This document shows positions 1-64,000 of a stretch of 64,000 bases of DNA, one piece after another. The stretch covers positions 8,378,170-8,442,169 of the forward strand of contig OZ038467.1 of assembly GCA_964036295.1 (NCBI GenBank), in the 5' to 3' direction. This DNA is from Plumapathes pennacea (Eukaryota; Cnidaria; Anthozoa; Antipatharia; Myriopathidae). Position 1 is the first letter of the stretch, and each line of letters starts with the position of its first letter. Both the position numbers and the translations under genes were made by a program. The notes under the pieces were generated by a model that saw only the letters and a list, made by a program, of their open reading frames with translations, made no database searches and was not told the DNA's origin.

Positions 1-387
1 CGGGATCGTAAGCTGACGAAGTCTTTGTTCCTCGTCACAGCGGTCTCAATGATGACAATTGTGACTGGCAGAGTCTTATCTGCTGTTATCGATGTTCACA
101 CGATCATCACCAATGATTTGTCGTGGCACAGGTACGTTCACATTAAATATTCTGCAGTCCTTCTCATGTTGGCCAATTCCATGATAAATCCCATAATTTA
201 CGCGTTCAAAATACCGCAGTTGCGTCGAGCTGCGTTGCGTCTTCTCTGCAGACGAACAAACCAGATACACGTGCCAGCGATAGAGATGAGGAACAGGGCA
301 GAGGTAATAAATCTCCGGGCATATGCAGTGATTGCGGACGATCCAGAACTCAATATTGCGGCAAATGTTCATTGTAATCAAGAGTAG
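1..387 (+). CDS. Class A GPCR, family A, C-terminal part (runs off the left edge)
   Basis: The reading frame is open from base 1 to the TAG at 385-387 and encodes the end of ICL3, TM6, TM7 and the C-tail of a rhodopsin-like receptor. NPIIY of TM7 is followed by an amphipathic helix 8 (PQLRRAALRLLCRR) and by the family A tail motif PAIEMRNRAEV. It is nearly identical to the end of the broken gene at 9639-10678, differing at a handful of residues (for example NSMINP against NSMLNP). A poly(A) signal AATAAA lies at 542-547, about 155 bp past the stop. Whether the missing N-terminal part is intact cannot be seen. The role is inferred to be a G-protein-coupled plasma membrane receptor; the ligand is unknown. 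Confidence 0.85.
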   Translation, partial: RDRKLTKSLFLVTAVSMMTIVTGRVLSAVIDVHTIITNDLSWHRYVHIKYSAVLLMLANSMINPIIYAFKIPQLRRAALRLLCRRTNQIHVPAIEMRNRAEVINLRAYAVIADDPELNIAANVHCNQE

Positions 388-2076
388 GCGACCTTGATAA
401 ACATCAGGACAGAGGTAATGAACTGTCAATCCAGTAATTATGCAAGTTGTCGAGCCAAAGTCAGTCGAAGAGATTAATTGGTTTACCTATACTACTAAAT
501 TTTACAGTGATTTATGTAATAAGGTTAAAATAAAGCTCATCAATAAAGTGTGTGTTTCAAATCAGTCTCCCCTTCTTCTCCTCCATCAACACAAACACGC
601 GATTCCCTCAGTCGGTAGCAGAATTGGCCTGTGTGAAATCGCGCCGTTTGTTTCACCTGTTGACCACGATCACAAGAGAGGGGTGTTTCGATATTTTCAG
701 GTCAGAAAAATTCCTTCAGCAGTTGCAGCTTGAAATTGTTGGCTCGAGGGTCACTTAAAACAGGGACCTGCCCTGCGACTAAGTTTTCTAGGAAGCCAAG
801 TCGCGAAAATTTATCAAGGATGTGCCTCGGGATTTGAAATCAAAGTGTCATATATAGGCGTGTGGCGTGACAAAGAAGGTGAGCTCCCAAACGCGCATAA
901 GTGACCCGACGCTTTCCAATTTCATATCGGAGATCTGGCGAGAGAGTTGCTGAAAATTTACCTGAACTGTTCGAACAAATAAAATAGGAGTCTGATAAAT
1001 TTCTCCGAGGAAAGCTAATGCAAATGTCAACATTAGAAAAGTGAGACTTTTATAAAATGAATGTTAGGTAGAGTTTGTATCACAAGTTTCAGCAGGGTTC
1101 ACGTGAAAAGCAACTTACTGCTGTCCAATCACGCGTTACTTGCCTAATTTTCTACTATGGCGGGATTTTATCTTGTTATTTGCTAACCTTTACTCGTATT
1201 CCAAATGGCGTCGCTCACTTCTGACAAGGAAGGGTCACGTGATGGAACTTCAAGAACTGTGGTGAACAAAAGATTACGTCACTTTTGAGTCGATTTGTTT
1301 TAAGGGACGATGACAATACACCTGGATTACAAAGATTAATTTGGTCTTGAGGCCAACAAAATGAGTATTTTTTTTTTCAAATTAGAGTGAAGTGACTCGT
1401 TAGTAAATGGTCTACGTTTCAGAGAAATAATACATGGGCTAAGTAAACAATTATTTCTAACTTCATGCAACTACAAAGTTGCTATAAGTTTGATACGTAT
1501 ATATATATATAAACTATTCTTTTCTCGTATCCCAATCATTCAAAAAAATCGAAATAAGAAATGAAATTGAACATTTGTTTGTTATCTCTTTCATACACAA
1601 ACATTTGCGAACGTTTATGTTAGAACTACTAGCAGAGCCTGCCAGCGAGCGGCAATATAGATATTCTTTCATAAAGACGAACAAGACCACACAATTAAAA
1701 CTAGTTTCCTTGTTATGTTGATAAGTAGATTTTCGTCGAGGAAGCTAAAAACGGACAAACTGACTTGTATATTCTAAAATTTTACGATAGTCAATATCTC
1801 GGCCGATCTGACACACCCAAAAGAGACTGGGAAGGACAATAACAGAACTGAAAGTGAGGCAGAGGCAATTCATTGATTATTATGGTCTGTGTGTTTCCGC
1901 GCCTTTTGTCACTCAACTGTGTACGTGGGTTCGCTAGGAAAAACATTTAACACCGAGTAACATGACCCAGCGGTTAACAATTTTGCCCTGAAATAATTAA
2001 TTGTCTTTTCTAATTAAATGCGAGCAAATAAAAGAACACTTATTTCCAGTCTACGTCACTGGTGAAGGTGAGCCTT
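1..2076. repeat. Segmental duplication 1, first copy
   Basis: This block is repeated at 10292-12650 at high identity. It covers the receptor C-terminus, its 3' UTR with AATAAA and about 1.5 kb of non-coding flank. Homology stops at GGTGAGCCTT (2067-2076). It resumes at 2079 with sequence that in the other copy lies 3 kb further on, at 15658. Between 388 and 2890 I see no other gene. The recurrent module beginning CCGTTTGTTTCACCTGTTGA (about 647-700) also occurs at 11276, 6574 and in part near 16955 and 35131, usually next to family A receptor sequence. Confidence 0.8.
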
Positions 2077-2078
2077 AG

Positions 2079-2895
2079 AATTTAAAACAAACAAGCCGAC
2101 TCCATAAGCCACTATCACAATCATGCGCAGTAGCGAATAGCACTTTTTACTGCCCACATAAACAGATGTTTGTCAAGCTAATCTCTTTGCTGAGCTTTGT
2201 TGTGTCTACAGTGTTGCATTATGAACCATAGAATAAGTTACGCACTGCGAAGTTTTATTGTCAGTTAGCCCGCCAGAAAACCTGCACTTCGCGAATTGCG
2301 CATGATTGTGAAAGTGGCTTATTAAAACTGAGTCCTTGTCATGCTGAGGTAATTGCTCCTGTGCAGGAGCAAAAACACATTGATGAAGTTTTCAATGAAC
2401 TGAAATAAACCTAAAATAATTCAAGTTGGTGCTTACATGCAGGTGCTTAGTGCTATCCAACTTAATTAAATTGAACTCGACTATGCCGTTTATCTGCATC
2501 ATCGTCCGGAGAGATATTAAGACCTTTACCTAAAAAAGTATCTAAAATTAGGAAAGAGAGATGGAGGGATTTAACTTCGACGAGTAAATCTACACAGGTA
2601 AATGTAACTTTGATGCCATCTTTTTTTGTCTCCTTGCTTGTTACGCTTTGTGTTTTGGTCGGCAATAAAACCGCAAGTTTTCCCATACAACACGCGATGT
2701 TCCCACATAAAACAACATTTTGTGCAGACTCACACGCTTTCCTCGACAAAATGAAGGCATTAGCTATTACAACCGCTTGAAATATCAGTATACCTCGAAC
2801 ACAAACTTTGTCCATGCAGGTTAGCCACAAACATCAGTCTCTCATGAGAACGTTGTTCGTTATCTTTTGCTTTACCGCCACAGTTTCAATTGATC
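2079..2895. repeat. Non-coding block shared with 15658-16800
   Basis: Sequence from AATTTAAAACAAACAAGC onward matches 15658 onward, where part of it is tandemly duplicated. A third relative of the last part (about 2770-2895) occurs at 16690-16800 and 34550-34670. Open frames here are short and not conserved between the copies. No gene is supported. Confidence 0.6.
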
Positions 2896-3182
2896 AGAAT
2901 ACTGCACAATGTGCTGGTAAGCTGAAGCCACAGAATAGGGCGCAAAGGCCACGGTGGTAGCGGGCATTACCCCTTGATCCACCAAAAAAACAAAAACAAA
3001 AAAAACAAAAAAACAAAAATTGTGAGCCCAAGTAATAGCAGCCATGGACAGCTGTTTCGGCCTTATTAGGCCTCGTCAGCATGGTATAGCTATACTTGGA
3101 CTCGGGTTCCCACATTGAGGTAACAAGCTGTAAAATCGTAAGGCTTGTGAGATGTGGCTTAATGTACATAATCAGAATACAA
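2896..3182 (-). mobile_element. Retro-inserted fragment carrying a hammerhead ribozyme
   Basis: The related locus at about 16785 reads straight through (CAGTTGATCGTTTGATC), whereas here 287 bp interrupt it, flanked by an 11-bp direct repeat TTCAATTGATC at 2885-2895 and 3183-3193. Such a target-site duplication is typical of retro-insertion. The insert carries an A/C-rich tract (about 2983-3020) and a hammerhead ribozyme read on the minus strand. Hammerheads of this kind are known from Penelope-like elements and retrozymes of animals, including corals, so a fragment of one of these is the likely source. No coding sequence is present. Confidence 0.75.
3024..3103 (-). ncRNA. Type I hammerhead ribozyme
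   Basis: Read on the minus strand. Outer stem I pairs GAGTCCAAGTA with TACTTGGGCTC (one G-U pair), and inner stem I pairs CCATG with CATGG; internal loops separate the two. Then come core CTGACGA, stem II (GGCC with GGCC around a six-base loop), core GAAA and a short stem III (ACA/TGT) ending in the cleavage triplet GTC. Predicted cleavage is between the complements of 3047 and 3046. All conserved core positions of the family are present (position 7 is variable and is C here). Self-cleavage is inferred from the fold, not shown. Confidence 0.85.
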
Positions 3183-3282
3183 TTCAATTGATCGTTTGTT
3201 CTTTCCTGAGACAGCTCGGTGCCTCACTACTTTAATCTCGTGACTTTCATTCAAATCAACACTGACATCAAAACAGCTTTTA

Positions 3283-3610
3283 AGCAAAAAAAATCCAACG
3301 AAATCGACCATGCCGCAAGGTTCCTTTAACACTCGACGAATCTTTAGTTGAAATTTAAACATTACTGAATGCTTTTGGTTTGCACCAGGCAGAGTTATCA
3401 TGATATAACATGGCATGTTTGTTCCTTCCATCTTTCTTTGTTGGAAAAAATCAGATTTTGAGCTAAAAAATCCAACGAAATCGACCATGCCGTAAGGATC
3501 CTTTAACACTCGACGAATCTTTAGTCGAAATTTAAACATTACTGAATGTGGTTTGCACCAGGCAGAGTTATCATGATATAACATGGCATGTTTTTTCCTT
3601 CCATCTTTGT
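3283..3610. repeat. Tandem direct duplication, period about 177 bp
   Basis: Two successive copies begin at AATCCAACGAAATCGACC (3292 and 3469) and run through CACCAGGCAGAGTTATCA to a T-rich end. A further single relative lies at about 34728-34880. Non-coding. From here to about 3985 nothing else is recognised. Confidence 0.75.
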
Positions 3611-3984
3611 TTGTTTGTTTCTTTTTTCGCTTCCCTATTAAAGTTTAAGTACATTACTCATTCAATACCGGAAATTCACAAAAATCCGGTAGAACTGTAG
3701 GGCTGCGCAGAAGCATTAACTGACGGATCCGCTATGTTGAATGATGCTGAAATATCTCTTGACGTCAATGTGGAATAGATCACCGAGTCAGAATTTTTTT
3801 TAAGTCAGGTGACTTAAAAAGCCACCTTTCTCTTATCTTCTTTCATCCCCACTAAAACAGTGAACACAGCACATCATTAGGGACCAGCCAAGTTATCATG
3901 TTCTACAAACAAGTCGGAATACATTTAGAAAGTAACTATCTCAAAAAATGTTTCTCTGAATTCGGTGTTATCGACAACCATAGA

Positions 3985-6400
3985 AATATATAACGCGTAA
4001 CCGTGTAATAGGAAAGTATCTGCCAGCTGACGCGATACGTGACGTATTTTAATAGACTAGTTATTTTACAAAAAAAAGATATAACGCTTTCCCGTGTTAT
4101 ATAGCCTCATCTAAACACGCGGGAAGTTGGGAGAACACGAGAGTAGCGTAGGGAAACCACAAGGCCGCCGAGTGGTTTCCAGCGCTACTTGAGTGTTTCC
4201 CCAAATTCCCAAGTGTTTAGATGAGACTATATTACACGGGAAAGCGTCATATATATATATATACAGCCGTTTGTAGAAATTTTGAGCCCCCAATATATAT
4301 CAGTATATACAAATATCGAGTGCATTGTGGGAAGGATGATGGCTCTAAAATGCACACAAAACCGCACCAATCAAAATTTTGTCACCAAAACGATACATAA
4401 GTTTAAACTGTGATGAACCTTTTACGTCTCCCTACTTAATTTGGCTCGGAAAGCAAGTTTTTAAACCAAACTCTTCCCACAATGCACTTGATATTTGTAT
4501 ATACTGATATATATTGAGGGCTCAAAATTTCTGCAAACGGCTGTATATATATTGTAACGTTTTAAGGCCGGGCCCTCAGGCCTGGCTGAGCCTAAAGGCC
4601 CGACCGTAGCCGAGCTGACAAACGGACCAAACGACGCACACGTGAACCGGGACAAGAAGAGGTTTATTTAAACAATTCATCTGCTTTTATATAGTTTCGG
4701 TTAATAATTAGCAGTATCCGTTTTAAGATCATGGGTTCGTTTGCGTAATGGAAGATTACGCAATTATCTCAATGTGGCACACGTTACATTATTCCCCTCT
4801 TAGAAAAAGATGCGTCCCGCATCTGTAACTTTACAAATAATCTTACTTGTACACACAAGAAAAACGATTTGATTACGTAACAAGGTACCTAAAAGCACGC
4901 AAAAAAAACATTCAGCCCCGATTAGACTGAAAACCACAACACAACTAATTCTTTAGCTCCAGTGTTGTATACCAGAGTCTCAACCGACTCCAAGAAAACA
5001 GAACAGATTCACCTAAGATTTGACAAGCCTTAGCTGTCACAATCTCGAATCCCCATGCGTTCCCAGCCTCAAGTTACCAAAGATTACGTAATAAAAAGCT
5101 CTGATGTTTAACTGTACGGGCACTGCAATTACAAGAATTCCTAGTTGATAGAAATAACCAAAACATTAACAGTAGATCAGTCCCTAATATGATGACAAGT
5201 CCAGTAGTCCCAACAGTCAGCTAGTCCGCATCACAAGTCCATGTACACTCATAAAAAGAAAAGCACCACGCCAACTTTACTCAAAAATCTTCTACTCGAA
5301 TGAGTGTCCTGCATCCACCGAGTCGATCTGCACATCGCGCCAACTCTGTGTTTTCCCGCTTGATCCTCTGCCCACGAAGACAGTCGCGTCCATTTGTCAC
5401 CGGCAATCCAAGCCATTACACAATTCCCAGCTGCGCCCCATGCGTCTCTTGATCGAACCACAGGTATTAGTAGAGAGCGCCCATCACAAGGTCGAAGGCT
5501 TTCGCCTCTCAGTCAAGTTCTTGTATCCGAGTAATACCAGTTCCAACTGTCATCGAAAACCATTCCGTTTCTGTGCTGTCCACCGAGCCATCCGCTCCTC
5601 AGCCACCAAGCTTTATCGTGTCGTTACGCCATTTCTGCGCCTTCCACGAACACTAGGCTCCTCCGGTGCTGGCACTCTGCGGATCTCTGGCTTTTCCGTG
5701 TAGCCACAGACTTCAAGGTTAATCCGACACAGTTTCCTTTCTTCTTTTAAGACTACTGGCTCTTTGCTGACCACCAAGCCATCCGCTCCTCAGCCACCAA
5801 GCTTTACCGTGCCGTTACGCCATTTCTGCGTCTTCCACGAACACTAGGCTCCTCCGGTGCTGGCACTCTGCGGATCTCTGGCTTTTCCGTGTAGCCACAG
5901 ACTTCAGTCCTCCTACTTGATGCAGTTCCTCCAAATTTGCTCAGAATTTTGCCGGGTCTCGGATAAGATCAAAGGGCGACCATTACTTTGATCTGGTTCT
6001 GCCTCCGTCATTACAACGTTTCATGTCGTCTTTGGCCATCTTGATCGGATCAAAGCACTGATTCGCATCCCACCGCTGCCACCAATGTAACGTTTTAAGG
6101 CCGGGCCCTCAGGCCTGGCTGAGCCTAAAGGCCCGACCGTAGCCGAGCTGACAAACGGACCAAACGACGCACACGTGAACCGGGACAAGAAGAGGTTTAT
6201 TTAAACAATTCATCTGCTTTTATATAGTTTCGGTTAATAATTAGCAGTATCCATTACGCAATTATCTCAATGTGACACACGTTACAATATATATATATAT
6301 ATATATATTTTTTATAAAATAACTAGTATATAATTAAAATACATCACGTATCGCGTCAGCGTGTAATATACTCTAATATTACACGGTTGTTTAACCAATC
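3985..6400. mobile_element. Inverted-repeat DNA element interrupted by an LTR element
   Basis: The arm at about 3990-4085 (ACGCGATACGTGACGTATTT, then TAGTTATTTTA) is the reverse complement of about 6300-6400. A second, inner pair of arms (about 4246-4332 against 4472-4552, around TGCATTGTGGGAAG and its complement) forms another palindrome. The host element would be about 0.7 kb without the LTR insertion at 4553-6286. It looks like a MITE, possibly composite. A hairpin around 4095-4240 (TGTTTAGATGAG arms) lies inside the left half. No ORF; exact termini are uncertain. Confidence 0.55.
4553..6286 (-). mobile_element. TRIM-like non-autonomous LTR retrotransposon
   Basis: Two direct repeats, 4553-4788 and 6086-6286, start TGTAACG and end CGTTACA. 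They are almost identical apart from a 35-bp length difference, which suggests a recent insertion. On the minus strand the first LTR is followed at once by a primer binding site, TGGTGGCAGCGGTGGGAT (complement of about 6068-6084), matching a tRNA end in CCA, and the last LTR is preceded by the polypurine tract AAGAGGGGAATAA (complement of 4789-4801). This fixes the orientation. The 1.3-kb interior has no gag or pol frame. It contains a direct repeat of about 140 bp (about 5580-5710 and 5770-5907). The flanks are (AT)n, so a target duplication of ATAT type cannot be measured. Confidence 0.85.
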
Positions 6401-6448
6401 AGGACGTGCGTAGTATCATAGTTATTTTATAAATATCAACACTTCATC

Positions 6449-6576
6449 TTCCGCTTCAGCTGGCAGAGACTTTCCTGCGACCACTGTAAACGAAACAAGA
6501 TTTTCATCGAATCGCTTTCCTCGCTCTGAGGCCATTGTTTATTGTGGCCATTGTCTTCGAGTTTCTCGCCATAATG
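6449..6576 (+). pseudogene. Family A GPCR relic, N-terminus to TM1
   Basis: This stretch aligns with 23760-23925 upstream of and inside the intact family A gene: CTGGCAGAG...TTTCCTG, then codons for the extracellular N-terminus (NETRFSSNRFP, related to NDTRFPPNRFP) and SEAI at the start of TM1. The stretch holding the start codon is missing, with the break between two CCAC sequences, and about 2 nt are lost at the start of TM1. Homology ends at 6576, where the module CCGTTTGTTTCACCTGTTGA begins. It is a dead fragment, not an expressed gene. Confidence 0.7.
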
Positions 6577-7217
6577 CCGTTTGTTTCACCTGTTGACTAC
6601 GATTACAAGGAAAGCGTGCTTCAATATTTTCAGATCGGAGAAAGTATTCAGTATTAGCAGCTTGAATTTGTTACTTGACCTGTCGAAGGCGAACCAAGTA
6701 TCAAATCGCAAAAGTCTTTTGTCGGGGTCGCGATGCTGATTGGCTGGGGCGCTCATCAGTGACGTCACTGCCTGCATAACGTTGCACGATGAAGCAGATG
6801 CCCAGAACCTTGAGAACGTGCGCACACAATTTGAACGAAGGTGCAGGAGAATCTTGAGAGACGACACGCGGGAAGCAACTTTGCTTTTGTCTAGTCGTTT
6901 AATTTGAAGGTAATTTGTGCGTCACACTAATCTGTTTAGTTGGTTTTCACGTTTGACTTTGCTGCTGTGTTTTCATGTTTGAATCTTGAGTCGCGACACG
7001 CGGAAAGCAACTCTGCTTTTGTTTAATCGTTTAATTTGAAGGTATTTTGTGTTACGCTGATCTGCTTATTAGCTTTTCGCCTTTGACTTTGCTGCTGTGT
7101 TTTTTGTCGATATAGCTTGGCTCACTGCCATAAAATGAAACTACTATTGGAAGAAATGGCGTTGTTGATTTACAGCTGGGATATTCTTCAGTAAGAAGCG
7201 GCTGCTGATAGATCTCG
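6577..7217. repeat. Spacer with a tandem duplication of about 132 bp
   Basis: Two copies start around GACACGCGG (6863 and 6995) and run through GCTTTTGT..TTTAATTTGAAGGT and CTTTGACTTTGCTGCTGTGT. Diverged relatives of this spacer occur near 13020-13430 (AGAACCT.GAGAAC, ATGGCGTT.TT). No supported gene. Confidence 0.5.
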
Positions 7218-9035
7218 CTTTAATCAATTTCCCAAAACTACTTCAAGCACCTCTCTAAACCACAGCCCTGTTTTCCTGTGCTACATACCAACACGATGTC
7301 TAACAGCGCGTTCGCGAAGCTCATCTGTCGTCTATAAGTAAACCGGTGACACACGATCGGGTATCGGAAACATTTCTTCTGAATGGGTGTTACTAAAACG
7401 CGAAACAGCGAAACAACGAAACAGCGAAACAACGAAACAACGAAACAACGAAACAGCGAAACAGCGAAACAGCGAAACAGCTAATTATTAACTAAAATTA
7501 ACGGTAATAACTAATACCGAGATTATTACAGGGAAACAACTAAAATTTACTGCAATAGCTAATACCTATATACGAAGGATGATTATTGACCTATTGCTCA
7601 AATAAACAAGCCCGTTGTCATGTTGCGTCAAGTTGGCATCAATCTGTCTTTGAGCACCGGTATTTCCGGTATTTCCGGAGTGTTGTAACGCGCTATTTTT
7701 TTTTTAAAGTAACAGCATCAAAGAACAGATTTCCAATCACACAGACTGAATACTCTAATGGTAAAATAGCTTAAACTTTTGACGAACACTAGAATGAAGG
7801 GACTATATTTAATTGAGTCATTTCCAAGTGGGATCATACCATCACGCCCCACAGTGACACTATCTGAAAAACAGAGTTTAATTATCACCAACGGTTGCGG
7901 TTCCGTGGGCTAGGGGTTTCCATACGCCGTGGCCAAGAATGTTCAAATCCCTTAGTTTCACGACAAGATCCCAGATGGATTTGACTCATACAACAATACC
8001 TGGGGCTGGATTGAGTTTCTCTGGAGCCATTTTATCATTAGAGTATTCTGTTCTTTGATGCACTTTGATACACACTCCGGAAATACCGGAAATACCAGAG
8101 CTCAAAGACAAATGACAACGGGCTTGTTTATTTGACCAATAGGTTCAATAATCATCCTTTATATATAGGTATTTATAGTTATTGCAGTAAATTTTAGTTA
8201 AGAATTCGTTGTTCCCCGTAATAATCTCGGTATTAGTTATTACCGTTAATTTTAGTTAATGATTAGCTGTTTCGCTGTTTCGCTGTTTCGTTGTTTCGTT
8301 GTTTCGCTGTTTCGCGTTTTAGTAACACCCCTTCTGAATCGTCGAAACTTCACAATCAGAATTTGACTTCTTGAATTGATGGATGCACGTGTCGACGGCT
8401 GGTTTTGGAACAAATACAAATACAAATACAAATACAAATACAAATACAAAAAAAAAAAAAAAAAAAAAAAACCCGGGCGGTACGCACGTATTTCTTGTGT
8501 TGTTGTTTTTGTTTAAAATGCTTAAAGTTAACCTTCATGACCGCCCTCCCCTCCCCCCCCTCCCCTCCCCCCCCCCCCCCCCACCTTCTCTCTGCCTCAC
8601 AGCTGCGTGTTTGGCAGATTTTCCTTGCATTACTCTCCCAGTTTTACTATTTCTATCACGTACCTTGTTTGACATCACATATGAGCTGTCGGCTCATATT
8701 GTCTTCCAACTTCAGCGAAAGTGTCAACTGCAAAATACACACACATAATTAGGCTTCAAATCTCGCTTTAATCAATTTCACTAATCTAGCCCTGCACCTT
8801 TTCCTGTGCTACATGCCAACACGATGTCTAACAGCGCGTTCGTGAAGCTCAATATCAGAATTTGACTTCTTGAATTGATGAATATACGTGTCGACGGCTG
8901 GTTTTGAAACAGAGACAAAATAAATAAATAAAAAAAAAAAAAAAACCGAAACGGAAACGGAAACGGAAACGCGTACGAACGTATTTGTTGTTGTTGGCTT
9001 TTTTTGTTTAAAATGCTTAAAGTTAACCTTCATGA
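7218..9035. repeat. Local duplication with microsatellite cores
   Basis: The unit 7218-7384 plus 8340-8540 (interrupted by the foldback element) recurs at 8759-9035: ATCTCGCTTTAATCAATTTC, AACACGATGTCTAACAGCGC, CGTGTCGACGGCTGGTTTTG, then a microsatellite, then AAAATGCTTAAAGTTAACC. The core is (AAATAC)n plus poly(A) in the first unit (about 8411-8471) and poly(A) plus (GGAAAC)n in the second (about 8932-8972). A C-rich tract at 8541-8583 lies between. The open frames here are low-complexity artefacts. Confidence 0.65.
7385..8330. mobile_element. Foldback (Mutator-like?) element, 946 bp
   Basis: The element starts GGGTGTTACTAAAACGCG, ends in the exact complement, and is flanked by the 9-bp duplication CTTCTGAAT at 7376-7384 and 8331-8339. 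The inverted arms reach about 385 bp each (to about 7770 and 8025) with scattered mismatches, leaving a loop of about 250 bp. Just inside each end is an array of GAAACARC/GAAACAGC units (about 7400-7480 and 8265-8315). There is no transposase frame. Long arms, subterminal arrays and a 9-bp target duplication resemble foldback elements and Mutator-like MITEs; the superfamily is inferred. Confidence 0.8.
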
Positions 9036-9638
9036 TCTCACTCAAGTGCTCGTCTTTGCAACCTAAGCTGCTTCATTCGGTTATATACATAACTCCTCAA
9101 GATTGTGGATATCAGATTGTTCGTATATTTCTGTAAAGTTTTGTTCATTAGTTCAGAGGCTGAACAAACCGAACCAAGCCAAAGCAAAAAATTGACGCAC
9201 AGTTCTATCGCTCACATCTCCCGTCATTTGCTCGGCCAAAAAGTCACGCGACCAACCGCAGCGCGCAAACCAATTAACCCATCCTATTTATCACGAACCA
9301 ATCAGATGGCGTGTGCCATTTCTCGACCCAAGAAATGAGCATTTGTTTCTCAACCGAATGCCTATTAATTGTGATATCCTATGCGCTGCTTACAATACAA
9401 AAAATCTTAGTTCGGAAATAGAGTACTTACAAAAACCGGGATACTTCTACACCATCTTGTGGCAGTAAATTCATTAGACGCTAATAATTCAGTACTCGCG
9501 TAGGCTATTTTTCTGCTACACGTATATTGTTTTGCTGTTGTAGTTACGTGTTGAGCTTAAAACTAAACCCACCATGTTATAATATCTATACAATGAGCAT
9601 CATTCATGTAGTCTTCTGTTTCAGATTTCCCACCACCA
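9036..9638 (+). other. Spacer and 3' splice site upstream of the broken family A gene
   Basis: No gene is seen. The last bases read TCTTCTGTTTCAG (ending at 9624), a good 3' splice site directly ahead of the receptor frame. The same arrangement (TTTCTGTTTCAG or TTCTGTTGCAG, then GTGAAAATG) stands before the paralogs at 35230 and 17166. A 5' UTR intron ending here is inferred. Confidence 0.5.
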
Positions 9639-10678
9639 GTGGAAGTGAACATTTCTGAAAACCTAACTGGAGGAAACAACACAATGTTTTTTTCTCGCTC
9701 TGAGGCCATTACGTATGTCGTACTAATAATTCTCGAATCGCTCGTTGCAATCATCGGAAACTCGATCGTTTTAGCTGCGATTATAAGAACAAGACAATTG
9801 AGAGAGAAGAAATGTTATTGGTTCTGTGTCAACCTGGCAGTCGCCGATCTTCTCATTGGAACCATTGTAGGGCCATTTATGGTGCATGACGTCAGTGCAA
9901 CGATGACCGACCTGATGCCCAAGTTTCCAAGTGAATGGTGCATGAATGGATGCATATAATTATGGAATTTTTCCTGTACGCCTCGTTTATCAACTTGACA
10001 ATGATTTCACTAGAAAGAATGTACGCCACTCTATGGCCGCTGAAGCACCGCGTGCTCACAGCAAGAATTTATCGCGTAATGATCTGGCTCAGTTGGACCG
10101 CTTTGCCGATATGCACGAAATGGTCACATATAGCAATTCTATATAGTAGAAAAATCACATTAAGTTTTTCTTTTTTTTGTATTTGGCTGACTACTGATTG
10201 TTTTTTATCTCTGATAATTGCCATCAGTTACGTCAGCATTTGGATCAAGCTTAAGTTTTTCAGGCAGCAACAACATAACGTGAACACTGCACGGGATCGT
10301 AAGCTGACGAAGTCTTTGTTCCTCGTCACAGCGGTCTCAATGATGACAATTGTGACTGGCAGAGTCTTATATGCTGTTATCGATGTTCACACGATCATCA
10401 CCAATGATTTGTCAGAGCACAGGTACCTTCACATTAAATATTCTGCAGTCCTTCTCATGTTGGCCAATTCCATGTTAAATCCCATAATTTACGCGTTCAA
10501 AATACCGCAGCTGCGTCGAGCTGCGTTGCGTCTTCTCTGCAGACGGACAAGCGAGATACACGTGCCAGCGATAGAGATGAGGAACAGGGCAGAGGTAATA
10601 AATCTCCGGGCATGTGCAGTGATTGCGGACGATCCAGAACTCAATATTGCGGCAAATACTCATTGTAATCAAGAGTAG
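9639..10678 (+). pseudogene. Class A GPCR, family A, start codon lost and frameshifted
   Basis: TM1 (GNSIVLAAI), TM2 (LAVADLLIG), TM3 with SLERMYATLWP, TM4 to TM7 (NPIIY) and the tail motif PAIEMRNRAEV are all present, so this was a full-length family A receptor. Two lesions are visible. The codon matching the ATG of the paralogs (ATGAAC after the splice site) is GTG at 9645; the next in-frame ATG, 9684, lies just before TM1. A frameshift between about 9935 and 9957, around GGTGCATGAATGGATGCAT, puts TM1-TM2 and TM3-TM7 in different frames. A MITE sits in the 3' UTR (10817-11159) before the AATAAA at 11176-11181. A sequencing error could explain the frameshift but not the changed start. Confidence 0.8.
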
Positions 10679-12650
10679 GCGATCTTGATAAACATCAGGA
10701 CAGAGGTAATGAACTGTCAAGCCCAGTAATTATCCAAGTCAGTCGAAGAGATTAATTGGTTTACCTATACTACTGAATTTAACCAGTGATTTATATAATA
10801 AGGTTAAAATATAGCTACCCTGCTAGCAGAGCCTCCGAGTAAACGTCAGAGACTCTGCCAACGTTCTCGACTTTCTTTGTTGAGCATGCGTGAGCCGTTT
10901 ATCGAAACTTTTGGATGAGTCAAACCAGTTTCTTTGTCTCAATAAACCGGTCATACGAGTCGGGGCTGCACCGCATGTGCAGTTCGGTAAACTGCTGACT
11001 GTTTCTGTGCCCACGGTGTTCTTTGAAACGAGGCTTCGACAGGCTGGTCGCATAGGGTTCGCGCATGCTCAACGGAGAAAATGGAGCTCGTTGGCAGAGC
11101 CTTCTTTTTCTTCCTTCGTTTCCAACGTAGAGAGAGTGAAGAAGGTTCTGCTCGCAGGGTAAAATATAGCTCATCAATAAAGTGTGTTTCAAAACAGTCT
11201 CCCCTTCTTCTCCTCCACCAACACAAACACGCGAGTCCCTCAGTCAGTAGCAGAATTGGCCTGTGTGAAATCGCGCCGTTTGTTTCACCTGTTGACCACG
11301 ATCACAAGGGAGGGGTGTTTCGATATTTTCAGATCAGATAAATTCTTCAGTATTCGCAGCTTGAAATGGTTGGCTTGAGGATCGATAAAACAACAAGGAC
11401 GTGCCGCAGGATTTGAAATCGAAGTGTCACATATAAGCGTGTGGCGTGACAAAGAAGGTTAGCTCCCAAACGCGCCTAAGTGACCCGACGTTTTCCAATT
11501 TCATATCGGAGATCCGACGAGAGAGTTGCTGAAAATGTACTTAAACTGTTCGAACAAATGAAGTAGGACTCTGATAAATTGCTCCGAGGAAAGGTGATGC
11601 AAATGTCTATTAGAAAAGCAAGACGTCTATACAATGAATGGGTAGAGTTTGTATCACAAGTTTCAGCAGGGTTCACGTGAAAAGCAACTTAGTGCTGTCC
11701 AATCACGAGTTACTTGCCTAATTTTCTATTATGGCGGGACTTTATCTTGTTATTTGCTCACGTTTACTCGTAATCCAAATGGCGTCACTCACTTCTGACA
11801 AGGGTCACGTGATGGAACTTCAAGAACTGTGGTGAACAAAAGATGACGCCACTTTTGAGTCAATTTGTTTCAAGCGACGATGACAATACACCTGGATTAC
11901 AAAGATTAATTTGGTCTTGAGGCCAACAAAATGAGTATTTTTTTTTTCAAATTAGAGTGAAGTGACTCGTTAGTAAATGGTAATCTACGTTTCAGAGAAA
12001 TAATACATGGGCTAAGTAAACAATTATTTCTAACTTCATGCAACTACAAAGTTGCTATAAGTTTGATACGTATATATATAAGCTATTCTTTTCTTGTATC
12101 CCAATCATTCAAACAAATCGAAATAAGAAATGAAATTGAACATTTGTTTGTTATCTCTTTCATACACAAACATTTGCGAACGTTTCTGTTAGAACTACTA
12201 GCAGAGCCTGCCAGCGAGCGGCAATATAGATATTCTTTCATAAAGACGAACAAGAACATATAGTTAAAACTAGCTAGTTTCCTTGTTATGTTGATAAGTA
12301 GATTTTCGTCGAGGAAGCTAAAAACGGACAAACTGACTTGTATATTCTAAAAATTCTACGATAGTCAATATCTCGGCCGATCTGACACATCCAAAATAGA
12401 CTGGGAAGGACAATAACAGAACTGAAAATGAGGCAGAGGCAATTCATTGATTATTATGGTCTGCGTGTTTCCACGCCTTTTGTCACTCAACTGTGTACGT
12501 GGGTTCGCTAGGAAAAAAATTTAACACCGAGTAACATGACCCAGCGGTTAACAATTTTGCCCTGAAATAATTAATTGCCTTTTCTAATTAAATGCGAGCA
12601 AGTAAAACAACACTTATTTCCAGTCTACGTCACTGGTGAAGGTGAGCCTT
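10292..12650. repeat. Segmental duplication 1, second copy
   Basis: Matches 1-2076 at high identity; it starts inside the receptor gene (CGGGATCGTAAGCTGACGAA) and ends GGTGAGCCTT at 12650. The second copy carries the 343-bp MITE at 10817-11159; the first has about 55 bp extra near 760-830. Apart from the receptor end no gene is present. Confidence 0.8.
10817..11159. mobile_element. MITE with 12-bp target duplication, 343 bp
   Basis: Absent from the first copy of the duplication, where about 527-545 reads through. Terminal inverted repeats are CCCTGCTAGCAGAGCCT and the complement of AAGGTTCTGCTCGCAGGG. The direct repeat TAAAATATAGCT flanks it (10805-10816, 11160-11171). It has no coding capacity. 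A similar end, CCCTGCGGGCAGAGCGTCTC, occurs alone at about 14224. Superfamily not recognised; a 12-bp duplication is longer than usual for MITEs. Confidence 0.75.
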
Positions 12651-15600
12651 TTATTGCTTGTGACGACACAAGCTTTAAATTGGAACGATTTTTTTTTTAT
12701 TTTTATTTTTCTGGGTTAGACAGATGCATGCGGTGATTGGTTCATATTATCATGTGATTTGTGATGACGTTGTGATCAAGTGACTTGGCGGGCGAGCAGT
12801 TTCGCCATTTTGAAGACAGCAAGTTGCTTGCCTTAGTTGGCTCTGTGGATTATTTTATGGACCGCTCATCTTACTTACAAACGCATACGCCAGCTGCGGT
12901 AGACCCATACTAAATTTCATTGAGCGGTTTTGGCTTGGGTCGGTCCGTTCAGCCTCAAAAGCCATATTGAAAGCCATGAAAGCAAATGCAATGAACTTAT
13001 CAATGAACTGCATAACTATGCACAACTGTACAGAAATGTACGAAGAATCTGATATCCAGAACCTGGAGAACTTGAAGGAACAAGCTGAACGAAGGCGCTC
13101 GAGATACAAAGACGAGAACCTGTGTAAAGACGGCGATTCTTGACAAGCGCTTGATAGCGGATTATATGGAACTGTTTAGTATGAGGGTGAACTTGAAGGT
13201 ACTTTGTATTCTTTTACTTTGTATTATTCTTGCTGATACAAGTAAAGCGTCAGAAAATCTGACTTTTGTTTGGAATCAAAATTTCACTCTGCGTGCATTT
13301 ATGTTGTTGTTGCGACATTTTGGCTCGGTGCCATGAACGTCAAACAATCAGTGGAACAGATGGCGTTATTATTCGAAAATTGGGAAATGGCTGAGGAAAA
13401 AGTGACCGTTGGTAGATCTTGCTTCGCTCAGTTTTATTGTATTCCCACAAATGTTTATGTGAAAGAAAACCGAAGTCCTCCAAGACGAAGTCGTGAGCCA
13501 AGCCACGTACCATTGAATTACCTTTCACGCATTTTGAACAAGAGTAGAAAAGCAGGCGACTAATACAAGAATACATTTCAAAGAATGTCCCAAAGTCGTC
13601 AAAAGTTCATGATTATACCCGAGCTTACGTACTTCACAATGCTAATGCGTTCCGTGAACGTGCATGTAAACAACATGGAAACAATAAAAAGCCACAGATG
13701 GAAATGGAAAGAGAAAATTAGGATCACTAAACCATCGCTGCGAGAAAGCTAGAAGCTCAAAAAGAAGATTGCCAAAAGTAACCGAGGTGCTAAGATACGT
13801 TTGTATTTTAAAATGTGTTAAAACACAGGCATTGCAAGATCAGACGTATTCAGAGATCAAAATCACAGAACCAAGTACAATGGGTTTTCTCTGTCAAGGG
13901 ATATAGAAAAAAATTCCGGTCCTTCAGTTGTTGATCCAAACAAAACGATCATCGGTTGGCTTTCTGGATGCACGGAAGCCATACTTTAAGAGCGATTTTG
14001 GCTTGCATTGTTTTTAAGCGTCGGAAGACTTGAAAATAGCCGTACACAAATGCTTGATGTGTTACCAGCGGGACCCCCGTAAAGTACGAAGGGTTGTGTT
14101 TTGCAAATGCTCGATTATAGATACCGCTTCAACCAATGTATCTGTGTTCTGAACAATATTTGTGTGAAAGAACATCGAATAAGTAGTAGAAGACGTGTCG
14201 AAACTTGATAGAACTTGAACTTTTCCCTGCGGGCAGAGCGTCTCCCTTTGTCGGAAACTCTGCGGCTTTGTGTAACGCGCGGCGTATACGAACAGTCGGC
14301 GTTTAACTTCGTTTTGCGTGCAGTAAAGGTTCTTTGTTTATTGTCTGAGGATATTGAATTACTAATAGGATTGAGGCAAATATCACGCGAGATTAAGATA
14401 CAAGATCTGTCAATGAAATGTCACGAGCATAATATCATAGAACGGGGAATCACGAATCATCAGCTACTTAGCTTTCACTCACGCCGCTTTAACAAAAGCA
14501 GGAAAGACCGGCAGGCGATTACATCGAGAATATTTGTCACTGAATACCTCGAAGTCTTCAAGGTTGATATCCGACTATCCGAGCCGTAATTGTTCGCTCC
14601 ACAAGCCCTTGATGCACGCCTTTGTTGTCACGGTATTCAAACGTCTGCAGCTTCCGATAGAGATTAATTTCGTATCGACCCAGAATTTTGCGCTAAAGCT
14701 TAATGCATAGCAGTCTTGAACATATTAGTGATCAGACTTGTACATGTAGGATGCGTAACGTCTGAGATGGCTTTTTCATACGAAGTAATTTCATCATGGG
14801 AAGTGTCATGTTTTAGGCCCCGTCCACACTACGCCGGATAAATTTGAAACTTACGGTTAGGAAAACGCTCTTCAAAGTGGATAAATTTGAAAACGCCGGC
14901 TTTGCGTTTTGGTGTGGACGAAAAACATTTTGAAAACGGAACTTTTCGAAAACCCTGACTCACGTGTTCACGTCAAGTGGTTTCAAAGATTGTCAGGGAC
15001 ATTTGTAGAGCAATAACAATACATTTGGGCCCGGAAACATTTTATCCGTTTTCCAGTGTGGACGGAAAACATTTCTTGCGTTTTCAGAGTGAAAGTTGCG
15101 TTTTCAAATTTATCCGGCGTAGTGTGGACGGGGCCTTAATGTGCTACAGCTACTTGAACATGATGCACACGCTGGGAAGATGAGATAAGGCTATTACGCT
15201 GTCTTACAGCTACTTAAGATGTCGGGTATTCCCCAGTCAATCCCATTACAAAATGACAACACAGTTCCTCCACAAAACATGTCAGCTTGAAAATTCACTC
15301 AACAAGGTTGCCAGGTTGTATAGAAAGCGTCACACAAGTACTGTCACGTGCATCGGAAAGCAATGAAAACTGGGTTGTTGCAAACGAAGAATATTCCTAC
15401 GGGGCCTTCGATAATTGTTTTCTCTCAATTATTATAATACACTTTTTCGTGAATGTCTGTTTGACCGAAATTAGAAGAAAAGAGGGCAAGAAAAATAAAG
15501 GGAGCTCTTGGATCCGTCATTTGCAAAAACTGACTCGGCTATAATATCTTTTGCATATAAACGCACGACAAAAGTTCCTCTCCCGGGACCCCGCGTGTCT

Positions 15601-15657
15601 CTATTGATTGTACTAATGACGTCACAAGCGGACTGGCCACGGGCCTGTCTTGTTTTG
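12651..15657. other. 3-kb block present only in one copy of duplication 1
   Basis: The first copy jumps from 2076 to 2079 across the position where 3,007 bp stand here, so this is either an insertion here or a deletion there. No terminal repeats or clear target duplication were found. It holds a MITE (14816-15135), an isolated MITE-like end near 14224 and sequence distantly related to 6740-7160. Short frames (13151-13336, with a hydrophobic start; 14215-14589, without a proper ATG start) match nothing I recognise and are not conserved. Confidence 0.5.
14816..15135. mobile_element. MITE, TTA target duplication, 320 bp
   Basis: Ends GGCCCCGTCCACACTACGCC and its exact complement, with inverted arms continuing through GGATAAATTTGAAA. 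It is flanked by TTA at 14813-14815 and 15136-15138. The interior repeats CCGTTTTC/GAAAACG motifs in both orientations. A 3-bp TTA duplication suggests a Harbinger-type origin; this is inferred. Confidence 0.8.
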
Positions 15658-16500
15658 AATTTGAAACAAACAAGCCGACTCCATGGCCACTATCACAATC
15701 ATGCGCAGTAGCGAATAGCACTTTATACTGCCCACATAAACAAATGTTTGTCAAGCTAATCTCTTTGCTGAGCTTTGTTTCGTGTCTACAGTGTTGCATT
15801 ATAACCATAGAATAAGATACGCACTGCGAAGTTTTATTGTCAGCTAGGCCGCCAGAAAACCTGCACTTCGCGAATTGCGCATGATTGTGATAGTGGCTTA
15901 TTAAAACTGAGTCCTTGTCATGCTGAGGTAATTGCTCCTGTGCAGGAGCAAAAACACATTGATGAAGTTGTCAGTGAACCAAAATAAACCTAAAATAATT
16001 TATATTGGTGCATACATGCAGGTGTTTAGAGTGTTATCCAACTTAAATAAATTGAACTCGACTGTGCCGTAAACGAATGTTTGTCAAAGAAATCTCTTTG
16101 CTGAGCTTTGTCTTGTGTCCACATAGTTGCACTTATAACCATAAAATATGTCACGCATTGCCAAATTTTATTGTCATAGTTAGCCCGCCAGAAAACCTGC
16201 ACTTCGCGAACTGCGCATAAATGTGAAAGTGGCTTATTAAAACTGAGTCCTCAAGCTCAGGTAATTGCTCCTGTGCAGGAGCAAAAACACATTAATGAAG
16301 TTGTCGGTGAACCGAAATAAACCTAAAAAAAAAATTAAATTGGTGCATGCAGGTGTTTAGTGTTATTCAACTTAAATAAATTGAACTCGACTATGCCGTT
16401 TATCCGCATCATCGCCCAGAGAGCTGTCAGTACCTTTACCTAAAGTATCTAAAATTAGGGAAAAGAGGTGGAGGGATTTAAATAACTTCGACGAGTAAAT
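15658..16500. repeat. Block shared with 2079-2500, partly tandem-duplicated
   Basis: The unit from AATGTTTGTCAA..AATCTCTTTGCTGAGC through CTCCTGTGCAGGAGC to GAACTCGACT..GCCGT occurs twice in a row (about 15740-16072 and 16074-16400). The locus at 2079 has one copy. The palindrome CTCCTGTGCAGGAG is kept in each. Non-coding. Confidence 0.65.
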
Positions 16501-17165
16501 CTACACAGGTAAATGGAACTTTGATACTTTTTTTTTTGTCTCCTTGTTTGTTACGCTTTGTGTTTTGGTCGGCCATCGAACCGCAAGTTTTCCCCTACAG
16601 CACGCGATGTTTCCACATAAAACAACACTTTGTGCAGACTTACACGCTCTCCTCGACAAAATGAAGGCATTAGCTCTTACCACCGCTTGAAATATCAGTA
16701 TACCTCGAACACGAACTTTGTCCAGGTTAGCCACAAACATCAGTCTCTTATGAGAACGTTGTTCGTTATCTTTTGTTTTACCGCCACAGTTTCAGTTGAT
16801 CGTTTGATCTCTCGTGAGAGTGCTTGGTGCCTCACTACTTTAATCTCGTGAATTTCATTCAAATCAAAATGACATCAACATATAGATTTTGAGCTAAAGA
16901 ATCCAATTAAATCGACTATGCCGTAAGGTCCCTTTAACACTCGACGAATCTTTAGTCGATCACAAGGAAAGCGTGTTTCGATATTTTAAGATAAAAAAAG
17001 TATTCAGTTTTAGCAGCTTGAATTTGTCGAATTTGAAATCCAGGTTTTAATCGTAAAATGGCGCAAGCGTATACTACAGCGTATGTAAAGCTTACTATTA
17101 CCATTTTAGTCTGACAATGAAATCTTGTTTGGTGTAAGATCAGTCACTTTCTGTTGCAGGTGAAA

Positions 17166-18105
17166 ATGAACAGTGCTATAAAGAACGTAGCCCAAGTGAA
17201 CGAGACAAGACACTCATTAAGCCTCCTTTCTCGCTCTGAAGGCATCGCTTATGCTGTGACATTCACTGTCGAATTTATCGCAATAATCATCGGAAACGCT
17301 ATTGTTATTGCGGTCTTTGCAAAGAGTAGACAACTCAGGCAACGGAAATCCCATTGGCTTCTCATCAACCTTTGGAGGGCCATTCTGGTTGTATTATCTG
17401 GCCGAAAAGTGCGACCTGTGGGATTACACAGAATCGCTCATCATTCTTGTAGCAGTAGACACCGTCTCCCTGTTTTCGTCCTATGCCTCGCTAATAAACT
17501 TAGCGGTAACTTCATTGGAAAGGATGTACGCCACTCTGTTGCCCTGGAAACACTGCTTGCTCGGAGAAAGAAAATATCACATGATGATCGGGCTCAGTTG
17601 GTTCACATCGATATTCTACTTGCCCGTTGTCAGTGCGGCAGAGCGCTACGGTAGGATTTCGCTCGCTGCGTTCAACTACGTCTGGCTGTTTTCCGCCTGT
17701 TTTCTTCTCCTGATAATTGTCGTCAGTTACGCTAGCATTTGGGTCAAGTTCAGGTTCTACACACCTCTCCAGCACCACGTGGCCACTGCACGGGATTGTA
17801 AGCTGACGGTGTCTTGCTACATTGTCACAGCAGCTTCTGTAGTGACCACTCTTCCCGGCACAGTTTTATCTGTAGCTGTATTCTTGTGTCCTCTGAAGCA
17901 AAGTTTGTCGAGAAACGACGCCAACCGCGTTCTGTTGTACGCAGCCTTTCTAATTTTCGCAACTTCCCTAGTGAATCCCATCGTTTACTCGTTCAGAAGG
18001 CCGCATTTTCGGCGAGATGTCCCTCGTCTATTTTTTGAAATTTCATTTGAGAGACGAGTGCAGCCGATAGAAATGAGGAACAGAGCGGAGGCGGTGAATC
18101 ATTAG
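17166..18105 (+). pseudogene. Class A GPCR, family A, TM2 deleted and frameshifted
   Basis: The frame opens at ATG 17166 after the splice site TTCTGTTGCAG and encodes a short N-terminus and TM1 (IIIGNAIVIAVF). It then runs from HWLLINL straight into WRAILVV: compared with the paralog at 35230, 30 bp coding for TM2 (including LAIADLLVG) are gone. TM3 to the tail continue in another frame up to 18105 (FGGPFWLYYL, SLERMYATL, NPIVY, PIEMRNRAEAVNH). The frame change at GGAGGGCC is shared with the copy at 35230, so it predates the duplication, while the TM2 deletion is private. It cannot make a seven-TM receptor. Confidence 0.85.
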
Positions 18106-18547
18106 ACATAGCAGCGTTTGGATTTCTTTGCTTCAAACAATCTCGCAGCAAACTAGTTTCCTTGCGGCACGCATGCTTATATTCTGTTAATACTAACATA
18201 AACAAAAAAGAAAATCCAATTCACTAAAAAAGTTATTTTTGCCATGTTACAACAAAATGAACTGTACAGAAATCGTATAAGAAATTATGTAAATTCTCGG
18301 CGTTTCGTTTGACATTTTGCTCTCAGGCTCTTTTCCTTCACCATTCGGAGATTCCGTGAAACTGACTCGCTAAAAAATTATGTTAAATGTTCAAACAAAT
18401 GAAGTAGGACTCTGATAACTTGCTACGAATGAAACTTTTCTCATGTTCCTCATGCGCCGGTATCCCCTGACATGCGAGGGTCACGTGACTCCTTCGTGAC
18501 AACTTCAGGTAGTCTGGCGAAAAAGATGACGTCACGTTTTAGTCAAT
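18106..18547. other. 3' flank of the family A pseudogene
   Basis: Matches 36200-36647 almost base for base and contains no gene. The Harbinger insertion point follows at AGTCAAT. Includes TGACGTCA-like and CACGTG motifs (about 18480-18540), which I do not interpret. Confidence 0.5.
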
Positions 18548-19160
18548 AGACAGATTTAGATAACACAACGCGACGTCAAATCGCGACGTGACGTGCCCGG
18601 TATAGCCTGGGTACGAGATATTATTATTTCCGGTCACCCGAGATGGCGTCGTCACTTGAAGTTCACGACGCGAGAAGAGCATTTTTCACGTCCTGTTGAC
18701 AACGCCTCGCTTATAAAGGTCAGTAATGCTATTTTTAAACTTAATACCGCCTTAGATATGTTGTTTTTACCTTTCGGTCCAAGGCAGCGGTACTTTAGTT
18801 GTTTCATTCGAGTTTGCGGCTGTCAAATTAAAGGTTTTTCCCGGTACATCTTGAAACAATTACTCAGGGCAAATGCCCTGCAGGGTAAGAGTAATAAAAC
18901 TTCGAGGTGAGAATGCTCTTCACTGTGTTTGATTCCATACCTGCCATACCTCCCTAAAACAGAATAAACACGACCCGTACGAATTTTTTTTCATGTAAAC
19001 AATGCACTCGAGTGTAAGTCTTTGCGTATGTTGTGCATATCGTATTGAGTCAATCCGTTCACTAGGCTGGTGCTAGTTTTCTCTTTGTCCCTCTCTTCTC
19101 TCCAAAGCGTTTCCTGGAGGTCACTCCATTGTCTGGCTCTGCTCTTCACACAGGTGACAA

Positions 19161-20145
19161 ATGGCAACGGCAAACTCCAGCACGGCCCCGAAAAAGTACG
19201 GACATCTCCATCTTACTGCATATTAATTTTGGTTCCTATGTGTTTCGTTCACATTGGTCCTTTTGAATTGAAATTAACCAAGACCAGAAGCCGATACTCC
19301 AGTATATGATTGTCAACATATTTGAGATGTGGACTATTCTTTTCAGGTGTGTGATGGTTTGGAATGAGGGCAAGGACTTGACGATGTTGAAGGAGGTGGC
19401 TGCTGAGGGAGTCCTTGTGAATAGAGTTGGAAGCCGGGAACGGGGAGCAGCATGGCAGAATGTTGCTGACTCCCTCAATGCCATCCATGGCTTTGGGGTA
19501 ACTCCCCGTTCCCTGAGGGATCGGTTTAACATTTTGTCAAAGAAGTTGAAAGTGAAGTTGAGCAAAGAAGTACGAGAGAGTGGTGGTGGTGATGATGGCC
19601 AGACTGAGGCAGAGAGGTTGTTGGAGGAGTTGATGGAAGTTGGTGAGGAGGCCGAGAAATTGGAAGAGCAGAGGGAAGTGAACAAGAAAGCAAAAGAAGA
19701 GGAACGGAGGCAGGCACTAGAAATGAGGGACAGGGCAATGGAGAGGTTCAGTGAAACAAGAAAAAGAATGGTGGAAGAAAAAGGAGAAGAAAAAAAAGAG
19801 AAGAGGAGAAGAAGATCGGGGATAGATGGCATGGAATGGTTGAGGGAAAGAGTTCAATTGGAAAGGGAAATGAGGACGGAAGAAATTGAAAGCCAGCGAG
19901 AAGAGAGGGAGTTCCAGAGAGAACAGAACGAGATACACATAAGACAACTGGAAGTGGCACGGCAGAAGCAGAGTGAGGAGATGAGGATGACACAACAATG
20001 CATGCTGCAGCAGCAACAACAGCAACAGCAGCAACAACGACAACAGTTTACGGCCATGCAACAGCAACTAATGGCCATAATGCAGCAGCAACAACAGCAA
20101 AGCCAGGCTCTGCTTGCCCTGTTCAATGTCAGAAAAGACAATTGA
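19161..20145 (+). CDS. Harbinger MYB/SANT-like DNA-binding protein
   Basis: Two exons are inferred: 19161-19195 (MATANSSTAPKK) and 19347-20145. They join in phase across a GT...AG intron (donor GTACGG, acceptor CTTTTCAG) and give about 277 aa. Residues about 12-75 form a MYB/SANT-like domain (VWNEGKDLTMLKEV, AAWQNVADSLNAI, SLRDRFNILSKK). It is followed by a long, highly charged coiled coil rich in E, K and R, and a glutamine-rich tail encoded by CAG/CAA repeats (19998-20110). In Harbinger elements this protein binds the element ends and helps bring the transposase to the nucleus. The frame is intact although the partner transposase is not. The plus-strand frame upstream of 19347 is intronic in this model. 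Confidence 0.8.
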
Positions 20146-20601
20146 AGTATTCATCTCTGCAGTATTTTATTGTGTTAAAGTTGCTGTGTTGTCTTTTAAA
20201 ATTTCAAAGCAAAAAAAAAAACAGCACAATATTCTGGTTAAAAAATGTGGAAATAGTTAAAAAAATAACAGAGATGCATTTCTTTCAATATGTTCAACTT
20301 GAGCTAATGCTTTATACATAAAATTGGCATCCACAAATTGTCTTTATGCTATACAAAAAATATACAAATGTTGTAATTTCATTTCATTGAGTGCAATACA
20401 AAGTTTTCACTTCAGTGAACAATCTTTATTGATCGGCACTGCACACAATATTGCAATTGCAATTGTACAAAATAAATTATTCACAGGATCCAATACAGAA
20501 TGAAATATCAGATTCTGGCATGCATGAAATCATTGTGTAATCCTGCACACCTCATCACTTCAAAAATTATTTCTCAGTGCAGGAATTGCATGGGAAGTAA
20601 T

Positions 20602-21043
20602 TCACCAAAAGTACTCCTGCAGTAATGGAGGTTGCACTTCAAAAGCTGTTGATACAAGATTGCCATAAAGGCAGGTGTGGGCATTCTCCAGAAGGGCACA
20701 CACGAAGCACATTTTGCCAACAGAACTTAAATTAATTTTCATTTGCTTTTTGAAGTCAATAAACTTAAAGTAATTTGTGATGTCACCGAATACCCACTCA
20801 ACAGCTACCCTCACCTCACTCATTGCTTTGTTGAACAGGGTTATTTCTTGCAAACCTCAATTCCGTACGGCATTCAGTGTCGTCCCAGTTGTTTATGTTG
20901 AATTCATCGTACTTCCAGTACGGAAAACTTCGCTTTGAACGGTTGGCGTCATATAAGACTGCAAACTCGATATCGTCGATCAGATTTTCGGCGAATGCGA
21001 TATTTAAGGCATCACGAACAGCGGCAAGACCACCACAAGCCAT
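20602..21043 (-). pseudogene. Harbinger DDE transposase, catalytic core deleted
   Basis: From the minus-strand ATG at 21043 the frame encodes a typical Harbinger transposase N-terminus (ALNIAFAENLIDDIEFAVLYD, then a YWKYDEFNI block and TELRF). It then meets the C-terminal part (NKAMSEVRVAVEWVFGDI...) at about 20840, which lies in a different frame. The VEWVFG block holds the last acidic residue of the DDE triad; the first two D residues and several hundred residues of core are missing. The two pieces overlap around CAACAAAGCAATGAG. No active transposase can be made. Confidence 0.85.
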
Positions 21044-21404
21044 GTTTCAGCACGATGAAAAAAATGCACACGAAAAGCAACGCAAGATTGGCGAGAACAT
21101 GACGCGAAATTGCTATTTAAAATCAAAGCACAACACACTATTAGACCTATTGCATGGTTTTAATTCAGATTCAGATTCATTCGAACGGGGAGTTTGGCCC
21201 CTCGATAAATGACCTACCACCCAGTGACTTTCCGAACGATCCACATTGTAGTCCCAATTCCAGAATGAAAATCATCACGGCCGATGGTCATCTAAATCAC
21301 TTTTGTCAACAGAACGTGACGGCGTCCTCGTCCCAGCCTTCCACGGCCTATGATGACGAATCACGTCGCGATTTGACGTCGCGTTGTGTTATCTAAATCT
21401 ATCT

Positions 21405-22589
<1,185 letters not shown>

Positions 22590-22590
<1 letters not shown>

Positions 22591-22978
22591 ATGGTGTAAT
22601 ATCGGAATTTATTACACGACTTCACATTTTCGAGTGCAAATACGGACCAAAACGAGTGCAAAGATGGGAGCGTATTGCACTCGTCAGGAACCAGATCAAC
22701 TAGTTTATTAGCTTACGTTATCAGTTTTCGCAAGCAAAGTTTACGAACGCGTCACTTTTTGTTCCATTTTGCGCGCGGCGAGAATGTTTGCCCTGCTTCG
22801 TTTGTCGTGTAATAAACAATTTATTACACGAAAAGTCGTGCAGTACGGCTGTATTTTTACTCGTCAGTTTTATTTTTTCTCACCTGAAGCAGGCTCGAAA
22901 AAATAAAACCGACTCGTAAAAATACTCCGCCGTATTGCACTCCTTCCCGTGTAATAACCTCTTTATATATTCCAGTTA
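22590..22978. mobile_element. MITE-like inverted repeat (TTATTACACG ends)
   Basis: The stretch runs from GGTGTAATATCGGAATTTAT to CCCGTGTAATAACCTCTTTA. Internal inverted copies include CGTGTAATAAACAATTTATTACACG (a perfect hairpin centred near 22815) and paired GAGTGCAAATACGG/CCGTATTGCACTC motifs. Repeated at about 37758-38143. Related ends are seen at about 4215-4240 and 56700-56840. Non-coding. Confidence 0.55.
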
Positions 22979-23254
22979 ATTAAATGTTCTTGCAGAAAAA
23001 AAAAAAAACAAAAACAAAAACAAAACTAAAGAGGAGTATTCATACAAACGGCTTCTATGCAACCAGAAAAAAAAAAAAACAAAACAAACAAACAAAAAAC
23101 AAAAAACGATAGAATGAATAAGAAGGTGTACTTGTTGTTTTAATTCAGTTATGTTGACGGAGGCCAACAATCGGTACATCTAGCGTATTATTAAAGGCTT
23201 TGTTATAAATTATAGTCTGGAGGTTGACGCGGAAAAGTTTTTTTCTACCCGTAA

Positions 23255-23686
23255 AGCCCTGGCCAAACGAGGTGCAAGTCAACGCAAGTCGATGAGAGTT
23301 TCAAACTTGCGCGGACTTGCGTTTCGTTTGGCCACCAACTTGCACGGACTTGCATCGACTTGCAGTGACTTGCATGGAATTTGAACATGTTCAAATTTTC
23401 ATGCAAGTCGACGCAAGTTTTTCACCTAAAACAGCGAAGAGCGCGTTAGCAAAGGCAAGTCTAAATAAAAAAAAAATCAAAAGTAAAAGCCTCCTCATTA
23501 AGTCCAGCTCAAGAGAGACTTTTTGCTCGGTTTCTGACTCAGAACCGTCTAAAAAAGAAAAAGTTTTTACAAAACTTGCATGAGCTTGCATCGACTTGCG
23601 TCTCGTTTGGCCACCTTTGGCAAGTCGATGCAAATTTTTCTGTCATGTCGAACTTGCATCGACTTGCATCTCGTTTGGCCAGGGCT
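23255..23686. mobile_element. MITE, TAA target duplication, 432 bp
   Basis: The inverted ends are AGCCCTGGCCAAACGAG and its complement, with TAA at 23252-23254 and 23687-23689. The interior is built of many GACTTGCATC/GATGCAAGTC units in both orientations. The second cassette carries it at the same place (38421-38851), so it predates the duplication. It lies 127 bp upstream of the intact receptor's start codon and so forms part of its promoter-proximal region. Confidence 0.85.
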
Positions 23687-23812
23687 TAAGTCAAACTTGG
23701 CTGACTCAAAAACAAACTGAGTTGAAGAAATAGAGCTAAATTCTGTGTTATTAATAAAACACTTCAACTTCCGCTTAAACTGGCAGAGCATTTCCTGTGA
23801 CCACAGAAGATC

Positions 23813-24808
23813 ATGAACGTTCCCACTGGAGTAAACGACACAAGATTTCCACCAAATCGCTTTCCTCTCTCCGAGGCCATTGCGTATATCGTGGCAATTA
23901 TTGTAGCATCACTCGCCATAATTATTGGAAACGCAATTGTTATGATAGTGTTTACAAAAACAACACAATTAAGGCAACGTAAGTCTTACTGGCTCCTCAT
24001 CAACCTGGCAGCGACAGATCTGCTCGTTGGAGTCGTTACAGGGCCACTGTGCGTGTATTTAGTAGCTGAGAGGAAGGATATCTTGGATGAGAGTAACTCC
24101 TGGCTTTTGACATGGAGCGTCGCTTCTCTGTACTTCTCGTATTCCTCTTTAATCAACTTGGCAATGATCTCTCTGGAAAGGATGTACGCCACGCTGTGGC
24201 CTTGGAAACACCACGTGCTCGCAGCAAGAAAGTATCACGTGGTGATCGGGCTCAGTTGGTTTCTGCCTGTATTCTTTTCTTGTGCCGACATCGGAGCGTA
24301 TTATCAGAAGTTTCCTCACGCTCTTCAGAATATTTTGTTCTTTTTAACCTGCTTCACACTCCTTACAATTGTCCTCAGTTATGTTGCCATTTGGAAAAAA
24401 TTTCACGCCAATCCCCAACATCATAACGTGACCACTTCACAGGATCGTAAGCTGACGAAGTCCATGTTCATTGTCACGGCAGCTTCTGTGACGAGCTGGT
24501 TTTCGTCCACTATCTTAGTCACAGTTGTTTGTCCTTTTCCTGTTTGTGACGGCTGGTCGCGGAGTAGTGCTCATCTAATCTTCTATTCTGCACTCCTTCT
24601 CATGTTGGCCAATTCCATGTTAAATCCCATCATTTACGCGTTTAGAGTCCCGCAGCTACGACGAGTTGCGCTGCGTCTTTTTTGCAGACGAACAAACCAG
24701 ATACACGTGCCAGCGATAGAGATGAGGAACAGGGCAGAGGTATTGAACCGCCGGGCATGCGCAGTGATTGCTGACGTACCAGAACTTAATATGGCGGCAA
24801 ACGAGTAG
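23813..24808 (+). CDS. Class A GPCR, family A, intact (331 aa)
   Basis: A single coding exon follows a possible 3' splice site (GACCACAG, 7 bp before the ATG). The protein has a 20-residue N-terminus with an N-glycosylation site (N8-D-T), TM1 with N40, TM2 with D69, TM3 ending SLERMYATLWP (ERM at 122-124 instead of DRY), TM7 with NPIIY (271-275), helix 8 with a Cys, and a tail holding PAIEMRNRAE (300-309). It lacks the TM3 disulfide cysteine, the TM5 proline and the CWxP of TM6. The first two losses are shared with the MECA receptor group; the assignment is inferred. Poly(A) signal AATAAA lies at 24942-24947. The copy at 38978 differs at only three residues. Ligand unknown; a peptide, lipid, amine or chemosensory role are all open. 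Confidence 0.9.
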   Translation: MNVPTGVNDTRFPPNRFPLSEAIAYIVAIIVASLAIIIGNAIVMIVFTKTTQLRQRKSYWLLINLAATDLLVGVVTGPLCVYLVAERKDILDESNSWLLTWSVASLYFSYSSLINLAMISLERMYATLWPWKHHVLAARKYHVVIGLSWFLPVFFSCADIGAYYQKFPHALQNILFFLTCFTLLTIVLSYVAIWKKFHANPQHHNVTTSQDRKLTKSMFIVTAASVTSWFSSTILVTVVCPFPVCDGWSRSSAHLIFYSALLLMLANSMLNPIIYAFRVPQLRRVALRLFCRRTNQIHVPAIEMRNRAEVLNRRACAVIADVPELNMAANE

Positions 24809-27039
24809 AATGTTTATCATACCAACAAGTGTAGGCAAAAAAAAAAAAAAAAAAAATTCGGCAAAATGCACTGATGGACACCTCACATTTTGTTTTCCAA
24901 CACAGCCAGTCATGTGACAAGCAATAACATTTGTGTGAATGAATAAAGGTTGATTAAATTTCATCTGCAAATAATGTTGTGTTGAGCAGTTGTTGATAGC
25001 GCACGCTAAGAACGTTTTCTAATGAACGCCATATGATGTTGGACATTTTCCTTGGCAATACCCTTTTAAATCTTGGCAAATAATACGTTTATATTATGCC
25101 GTTGTACTATTAAAGCATCTGCTTGACAACTATAAACATGCAGAAAGCTGGCACACAAAATTACGAAAAAGAAGAAAAGAAGAAAAGGTGAAGGCACCTC
25201 TCGAGGAGAGAGCAAACTTACAATATACAACAAATTTCTAGTTTTGACGGAATATCCCTGAAAAAAGAAAAAAAAAAAAAAAAAAAAAACAAGCGACGCA
25301 AGCATAAACGCTCTTTGCACCAGTAGTGTTTAAGACAAGCCTGCTTTTTCTGTGAAATAAGGACTTTTGTCCTTAGTATTTGCGGCGCTCGTAAAATCGA
25401 GACTAAACGTAGGGTAGGGAGGCGAAACTCAAGCTTTTACATAAAGAAATACTGAAATAAAAACCGACATGTCAGAAGCGACGAGTTAGGTAATCTTGTT
25501 TCGCCTGATCTGCACCTGCTGTGCAATTTTGACTTCGAACTATCCTTCAAAACCTTTAACCTTTAACTTTAAAAAAACTCACTCCGCTGTCTAAAAGTGT
25601 AATATTAACAAGTGGAGTAGCTAATGCTACTTTTAGATTCTCGTATAAACGAGTAGTTGTGAAGTAAAGAGTCATACTCTGTCTGGATACTTTTGATCGA
25701 TGGAGCGGTTTTCCGTTTGATCCGCCAGAATATCTCAGCCTCAACAACTGCGCATTAATGTGAACGTGTCTTTATACAGAACGATGAAAGAGTTCAGTCC
25801 TTTTGTGGGCTTTTCTGCAGTTCATTATTCTAATTACTATGAGAAATCCATAAAGCAACTGCATCTACCCTTTGTTAGGCAAGTGGATATAAACACGCAG
25901 GTTCCGAACTGCACGAACGAGTAAAGAAACGAAAATCCTGTGTGAACCGTGAAAATAATTGTTGCCCTTTGAGACCTGATTGTCGGATGGGCTTTGATGC
26001 GCTTCTCGTTCTGCCTGATCTGCACCTGCTGTGCACTTTGACTTCGAATATACTTAAATCTTGAAAGGAATAGAACTAACCACCTCCTCACTCACGTGGA
26101 GTAACTAAAATATAGTACGCAACGTGGCGTGCAAAACGCCTCTTGTTACGAAGCTTTGGCTGCTCGAATCACACAAAGGAAATAGACTCTCGTGTTTATA
26201 ATGTCATTTCCTGATGGTGATGGTCTTGTTGTTTTAAAGCCATCAAGTGTAAATTGGCATGGAAAAAAGCATTTTAATAACCCTTTAGGAAATATGCCAT
26301 ATCAATATTTCATTGCTGTATAATTGCAGCACTTAAATGTTCGACGAGTACTGTGAAATGGCTGCACAGCAAATTATTGGAAACAGGCAGTTGTAAATAA
26401 AGGCAAACATAATCAATTTTCCTTTCTTCCTTTTTGTGTTTAATGTAGTTTAGCTGCCCCGCTGCAATATTCTATTTGACACGAGAAGCAATTAAAACAT
26501 ACTCTCAGTATATATCACTCATCGGTGCTATGGATATGTTAGACAACAGACAACAACTATTTTTAAAATAATTTATTTGCTACAGAACACCGCAAGAAAT
26601 AGCAGAAGTGAACAAGAGTGGGGTAATTAAATTAGTTGTTTGCTTTGGCCGTTCTGTTTATTGTGCAATGCTTCTGTGTCCAAATTGCCAAAACCTACAG
26701 AGCAGTTTTAGGAGCTGTCATTCAATAAGATAAAAACAGCTTAGTATAAGCCCAAATAATTTTACGACCATTACCAGTTTCAAACGTTTCATTGGTCGTT
26801 ACGACTGCGCAATTTTCTATTTTGCACCTGCAGAATTGTTATAAACCGAGAATTCTTTGAAGAAAGAAAAACCTGCGAGAAAAAGTTTGACAAGTGTATT
26901 AAGCATGCAAGTTCCTTAATGGACAAACGAGTAAAGTCATTAAGTGGCTGTCAAGTTGGCGCTAGAAAGCAAACATACCCCTTATGTTTTTGGACAAGAA
27001 GAACTAGAAAATTATCAGCCGAACAAAAACAAGAAAGGA

Positions 27040-27070
<31 letters not shown>

Positions 27071-27613
27071 TTACTTGTTTAGATTTCTGCTTCTTTCTAA
27101 AATTTCATTCTACATGTAACTATGTTCCATCAGTGTTTGCAGACCACGTGGTCGCTGTTCAAGCTGCGACAAGTATACAGATAGCAGACAGGTAATTAAG
27201 ATTCATGGTTTACTGCTTTGGTTGTTTAGAATAAAGTGCTTCTCAACTTGTGCATGAAATGGCAAATTCGGCCAAACTACAGAAATTAAACTCACTCTAT
27301 CTAATTAAACATAAAATTCGAAAACCAACCTTAGCTGTTAATCGGCAATTTTGAGCATTTGTGCCTTAAACAATGCCTGTTTTACTTATTGGTTTATTCA
27401 TGATATTCCCCCCGCTGCCTGTAGTATTAAAGTTCTCTAGTCTGAAACTAAACTGCTAATAATTAAGTAACTAAGCCACGGCCGTTACAGAAGACTAAAC
27501 ATCCATCATCTTTTGAGAGTAAATACGTTAGACTCTAATTCTCCAGAACTCACAAGAAATGTTGTTGCTATCTTGAATCGCTGTTAATTTTTAACATAGC
27601 TTGATCAATGTTT
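24809..27613. other. Spacer between the intact A and B receptors
   Basis: No gene is recognised. The receptor's 3' UTR ends about 24960. Poly(A) tracts at 24838-24857, 25264-25290 and 27040-27064 create false lysine-rich frames. The block around 25326-25440 (AAGCCTGCTTTTTCTGTGAA) recurs at 32893 behind the truncated family B gene. The second cassette has an extra 118 bp (about 41521-41638) that is missing here at about 26370. Two further copies of the 25670-27250 part lie at 46735-48960 and 53200-54050. Confidence 0.6.
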
Positions 27614-27732
27614 AAGCCTGGTTTTCACGAACGACGCAAGCACAAGCACAAAATGTTTTTATCCTTGCGCTTGTGTCGAACCCGTTTGTACTGTGAAATA
27701 AGAACCTTGTGCTGGCGTTTGTGCAGGCTTTA
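27614..27732. repeat. Short inverted repeat just upstream of the B receptor
   Basis: Begins AAGCCTGGTTTTCACGAACG and ends ..TTTGTGCAGGCTT; the arms share GACGCAAGCACAAGCAC-type sequence in opposite orientation. Copies stand at the same place before the B genes at 43075 (about 42865) and 49555 (about 49300). It looks like a small MITE that was duplicated with the genes. Confidence 0.5.
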
Positions 27733-27757
27733 GTTTTTATGCCATCTTGTCGTGTAA

Positions 27758-27780
27758 TACTAACTTTCTGTTTGTCATAG
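27758..27780 (+). promoter_or_regulatory. Branch point and 3' splice site of a 5' UTR intron
   Basis: TACTAAC (27758-27764), a pyrimidine-rich stretch and CATAG (ending 27780) form a textbook intron end 43 bp before the start codon. The paralogs at 43075 and 32203 keep the CATAG or TTATAG followed by GGTTCTACAG at matching positions. This indicates a non-coding first exon upstream, which I could not locate. Confidence 0.55.
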
Positions 27781-27823
27781 GGTTCTACAGGATATATCAT
27801 TTGCGTGTTTTTCCAGACAAGAA

Positions 27824-28693
27824 ATGTTGCCCCTTTGGGGCCTTATTCTCGGGTGGATTTTGACGGCTGTCGTAGTCGTCGGTAACGGTCTCGTCATCTA
27901 TCTGATTACAACGAAACGAAACCTCAGAACAACAACAAACTGGTTTGTCTTGTCACTTGCGGTGGCCGATTTTGGATTCGGAATATTTTACTATCCACGT
28001 TTTTCTCTATGCCGGATTTACCAAAGCTGCGCAAAAGAGCACGTTGTAGCTATCATCTACTCCATTGGGGTTCTCTTCATTTACGCATCAGTAACCAACC
28101 TGTGCGCACTAACACTGGACCGTTACCTCGCCATCGTTAAACCACTGAGGTACGTCACCTTCATGACGAAGAAGCGCGTGGCTTTCCTCATATTTGCGGC
28201 GTGGAGTGTGGTGTTTCTACCTGTTATTCCTTTTCTTATGTATTTGGCTGGATCACGAAAAACGGTTGATATAATGGAACCGATCGTCTTTTGGTACACT
28301 GCTCTTTTCTTCCTTGTAGTCTGCGTCTTTTTGGTCTTTGCTACAGCGCGGATATTCCTCATCATCCGGAAATTCGCGAGACAAAACGCTCTAGTGGTTG
28401 CCCAGCTGAACTTTAACCACAGAATACAACACAGAGTGGCGTTAAAGGCACGAGAAACTGCGTCGGCGAAAATGGTCAGCATTGTAGTGACAATCTTCAT
28501 CATTTGCTACTCACTAGACATAGTCGGCGCTATCTCACAATATTTCGGGTTTTCTCTCGAACAAAACGAAACTTTTCACACACTGCTTACTTTACTGAGG
28601 CTGTTGAACTCTGCTGTAAATCCTGTAGCGTACGCTTTCTTTAAACGAGAATTCAGAAGAGAACTGAAGCGACTGCAGTTGCATGTGTTGTAA
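27824..28693 (+). CDS. Class A GPCR, family B, intact (289 aa)
   Basis: A single coding exon from ATG 27824. TM1 begins almost at the N-terminus (MLPLWGLILGW; GN21), TM2 carries D49 (LAVADFGFG), TM3 ends DRYLAIVKPLRY (99-101 DRY), and TM7 holds NPVAY (266-270) with a short basic tail. There is no N-glycosylation sequon before TM1, no cysteine pair linking TM3 to ECL2, no TM5 proline and no CWxP in TM6. Cys63 and Cys69 in ECL1 could pair with each other. The gene is probably functional, but a Helitron stands 15 bp behind the stop codon, so its original 3' UTR and AATAAA (30346-30351) are displaced by 1.48 kb. Role inferred: plasma membrane receptor, perhaps chemosensory. Confidence 0.9.
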   Translation: MLPLWGLILGWILTAVVVVGNGLVIYLITTKRNLRTTTNWFVLSLAVADFGFGIFYYPRFSLCRIYQSCAKEHVVAIIYSIGVLFIYASVTNLCALTLDRYLAIVKPLRYVTFMTKKRVAFLIFAAWSVVFLPVIPFLMYLAGSRKTVDIMEPIVFWYTALFFLVVCVFLVFATARIFLIIRKFARQNALVVAQLNFNHRIQHRVALKARETASAKMVSIVVTIFIICYSLDIVGAISQYFGFSLEQNETFHTLLTLLRLLNSAVNPVAYAFFKREFRRELKRLQLHVL

Positions 28694-28707
28694 AACATAT
28701 TTAGTTA

Positions 28708-30189
28708 CTAGAAATACGATAATCGCAGATACCCCCTCACTCTGCCATTGATGGGACTTTTACTTTGGTAACTCCCAACAAGAGTAGCCTTTGTTTTACC
28801 GAAATGTTGACTCGATCTTTTCTTCGAAGTCAAGTGCTACACGCAAAGGAAGGAGAAAAAGAATGGTGTGTGTTATACTTTTGCGTTGAAAAAAGAATCG
28901 ATTGCGTGACGAAGTACGTATTTCCCACGGTCGGCACGTCAAATTAATTCATGCAGTCTGCCAAGCACGTTCTCAAAATTTAATACTCAAAGTTTGAAGT
29001 TGGTCGGCCGTCGTAGTACGGGAAAAAAGGAACACTGATTTTCCAATTTTGAATTCATAGGCAGTACAATTAAATAGGCTTCCTGTGCGATTTGTTTTTA
29101 CTCTGGACTGCATGCACCAGATTCAGACATGCATATTTAATAGGCTCGAATTGTTTTGTATGTGAACTCACTCAAAACAGCAAGATTTCTCCCAGAATCA
29201 AAGCAAAGCTTGAACAGTTTACTTCAAATTATACACGGGCTTCAGACCCAGTAATACTTCTAAGGGCTTGTGAACGATTCTCGCTGCAATCACCGCGTGT
29301 CAGATTACAGAAAAATAAGACATCTGACTAAATCATTCAAGACTCCAAGTTCCGATTGCTCTGAGCGAATACGGTAGCCGAAACTGGCGACAGAAGCGTA
29401 GTAAAACAATACTTCGAGGGAAAATGATCAGCATACAGATTTTAATACATTCTTGAAGTGATAAAGTTACAAGCTATACGGGATACAATATATTTGTCAC
29501 GGTGATTGTTCGGTTTCCACTGACTAACCTTTGTTGCTTGTCCTTTCTAAATAAGTATCTGAGTTTAACACAAAACGGCGTCTGAAGCTCCCGATTTGCT
29601 TTCAAGCGCTGTTCCCTTTGCGGAGTTGTCTGTGTTACCCGCTTCTGTTCATGTCGCTTTTGGTCGGCATTCATGCGCTGTTGTCTTTGCGGAGTCTTCT
29701 CTTCGGCCCGCTTTTTCTCCTGAAGGTCCCGATTCGCTTTCAAGCGCTGTTCTTTTTGCGCAGTTGTCTGTGTTGCCCGCTTCTGTTCATGTCGCTTTTG
29801 GTCGGCATTCATGCACTGTTGTCTTTGCGGAGTCTTCTCTTCGGTCCGCTTTTGCTCTTGAAGTGCCTGTTCGCTTCTCTTTTGAAGACGAGCTTCGCGA
29901 GACCGTTCTGTTTCAAGTTTTCTAGCTTTCAAATTCATTTTCGTGAACGCAGTTACGTACAATTGTTGCTTCGTTTAAATCTTTCTTAAAAACATGGCGG
30001 TGGCTAGTCGATAATGATTACGTCATTGCCTTATTTGGACATTGCCTTAGGCACCTGGCCTAAAAAGGTCGCATCGCACAAACAAACACACGAACATTAG
30101 ATTTCGAGATGGCGACGCGCTTGGAGTCTTCAAATGAGCCGACTATGCTGCATTAGCGTCGTAAATATTTCCCTCACTTCGTTCGGGGA
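28708..30189 (-). mobile_element. Helitron, 1482 bp
   Basis: Read on the minus strand it begins TCCCCGAACGAAGTGAGGGA and ends TATCGTATTTCTAG, preceded by the small palindrome CGATTATCG. It has no terminal inverted repeats and no target duplication, and it sits exactly between A and T: the second cassette keeps the empty site GGTTATTATACAAG (about 43961). These are the hallmarks of Helitrons (5' TC, 3' CTRR, AT target). Two relatives with the same ends are at 51702-53191 and 58269-58708. No Rep/helicase domain is present, so it is non-autonomous. Confidence 0.9.
29474..29938 (-). CDS. Repeat-rich basic protein inside the Helitron (154 aa)
   Basis: From the first real ATG (29938) the frame encodes two tandem repeats of about 46 residues, each with EEKTPQRQQ.MNADQKRHEQ, KR.TQTT and EQRLKANR.LQ, followed by an unrelated tail (TPFCVKLRYLFRK...). 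The repeats are charged and likely helical. Similar arginine/glutamine-rich repeats occur at the N-terminus of large proteins of cnidarian mobile elements, Helitrons among them, so this is probably a truncated N-terminal piece; that is from memory of the family and not certain. The related copy in the Helitron at 51702-53191 is broken by a stop codon and a frameshift. Confidence 0.5.
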   Translation of the reverse strand: MNLKARKLETERSREARLQKRSEQALQEQKRTEEKTPQRQQCMNADQKRHEQKRATQTTAQKEQRLKANRDLQEKKRAEEKTPQRQQRMNADQKRHEQKRVTQTTPQREQRLKANRELQTPFCVKLRYLFRKDKQQRLVSGNRTITVTNILYPV

Positions 30190-30360
30190 TTATACAAGAG
30201 GCACAAATTGTTTTTCACGATTTTTGTTTTATAACTCGCACCAAATGGCTTTCTCTTTGCACCGTTTTTACTAAAGTTACGTTTTAGTTTACGCTGAATT
30301 AGGGACTGATGCGTAAATACGAATTTTCTTTTAACATGTTTTGTCAATAAAGAAGGAAGT

Positions 30361-30696
30361 GGTAAATGGTTTGAACCCAGGAGTGTGAACAGTAGGTTGG
30401 TTGTGATCGTCCGGGCTAGAGTAGTCTCCAGAAAGACTGTTGTTGGTGACTGACGTTTCGACCACCTGAGCGGAAGTCATCTTCAGAGTCAAGTGAAAAG
30501 TATTCGTCAGATGGCGGTATATATGTCTCTGGTCGTAAAAGTGATTATAGTTATTATAGTGATTATAGAGACATATATACCGCCATCTGACGCATACTTT
30601 TCACTCTGAAGATGACTTCCGCTCAGGTAGTCGAAACGTCAGTCACCAACAACAGTCTTTCTGGAGACTACTCTAACCCGGACGATCACAACCAAC
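30361..30696. mobile_element. Palindromic Penelope-like retro-insertion, 336 bp
   Basis: Flanked by the 14-bp repeat ATAAAGAAGGAAGT (30347-30360, 30697-30710). The second cassette has the uninterrupted site at about 44115. Most of the insert is two inverted arms of about 135 bp (about 30393-30526 and 30557-30692) around a short AT-rich centre. Each arm contains CTGAAGATGACTTCCGCTCA and GTCGAAACGTCAGTCACC, whose order recalls a hammerhead core. A retroelement-like target duplication plus tail-to-tail arms suggests a Penelope-like origin; this is inferred. The insertion split and duplicated most of the poly(A) signal AATAAAG. Confidence 0.7.
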
Positions 30697-30884
30697 ATAA
30701 AGAAGGAAGTATTCAGTTCCATCAGCAAGCCAATACACTACAATATAGTTACAGCTTTATCCAAAGTGGTTTAAACGCCTATCAGTGCATTTTTCCAGCA
30801 TTGTTATCACAGATATTATACCTAGTTTGATAAATGTTCGGACCGCATGAGTGTCAAGTACTGTGGAGAAAATTGTATTGTAAT

Positions 30885-31040
30885 TTATATTATTATATGG
30901 CTGGAGCTACTTCTGGTGAAATCGCGCGCTCTGATTGGTGCATTTGCCGGTCATTATTTTCCTTTATTATATGGCTGGAGCTACTTCCGGTGAAATCGCG
31001 CGCTCTGATTGGTGTATTTGCCGGTCATTATTTTCCTGTA
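30885..31040. repeat. Tandem duplication of a 73-bp interspersed motif
   Basis: Two adjacent copies of TATATGGCTGGAGCTACTTC..GGTGAAATCGCGCGCTCTGA..TTTGCCGGTCATTATTTTCC. The same pair stands at about 44304-44450, and a single copy in the opposite orientation lies at 59675-59750, so it is a dispersed repeat. The frames across it are shadows. Confidence 0.7.
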
Positions 31041-32202
31041 ACTCCCGTGTGCTCGATTACGGACCGGCAGATTGAACATATGAATCACGAGGTCGCACTT
31101 TTCCCTTGCACTTGTTTCGTGTTACTTGTTTTTTTTTACGCATATCTATGGTGCTAACGTTAATACTTGCGTCAATCGTTTTCATTTAGGCAGCTTGTGT
31201 TTGCATCGCTTATGGAAATTTATGCTGCTGTGCGCATTGTATGTTAAAATCGGCGTGAAAAGAACCCGCTGCGATTCCGATTTTTGCTACCATTCTTGTT
31301 CTTTGTGAGATTTGAGTTCCTCTCAAGTATTGCTATCGTAAATCCTTATAGTAGCGATAATAACACTTTCTTCTTCTCGTTGTCGTTTCTGCGGACGAAC
31401 GCTTTTCTCTTTCTTTGAATTTAAGTCTGAACAATATACAGAAAATGGTTAACAACACGTTTTATTGACGTTCTCAGAGTAGGGTGGTACTGACATTATA
31501 AATAGATACAGTCATTTGTTCTGTGATACTAAAAAACAAGAACACGATAGAAGCCTTCTTTAGTCGTTTAGCTCATACACATGCTACAACTGTTATCAAT
31601 AGAAACCCTGAAATATACTAAGATGTTAATACATAGTTACCTAGTACACATTACAATACAATGCCCTCCACATTACTTGAAGCCACCCATGCATTCCGAA
31701 CATTTATCAAGTTTAGGATTAATGTCTATACATGACAACCAGTGTCAGAGAAGTGCACTTTGATAGGCGCGGAGTTGTGCTGTTCTTATATAAGGCTTTG
31801 TTCCAAGTCAGCGATATTAGTGATACTCGTCTTTCTATTTTCGATGTTAGAAAAGAAAATCTCTTGCAGTAAGCTAATATTTTGCAACTCTCAAATAAAC
31901 TACTTAGTTATTAGCTAACTTTACAAAATGCTACATCTTTAGCATTTTTCGTTTAATTATATTAGAATATCCCGGCCGGTTCTTCCGTACTCTAATGAAA
32001 TCATGGGACCTTGTTTTAAGTTGTGTTAGATGTGTTACATTATATGTGTTATGTTTTGTATCATTACAAGCAAGATATTCGTATTTGCGTCCGTTTAAAC
32101 TTTTTACCCAATCTTGTACTTGTTATAGGGTTCTACAGGACATGTCATTTCTGCATCAGCTGGGATAAGAAATCGTGTTTTTTCCCCTGAACCTCAAGAA
32201 AA
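31041..32202. other. Spacer upstream of the second B receptor
   Basis: Matches 44450-45588. No gene is recognised. The last 80 bp hold a probable 3' splice site (TTGTTATAG, near 32129) followed by GGTTCTACAGGAC, as in the other B genes. Confidence 0.5.
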
Positions 32203-32988
32203 ATGTTGACACCTCTTTGGGGCCTGATTATTGGGTGGATCTTGACGGTTGTCATAGTCACTGGTAACAGTCTGGTCATCTTTCTGATCACAACGAGACG
32301 AAACCTCAGAACAACAACGAACTGGTTTGTCTTGTCACTTGCGGTGGCCGATTTTGGTGTCGGAGCAATCTCTTTTCCAGTTCTACGTCTAATTTCCGAA
32401 AGTTTCACACAAAAGTACGTTGAAGTGATCCCTCCTTTAATTGGGGGATTTTTCATATTCGCCTCGGTGACCAACCTGTGTGCACTAACACTGGACCGTT
32501 ACGTCGCCATCGTTAAACCACTGAGGTACGTCACCTTTATGACGAAGAAACGCGTGGCTCTCCTCATACTTGCGGCGTGGAGCGTGGCGTCTTTGATTCT
32601 TTCTCCTCTCTTACTAATAAAGTTGGACACATCTTCAAAACATTCCGAGACTATAGAAACGATCCTTTGGTTGTGCACTGCTATTCTCTACCTTTTCGTT
32701 TGTTTCACGTTGTTATTCGCCACAGCACGGGTATTTCTTATCGTTCGATCCATTACAAGACAAAACGCTGCAGTAGTTGCCCAGGTGAATTTTAACCACA
32801 GAATACAACCCCGGGTGGCGTTCAAGGCGCAAGGAACTGCTTCAGCGAAAATGGTTGGTGTCGTAGTGATAATATTCGTGATTTGTTGGTGTTTGAGACG
32901 AGCCTGCTTTTACTGTGAAATAAGGATTTTGTCCTTAGTATTTGCATCGCTCAGGAAATCCAGACTTAACGTTTTCGCATTTTCTTAA
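32203..32988 (+). pseudogene. Class A GPCR, family B, lacking TM7 (261 aa)
   Basis: The frame is open from ATG 32203 and gives normal TM1 to TM5 and the start of TM6 (LAVADFGVG, DRYVAIVKPLRY, KMVGVVVIIFVICW). At about 32886 homology to the paralog at 45589 stops abruptly and sequence related to 25326-25440 takes over, adding a short unrelated tail (CLRRACFYCEIRI...) before a stop. TM7, NPVAY and helix 8 are missing. A receptor without TM7 is unlikely to signal, so I call it a pseudogene, although the frame itself is clean. The break coincides with the right edge of segmental duplication 2. Confidence 0.8.
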
Positions 32989-34547
32989 TATGCACTTTAC
33001 ACCTCTCCAGGGGAGGGAGCCGAAACTCAAGAAGTGGGGAAAAACGCTCGCCTTCGGCTCGCGTTTCTCCCTACACTTCTTTCATGCTCTCGTCACTTGC
33101 TGCGTGCTTTATTTCTGAACGGAGCACGCTTGAAGCTGGTTTATTTCTTAAGTACTGCTTATTAGAGACAACAAAACTGCCGGATAAGTCACACTGGGCC
33201 GGATTTTTAAACATAAACAAAGCTAGCTTAGACCTGGTTTATCGCTCAATTGAAATTTAGACGGATTGAATCCGTAAACCAGGTTAGCAAACAGTTAAAA
33301 TGCATTTTTAGAACATGGATCGACGTCGGTTTATAAAGAACAGCCGTGGTCCGATCAGCATGGCTATTGTTTAAATTTTGTTCAGATCAGGACTTTCTTA
33401 ACCGCGGTCCAAAATCTGTTTAAAAATCGGCCCAGATGTTTTCAATTAATCGAAACTTAATGCCCGATTACTGAAGATTATATTAATATTATTAAAAATT
33501 TCTTATTTTCGGTATTAGTAAGCCGCTAAGAAATAAACTGAGGTCTTGCAACGCAAAATATACTTGTGTGTACAGTCGTTGTATATCGACTGAAATATAT
33601 ACGAGCGAAAAAGAGGGATTACAAGATTCTCCCCTGTAAAATTATTATTATATCAGCACCGCACTTCAATGATGTGCGCAACAGAAAATTCTGATATGCA
33701 CTTCTAACGGCCTCCCCAGAAAAGGCGACCAAAATTCGATCTGCTGAGAAAAAGCACTACAGTGAAGATTAAAGTGAAAAGAAAATTTCAGAAGCGAAGA
33801 ACCAGGAAGTCTCTTCTCGCCTGACGTGCATCTGCCCCGCAACTTTATTAGCTTCGAAAAATCTTCCAAAACACTAACTATTCCTTTAACACACCAAAGA
33901 ATGCAAAACAGAAACATAATGTCACTGCATCTACAAAGAAAAAAAAAAACAAACAAACAAAAGTTGGCATGGGACAATGACAAAGTCATACTTGGCTGCA
34001 CAAACTTTCTTATAATCTTAATAAACTGCGTATGCTTTTTGCAAGACTATAGCTATGCTACATCGATATTTATTTTAATTTAAGTCATTGCTCAACTTTT
34101 GTGTTGTGTGTTTCTCTAAATTCAGCACTTTAGCACAGTTTGGCTTCCACCTTCTTTCAATTTTTACTTAATTTGTCGCAGGCTTCCTACAAATACAACA
34201 TAACAAGTCCTGAGGTTAATTCAATAAAGCATTTACAAGTGTATATTACAAGTTGGACTAATTCTTCTGCACGTTAAAACTCACTTAAACCCAGTACCAT
34301 GGCCAAAATCTGTTACAATTAAGCATGTGAGACCGGTATCTGTAATATTTTGCAGACCTTTGCTTGATTAGAGTCCCTTTAGTGGTCTTTGAAGAATGGT
34401 CCAACCTGTAACATACAAGTGTAAATGTTTATTGAATTGGCCCCTGGCGTAGCTCAAAGGTTCACTTCAACGTGCACTAAAAAAAAAAAAAAAAAAAAAA
34501 AAAACGCGGTTACGTGTTAAGTTTAAGACAAAGCGTGACTCAGACGC
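32989..34547. other. Spacer between the two cassettes
   Basis: No gene is recognised. It contains a hairpin at about 33034-33082 (GAAGTG..GAAAAACGC arms) and a MITE-like element at about 33194-33435 with ends CTGGGCCGGATTTTTAAACA and near-complement. Poly(A) tracts lie at 33936-33960 and 34479-34504. Frames such as 33666-34001 are low-complexity artefacts. Confidence 0.5.
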
Positions 34548-35229
34548 TTACAACCGCTTGAAATATTAGTATATCTCGAACACGAACTTTGTCCAGGTTA
34601 GCCACAAACATCAGTCTCTCGTGAGAATGTTGTTCGTTATCTTTGCTTTCCTGCCACATTTTCAATTGATCGTTTGAACTCTCGTGAGAGTGCTCGGTGC
34701 CTCACTATTTTAATCAAACTGACACCTAATCCAACGAAATCGACCATGCCGTAAGGATCCTTTAACACTCGACGAATCATTAGTTGAAATTTAAACATTG
34801 CTGAATGCTTTTGGTTTGCACCAGGCAGAGTTATCATATAGTCATATAACATAGCATGTTTGTTCCTTCCATTTTTCTTTGTTGGAAATTCACCGGAATA
34901 CATTTAGAAAGTAAATCTATCTCCAAAAATCAGTCTCTCATGAGAACCTTGTTTGTTATCTTTTGCTTTACCGCCGCAGTTTCAATTGATCGTTTGATCT
35001 GCTCGGTGCCTCACACTTTAATCTCGTGACTATCATTCAAATCAAACTGACATCAACATGGATTTTGAGCTAAAATATTCAATGAAATCGACCATGTCGT
35101 AAGGTTCCTTTAACACTCGGCGAATCTTTAGTCGATCATAAGGAAAGCGTGTTTCGATATTTTCAGATCAGAGTAAGTAATCAGTTACTTGTTTGGCGTA
35201 AGATTAGTCACTTTCTGTTTCAGGTGAAA

Positions 35230-36199
35230 ATGAACAGTACTATAAATAAAGTAACCCAAGTGAACAAGACAAGACACTCATCAAGTCTCATTTCTCGCTC
35301 TGAAGGCATTGCGTATGCTGTGACATTCACTGTCGAATTTATCGCTATAATCATCGGAAACGCTATTGTAATTGCGGTCTTTGCAAAGGGTAGACAACTC
35401 AGGCAACGGAAATCCCATTGGCTTCTCATCAACCTGGCAATCGCTGACTTACTCGTCGGGATCCATTGGAGGGCCATTCTGGTTGTATTATCTGCACCAA
35501 AAATTCGACCTGTGGGATTACGAAAAATCGCTCGTCATTCTTGTAGCAGTAGACACCGTCTTCCTGTTTTCTTCCTATGCCTCGCTAATAAACTTATCAA
35601 TAGTCTCCCTAGAAAGGATGTACGCCACTCTGTGCCCGTGGAAAAACCGCGTGCTTGGAGCAAGAAAATATCACGTGATGATCGGGCTCAGTTGGTTCAC
35701 ATCGATATTCTACTTGCCCGTTGTCAGTGCGGCAGAGCGCTACGGTAGGATTTCGCTCGCTGCGTTCAAGTACGTCTGGCTGTTTTCCGCCTGTTTTCTT
35801 CTCCTGATAATTGTCGTCAGTTACGCCAGCATTTGGGTCAAGTTCAGGTTCTACACACCTCTCCAGCACCACGTGGCCACTGCACGGGATCGTAAGCTGA
35901 CGGTGTCTTGCTTCATTGTCACAGCAGCTTCTGTAATGACCACTCTTCTTGGCACAGTTTTATCTGTAGCTGTATTCTTGCGTCCTCTGAAGCAAAGTTT
36001 GTCGAGAAACGACGCCAACCGCGTTCTGGTGTACGCAGCCTTTCTAATTTTCGCAACTTCCCTAGTGAATCCCATCGTTTACTCGTTAAGAAGGCCGCAG
36101 TTTCGGCAAGATGTCCCGCGTCTATTTGTTGGAATTTCATTTGAGAGACGAGTGCAGCCGATAGAAATGAGGAACAGAGCGGAGGCGGTGAATCATTAG
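35230..36199 (+). pseudogene. Class A GPCR, family A, frameshifted after TM2
   Basis: ATG 35230 follows TTTCTGTTTCAGGTGAAA (3' splice site plus spacer). TM1 and TM2 (NLAIADLLVG) read in one frame up to GGATCCATTGGAGGGCC. From GGPFWLYYL on, TM3 to the tail (SLERMYATL, NPIVY, PIEMRNRAEAVNH) lie in the next frame to 36199. The same shift is present in the copy at 17166, so it is old and not a random base-calling error. Unlike that copy, TM2 is retained. It is a pseudogene unless translated by an unusual route, for which I see no signal. Confidence 0.85.
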
Positions 36200-38420
36200 A
36201 CATACTCCCAGCAGCGTTTGGATTTCTTTGCTTCAAACAATCTCGCAGCAAACTAGTTTCCTTGCGGCACGCATGCTTTTATTCTGTTAATACTAACATA
36301 AACAAAAAAGAAAATCCAATTCACTGAAAAAGTTATTTTTGCCATGTTACAACAAAATGAACTGTACAGAAATCGTATAAGAAATTATGTAAATTCTCGG
36401 CGTTTCGTTTGATATTTTGCTCTCAGGCTCTTTTCCTTCATCATTCGGAGATTCCGTGAAACTGACTCGCTAAAAAATTATGTGAAATGTTCAAACAAAT
36501 GAAGTAGGACTCTGATAACTTGCTACGAATGAAACTTTTCTCATGTTCCTCATGCGCCGGTATCCCCTGACATGCGAGGGTCACGTGACTCCTTCGTGAC
36601 AACTTCAGGTAGTGTGGCGAAAAAGATGACGTCACGTTTTAGTCAATTTGTTTCAAGCGACGGTGACAATAGACTTTAGGAACAGAATTAATAACAGCTT
36701 TTATCAACAAAGATAAGTCTGGTTTTGAGGCCAATGAGTATGTTTTTTAAAGTACAGTGAAGTGACTTTAGTAAATGGAAATTAATATTCATAGAAATAA
36801 TACAGAGGCCAAATAAACAATCATTTCTAACTTCATGCACTACAAAGTTAATATAAGTTTGTTATATATATATATATATTTATGACCCATCAAATATTTT
36901 CCCCCGCGCGTGATTGGTAGAATCGTGACACGTGACCGAATAACCCCTGCCTGGCGAACTATCGCTGTTTATTGACAATATCCGAACACAATTTTAAATA
37001 TTAATCACAAAAAACCATTAGGAGATGACTACCGAGGAGGACATCAATTCATTTGTCAAAAAAACAGTTGCAGAAAGCACCAAAGAGCTTCACAGTCCTT
37101 GAGCCATTATTTGCGCTGCGAGAGGAAATAGTTGAAGGATAATAAAGACAATAAACTACTTTTGGCTTCGGAAATATGCACGGATAATTGTCCTTGGACA
37201 TTATCTGTTCCTCGAAGCTCACAGTTGCCCTCGAGCTTCGCTCTCGGGCAACTGTTCGCTTCTCGGAACAGATAATATCCACTACGAGTAGAGCCTGTCA
37301 AGCGAGCGGCAATAAATATTCTGTCATAAAGACAAACAACATCACTCAATTAAAACTTCTTCAACCGAGCAGCAATAACTATTCTGTTATAGAACGTAAA
37401 CAAACAAGCCCACTCAATTCGAACTGAGTCCTTGTCATACTCTAATTGCTCCTGTGCCTGAGCTAAAACACATCAAGACAATTGTCAGTGAACAAATAAA
37501 CCTGCGCTAATTTCCATTAGTATATGCAGGTGTTTAGTGTTATCCAAACGAAATAAATCGAACTCGACTGTTCCGTTTACCCGCATCATCGTCCAGAGAG
37601 ATATCAAGACCTTCCAACTGTCGATAATTAGGAGAAAGAGGTGGAAGGATTTAACTTTGACGCATAAATCTATAAAGGTAAATGGAAATTTTGGTAAATG
37701 GTAAATGCATTTTGTAATGAATTTTTCTAAGACAACCACAGTTTTTAAGTGTTAGGTAATGGTGTAATATCGGAATTTATTACACGACTTCACATTTTCG
37801 AGTGCAAATACGGACCAAAACGAGTGCAAAGATGGGAGCGTATTGCACTCGTCAGGAACCAGATCAACTAGTTTATTAGCTTACGTTATCAGTTTTCGCA
37901 AGCAAAGTTTACGAACGCGTCACTTTTTGTTCCATTTTGCGCGCGGCGAGAATGTTTGCCCTGCTTCGTTTGTCGTGTAATAAACAATTTATTACACGAA
38001 AAGTCGTGCAGTACGGCTGTATTTTTACTCGTCAGTTTTATTTTTTCTCACCTGAAGCAGGCTCGAAAAAATAAAACCGACTCGTAAAAATACTCCGCCG
38101 TATTGCACTCCTTCCCGTGTAATAACCTCTTTATATATTCCAGTTAATTAAATGTTCTTGCAGAAAAAAAAAAAAACAAAAACAAAAACAAAACTAAAGA
38201 GGAGTATTCATACAAACGGCTTCTATGCAACCAGAAAAAAAAAAACAAAACAAACAAACAAAAAACAAAAAACGATAGAATGAATAAGAAGGTGTACTTG
38301 TTGTTTTAATTCAGTTATGTTGACGGAGGCCAACAATCGGTACATCTAGCGTATTATTAAAGGCTTTGTTATAAATTATAGTCTGGAGGTTGACGCGGAA
38401 AAGTTTTTTTCTACCCGTAA
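36200..38420. repeat. Spacer, second cassette (matches 18106-18547 and 21405-23254)
   Basis: Holds the empty Harbinger site, a short (TA)n tract, the hairpin repeat (about 37194-37278) and the TTATTACACG-ended inverted repeat (about 37758-38143). No gene. Confidence 0.6.
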
Positions 38421-38851
38421 AGCCCTGGCCAAACGAGGTGCAAGTCAACGCAAGTCGATGAGAGTTTCAAACTTGCGCGGACTTGCGTTTCGTTTGGCCA
38501 CCAACTTGCACGGACTTGCATCGACTTGCAGTGACTTGCATGGAATTTGAACATGTTCAAATTTTCATGCAAGTCGACGCAAGTTTTTCACCTAAACAGC
38601 GAAGAGCGCGTTAGCAAAGGCAAGTCTAAATAAAAAAAAAATCAAAAGTAAAAGCCTCCTCATTAAGTCCAGCTCAAGAGAGACTTTTTGCTCGGTTTCT
38701 GACTCAGAACCGTCTAAAAAAGAAAAAGTTTTTACAAAACTTGCATGAGCTTGCATCGACTTGCGTCTCGTTTGGCCACCTTTGGCAAGTCGATGCAAAT
38801 TTTTCTGTCATGTCGAACTTGCATCGACTTGCATCTCGTTTGGCCAGGGCT
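38421..38851. mobile_element. MITE, TAA target duplication (second cassette copy)
   Basis: Same ends (AGCCCTGGCCAAACGAG) and TAA flanks as 23255-23686, one base shorter. Orthologous position upstream of the intact receptor at 38978. Confidence 0.85.
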
Positions 38852-38977
38852 TAAGTCAAACTTGGCTGACTCAAAAACAAACTGAGTTGAAGAAATAGAG
38901 CTAAATTCTGTGTTATTAATAAAACACTTCAACTTCCGCTTAAACTGGCAGAGCATTTCCTGTGACCACAGAAGATC

Positions 38978-39973
38978 ATGAACGTTCCCACTGGAGTAAA
39001 CGACACAAGATTTCCACCAAATCGCTTTCCTCTCTCCGAGGCCATTGCGTATATCGTGGCAATTATTGTAGCATCACTCGCCATAATTATTGGAAACGCA
39101 ATTGTTATGACAGTGTTTACAAAAACAACACAATTAAGGCAACGTAAGTCTTACTGGCTCCTCATCAACCTGGCAGCGACAGATCTGCTCGTTGGAGTCG
39201 TTACAGGGCCACTGTGCGTGTATTTAGTAGCTGAGAGGAAGGATATCTTGGATGAGAGTAACTCCTGGCTTTTGACATGGAGCGTCGCTTCTCTGTACTT
39301 CTCGTATTCCTCTTTAATCAACTTGGCAATGATCTCTCTGGAAAGGATGTACGCCACGCTGTGGCCTTGGAAACACCACGTGCTCGCAGCAAGAAAGTAT
39401 CACGTGGTGATCGGGCTCAGTTGGTTTCTGCCTGTATTCTTTTCTTGTGCCGACATCGGAGCGTATTATCAGAAGTTTCCTCACGCTCTTCAGAATGTTT
39501 TGTTCTTTTTAACCTGCTTCACACTCCTTATAATTGTCCTCAGTTATGTTGCCATTTGGAAAAAATTTCACGCTAATCCCCAACATCATAACGTGACCAC
39601 TTCACAGGATCGTAAGCTGACGAAGTCCATGTTCATTGTCACGGCAGCTTCTGTGACGAGCTGGTTTTCGTCCACTATCTTAGTCACAGTTGTTTGTCCT
39701 TTTCCTGTTTGTGACGGCTGGTCGCGGAGTAGTGCTCATCTAATCTTCTATTCTGCACTCCTTCTCATGTTGGCCAATTCCATGTTAAATCCCATCATTT
39801 ACGCGTTTAGAGTCCCGCAGCTACGACGAGTTGCGCTGCGTCTTTTTTGCAGACGAACAAACCAGATACACGTGCCAGCGATAGAGATGAGGAACAGGGC
39901 AGAGGTATTGAACCGCCGGGCATGCGCAGTGATTGCTGACGTACCAGAACTTAATATGGCGGCAAACGAGTAG
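38978..39973 (+). CDS. Class A GPCR, family A, intact (331 aa), duplicate
   Basis: Same architecture as the gene at 23813. Differences are I45T (TM1), I174V and T185I (TM5); third-position changes are also very few. NDT glycosylation site, D69, ERM 122-124, NPIIY 271-275 and the PAIEMRNRAE tail are all kept. AATAAA lies at 40104-40109. The near-identity, including upstream DNA, means a recent duplication, recent gene conversion, or two haplotypes assembled side by side. If real, dosage of this receptor is doubled relative to its broken neighbours. Confidence 0.9.
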   Translation: MNVPTGVNDTRFPPNRFPLSEAIAYIVAIIVASLAIIIGNAIVMTVFTKTTQLRQRKSYWLLINLAATDLLVGVVTGPLCVYLVAERKDILDESNSWLLTWSVASLYFSYSSLINLAMISLERMYATLWPWKHHVLAARKYHVVIGLSWFLPVFFSCADIGAYYQKFPHALQNVLFFLTCFTLLIIVLSYVAIWKKFHANPQHHNVTTSQDRKLTKSMFIVTAASVTSWFSSTILVTVVCPFPVCDGWSRSSAHLIFYSALLLMLANSMLNPIIYAFRVPQLRRVALRLFCRRTNQIHVPAIEMRNRAEVLNRRACAVIADVPELNMAANE

Positions 39974-42900
39974 AATGTTTATCATACCAACAAGTGTAGG
40001 CAAAAAAAAAAAAAAAAATTCGGCAAAATGCACTGATGGACACCTCACATTTTGTTTTCCAACACAGCCAGTCATGTGACAAGCAATAACATTTGTGTGA
40101 ATGAATAAAGGTTGATTAAATTTCATCTGCAAATAATGTTGTGTTGAGCAGTTGTTGATAGCGCACGCTAAGAACGTTTTCTAATGAACGCCATATGATG
40201 TTGGACATTTTCCTTGGCAATACCCTTTTAAATCTTGGCAAATAATACGTTTATATTATGCCGTTGTACTATTAAAGCATCTGCTTGACAACTATAAACA
40301 TGCAGAAAGCTGGCACACAAAATTACGAAAAAGAAGAAAAGAAGAAAAGGTGAAGGCACCTCTCGAGGAGAGAGCAAACTTACAATATACAACAAATTTC
40401 TAGTTTTGACGGAATATCCCTGAAAAAAGAAAAAAAAACAACAAAAAAAAAAAAACAAGCGACGCAAGCATAAACGCTCTTTGCACCAGTAGTGTTTAAG
40501 ACAAGCCTGCTTTTTCTGTGAAATAAGGACTTTTGTCCTTACTATTTGCGGCGCTCGTAAAATCGAGACTAAGCGTAGGGTAGGGAGCCGAAACTCAAGC
40601 TTTTACATAAAGAAATACTGAAATAGAAACCGACATGTCAGAAGCGACGAGTTAGGTAATCTTGTTTCGCCTGATCTGCACCTGCTGTGCAATTTGGACT
40701 TCGAACTATCCTTCAAAACCTTTAACCTTTAACTTTAAAAACTCACTCCGCTGTCTAAAAGTGTAATATTAACAAGTGGAGTAGCTAATGCTACTTTCAA
40801 AGAAAAGAGAAAGAAGTAAAGAGTCATACTCTGTCTGGATAATTTTGATCGATGGAGCGGTTTTCCGTTTGATCCGCCACTATCTCAGCCTCAACAACTG
40901 CGCATTAATGTGAACGTGTCTTTATACAGAACGATGAAAGAGTTCAGTCCTTTTGTGGGCTTTTCCGCAGTTCATTATTCTAATTACTATGAGAAATCCA
41001 TAAAGCAACTGCATCGACCCTTAGTTAGGCAAGTGGACATAAACACGCAGGTTCCGAACTGCACGAACGAGTAAAGAAACGAAAATCCTGTGTGAACCGT
41101 GAAAATAATTGTTGCCCCTTTGAGACCTGATTGTCGGATGGGCTTTGATGCGCTTCTCGTTCCGCCTGATCTGCACCTGCTGTGCACTTTGACTTCGAAT
41201 TATACTTAAATCTTGAAAGGAATAGAACTAACCACCTCCTCACTCACGTGGAGTAACTAATATAGTACGCAACGTGGCGTGCAAAACGCCTCTTGTTACG
41301 AAGCTTGGCTGCTCAAATCACACAAAGGAAATAGACTCTCGTGTTTATATTGTCATTTCCTGATGGTGATGGTCTTGTTGTTTTAAAGCCATCAAGTGTA
41401 AATTGGCATGGAAAAAAGCATTTTAATAACCCTTTAGGAAATATGCCATATCAATATTTCATTGCTGTATAATTGCAGCACTTAAATTATCGACGAATAC
41501 TGTGAAATGGCTGCACAGCACTAATACATTTTCCGCGTCATAGAGCAGAGCAAAAATACGATTTATGATTGTTTATTAAAGCCAAAATCTTGAGACCAAA
41601 AATAGGAAGTCATGTTGTACTTTCAAATTATTGGAAACAGGCAGTTGTAATATAGGAAACATAATCAATTATCCTTTCTTCCTTTTTGTGTTTAATGTAG
41701 TTTAGCTGCCCCGCTGCAATATTCTATTTGACACGAGAAGCAATTAAAACATACTCTCAGTATATATCACTCATCGGTGCTATGGATATGTTAGACAACA
41801 GACAGCAACTATTTTTAAAATAATTGATTTGGTACAGAACACCGCAAGAAATAGCAGAAGTGAACAAGAGTGGGGTAATTAAATTAGTTGTTTGCTTTGG
41901 CCGTTCTGTTTATTGTGCAATGCTTCTGTGTCCAAATTGCCAAAACCTACAGAGCAGTTTTAGGAGCTGTCATTCAATAAGATAAAAACAGCTTAGTATA
42001 AGCCCAAATAATTTTACGACCATTACCAGTTTCAAACGCTTGATTGGTCGTTACGACTGCGCAATTTTCTATTTTGCAACTGCAGAATTGTTATAAACCG
42101 AGAATTCTTTGAAGAAAGAAAAACCTGCGAGAAAATGTTTGACAAGTGTATTAAGCATGCAAGTTCCTTAATGGACAAATGGGTAAAATCATTAAGTGGC
42201 TGTCAAGTTGGCGCTAGAAAGCAAACATACCCCTTATGTTTTTGGACAAGAAGAACTAGAAAATTATCAGCCGAACAAAAACAAGAAAGGAAAAAAAAAA
42301 AGAGAATTACTTGTTTAGATTTCTGCTTCTTTCTAAAATTTCATTCTACATGTATGTTCCATCAGTGTTTGCAGACCACGTGGTCGCTGTTCAAGCTGCG
42401 ACAAGTATACAGATAGCAGAAAGTTAAAAAGGCAGACAGGTAATTAAGATTCATGGTTTACTGCTTTGGTTGTTTAGAATAAAGTGCTTTTCAACTTGTG
42501 CATGAAATGGCAAATTCGGCCAAACTACAGAAATTAAACTCACTCTATCTAATTAAACATAAAATTCGAAAACCAACCTTAGCTGTTAATCGGCAATTTT
42601 GAGCATTTGTGCCTTAAACAATGCCTGTTTTACTTATTGGTTTATTCATGATATCCCCCCTCCCGCTGCCTGTAGTATTAAAGTTCTCTAGTCTGAAACT
42701 AAACTGCTAATAATTAAGTAACTAAGCCACGGCCGTTACAGAAGACTAAACATCCATCATCTTTTGAGAGTAAATACGTTAGACTCTAATTCTCCAGAAC
42801 TCACAAGAAATGTTGTTGCTATCTTGAATCGCTGTTAATTTTTAACATAGCTTGATCAATGTTTAAGCCTGGTTTTCACGAACGACTCAAGCACAAGCAC

Positions 42901-43074
42901 AAAATGTTTTTATCCTTGCGCTTGTGTCGAGCCTGTTTGCACTGCGAAATAAGAGCCTTGTGCTGGCGTTTGTGCAGGCTTTAGTTTTTATGCCATCTTG
43001 TCGTGTAATACTAACTTTCTGTTTGTCATAGGGTTCTACAGGATATATCATTTGCGTGTTTTTCCACACAAGAA
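39974..43074. other. Spacer between A and B receptors, second cassette
   Basis: Matches 24809-27823 without a recognised gene. It differs by a 118-bp stretch at 41521-41638 absent from the first cassette, shorter poly(A) tracts and a rearranged patch at about 40795-40815. The intron end TACTAAC...CATAG upstream of the B gene is conserved (about 43008-43031). Confidence 0.55.
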
Positions 43075-43945
43075 ATGTTGCCCCTTTGGGGCCTTATTCT
43101 CGGGTGGATTTTGACGGCTGTCGTATTCGTCGGTAACGGTCTCGTCATCTATCTGATTACAACGAAACGAAACCTCAGAACAACAACGAACTGGTTTGTC
43201 TTGTCATTTGCGGTGGCCGATTTTGGATTCGGAATATTTTACTATCCACGTTTTTCTCTATGCCGGATTTACCAAAGCTGCGCAAAAGAGCACGTTGTAG
43301 CTATCATCTACTCCATTGGGGTTCTCTTCATTTACGCATCATTAACCAACCTGTGCGCACTAACACTGGACCGTTACCTCGCCATCGTTAAACCACTGAG
43401 GTACGTCACCTTCATGACGAAGAAGCGCGTGGCTTTCCTCATATTTGCGGCGTGGAGTGTGGCGTTTCTACCTGTTATTCTTTTCTTGTTATGTATTTGG
43501 CTGGATCACGAAAAACGGTTGATATAATGGAACCGATCGTCTTGTGGTACACTGCTCTTCTCTTCCTTGTAGTCTGCGTCTTTTTGGTCTTTGCTACAGC
43601 GCGGATATTCCTCATCATCCGGAAATTCGTGAGACAAAACGCTCTAGTGAACTTTAACTGAACTTTAACCACGGAATACAACACGGAGTGGCGTTAAAGG
43701 CGCAAGAAACTGCGTCGGCGAAAATGGTCGGCATTGTAGTGACAATCTTCATCATTTGCTTCTCACTAGACATAGTCGGCGCTATCTCACGCTATTCCGG
43801 ATTTTCTCTCGAACAAAACGAAACTTTTCACACACTGCTTACTTTACTGAGGCTGTTGAACTCTGCTGTAAATCCTGTAGCGTACGCTTTCTTTAAACGA
43901 GAATTCAGAAGAGAACAGAAGCGACTGCAGTTGCATGTGTTGTAA
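43075..43945 (+). pseudogene. Class A GPCR, family B, two frame lesions
   Basis: Very close to the intact gene at 27824 up to TM4, then broken. Around 43485-43495 one C is lost and GTT gained, shifting the frame inside ECL2. Near 43650-43662 the 11-bp GTTGCCCAGCT of the intact copy is replaced by a 10-bp stretch that duplicates neighbouring AACTTTAAC, causing a second shift and an in-frame TGA. TM6-TM7 (NPVAYAFF) follow in a third frame. The AG of the TTCCAG just upstream of the start in the intact copy is also changed (TTCCAC). Confidence 0.9.
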
Positions 43946-45588
43946 AAAATATTTGGTTATTATACAAGAGGCACAAATTGTTTTTCACGATTTTTGTTTT
44001 ATAACTCGCACCAAATGGCTTTCTCTTTACACCGCTTTTACTAAAGTTACGTTTTAGTTTAAGCTGAATTAGGGACTGATGCGTAAATACGAATTTCCTT
44101 TTAACATGTTTTGTCAATAAAGAAGGAAGTATTCAGTTCCATCAGCAAGCCAATACACTACAATATAGTTACAGCTTTATCCAAAGTGGTTTAAACGCCT
44201 ATCAGTGCATTGTTATCACAGATATTATACCTAGTTTGATAAATGTTCGGACCGCATGGGTGTCAAGTACTGTGGAGAAAATTGTATTGTAATTTATATT
44301 ATTATATGGCTGGAGCTACTTCCGGTGAAATCGCGCGCTCTGATTGGTGCATTTGCCGGTCATTATTTTCCTTTATTATATGGCTGGAGCTACTTCCGGT
44401 GAAATCGCGCGCTCTGATTGGTGTATTTGCCGGTCATTATTTTCCTGTAACGCCCGTGTACTCGATTACGGACCGGCAGATTAAACATATGAATCACGAG
44501 GTCGCACTTTTCCCTTGCACTTGTTTTGTGCTACTTGTTTTTTTTTTTTACGCATATCTATGGTGCTAACGTTAATACTTGCGTCAATCGTTTTCATTTA
44601 GGCAGCTTGTGTTTGCATCGCTTATGAAAATTTATGCTGCTGTGCGCATTGTATGTTGAAATCGGCGTGAAAAGAACCCGCTGTGATTCCGATTTTTGCT
44701 ACCATTCTTGTTCTTTGTGAGATTTGAGTTCTCAAGTATTGCTATCGTAAATCCTTATAGTAGCGATAATAACACTTTCTTCTTCTCGTTGTCGTTTCTG
44801 CGGACGAACGCTTTTCTCTTTCTTTGAATTTAAGTCTGAACAGTATAAAGAAAATGGTTAACAACACGTTTTATTGACGTTCTCAGAGTAGGGTGGTACT
44901 GACATTATAAATAAATACAGTCATTTGTTCTGTGATACTAAAAAACAAGAACACGATAGAAGCCTTCTTCAGTAGTTTAGCTTATACACATGCTACAACT
45001 GTTATCAATAGAAACCCTGAAATATACTATGTTAATACATAGTTACCTACACACTACAATACAATGCCCTCCACATTACTTGAAGCCACCCATGCATTCC
45101 GAACATTTATCAAGTTTAGGATTAATGTCTATACATGACAACCAGTGCCAGAGAAATGCACTCTGATAGGCGCGGAGTTGTGCTGTTCTTATATAAGACT
45201 TTGTTCCAAGTCAGCGATATTAGTGATACTCGTCTTTCTATTTTCGATGTTAGAAAAGAAAATCTCTTGCAGTAAGCTAATATTTTGCAACTCTCAAATA
45301 AACTACTTAGTTATTAGCTAACTTTACAAAATGCTACATCTTTAGCATTTTTCGTTTAATTATATTAGAATATCCCGGCCGGTTCTTCCGTGACCTTGTT
45401 TTAAGTTGTGTTAGATGTGTTACATTATATATGTGTTATGTTTTGTATCATTACAAACAAGATATTCGTATTTGCGTCCGTTTAAACTTTTTACCCAATC
45501 TTGTACTTGTTATAGGGTTCTACAGGACATGTCATTTCTGCATCAGCTGGGATAAGAAATCGTGTTTTTCCCCTGAACCTCAAGAAAA

Positions 45589-46451
45589 ATGTTGACACCT
45601 CTTTGGGGCCTGATTATTGGGTGGATCTTGACGGTTGTCATAGTCACTGGTAACGGTCTGGTCATCTTTCTGATCACAACGAGACGAAACCTCAGAACAA
45701 CAACGAACTGGTTTGTCTTGTCACTTGCGGTGGCCGATTTTGGTGTCGGAGCAATCTCTTTTCCAGTTCTACGTCTGATTTCCGAAAGTTTCACACAAGA
45801 GTACGTTGAAGTGATCCCCCTTTAATTGGGGTATTTTTCATATTCGCCTCAGTGACCAACCTCTGTGCACTAACACTGGACCGTTACGTCGCCATCGTTA
45901 AACCACTGAGGTACGTCACCTTTATGACGAAGAAACGCGTGGCTCTCCTTATACTTGCGGCGTGGAGCGTGGCGTCTTTGATTCTTTCTCCTCTCTTAGT
46001 AATAAAGTTGGATACATCTTCAAAACATTCCGAGACTATAGAAACAATCCTTTGGTTGTTCATTGCTGTTCTTTACCTTTTCGTTTGTTTCACGTTGTTA
46101 TTCGCCACAGCACGGGTATTTCTTATCGTTCGATCCATTGCAAAACAAAACGCTGCAGTAGTTGCCAAGCTGAATTTTAACCACAGAATACAACCCCGGG
46201 TGGCGTTCAAGGCGCAAGGAACTGCTTCAGCAAAAATGGTTGGTGTCGTAGTGATAATCTTCGTGATTTGTTATTTACTGGACGCTGTTCATGGTGTTTG
46301 CGTGCCATTATTCTCACAAAACGAAACTCTTAGAGTACTCATCGAATTACTGAGGCTCATGAACTCTGCCGTAAATCCTGTGGCGTACTTTTTCTTTAAA
46401 AGAAAAATCAGAAAAGAACTGAAACGACTGTTGTGTTGTAGGAAATATTAG
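45589..46451 (+). pseudogene. Class A GPCR, family B, single-base deletion before TM3
   Basis: Counterpart of 32203. TM1 and TM2 read normally from ATG 45589. A one-base loss in the C-run GATCCCC (45815-45820) shifts the frame and brings a TAA at 45823-45825. TM3 to TM7 (DRYVAIVKPLRY, NPVAYFFF, basic tail ending CCRKY) are intact in the other frame to 46451. Unlike 32203 this copy keeps its 3' end. The single homopolymer lesion makes an assembly error possible. Confidence 0.8.
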
Positions 46452-47634
46452 GTACAAATTAATAGATTTTAAGCGGAATTCGTTTATAAATTCGGCCTAA
46501 AATAGCAGATAATGGTGGTTACAGGTAGAAGTGGTTTTTTGTTGGGCGCACAGATTGAACAAATTGTCTACATGACCAGGTTCCCACGCGAAGTATACGT
46601 GTGCAAATGGATAAGACAAGATGGTTCCAGGCTAACACCTTCAGTGTTCTATGTTCGGAACCTGGCAGGACGATAGTGTGTAATAAATATAACGGAATGT
46701 GGAAGATTTATGTATCAAGACGTTGCAGCGTTGCGCAAGTGGTCCATACTCTGTCTGAACACTTTTGATCGATGGAGGGATCGCCCTTATGATCCGCCAG
46801 AATATCTCAGCCTCAACAGCTGCGTAATAATGTGAACGCGGCTTTATACAGAATGATGAAAGAGTTCAGTCCTTTTGTTTTGTTGGCTTTTCCCCAATTC
46901 ATCGTGCTAGTTACTATGAGAAGAAATCCATAAAGCAACTGCATCGACTGTTAGTTAGGCAAGTGGATATTTAGCACGCAGGTTCCTAACTGGACAAACG
47001 ACGGAGGTAAGAAAAACTAAAATCCTGTGTGAACTATCAAGATAAATGCTGCCCTTTTGAGACCTGATTGTCGGATGGGCTTTGGTGCGCTTTGTTTCGC
47101 CTGATCTGCACCTGCTGTGCACTTTGACTTCAAATTATACTTCAAAATCTTGAAAGGAAAAGAACAGGCCACCTCCACACTCACGTGGAGTAACAAATAG
47201 TACGCAACGTGGGGAGTAAAACGCCGCTTGTTATGCAGCTTTGGCTGCTCGAATCACACAAACAAGAAGGAAATCAAACTCTCGTGTATATAATGTCTTC
47301 TCCTGATGGTGATGGTCTTGTTGTTTTAAGGCCATAATTTAAGTGTGAATTTTCATGGAGAAAAGCATCTTAATAACCTTTTAGGAAACACGCAATATCA
47401 ATATTTCACTGCTGTATAATTGCAGTACTTAAATGTTCGACGAGTATTATGAAATGGCTGCACAGCACTAATACATTTTCCGCGTCATAGAGCAGAGCAA
47501 AAATACGATTTATGATTGTTTATTAAAGCCAAAGTCTTGAGACCAAAATAAGAAGTCATGTTGTACTTTCAAGTTATTGGAAACAGGCAGTTGCAATAAT
47601 GCCAAACATAATCAATTTTTCTTTCTTCCTTTTT
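46452..47634. other. Spacer, degraded third copy of the A-B intergenic block
   Basis: From about 46735 the sequence follows 25670-26430 (and 40840-41690) with many small changes. No gene. Its right end is cut by the element at 47635. Confidence 0.5.
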
Positions 47635-48055
47635 AAGGTCGGCGTCTCACGAAAGTGAGAAGCACGACCTTGTTGCGCCACGACACCGTCAGTCCGTCAG
47701 TCAGTCCGTCATCTGTGTCAACAATAGACTTCCAAATTAGGAAGTTTATTCCAAATTTGGGCACGATCACGCATGATGAAATACATTTCAAGAGATCGAT
47801 TAACTTTAAAGCCCACATCTCAGCTGTTCAAAGAGCTAATTTTTTGTGTGACCGTTTTTAGACAGGGCATTCCACAGAATTGTCTAAAATCCACATTCCG
47901 ATATTTTTTGTGACATCACTTTACCACTATATTCACTCAAGGCAATCCCTACTTTAGAGCAGTTAAGACACAAGCCTGTTGTACGGACTAGACCACAACC
48001 AAAATCTGCCAATCAAAAAGATAGCCGACCTTACAGCGGCATCGCTGCTTTGATT
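47635..48055 (+). mobile_element. Helentron-like element, about 421 bp
   Basis: The paralogous sites (about 26432 and 41690) read CCTTTTTGTGTTTAATGTAG without interruption. Here they are split after the T-run. The insert starts AAGGTCGGCGTCTCACG and near its end has the complement GCCGACCTT, followed by a hairpin (CAGCG-GCAT-CGCTG, 48034-48047) and CTTTGATT. Inverted sub-terminal repeats with a terminal 3' hairpin and no target duplication fit Helitron2/Helentron elements, which insert between T residues. The exact ends are ambiguous by one T. No coding sequence. Confidence 0.55.
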
Positions 48056-49554
48056 GTGTTTAGTGTAGTTTAGCTGCCCCGCTGCAATATTCTATTTGAC
48101 ACGAGAAGCAATTAAAACATACTCTCAGTATAATCACTCATCGGTGCTATGGATATGTTAAACAACAGACAACAACTATTTTTAAAATAATTAATTTGGT
48201 ACAGAACACCGCAAGAAGTAGCAGGAGTGAACAGGAGTGGGGTAAATTAGTTGTTTGCTTTGGTCGTTCTGTTTAATGCGCAATGCTTCTGTGTCCAAAA
48301 TTGCCAAAATCTACAGGAGCGGCTTTAGGAGCAGTCATTCAATAAGATAAAAAACAGCTTAGTGTAAGCCCAAATAATTTTACGACCATTACCAATATTC
48401 CAAACGCTTGATTGGTCGTTAGTACTGCGCAATTTTCTATTTTGCACCTGCAGAATTGTTATAAACAGAGAATTCTTTGAAGAAAGAAAAATATGCGAGG
48501 AAAAGTTTGACAAGTGGATTAAGAATGCATGTTCCTTAATGGACAAATAAGTTAAATGATTAAGTCGCTGTCAAGTTGGCGCTAGAGAGCAAACAACATG
48601 CCCCTTATGTTTTTGGGCAAGAAGAACTAGAAAATTATCAGCCGAACAAAAACAAGAAAAAAACTTGTTTAGATTTCTGCTTCTTTCTAAAATTTTATTA
48701 TGTTCCATCAATGTTTGCAGACCACATGGTCGCTGTTCAAGCTGCGACAAGTATACAGATAGCACACAAACAATTTAATAAAATGAAAATTTAGACCAAT
48801 GGATGAACATCACGACTGATCATTTGATAAGACTTGTCAGGTGCTCTAAGAATAAATGACAAGAGGTATGTTAAATAATAAACAGTCCCTGCTCATAACC
48901 AAATACGCTACAAGAAGAAAATTCAAAAGGAAACCGCTTAAAAGAGCAGACAGGTAAGTAAGATTCATGGTTTACTGCTTTGGTTGTTTAGAATAAAGTG
49001 CCGCTGGTGTGCATGAAATGACAAATTCGGCCAAACTGCAAAAATTAAACTCACTCTATCTAAACATAAAATTCGAAGAACTAAAGTTAGTTGATTGGCA
49101 ATTTTACCAGCATTTGTGCCGTAATGTTTTTCATGATATCTCATCCGCTGCCTATGATATTAAAATTCCCTAGTCTGAAATAAACTGCTCATAAGTTACT
49201 AGGCCACGGCCGTTACACAACGCTAATCATCCATCATTATTTGAGAGTGAATCGCTGTTAGTGCTGGTTTTTGACATAGCTTGATCCATGTTTTAAGCTT
49301 GGTTTGCACGAGCGACGCAACCGCAAGCACAAGGATCAAAATATTTTTATACGGCTTGTGCTTGCGCTTGCGTCGAGCCCATTTTCACTTTGAAATAAAC
49401 CTTGTTCTTGTGCTTTTCTCTCGTGAAAACCTGTAGGCTTTAGTTTTCATGCCATCTTGTCGTGTAACAGTAATATTTTGGGTTCTACAGGATATCATTT
49501 CTGATCAGCTGGGCTTGGCGTGTGACTGCGTTTTCCTTCTGAACCACAAGAGAA
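48056..49554. other. Spacer upstream of the intact B receptor
   Basis: Third copy of the 26440-27820 block, more diverged, with about 150 bp extra at 48790-48950. The short inverted repeat with AAGCACAAG arms lies at about 49300-49430. GGTTCTACAGGATATC precedes the start as in the other B genes, but the TACTAAC branch site is not kept. No gene. Confidence 0.5.
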
Positions 49555-50436
49555 ATGTTGCCCCTGTGGGGTCTGATTCTCGGATGGATTTTAACTGTTG
49601 TCATAGTCGTTGGTAACGGCCTGGTTATCTATCTGATCACAACGAGACGAAACCTCAGAACAACAACGAACTGGTTTGTCTTATCACTTGCGGTGGCCGA
49701 TTTGGGATTTGGAATATTTTACTACCCACGTTTTTCTCAATGCTGGATTTCCCAAAGCTGTGCAGAACAGCGCGTTGTAACTATTACCTTCTCCATTGGG
49801 GCTTACTTTATTCTGGCCTCAGTGACAAACCTGTGCGCACTAACACTGGATCGTTACCTCGCCATCGTTAAACCACTGAGGTACGTCACCTTCATGACAA
49901 AGAAGCGCGTGGCTCTCCTCATATTTGCGGCGTGGAGCGTCACAATTCCAAATCTAATTTATTTTCTTGCAATGTATTTGGCTACTTCAGGAAAAACTTT
50001 CGAAAGTATGAAACGTATCATATGGTTGTGCATTGCTCTTTTCAACCTTGCAGTCTGCGTCTTTTTGCTGTTTGCTACAACACGAATATTCCTTATCATC
50101 CGGGGAATCACGAGACAAAACGCTGCAATGGTTGCCCAGCTGAACTTTAACCACAGAATACAACACAGAGTGGAGTTTAAGGCGCGAGAAACTGCGTCGG
50201 CGAAAATGGTCGGTATTGTATTGACAATCTTCATCATTTGCTATTCATTAGACATAGTTGACACTATCTTAGATATTGGGTTTTTGCACCAACAAAACGA
50301 AACTTTTCACATGCTGCTTACTTTACTGAGGCTGCTGAACTCTGCTATAAACCCTGTAGCGTACGCTTTCTTTAAAAGAGAAATCAGAAGAGAACTGAAG
50401 AAACTGCTGTGTTGTAGTCTGTCTGTAGTCTTGTAA
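49555..50436 (+). CDS. Class A GPCR, family B, intact (293 aa)
   Basis: Full-length frame from ATG 49555: MLPLWGLILGW start, N21 in TM1, LAVADLGFG in TM2, DRYLAIVKPLRYVTFMTKKR at the TM3/ICL2 junction, NPVAYAFFKREIRRELKKLL at TM7/helix 8, then a Cys pair (CC) suited to palmitoylation and SLSVVL. It differs from 27824 mainly in TM2-ECL1-TM3, ECL2-TM5 and ECL3, while ICL2 is identical. It lacks the TM3-ECL2 disulfide, the TM5 proline and CWxP. AATAAA lies at 50632-50637, about 195 bp past the stop. It is one of only two family B genes in the window with all seven TM segments in one frame. Confidence 0.9.
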   Translation: MLPLWGLILGWILTVVIVVGNGLVIYLITTRRNLRTTTNWFVLSLAVADLGFGIFYYPRFSQCWISQSCAEQRVVTITFSIGAYFILASVTNLCALTLDRYLAIVKPLRYVTFMTKKRVALLIFAAWSVTIPNLIYFLAMYLATSGKTFESMKRIIWLCIALFNLAVCVFLLFATTRIFLIIRGITRQNAAMVAQLNFNHRIQHRVEFKARETASAKMVGIVLTIFIICYSLDIVDTILDIGFLHQQNETFHMLLTLLRLLNSAINPVAYAFFKREIRRELKKLLCCSLSVVL

Positions 50437-50684
50437 GCCTCGCCGCGGCGGCTCGGGTTTACACAAACTTTCGAGTTCTCCCACACTCCCTCTCGTGTTT
50501 GCATCAGGCTATGTAAACCCCGGGGCGCGTTTTATATTTCTTAAAAAGTCGGTTCCTATCGTGTTCTAGTTTCATTAGTTTCACAGTACAAATGACTGTA
50601 TTATAATGTATAACTCCACACACAAAGAATCAATAAAAACTTGTTGTTTAATGCTTAAAAGCATTTTCAGTGTCTTGTTTAGAC

Positions 50685-50723
<39 letters not shown>

Positions 50724-51701
50724 GGCGTTCGTCCGCAGAAACGACAACGAGAAGAAGTTGTTGTTGTCGCTACTGTAAGGATTAACGATATCAGTACTTG
50801 AGAGGAGCTCGAATCTCACGAAGTACAAGACTGGTAGAAAACAAATCGGAATCACAACGGGTTCTATTCACGTCGATCTCAACGTACGAAGATGCGCACA
50901 GCAGCATACAGTTTCACAAGCGATGTAAACACAAGCTGCCTAAAATGAAAACGATTGATGCAAGTATTAACGTTAGCACTATAAATATGCGTCAACAGAA
51001 AACGAGCGACGTAAAAAACGCGCAAGCATGAGAAAAATGCGTCAAATGAAAACGAGCGACTCAAACAAAAACGCAAGCACAATCTAAGTGATCCTTGCGC
51101 TTGAGCCAATACTTGCATTTCAGGCGAACCTGTTTTTACTACGAAATAAAGACTCTTGTGCTTTCGTCGGTCGTGAAAATTAGGCTGAACGTTACACTTC
51201 CTCTACAGGGAATGCAGCTCAAACTCTCAGACTAACAATACTTTTTAATTCCCTTATAAACGAGCGGCTGTGAAGTAAATGCAGCGGGCCTCCACTCTGC
51301 TCAATAAAATTGATCGTCGCGAGTCTCGCCAGAATATCTGAGCATCAACAACTGCGCATAAAATGTGAAAATGGTTTTTAGAACGACGAAATAGCTCATT
51401 TTACGAGTTTTTGTGCAGCAGTGACAGTTTATTCAGAAAGCGAATGATCAAATCTACTATCTAAACGGAGTACTTTGAGCCTGAATAATTTCTTTTTTAG
51501 TATTTTAATTATTGTGAGCAATTCATTAGCCAAATGCATCGCCGCTTTGTCAGGGAAGCCGATTTTATTAGCATGCAGGGGCTGTACTAACAAAAACTGG
51601 CGTATGAAAGAAATTGTTCGTAAGCTTGACTTACGGCATCGTAAGTATGACGTACGCATGTTTTACGCAACACATTTTCCGCGTCATTGAGCAAAAAAAT
51701 A
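50437..51701. other. Spacer between the B receptor and the second Helitron
   Basis: 3' UTR to about 50650, then a poly(A) tract (50691-50717) and sequence that in part is an inverted relative of 31170-31400 and 44600-44830. The block near 51125 (GAACCTGTTTTTACTACGAA) is a relative of 25326 and 32893. Frames here are not conserved. Confidence 0.45.
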
Positions 51702-53191
51702 CTAGAAATACGATAATCGCATATACCCCCTCACTCTGCCATTGATGGGACTTTTACTTTGGTAACTCCCAATAAGAGTAGCCTTTGTTTTACCGAAATG
51801 TTGACTCAATCTTTTCTTCGAACTCAAGTGCTACACGCAAAGGAAGGACAAAAGAATGGTGTGTGTTATACTTTTGCGTTGAAAAAAGAATCGATTGCGT
51901 GACGAAGTACGTATTTCCCACGGTCGGCACGTCAAATTAATTCATACAGTCTGCCAAGCACGTTCTCGAAATTTAATACTCAAAGTTTGAAGTTGGTCGG
52001 CCGTCGTAGTACGGGAAAAAAGGAACACTGATTTTCCAATTTTGAATTCATAGGCAGTACAATTAAATAGGCTTCCTGTGCGATTTGTTTTTACTACCGC
52101 ATGCACCAGACTCAGGCATGCATATGTAATAGGCTCGAATTGTTTTGTATGTGAACCCACTCAAAACAGCAAAATTTCTCCCAGAATCAAAGCAAAACTT
52201 GAACAGTTTACTTCAAAATTATACACGGGCTTCAGACCCAGTAATACTTCTAAGGGCTTGTGAACGATTCTCGCTGCAATCACCGCGTGTCAGATTACAG
52301 AAAAATAAGACATCTGACTAAATCATTCAAGACTCCAAGTTCCGATTGCTCTGAGCAAATACGGTAGCCGAAACTGGCGACAGAAGCGTAGTAAAACAAT
52401 ACTTCGAGGGAAAATGACCAGCATACAGATTTTAATACATTCTTGAAGTGATCGAGTTACAAAATATATATTTGTCACGGTGATTGTTCGATTTCCACTG
52501 ACTAACCTTTGTTGCTTGTCCTTTCTAAATAAGTATCTGAGTTTAACACAAAACGGCGTCTGAAGCTCCCGATTTGCTTTCAAGCGCTGTTCCCTTTGCG
52601 GAGTTGTCTGTGTTACCCGCTTCTGTTCATGTCGCTTTTGGTCGGCATTCATGCGCTGTTGTCTTAATTTGCGGAGTCTTCTCTTCGGCCCGCTTTTTCT
52701 CCTGAAGTTTCCGATTTACGTTCAAGCGCTGTTCTCTTTGCGGAGTTGTCTACGTTACCCGTTTCCGTTCATGTCGCTTTCGATCGGTATTCATGCGCTG
52801 TTGTTCGCTCGTTTCACGATTTCGCCTTGCTCGTGCCTGTTCCCTTCTCATTTGAAGACGAGCTTCGCGAGACTGTTGTGTTTCAAGTTTTTCAGTTAAG
52901 TTTTCCATTTTCGTGAACGCAGCTACAATATATTGTTACTTCGTTCAAATCTAAATGCTTCGTTCAAATCTAATTTCTCTAAGTTATTCCGAGTAAAACA
53001 ACAGGGCACACGTGATCGATCCGGCCTTTGTTATTGGTTAGCGGGGTAACCGCGCCTAAAGTCGTACGCCAGACAGACTGACAGACAGACAACGTTAAAT
53101 TTCGAGATGGCGACAGGCTCGGAGTCCCCAAGTAGGCGGTATAATATTACTGCATTAGTGTCGTGAGTATTTCCCTCACTTCGTTCGGGGA
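51702..53191 (-). mobile_element. Helitron, 1490 bp
   Basis: Same family and ends as 28708-30189: minus-strand 5' TCCCCGAACGAAGTGAGGGA and 3' ..CGTATTTCTAG, placed between A and T. Its copy of the repeat protein (about 52560-52908) starts with a good ATG but is interrupted by a TAG in place of a CAG codon (near 52752) and by a frameshift near 52665. It is a decayed non-autonomous copy. The flanking sequence on both sides belongs to the 41530/47480 spacer block. Confidence 0.85.
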
Positions 53192-54121
53192 TGATTATTT
53201 ATTACAGTCAAGGCTGTACTTTCAAATAATTAGAAAATGCCAAACGTAATCAATTTTCTTTTTTTCTTTAGCGTTTAGTGTAGTTTAACTGGCCCCTGCA
53301 ATATTTTATTTGACACGAGAAGCAATTAATACATATTATTCTCAGAGTATATATATCACGCATCGGCACTATGGATATGTTAAATAAAGACAATAACTGT
53401 AAATAATTGATTTGGTAAAGAACACCTCAGGAAATATCAGAGACGAACAGGAATGGGGTCAATTAGTTTCCACTGTTTGCTTTGGCCGTTCTGTTTATTG
53501 CGCAGTGCTTCTGTGTCCAAATTGCCAAAACCTATAGAACGGTTTTCGGAGGTGTCACTCAATAAGATAAAAAAGAAAAGAGCTTAGTGTAAACCTAAAT
53601 AATCTTACGAATCATTTGCCACTTCCAAACGCTTAATGGTTCGTTCGACTGCGCATTTTCTATCTTGCACCTGTAGAATTCTTATAAACAGAGAATAATT
53701 TGAAGGAAAAAAAAAAAAAAAAAAAACACTGAGAAAAAACGTTTCACAACTGGATTAAACATGCATGCGTCCTTAATGGACAAATAAGTTAAGTGGTTAA
53801 GTCGCTGTCAAGTTGACGCTAGAAAGCAAACATATCCCTTATGTTTTTGGGAAAGAGAACTAGAAAATAGTCTTTATAAAACAGCAAGAAAAACAAAAAT
53901 AATAAAAAAACTTGCTTAGATTTCTGCTTCTTTTATAAAACTTCATTTTACATGTAAGTGTTCCATCAATGCCTGCAGATCACATGGTCACTGCTCCAGC
54001 TGCGACAAGTATACTAGCACACAAACAATTTAATAAAATAAATATTTAGACCAATAGATGAAGACCACGACTGATCAATTGATCAAACTTGTCAAGCGCT
54101 CCGGCTAATAATAAATGATAA
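53192..54121. other. Spacer, degraded fourth copy of the A-B intergenic block
   Basis: Follows 47570-48830 with heavy divergence (GTTTAGTGTAGTTTAACTGG..., CACCTGTAGAATTCTTATAAACA). Poly(A) at 53708-53726. No gene. Confidence 0.45.
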
Positions 54122-55107
54122 ATAATGGTAATAGGACTGAGTGGAGTCCGATTCGGTCTGTAATCATACGAGTGATTACAAAATCGGACGACCGCGCTTC
54201 GCGGGAGTCCGATTTTGTAATCACGAGTATGATTACAGACCGACATCGGACGACACGCTCTCAGTTTTATCAACTTAAAATACTTGAGAGAAACAAGAAG
54301 TTAATTTACCCAATGAATTGAGTTGAATGCGGATTTTTTAAGTAAAAGTCAAAAATGTGTAAGTTCTGTACACTCATTAAAAATCAGTAAACCCAACGAA
54401 CTCGCAAATTGAAAGACAGTTTCTTTCAACTTTTCAGGTTTATGAACATAACAGGTGCTTTGAAACTAGTTTATTTTTCTAGAAGAATACTGGTTTATTT
54501 TTTCACAGAAGTTTACAAGGCATTCAAAGGAAATATTCAAGACTGAAAAAAATCTGTATCTTAGCGGGTCGGCACAGTAAATCCAAACTTACCGATTTCT
54601 TGATGGCTTAATTCTCGAGGAATGTTTGTCCATCACAGTCCATCACAACAAAGTTAAAAGTCTTCCATGATTTTGAAATGAATTAACGACGTTCATTGAC
54701 ATTGAGCCGTAAGTTGGAGAGTGTCTAAAGCACAGTTTGCTGGCGACGTAGTGAACTACACAAACGCGTCCGATCGGCGAAAATTTCCTGTCTTCTTTCG
54801 TTCCATAGTGACTGTTTACGTTCTTCGACTGACCACAAACTGTTCCTTACATGTTAAGTTGTCCAAGAATTAACAAAATTCGCCTTTCAAGATGCCACAA
54901 ACTCACACCGGCAATTGCTTTTTCCACTGAAAAGCAATGTAATGCTGATTGGTGCATTTAAATTTTGCTCTTGCTTATGATTGGTTAAGCCAACTGTCCG
55001 ATTACAGAACAAAGAAGTATCCGATTACAAAACAATAGGTGTCCAATTAATGATTAATCGGTGGTGTTATGAACCAATCACATTCGAGGAAATTGTAATA
55101 TTTATGA
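54122..55107. mobile_element. Inserted element of about 1 kb with a strong palindrome
   Basis: The paralogous spacer at 48820-48890 lacks this stretch. Near the left end an almost perfect cruciform is formed by GTCTGTAATCATAC..GTGATTACAAAATCGGAC and its complement (about 54155-54242). GTCCGATTACA-type motifs recur at the right end (about 54997-55040). No ORF and no transposase fragment. Exact termini and target duplication are not resolved; a MITE or a deleted DNA transposon is likely. Confidence 0.5.
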
Positions 55108-55679
55108 TTAGAGGTATGTTAAGTAATCATAACCGAATACGCTACAGGAAGAAAACTGTACAGGAAACCGCTTAAAAACAGACGGGTAAGTAAGATTCAT
55201 GGTTTACTGCTTTAGTTGTTTAGAATAAAGTGCCGCTCAACTTGTGCATAAAATGAAAATTCGGCCAAACTGCAGAAATTAAACTCACTCTATCTAAGAC
55301 CAGAAGTTCGTTAAACAGCAATTTTGATCATTTGTGCCTTGAACAAATGCCTGTGTTTCACTTGTAAATATATTCATGATATCCCATCCGCTGCCTATTT
55401 TATTGTCTAGTCCGAAATAAACTGCTAAATGAGTCACTGGGCCTCGGCCGCTACAGAACGCTAAACATCCATATCTTTTGAGAGTACTAAAAACGTTAGA
55501 TCGTAATTCTCCAGTACTCACAAGATTAATGCTATCTTGATTCGCTGTCAGTTTTTAACATAGTTTGATCCATGTTTTAGTTTTTACGCCATCTCGTCGT
55601 GTAACGACACTAACCTCCTTCGTCTTTCTGATCAGCTGGGCTTAGCGTGCGACTGTTCTTCTTTCAAACCACAAGAGAA
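55108..55679. other. Spacer upstream of the broken B receptor
   Basis: Diverged copy of 48860-49554. No gene. The GGTTCTACAG element before the start is lost. Confidence 0.4.
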
Positions 55680-56570
55680 ATGTGGCCCCTTTGGTTCCTT
55701 ATTCTCGGGTGGTTTTTGACCGCTGTCATAGTCGTCGGTAACGGCCTGGTTATATTACCTGATCACAGTGAAACGAAACCTCCAGAACAACAACGAACTG
55801 GTTTGTCTTGTCACTTGCGGTGGCCGATTTTGGCTTGGGAATATTTTACTGTCCTATCTATTTATCCTATCTATACATGACTATTGACCAAAGAGGAGCA
55901 AAAAAGACAGTTGTAGATCATATTATCTCCTCTATTGCGGGTTTATTCATTTTGGCCTCAGTGACCAACCTGTGTGCACTAACACTGTACCGTTACCTCG
56001 CCATCGTTAAACCACTGAGGTACGTCACCCTCATGACGAAGAAGCGCGTGGCTCTCCTCATATTTGCGGCGTGGAGCGTGGCGTTTCTGGTTCTTATTTT
56101 ATTTCTTGCAATGATTTTGGCTACTTCGGGAAAAACTTATAAAACTATGTATTCGAGCATCTGGTTCAGCATTTGCTCTTTTCTACCTTGTAGTTTGCGT
56201 CTTTTTGTTGTTTGCTACAACGCGAATATTCCTTATCGTCCGGGGAATAGCAAGACAAAACGCTGCAGTGGTTGCCCAGCTGAACTATAACCACAAAATA
56301 CAACAAAGAGTGGCATTCAAGGCGCGAGAAACTGCGTCGGCGAAAATGATTGGTATCGTAGTGACAATCTTCATCATGTGCTCTTCACTAGACATAGTCG
56401 ATAGTTTCTCACATTATTTCGATTTTTCTTTTAATTACGAAGGAATTACTATGCACCTGCTGATTGCTTTACTGAGGCTGCCAAACTCTGCAGTAAATCC
56501 TGTGGCGTACGCTTTCTTTAAAAGAGAAATCAGAAGAGAACTGAAGCGACTACTGTGTTTTAAAAAATAG
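55680..56570 (+). pseudogene. Class A GPCR, family B, three +1 insertions and DRY lost
   Basis: TM1 reads from ATG 55680 (MWPLWFLILGW). Extra bases near 55753 (ATTACC for CTATC) and 55781 (CCTCCAG for CCTCAG) shift the frame at TM1-TM2. A third extra T near 56168 (GCATTTGC) brings it back, so TM5-TM7 (NPVAYAFF) return to the first frame. The central TM3-TM4 part is open in the shifted frame, and there DRY has become YRY (TACCGTTAC). Several independent lesions make this a true pseudogene. Confidence 0.9.
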
Positions 56571-56699
56571 TTGATTACACAAGAGGCACAAATATTGTTT
56601 TTCAGAATTTTTGTTGCACCAAATGGCTTTCTACTTAAACCGCTTTTACTGAAGTTATGTTTTAGTTTACACTGTAAACTTACGCCCAGTATATAGAGG

Positions 56700-57032
56700 A
56701 TATTACACGGCGGCGCGAAGATATGAATTTTATTTTCGAGTTGTAAAAACAATATTTTACGAACGAGCGCCTCGCGAGTGAGTAAAATATTGTTTTTACC
56801 ACGAGAAAATAAAATCCATATCTTCGCGCCGCCGTGTAATTTTCTTTTTATTATATTAGACACGAGTGTTTTACGAGAAATTGCACAAACAACCGTGCAA
56901 AAGCGGGAAATGATGCCAACGATATCCTCACTAGTGAGGATATGGAAAATACGCCACTCGGTTCCCGGATGTAGTTTCGTATGGATTTTACGCACGGTAT
57001 ATTTTCCAGTAAAACACTCGTGTCTTTATAAT
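56700..57032. mobile_element. Two adjacent inverted-repeat elements (MITE-like)
   Basis: The first (about 56706-56840) has arms ATTACACGGCGGCGCGAAGA and complement, with a TAAAATATTG inner pair. The second (about 56850-57030) has arms ATTAGACACGAGTGTTTTAC and near-complement. The TTACACGG ends resemble the repeats at 22590 and 4230. They lie about 130 bp behind the pseudogene. No ORF. Confidence 0.55.
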
Positions 57033-58268
57033 AAAAGTTCATAACAATACCTATATTTCAGGGTTCCTATTTATAACAGTTGTAACATGTTTAAAAGCTA
57101 AACGACTGAAGCCGGCTCCTATCGTGTTCTAGTTTTAATAGTTTCACAGTACAAACGACTGTATTATAATGTACTCCAAGAATAACAATAAAACGTGTTT
57201 TTAGCATTTTCTGTGTCTTCTTCACGCTTGAATTAGAAGAAGGAGAAAATTGTTTGTACGCAGAAACGACAACGAAGGTTAACGATAGCAACATCTGAGG
57301 GAAACTCGAATCTCACAAAGAACATTGGCAGGAAAAAAATCGGGATCATAACGGGTTCTTTTCACGTCCATTTCAACATACGAAGATGCGCACAGCAGCA
57401 TAAATTTTCATAAGCGATGCAAACACAAGCTGCCTAAAATGAAAACGCTTGACGCAAACGAACGAAGGACGCAAACACATGCGCAAGCATAAGAGAAATG
57501 TGTCAAATAAAAACGCAAGCACAATCTAAAAGATCCTTAATCGTAAGTATGACGTGCGAATTCTGTTTTGCGCAAGATAATATGCGTAAGTCATACTTAA
57601 CGAACATTTTACATTCGTACGCATATTTTGATTAAACAAACAAGAAATGTGAAGCTGCTTTCAAGATAACGCTAAATTATAATAGAAATATGGTTTAGAC
57701 TAACGCTCGAAATGTTAGACACAACTTCTTAGTGGCGTTCCGGATATTCACATCAAATTTTGTTACATTCTTGAAAACGAAAAGCGCTTGTATCTCGCCG
57801 AGTTTTATAAACACAAGTGACTTGCTAACGTTGTATGGTATATTCTATGGTCTCTATCAAAACATGCAGAGCACATGGCTGCTGTACCAGCTGCAACCGT
57901 CAGTACACAAATCATTTAATAAAATGCATATTCAGTACCAATCATTTGATCTGACTTCTCAAGGAAATATTAGGGGCAAATTAACCGATTTTCAGGATTT
58001 ATAGCTCGATTATGAAACTCCTAAAACAGCAGATCATGGTGGTTACAGGTAAAATTGCTTTTTGTTGCATACTGCATAGATAGAACCAAATCTCTCGAAC
58101 GCAAATAATATTTTGCTTGTTTAGTATACAATGAAATAAAGGCATTAGGGAATCAGGCCTAAATACGAACTGTCCGGTATATACATGCCCAGGTTCTCAT
58201 GCGAAGTATACGTGTCCAGTGGATAAGACGAGTGCAGGTCCTTGTTTAATGGCCGATATATATTGTTA
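57033..58268. other. Spacer without recognised gene
   Basis: The first part resembles 50540-51060 (poly(A)-signal region and AACGACAACGA block). The rest holds short frames only. GTAAGTATGACGT.CG and TCATACTTA motifs near 57543-57600 form a weak inverted repeat, also seen at 51620-51655. Confidence 0.4.
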
Positions 58269-58708
58269 CTAGAAATACGATAATCGCAGATTCCCCCTCG
58301 CCCTGACATGGATGTTTTACTGAAGTTTTGGCGCAAACACATCTTGGAAGTCAAGTGCTGGACGCAAAGAAAGGCGACAAAAATATCGCGTTGAAAAATA
58401 ATCCTTGCTGAGGCCGTACGCCTTTCTCACGGACATCGTCGCACCAAAGTAATTTATGCTGTCTGCTTGACCGGCCGTATAGTACGGCAAAGAATGAACA
58501 CTTATTGAATGAACACATATTCTGCTCCTTATAAGGCAGTTCGTTCGTTTTCCGTTAGTCTTTACATGAAGTGTTGTCTGCCCCTTGACTGACTGACTGA
58601 CTGACAGACGAACATTAGATTTCGAGATGACGATCCGCTTGGACTCTCAAAATAGCGAGATATTGCACCATTAGCGTCGTGATTATTACCCTCGCTTACG
58701 CTCGGGGA
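58269..58708 (-). mobile_element. Short Helitron derivative, 440 bp
   Basis: Minus-strand ends TCCCCGAGCGTAAGCGAGGG and ..TATCGTATTTCTAG match the two longer Helitrons. Flanks are GTTA on the left and TAAGCC on the right, so it again sits between A and T. The internal repeat-protein part is absent. It contains a GACT tetranucleotide run (about 58578-58600). Confidence 0.85.
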
Positions 58709-61385
58709 TAAGCCTTAGCAACACGGTTGTGATAACCATGGTAACACTGCAACCCAAGGTCCCGCAAGCTGCACTTAGCTTAATGGATAATAAGCAAACT
58801 AAATATCACAAACTTACTTTATCAGTCACCGCTTCAGTGTTCTTCTTTCATGGAAGATTTGTTTGGAGCATAGTAATCTTGATACCCATGACATCAGCAT
58901 GAGAGTCCACCTGTTCAGCATAATAACAGGAAGTTCGGAGGTTGAGATGATAACACTTGTAACAAATACATGTAACGGGAATTAAACAGCATACCGCACC
59001 CTCTCTTTATGTTGTCTACAAAGGCGACAAATAGGTGAGACTTGTACAAGGTGTGATGCCCAATTTAGAAATCAGGGCACACACATTACGACTGTGTCTC
59101 ACTTGTAATCATATCCGAGACAGTGTCACGATCAGTAGACTGGCGGGGAGAACCGGTAATCATATCCGGACAGGGTCACGATTAGTATAGTCTCGCGGGG
59201 AGAACCGATAAAGTGAGGACCGTCTGCTACACAGAATGGAACAATGATGCAATGACAACTGACAGCTGAATCAACAAGGCAAGCTTTTGAATGACCAGTT
59301 CTCACTTTTGTGCTTCATTTGGGTGCTGACAAAGAGTTTGTCAAAAAAAGTTTGTCTGTATTGTTCTTTCCCAGGTTTCCCTTGGCCGTAAAATAAACAG
59401 GAGGTTATAAAAAATGGCGCCGAGATTTAACCCTTTCACTCCCAAATTCTCCCGACCTTTTAAGAATGACAGGTGTGAGCGATGTGGTGAGAATTGACTG
59501 TCCAATCAGCTTTCATCTGAACCAACTTTCAAATGGTAAATTCTCCATACTGTATAGTCTCTGGTGAGAGACTCAAGAGATAGATCACTCTTGGGAATAA
59601 AAGGGATAGTAGTCTACGATTTCGACATCTCATCGTTGTATCGGTGTGGCGACTCAAAAATAAACACAGGGAATACAAACTTCTTATTGACCGAGCAAAT
59701 ACACCAATCAGAGCGCGCGATTTCACCGGAAGTAGCTCCAGCCATATAATAAAAACATTTAAAACGCGCGTCAGAAAGGCCAGAACATTTTATATCGATG
59801 AACAGAAGTTTCGGGGTCTCGCTAGTTAATACTTTTCTTATTCAAAGCACTTCATATGTGTATAAACAAATATGTACGGGGAGAGATTACTTATTCAATA
59901 AGCACAAGTGCCGTGGAAAGGCTGTCAGGCAATTTAGTTTCTTACTATTAAATGAACGGGCAACGAAGTTGCAGGTACTGAGGTGATGAAGTTTATACAA
60001 ACAGACGTACTCTTATAAGAACAACATATGCAGTTTGCTTAGTATTTTCATACTAATATATGTTTTATTGTTCTTTCTTGCTGCCAACGAACTCCTGCCC
60101 TCTGATTCATTACAGATTAAAAAAACGCCACAAGCCTGGGGCTGACAGATTTTCACGCCCGCATACTTCCGTATTCATTGGATAGTGACTATAAGCACGA
60201 CCAGTCTATTAAACGTGAAGGTCCTTCAGTTTCAAGTTCGACCAGTGCAATATATTTTTTGTAAAAACTGTCAACATATTTCTAAGACTTCGGCTCACAC
60301 AATTTCATTTTTTAATCTAAATTAATGAAGTTATAAAACTAAATGAACAAAAACTTATTTAAAACAATTTGAGACGAGTATAATAAGGTGGAGACACTCG
60401 GTTAGAAAGAGAAAACACTTCCTTTTCATTAGATGAACAAGTACCCCGTGGCTGCAGTACCAGCTGCAACAATATTGTTTTAATGATACAATAATGGTCG
60501 CGGTAGTGAAATTACATCGAACTTTTAATAATTATTATCAAGCGCTCTGCATAGTATAAAGTGATTGGACATTCTCGGATAAGGCACCCGACAACGGATA
60601 TTCCAGCAAAGAACGTTGTGGAAGAAACAAACACCAAAGCGGTTGTAAAGCAAAGGAAAGGTAACTGTTACTCAATCTTGTTTCCTGTCCTAGTTGTACA
60701 GGTCAACTTTATAACTTCAATTTACATCAAATCATACTCAGTCATAAAAAATGTAAATTTAAAACGAGGAAACCGCTCTGTAAATTTATGTATTGAGTCG
60801 ACTAAGGGTGGATGCATGAAAGCTCTGTAAATTGTTTTTCCTTTTACATCGAGACCTACTGTTCGGTACCAGTCAAACTTTCCAAACTTTGTTAACATAT
60901 GAAGATACTGCTGGTAACATCGAATCGATTATTTTGGTCTCTTATCATATGTACTGACTTAGCTAGAGAACTGACGAGAGAGAACGTGAAAATCTACTAA
61001 TAAGACTCTATACCTGAATTCCAAATCTTTAGGCAACAGCCCACAATGGAATTAATACGGACTTACAGTCTTGGTTAACTAGATTAGTTCTTCGATATCT
61101 GTGAATAATGTTGCCTTCACGTCAAACGGTAAACAAGCTGAACTGTAATATTTTTGGTTCAAAACATCCGCGGACAATCTTTCTACCCATGCCAGACCAT
61201 AACGAGGCATGCATGAGTATGAACGTCGGTTTAAACCGACGAATGTAACTTTTAATACAACGTACGAGAGATTAATTTTAAAACAGGAAATTAAAAAGTC
61301 GCCCCAACAAAGAAAAGGTAGAAAATCGCTTCTTTACGAGGTTCGAAAAGTAGCGCAAATCGCGGCGCATTCTTCAAGGGGCAAT
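58709..61385. other. Gene-poor spacer with small repeats
   Basis: No gene is supported. A tandem pair of about 52 bp (GGGGAGAACCGGTAATCATA unit) lies at about 59104-59208. The dispersed motif of 30885 appears in the opposite orientation at about 59675-59750. The ORFs here are under 90 codons and unconserved. Confidence 0.45.
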
Positions 61386-61640
61386 GTCATGAGATGCGCA
61401 TACGCGCGCGTTTGATCGAATCTTGAAACATTGTTTTCAAGTTTTCAAGCGTTTAAAAATCCAAGATTGAGTTCACAAAGGCGGCGAGCGATTTATCGGC
61501 AGATCCACCACCGTTGTGGACGCAATCTTAGATTTTTAAACGCTTGAAAACTTGAAAACAATGTTTCAAGATTCGATCAAACTTGAAAATAATGTTATCA
61601 TGATTCGACCAAACGCGCGCATGCGCATGCGCATGACATG
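61386..61640. mobile_element. Near-perfect palindrome of about 255 bp
   Basis: Arms of more than 50 bp (CGAATCTTGAAACATTGTTT ... and complement, about 61418-61470 and 61530-61582) enclose a 60-bp centre. Outer GCGCATGCGCAT-rich arms are present on both sides, and part of the right arm is repeated (AAACTTGAAAATAATGTTAT). It looks like a MITE that could form a cruciform; no clear target duplication was found. Confidence 0.6.
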
Positions 61641-62020
61641 ACACTGTCTCTTTAAAGAGACCCTTTCACCCTAATGACTGACGGCGGCCATTTTCGTATC
61701 ATACAAAAATGGCGGATTCTTGTGTTTTTCTACGTTTTATCGCGAAATAGATCAGCACAAACTCAGAAAGTGTATTGAATACGGCAAGCAGCGACAGTCA
61801 TAACGTGGGCGCCTCAGGAAGTCGAGCTCCGGATGTAAATATAAACATGGGCGCGCAAAGCATCTACTGTGAGAGGATCTCTTTAAGTCGCGTAGGTGAA
61901 AACAAGTAGATTTTCTTTCAATGTATTTTGAGTTGCGCTAAATTTTGTTTGCCACAGGGTCCCCTTGGTAGAGCACACTGAACGTACAAGATGGCGCAAC
62001 ATTTTTGATCCACACGAGTG
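61641..62020. other. 5' flank of the last B receptor
   Basis: About 380 bp without a recognised feature. It does not resemble the 5' flanks of the other B genes, and the GGTTCTACAG element is absent. Confidence 0.4.
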
Positions 62021-62993
62021 ATGTTGCCGCTTTGGACGCAGATTTTCGGATGGTGTTTGACAGCTGTCATAATCACTGGTAATGGCCTGGTTATCTTTCT
62101 GATCACAACGAGACGAAACCTCAGAACAACAACGAACTGGTTTGTCTTGTCGCTTACAGTGGCCGATTTCGGTGTCGGAACAGTGTACTTTCCACGTGTT
62201 TCCTTCTGCTCAATAAACGATCTCGAATGCGTTAATCACACTGTAATCGTTGTCTACTCCATTGGGGTTTTTTTCGTTTACGCCTCAGTGACAAATCTGT
62301 GCGCACTAACACTGGACCGTTACCTCGCCATCGTTAAACCACTGAGGTACGTCACCTTCATGACGAAGAAGCGCGTGGCTCTCCTCATATTTGCGGCGTG
62401 GAGCGTGGCATTTGTGTTTCTTATTTCTTTCCTCATACTGCTACTAGCTACATCAGGCACAACTAAAAAACATCACATCAAAGGGCTTGACTATCTGCAT
62501 TACTCTTCTATCTATTTTTGCCTGCATCTTCCTTCTGTTTGCTACAGTGCGAATATTCCTCATCGTCAGAAAACATTCAAGACAAACTGCTGTAATGATC
62601 GCCCAGTTGAACTATAACCACAGAATACAACGTGGAAGATTTGCAAATCAAGACGCCGCAGCTACAAAAATGGTCGGTACTGTAGTGGCTGTCTTTGTGC
62701 TCTCATATCTTCTGGACATATATTTCAATATCTGCTGGTTTGGAGAACTATGTTCACCGCATGAAACTATTATTGATATGATCGTACTAACTGTGATGCT
62801 AAACTCTGCGATCAATCCTGTAGCATACGCATTCTTCAAGAGAGAAATGAGAAGAGAACTTAAGCAGCTGTTCCGTCGTAAGCGACAGCAGTCTCCTACA
62901 TCCGGGTCTTTCAATATAGAATTGGAACTGAGAAAACAATTCCGGATGACACTGCGGCGTAAAAATCGAGTTGACCACAGTTGTTCGTGCTAA
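62021..62993 (+). pseudogene. Class A GPCR, family B, divergent, one frameshift before TM5
   Basis: TM1 to TM4 read from ATG 62021 (MLPLWTQIFGW; DRYLAIVKPLRYVTFMTKKR), with an N-glycosylation-type NHT in ECL1. At the A-run 62465-62470 or just after it the frame shifts, and TM5 to TM7 (NPVAYAFFKREMRRELKQLF) continue in the next frame to 62993. The C-tail is the longest of the family, with SPTSGS and a terminal CSC. It is the most diverged copy, but the TM2 and ICL2 DNA is nearly identical to the others. One homopolymer frameshift in an otherwise clean gene could be a sequencing error, so it may be functional. Confidence 0.75.
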
Positions 62994-64000
62994 TTCAGGT
63001 ACAAATAAAATATATGAATAAAATTTAAGCCTCGAGCAAACGGTGGTGACAATAGATGATAACTGATGGGAGTTCGAACTCTCGCGCCCGTTTTGAACAC
63101 GAACGGCTATCTTGCACTATCATGGACTGTCATCAACTATCTGTCGTTTTGTACATGTTTAAATTTTCCATGATAGTCGATGGGAGTTTTGCCCGTTTGA
63201 TCTGCACAGATAGTCAATGACAGTAGGTGATAGTTGCGATCCCTCAATTACCATCAACTATCAGTCACTGTTTGACTGGGCTTTACTAAGCAACTCACTT
63301 TCACACTCATGCGCAATAACTGATAGTACTGTTTACTTCCCGTATAAATGAGTGGCTGCATTGGAGTAAACATAACTACTCTACTCAAAACTCGTTTTTT
63401 TTTCTACATTATTTCATTATGACTATTATGTAGTAGTTCTAAACTCTGCCCACCAACTAAGTTTTGTCGTCAAGTGGCCCGCCAGAATACCTCAGCCTCG
63501 AGTGTGATAGTGACTTAGTACATCAAACTCATTTTCATATGAAAGGTTTTACACTGGCTTTGCTTTGAAACATGTTGTGTTTACATCTGCAATTATACAG
63601 AATGTGATTTCTTTTTTTCTATCTGAGGTTTCTTTGTTGTATCCATGTAAACTACATAAGAAAATCTGAGAAGGGGACTAGGCCTTTCTAATGCTTAAAA
63701 ATGACTATAATAATAACAAGCTGATAACAAAACATCTGCTTAATACTTATTTAACTGAGATAGCTGAGATATTGACTAAACATACGAATTATGTGATGGG
63801 CAAATGAATAAATACGCTGCATGTATTGAAGTGCTGTCACAAGCGATAAAACAGAACTAATGTAATAAAGCCATGGAAATTAGAAAGAAAACAAACGTTG
63901 GAGAAGTTTATATAAAAAAAAAAACAAAATAAAACAAAACAAAAAACAAAAAAACAAAAAAACAAAAAACAAAAAAAAATGAACGTCGTCTCGTTCATCA
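62994..64000. other. 3' flank with a MITE-like repeat
   Basis: From about 63029 to 63283 an inverted-repeat element has ends AAGCCTCGAGCAAACGGTGG and a partial complement, and is filled with GATAGTTGATG-type units in both orientations; it resembles the MITE at 23255 in style. The sequence near 63480-63510 (GCCCGCCAGAATACCTCAGC) recurs near 25720 and 46790. The window ends in a (CAAAA)n-type tract (63915-63980). No gene. Confidence 0.45.

What the first reader, a model, noticed from the sequence alone, without database searches (positions are those of the whole stretch)
3024..3103. Well-formed type I hammerhead ribozyme inside a small retro-insertion
All core positions (CTGANGA, GAAA, GTC cleavage triplet) and three stems are present on the minus strand, including an outer stem I of 11 pairs with only one G-U. 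The host fragment has an 11-bp target duplication and an empty site in a paralogous locus. Hammerheads in Penelope-like elements and retrozymes are known; this copy looks catalytically intact although its host is only 287 bp.
Basis: partly seen in the sequence, partly recalled or inferred. Interest (0 to 1): 0.75.

Follow-up and report, generated by a model that had tools for sequence, protein, structure and literature searches.

The report
Hammerhead retrozyme with Penelope-like insertion marks
The sequence is one copy of a known kind of tiny animal jumping element that carries a self-cutting RNA, and the way its sister copies are inserted suggests that they were copied into the genome by the enzyme of Penelope-like elements.

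Summary
Window 3024-3103 (minus strand) is a well-formed type I hammerhead inside a 287-bp insertion (2896-3182) with an 11-bp target duplication and three empty paralogous sites. It belongs to a large family in this 290-Mb genome: 85 places match the core pattern, reversed control 0. The unit is ~253 nt, also found in tandem. This is the known metazoan non-LTR retrozyme, not a Penelope-like element (PLE).

New here is the insertion signature. In 57 distinct copies with target duplications, reverse-transcription start points fall at two sites ~40 nt apart (A, B): 36 of 36 in simple copies, 39 of 42 outer ends in head-to-head copies. The 18 head-to-head copies with both ends classified (of 21) all pair A with B. 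Eleven held-out copies fit, one end lying two bases outside. The genome's own PLE shows the like: 21 of 26 head-to-head pairs on contig C1 carry the tail on exactly one arm, none on both. This matches published PLE behaviour and points to PLE machinery as the mobiliser, which a 2020 review left open. Catalysis, circular RNA and the PLE's role are untested.

The parts
2896..3182 (-). retrozyme insertion, 287 bp, about one turn of the ~253-nt unit (sense strand is minus)
   Evidence: TSD and alignment to the unit of L009; empty sites
2885..2895 (.). left copy of the target-site duplication TTCAATTGATC
3183..3193 (.). right copy of the target-site duplication TTCAATTGATC
3024..3103 (-). type I hammerhead with outer stem I
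   Evidence: read from the sequence; RF00163 at 3041-3085, 28.8 bits
3046..3047 (-). predicted self-cleavage site (after C17 of GUC)
   Evidence: inferred from the core
2983..3019 (-). expanded T-rich tract downstream of the hammerhead (sense strand)
3160..3171 (-). loop A of the unit (reverse-transcription start site A in the family; this copy is A-primed, sense 3' end at window 2896)
3129..3142 (-). loop B of the unit (reverse-transcription start site B in the family)
16791..16801 (.). empty target site in a paralogous stretch
34661..34671 (.). second empty paralogous site
34981..34991 (.). third empty paralogous site
30347..30710 (.). head-to-head insertion of PLE 3' ends with its 14-bp TSD (ATAAAGAAGGAAGT), long tail on the left arm only; the same insertion rule as the retrozyme

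Best explanation
The finding is one copy of a metazoan non-LTR retrozyme. Inferred life cycle: a multimeric transcript is cut by the type I hammerhead into ~253-nt monomers, which a host ligase closes into a circle (steps supported by others in a coral, a mussel and the axolotl, not here). Shown here from junctions: the RNA was copied into DNA from two fixed start sites, A and B, ~40 nt apart and outside the hammerhead. Inferred: each 3' end of a staggered target break primes one of them. If both cDNAs are long the result is a head-to-head insertion with one A end and one B end. If one is short or lost the result is a simple insertion such as the window copy. Inserts of more than one turn point to a circular or multimeric template. 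The genome's own Penelope-like element leaves the same pattern (inverted arms, tail on one arm only, 13-14 bp duplications in the three copies read), so the best reading is that the PLE enzyme mobilises the retrozyme in trans.
For: Family and unit: 42 matches from 40 scored of 267 candidates, 85 core matches with 0 control, tandem units at ~253-260 bp. TSD: 57 of 69 distinct insertions have a duplication of score 9 or more, against 14 of 408 pairings of mismatched flanks. Start sites: simple insertions have 3' ends at A in 27 and B in 9 of 36, while 10 of 36 5' ends fall there. Head-to-head: 18 AB, 0 AA, 0 BB of 21, 3 unclassified; shuffled pairing reaches 18 in 6 of 200000. Held-out set chosen by another part of the unit: 5 of 5 simple 3' ends and 11 of 12 outer ends at A/B. 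Eight A-primed simple copies carry a short antisense piece of B at the other junction. No end at unit 28-38 in the 57 insertions, the cleavage site being 33/34. 22 of 36 simple inserts exceed one turn. Circular folds of four units: A unpaired in three; B mostly unpaired in three, less in L100. PLE of this genome: RVT_1 + GIY-YIG; 21 of 26 head-to-head pairs with exactly one tail, 0 with two; TSDs of 13, 13 and 14 bp in the three copies read. Literature: a PLE protein starts at two adjacent internal sites and extends both strands (PMC11167929); the tail sits on one of the inverted pLTRs (PMC3846280).
Against: No RNA data and no catalysis or circle shown here. The window hammerhead scores below the Rfam cut-off, and minimum-free-energy folds of the region and of the insert do not show the hammerhead core. 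The PLE and the retrozyme show no BLAST match at the tails, so recognition would have to be structural. Windows A and B were set after seeing the first insertions; only the 11 held-out copies are an independent test. Three outer ends of 42 lie elsewhere (209, 126 and 71), and one of 12 held-out ends at 210. Five of 26 PLE pairs show no tail, possibly because only exact matches were counted, and 33 of 43 unpaired PLE arms have none. Spacing of the two ends differs: ~40 nt here, ~30-36 nt in the PLE (read). 5' ends also fall in the A/B windows in 10 of 36 simple copies.
Confidence: 0.8

Rival explanations
1. An ordinary LINE (APE type, L1-like) mobilised the retrozyme; the head-to-head copies are twin-priming products.
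For: TSDs of 9-19 bp are also usual for LINEs, and twin priming makes 5' inversions (own knowledge of L1).
Against: Inverted arms of L1 end at scattered internal positions (own knowledge), whereas here 39 of 42 outer ends lie at A or B and pair AB in 18 of 18 classified. No 3' A tail. The context before the duplication leans to AAAC (C in 31 of 46 A ends, partly biased by taking the longest duplication; A at -4 and -3 in 29 and 28 of 46), not TTTT/AA. A PLE family in the same genome has the pattern.
Confidence: 0.1
2. The template is a linear RNA with natural 3' ends at A or B (terminated or processed transcripts), not a circle, and the fixed ends reflect the RNA, not the enzyme.
For: B lies just after TTTT (GATTTTACAG), a possible Pol III stop. 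Fixed 3' ends would follow directly.
Against: 22 of 36 simple inserts are longer than one turn, up to 774 bp. A has no T run. The long T tract at unit 62-71 holds only one of the 78 start points (L098, unit 71). Linear 3' ends do not explain why head-to-head copies pair A with B.
Confidence: 0.06
3. The hammerhead of this copy is a dead passenger: the copy is a fossil and the ribozyme no longer cleaves.
For: Score under the Rfam cut-off. The insertion predates a local duplication (L002, 52 kb away, flanks alike). Among nine hammerhead regions of loci picked without the core (L107, picked by Rfam, set aside; L117 counted twice), three keep the core.
Against: All core positions are kept; the stem I variant GCTATACCATG is shared by 21 copies with the same 3' context, against 41 for GCTATGCCATG.
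Confidence: 0.3

Closest known systems
Metazoan non-LTR retrozymes (Acropora millepora and others; Cervera and de la Pena 2020, PMC7229834)
   Same: Canonical type I hammerhead in a 170-400 nt, low-GC repeat without coding capacity; monomers, dimers and multimers; TSDs longer than 4 bp.
   Different: Unit 253 nt against 220-245 bp reported for A. millepora. No RNA evidence here. The parts read (1-4 of 6) name LINEs or PLEs as candidate mobilisers, PLEs as a strong one, without junction evidence.
EN-containing Penelope-like elements (PAc of Anolis, PMC11167929; Adineta vaga, PMC3846280)
   Same: Two internal reverse-transcription start sites near each other; both target strands used; inverted arms with the tail on one arm; in PAc also a hammerhead in the element.
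   Different: PLEs code for RT + GIY-YIG. This element does not, and no tail sequence is shared with the PLE of its own genome.
Minimal hammerheads of PLE pseudo-LTRs (Cervera and de la Pena 2014; known to me only as cited in PMC7761336, and recalled)
   Same: Type I topology, same core.
   Different: Those lack helix III or the loop contacts. This one has a 2-bp stem III, an internal loop in stem I and a hexaloop II.

Membership tests
metazoan non-LTR retrozyme | type I hammerhead core and stems | tested here: met
   Core and three stems by reading; RF00163 28.8 bits, under the cut-off of 34 for this copy; 34 of 37 listed genome matches over it
metazoan non-LTR retrozyme | tertiary contacts between loops 1 and 2 | not testable with these tools
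   An internal loop in stem I and a hexaloop II are present; the contact itself was not tested
metazoan non-LTR retrozyme | short repeat of about 170-400 nt, GC below 50%, no coding capacity | tested here: met
   Unit 253 nt; GC 0.432 (insert) and 0.466 (unit); no ORF of 150 aa or more overlaps it
metazoan non-LTR retrozyme | tandem copies, dimers to multimers | tested here: met
   L009, L030, L022, L060; the window copy itself is about one turn
metazoan non-LTR retrozyme | TSDs longer than 4 bp | tested here: met
   9-19 bp, 28 of 57 are 13 or 14 bp (shorter ones were not accepted)
metazoan non-LTR retrozyme | expressed as circular RNA, efficient self-cleavage | not testable with these tools
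   No RNA reads, no bench
Penelope-like element | ORF with RT and GIY-YIG endonuclease | tested here: not met
   287 bp without such an ORF; the PLE of this genome is another sequence
Penelope-type insertion signature | two alternative 3' ends tens of nt apart; inverted arms, extension on one arm only; TSD | tested here: met
   18 AB of 18 classified of 21 head-to-head copies, 5 of 5 classified of 6 held-out; same in the PLE, 21 of 26 with one tail, 5 with none, 0 with two
LINE-dependent SINE | 3' A tail and one fixed 3' end | tested here: not met
   No A tail at the sense 3' end; two 3' ends
LINE-dependent SINE | 3' end shared with a LINE | not tested
   The search for RT genes (PF00078) did not complete

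The most novel reading that the evidence does not exclude
Animal retrozymes are satellites of Penelope-like elements. Their circular RNA mimics the two-site priming platform of a PLE, and a dimeric PLE RT docks one circle so that the two ends of a staggered target break each prime at a different loop, never both at the same one. The mutual exclusion of A and B within one insertion would then be a direct record of a two-subunit enzyme on one RNA, readable in any genome with retrozymes.
Probability: 0.65. Interest if true: 0.75.

Novelty: new member of a known kind. Interest (0 to 1): 0.6.

Why it matters
The ribozyme copy itself is of a known kind. What matters is that its family bears, at the level of genomic evidence, on a question that a 2020 review states as open: which autonomous element mobilises animal retrozymes (PMC7761336, passages read: no conserved motif that would tell; PLEs favoured on co-occurrence). 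The two-start-site rule gives a simple test that can be run on any genome, and a second substrate (a 253-nt RNA, probably a circle) for working out how PLEs, a third class of eukaryotic retroelements, prime on both strands.

Tried and rejected
Rejected: (1) membership in PLEs (no such ORF, no shared sequence). (2) Chance hammerhead: the loose motif is not rare in the window, but the core pattern occurs 85 times in the genome against 0 for the reversed control. (3) Linear self-cleaved monomer as the template: it would give ends at unit 33/34; none lies at 28-38 among 57 insertions, and the core pattern would have kept such copies. (4) A kissing contact of loop A (UGUAAA) with loop B (UUUACA): possible in 16 of 27 aligned rows, but ten have one base fewer in A, one a larger loss, and no compensatory change is seen, so it is not claimed. 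(5) Microhomology at the start junctions averages 1.6 nt, but the swap control there ignores the bias of taking the longest duplication, and 5' junctions give the same mean (15 junctions), so it is only a hint. (6) The same bias weakens the C at -1 of the nick context.

Led nowhere: a search for RT or GIY-YIG motifs in all flanks fetched by then; three PLE papers not held.

Rows dropped before counting: 77 insertions, minus L002 (same insertion as the window copy), minus seven further copies of one insertion inside another repeat (TSD AGCATAAAAACTG), minus 12 without a duplication of score 9 or more = 57. Of those 12, by their aligned positions: L016 is A with B; L022, L028, L030, L042, L043 and L099 have 3' ends at A; L027 (two rows) has outer ends at 126 and A; the first row of L007 alone would read B with B, and L036 A with 176, but a second piece further on continues each of them (L007 second row, ending at A; L036, ending at 208), which reads as A with B with a nested insertion. 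Held-out set: 14 loci, of which L113 and L121 lack such a TSD (both 3' ends at A) and L117 belongs to the repeat group, leaving 11.

Full report
1. The feature. The minus strand of window 3024-3103 carries the hammerhead core and three stems. Stem I: 5-bp inner helix, UAUA/CU internal loop, outer helix of 15 pairs with one U-G and one bulged U. Stem II: GGCC/GGCC with loop UAAUAA. Stem III: 2 bp with the palindromic loop AGCU. Rfam RF00163 scores 28.8 bits (cut-off 34), E 3.8e-5 in 421 nt. At the gathering threshold the window has no match; the permissive whole-window scan lists Hammerhead_HH9 at the same place, 24.9 bits, E 0.078. Minimum-free-energy folding does not return the hammerhead core; such folding ignores non-canonical core contacts (own knowledge). 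The insertion is 2896-3182 with an 11-bp duplication, and three paralogous stretches of the window carry the target once.

2. The family. The window lies in a genome of 290 Mb in 24 contigs. The taxon was given by no call; one window ORF scanned is a rhodopsin-family receptor, and a cnidarian is only my guess. A 121-nt query gave 42 matches from 40 scored of 267 candidates. The 33-nt core pattern matches 85 places, reversed control 0. RF00163 gives 37 matches from 74 scored of 41234 candidates, 34 above the cut-off, led by a sister subfamily with loop CAAAAA at 42.2 bits; the window copy is not among them. Some copies are tandem, which fixes the unit at ~253-260 nt. The same insertion as in the window occurs 52 kb away with like flanks, so it predates a local duplication (L002). 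Size, GC 0.43-0.47, lack of a long ORF, tandem copies and TSDs match the metazoan non-LTR retrozymes of Cervera and de la Pena 2020 (PMC7229834; parts 1-4 of 6 read).

3. Junction map. I mapped insertions on one real unit (L009 1547-1799; position 1 is the C of CUGACGA, cleavage after 33). Of 69 distinct insertions, 57 have a duplication of score 9 or more; mismatched flanks give this in 14 of 408. Thirty-six are simple and 21 head-to-head. In simple copies the sense 3' end, where reverse transcription starts, lies at site A (150-173) in 27 and at site B (190-208) in 9, so 36 of 36; 5' ends lie there in 10 of 36. In head-to-head copies both outer ends are start points: 39 of 42 lie at A or B, and the 18 copies with both ends classified are all A with B. 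The three others are A with 209, B with 126 and B with 71. Random pairing of the same ends reaches 18 in 6 of 200000 shuffles. Of ten A-primed simple copies with 7 or more extra bases at the 5' junction, eight carry a short antisense piece of B (L013, L018, L020, L056, L060, L079, L083, L097), two do not (L003, L050); the one B-primed copy with such a filler (L071) shows no piece of A. The eight read as head-to-head copies with one very short arm. No end falls at 28-38. Duplications are 9-19 bp, 28 of 57 being 13 or 14 bp. Twenty-two of 36 simple inserts exceed 258 bp, up to 774.

4. Independent check. A second query, unit 128-222, led to 14 loci not fetched before. Eleven had usable TSDs and were independent: simple 3' ends 5 of 5 at A or B; of six head-to-head copies five are AB and one is A with 210, two bases outside the preset window. 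One (L108) again has a short antisense B piece. The query spans A and B, so it favours copies in which both lie together.

5. RNA structure. Folded as a circle, A is a 12-nt loop unpaired in three of four units tested (partly paired in L061), and B a loop mostly unpaired in three, less in L100. Both lie outside the hammerhead; A is nearly opposite to it in the circle.

6. The Penelope-like element of the same genome. GIY-YIG hits led to L122, a 554-aa ORF with RVT_1 and GIY-YIG. Its 3' region carries CTGAAGATGACTTCCGCTCAGGTAGTCGAAACGTC, the same motif that the first pattern search had found at window 30.4-30.7 kb. That window stretch is a head-to-head insertion of PLE 3' ends with a 14-bp TSD and an extension of some 30-36 nt on the left arm only; L122 and L123 show the same with 13-bp TSDs (the extension was read, the automatic measure failed). 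Genome-wide the arm pattern occurs 1065 times and the tail 714 times with up to one mismatch, reversed controls 0. The places listed are capped; I used the exact matches on contig C1, which the lists pass through before going on to C2 (95 arms, 63 tails). Twenty-six head-to-head pairs can be formed: 21 have exactly one tail, 5 none, 0 two; shuffling reaches 21 in 128 of 200000. Of the 43 unpaired arms 10 have a tail; five of the 33 without one have a tail on the opposite strand to their left, four of them within 200 bp, as expected for pairs with one very short arm. The 26 are pairs of neighbouring arms within 4 kb, which I take as single insertions without having read them.

7. Comparison with print. 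A PLE protein of Anolis starts reverse transcription at two adjacent internal sites, cuts and extends both target strands, and the genomic tail is the stretch between the two starts (PMC11167929, first two of four parts read plus passages; the word retrozyme does not occur in its main text). The same paper sees no difference in start site between top and bottom strand in vitro; this is compatible with exclusion within one insertion, since here either side can bear either end. In Adineta the tail is optionally present on one of the inverted pseudo-LTRs (PMC3846280, passages); its authors discussed self-priming on an antisense template for head-to-head structures, which is a different reading. 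So the one-tail structure is known for PLEs. I saw no paper applying it to retrozymes in the listings of searches of this library, which lacks most subscription papers. The 2020 review says that the repeats show no conserved motif that would tell which element mobilises metazoan retrozymes and favours PLEs or Terminons on co-occurrence (PMC7761336, passages).

8. Verdict. Observation confirmed; known kind; the new part is the shared two-start-site insertion rule. Shown: the positions and pairing of ends in both families. Inferred: that PLE protein makes the retrozyme insertions, that the template is a circle, and that this copy can cleave.

Noticed in passing
window 30347-30710: Head-to-head PLE 3'-end insertion, TSD ATAAAGAAGGAAGT, extension on one arm only; contains the hammerhead-like motif CTGAAGATGACTTCCGCTCAGGT.GTCGAAACGTCAGTC on both arms.
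   Followed up: yes
L065, L066, L070, L072, L085, L094, L095, L102, L117: The same retrozyme insertion with the same duplication (AGCATAAAAACTG, shorter or with a change in some) at several places: probably a retrozyme carried along inside another repeat; the flanks were not aligned.
   Followed up: partly
L105:1001-1048 and L106: A related hammerhead (38.5 bits, over the Rfam cut-off) inside a repeat of at least 2 kb that is 98% alike in two places; 11 matches have this same score.
   Followed up: partly
G000:C3:6079693, C4:15313300, C5:13905117, C2:29461214, C4:21845851: GIY-YIG matches in open frames of 1359-1443 aa, larger than the PLE frame seen in L122; not looked at.
   Followed up: no
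PLE tail, window 30361-30390: The PLE tail in L122 reads TCCTGGGTTCAAACCATTTGCCA, which recalls the T arm and CCA end of a tRNA; may be chance.
   Followed up: no
window 22833-22945 and 38001-38113; 61383-61606: Foldback repeats that give sub-threshold miRNA-family matches in Rfam; most likely inverted-repeat transposons. The first two look identical and lie ~15 kb apart, as do near-identical receptor ORFs.
   Followed up: no
window 4079-4552: Inverted repeats side by side (arms 80 nt at 96% and 77 nt at 82%).
   Followed up: no
window 9935-62993: Cluster of similar receptor-like ORFs; the one scanned (23813-24805) is 7tm_1.
   Followed up: no
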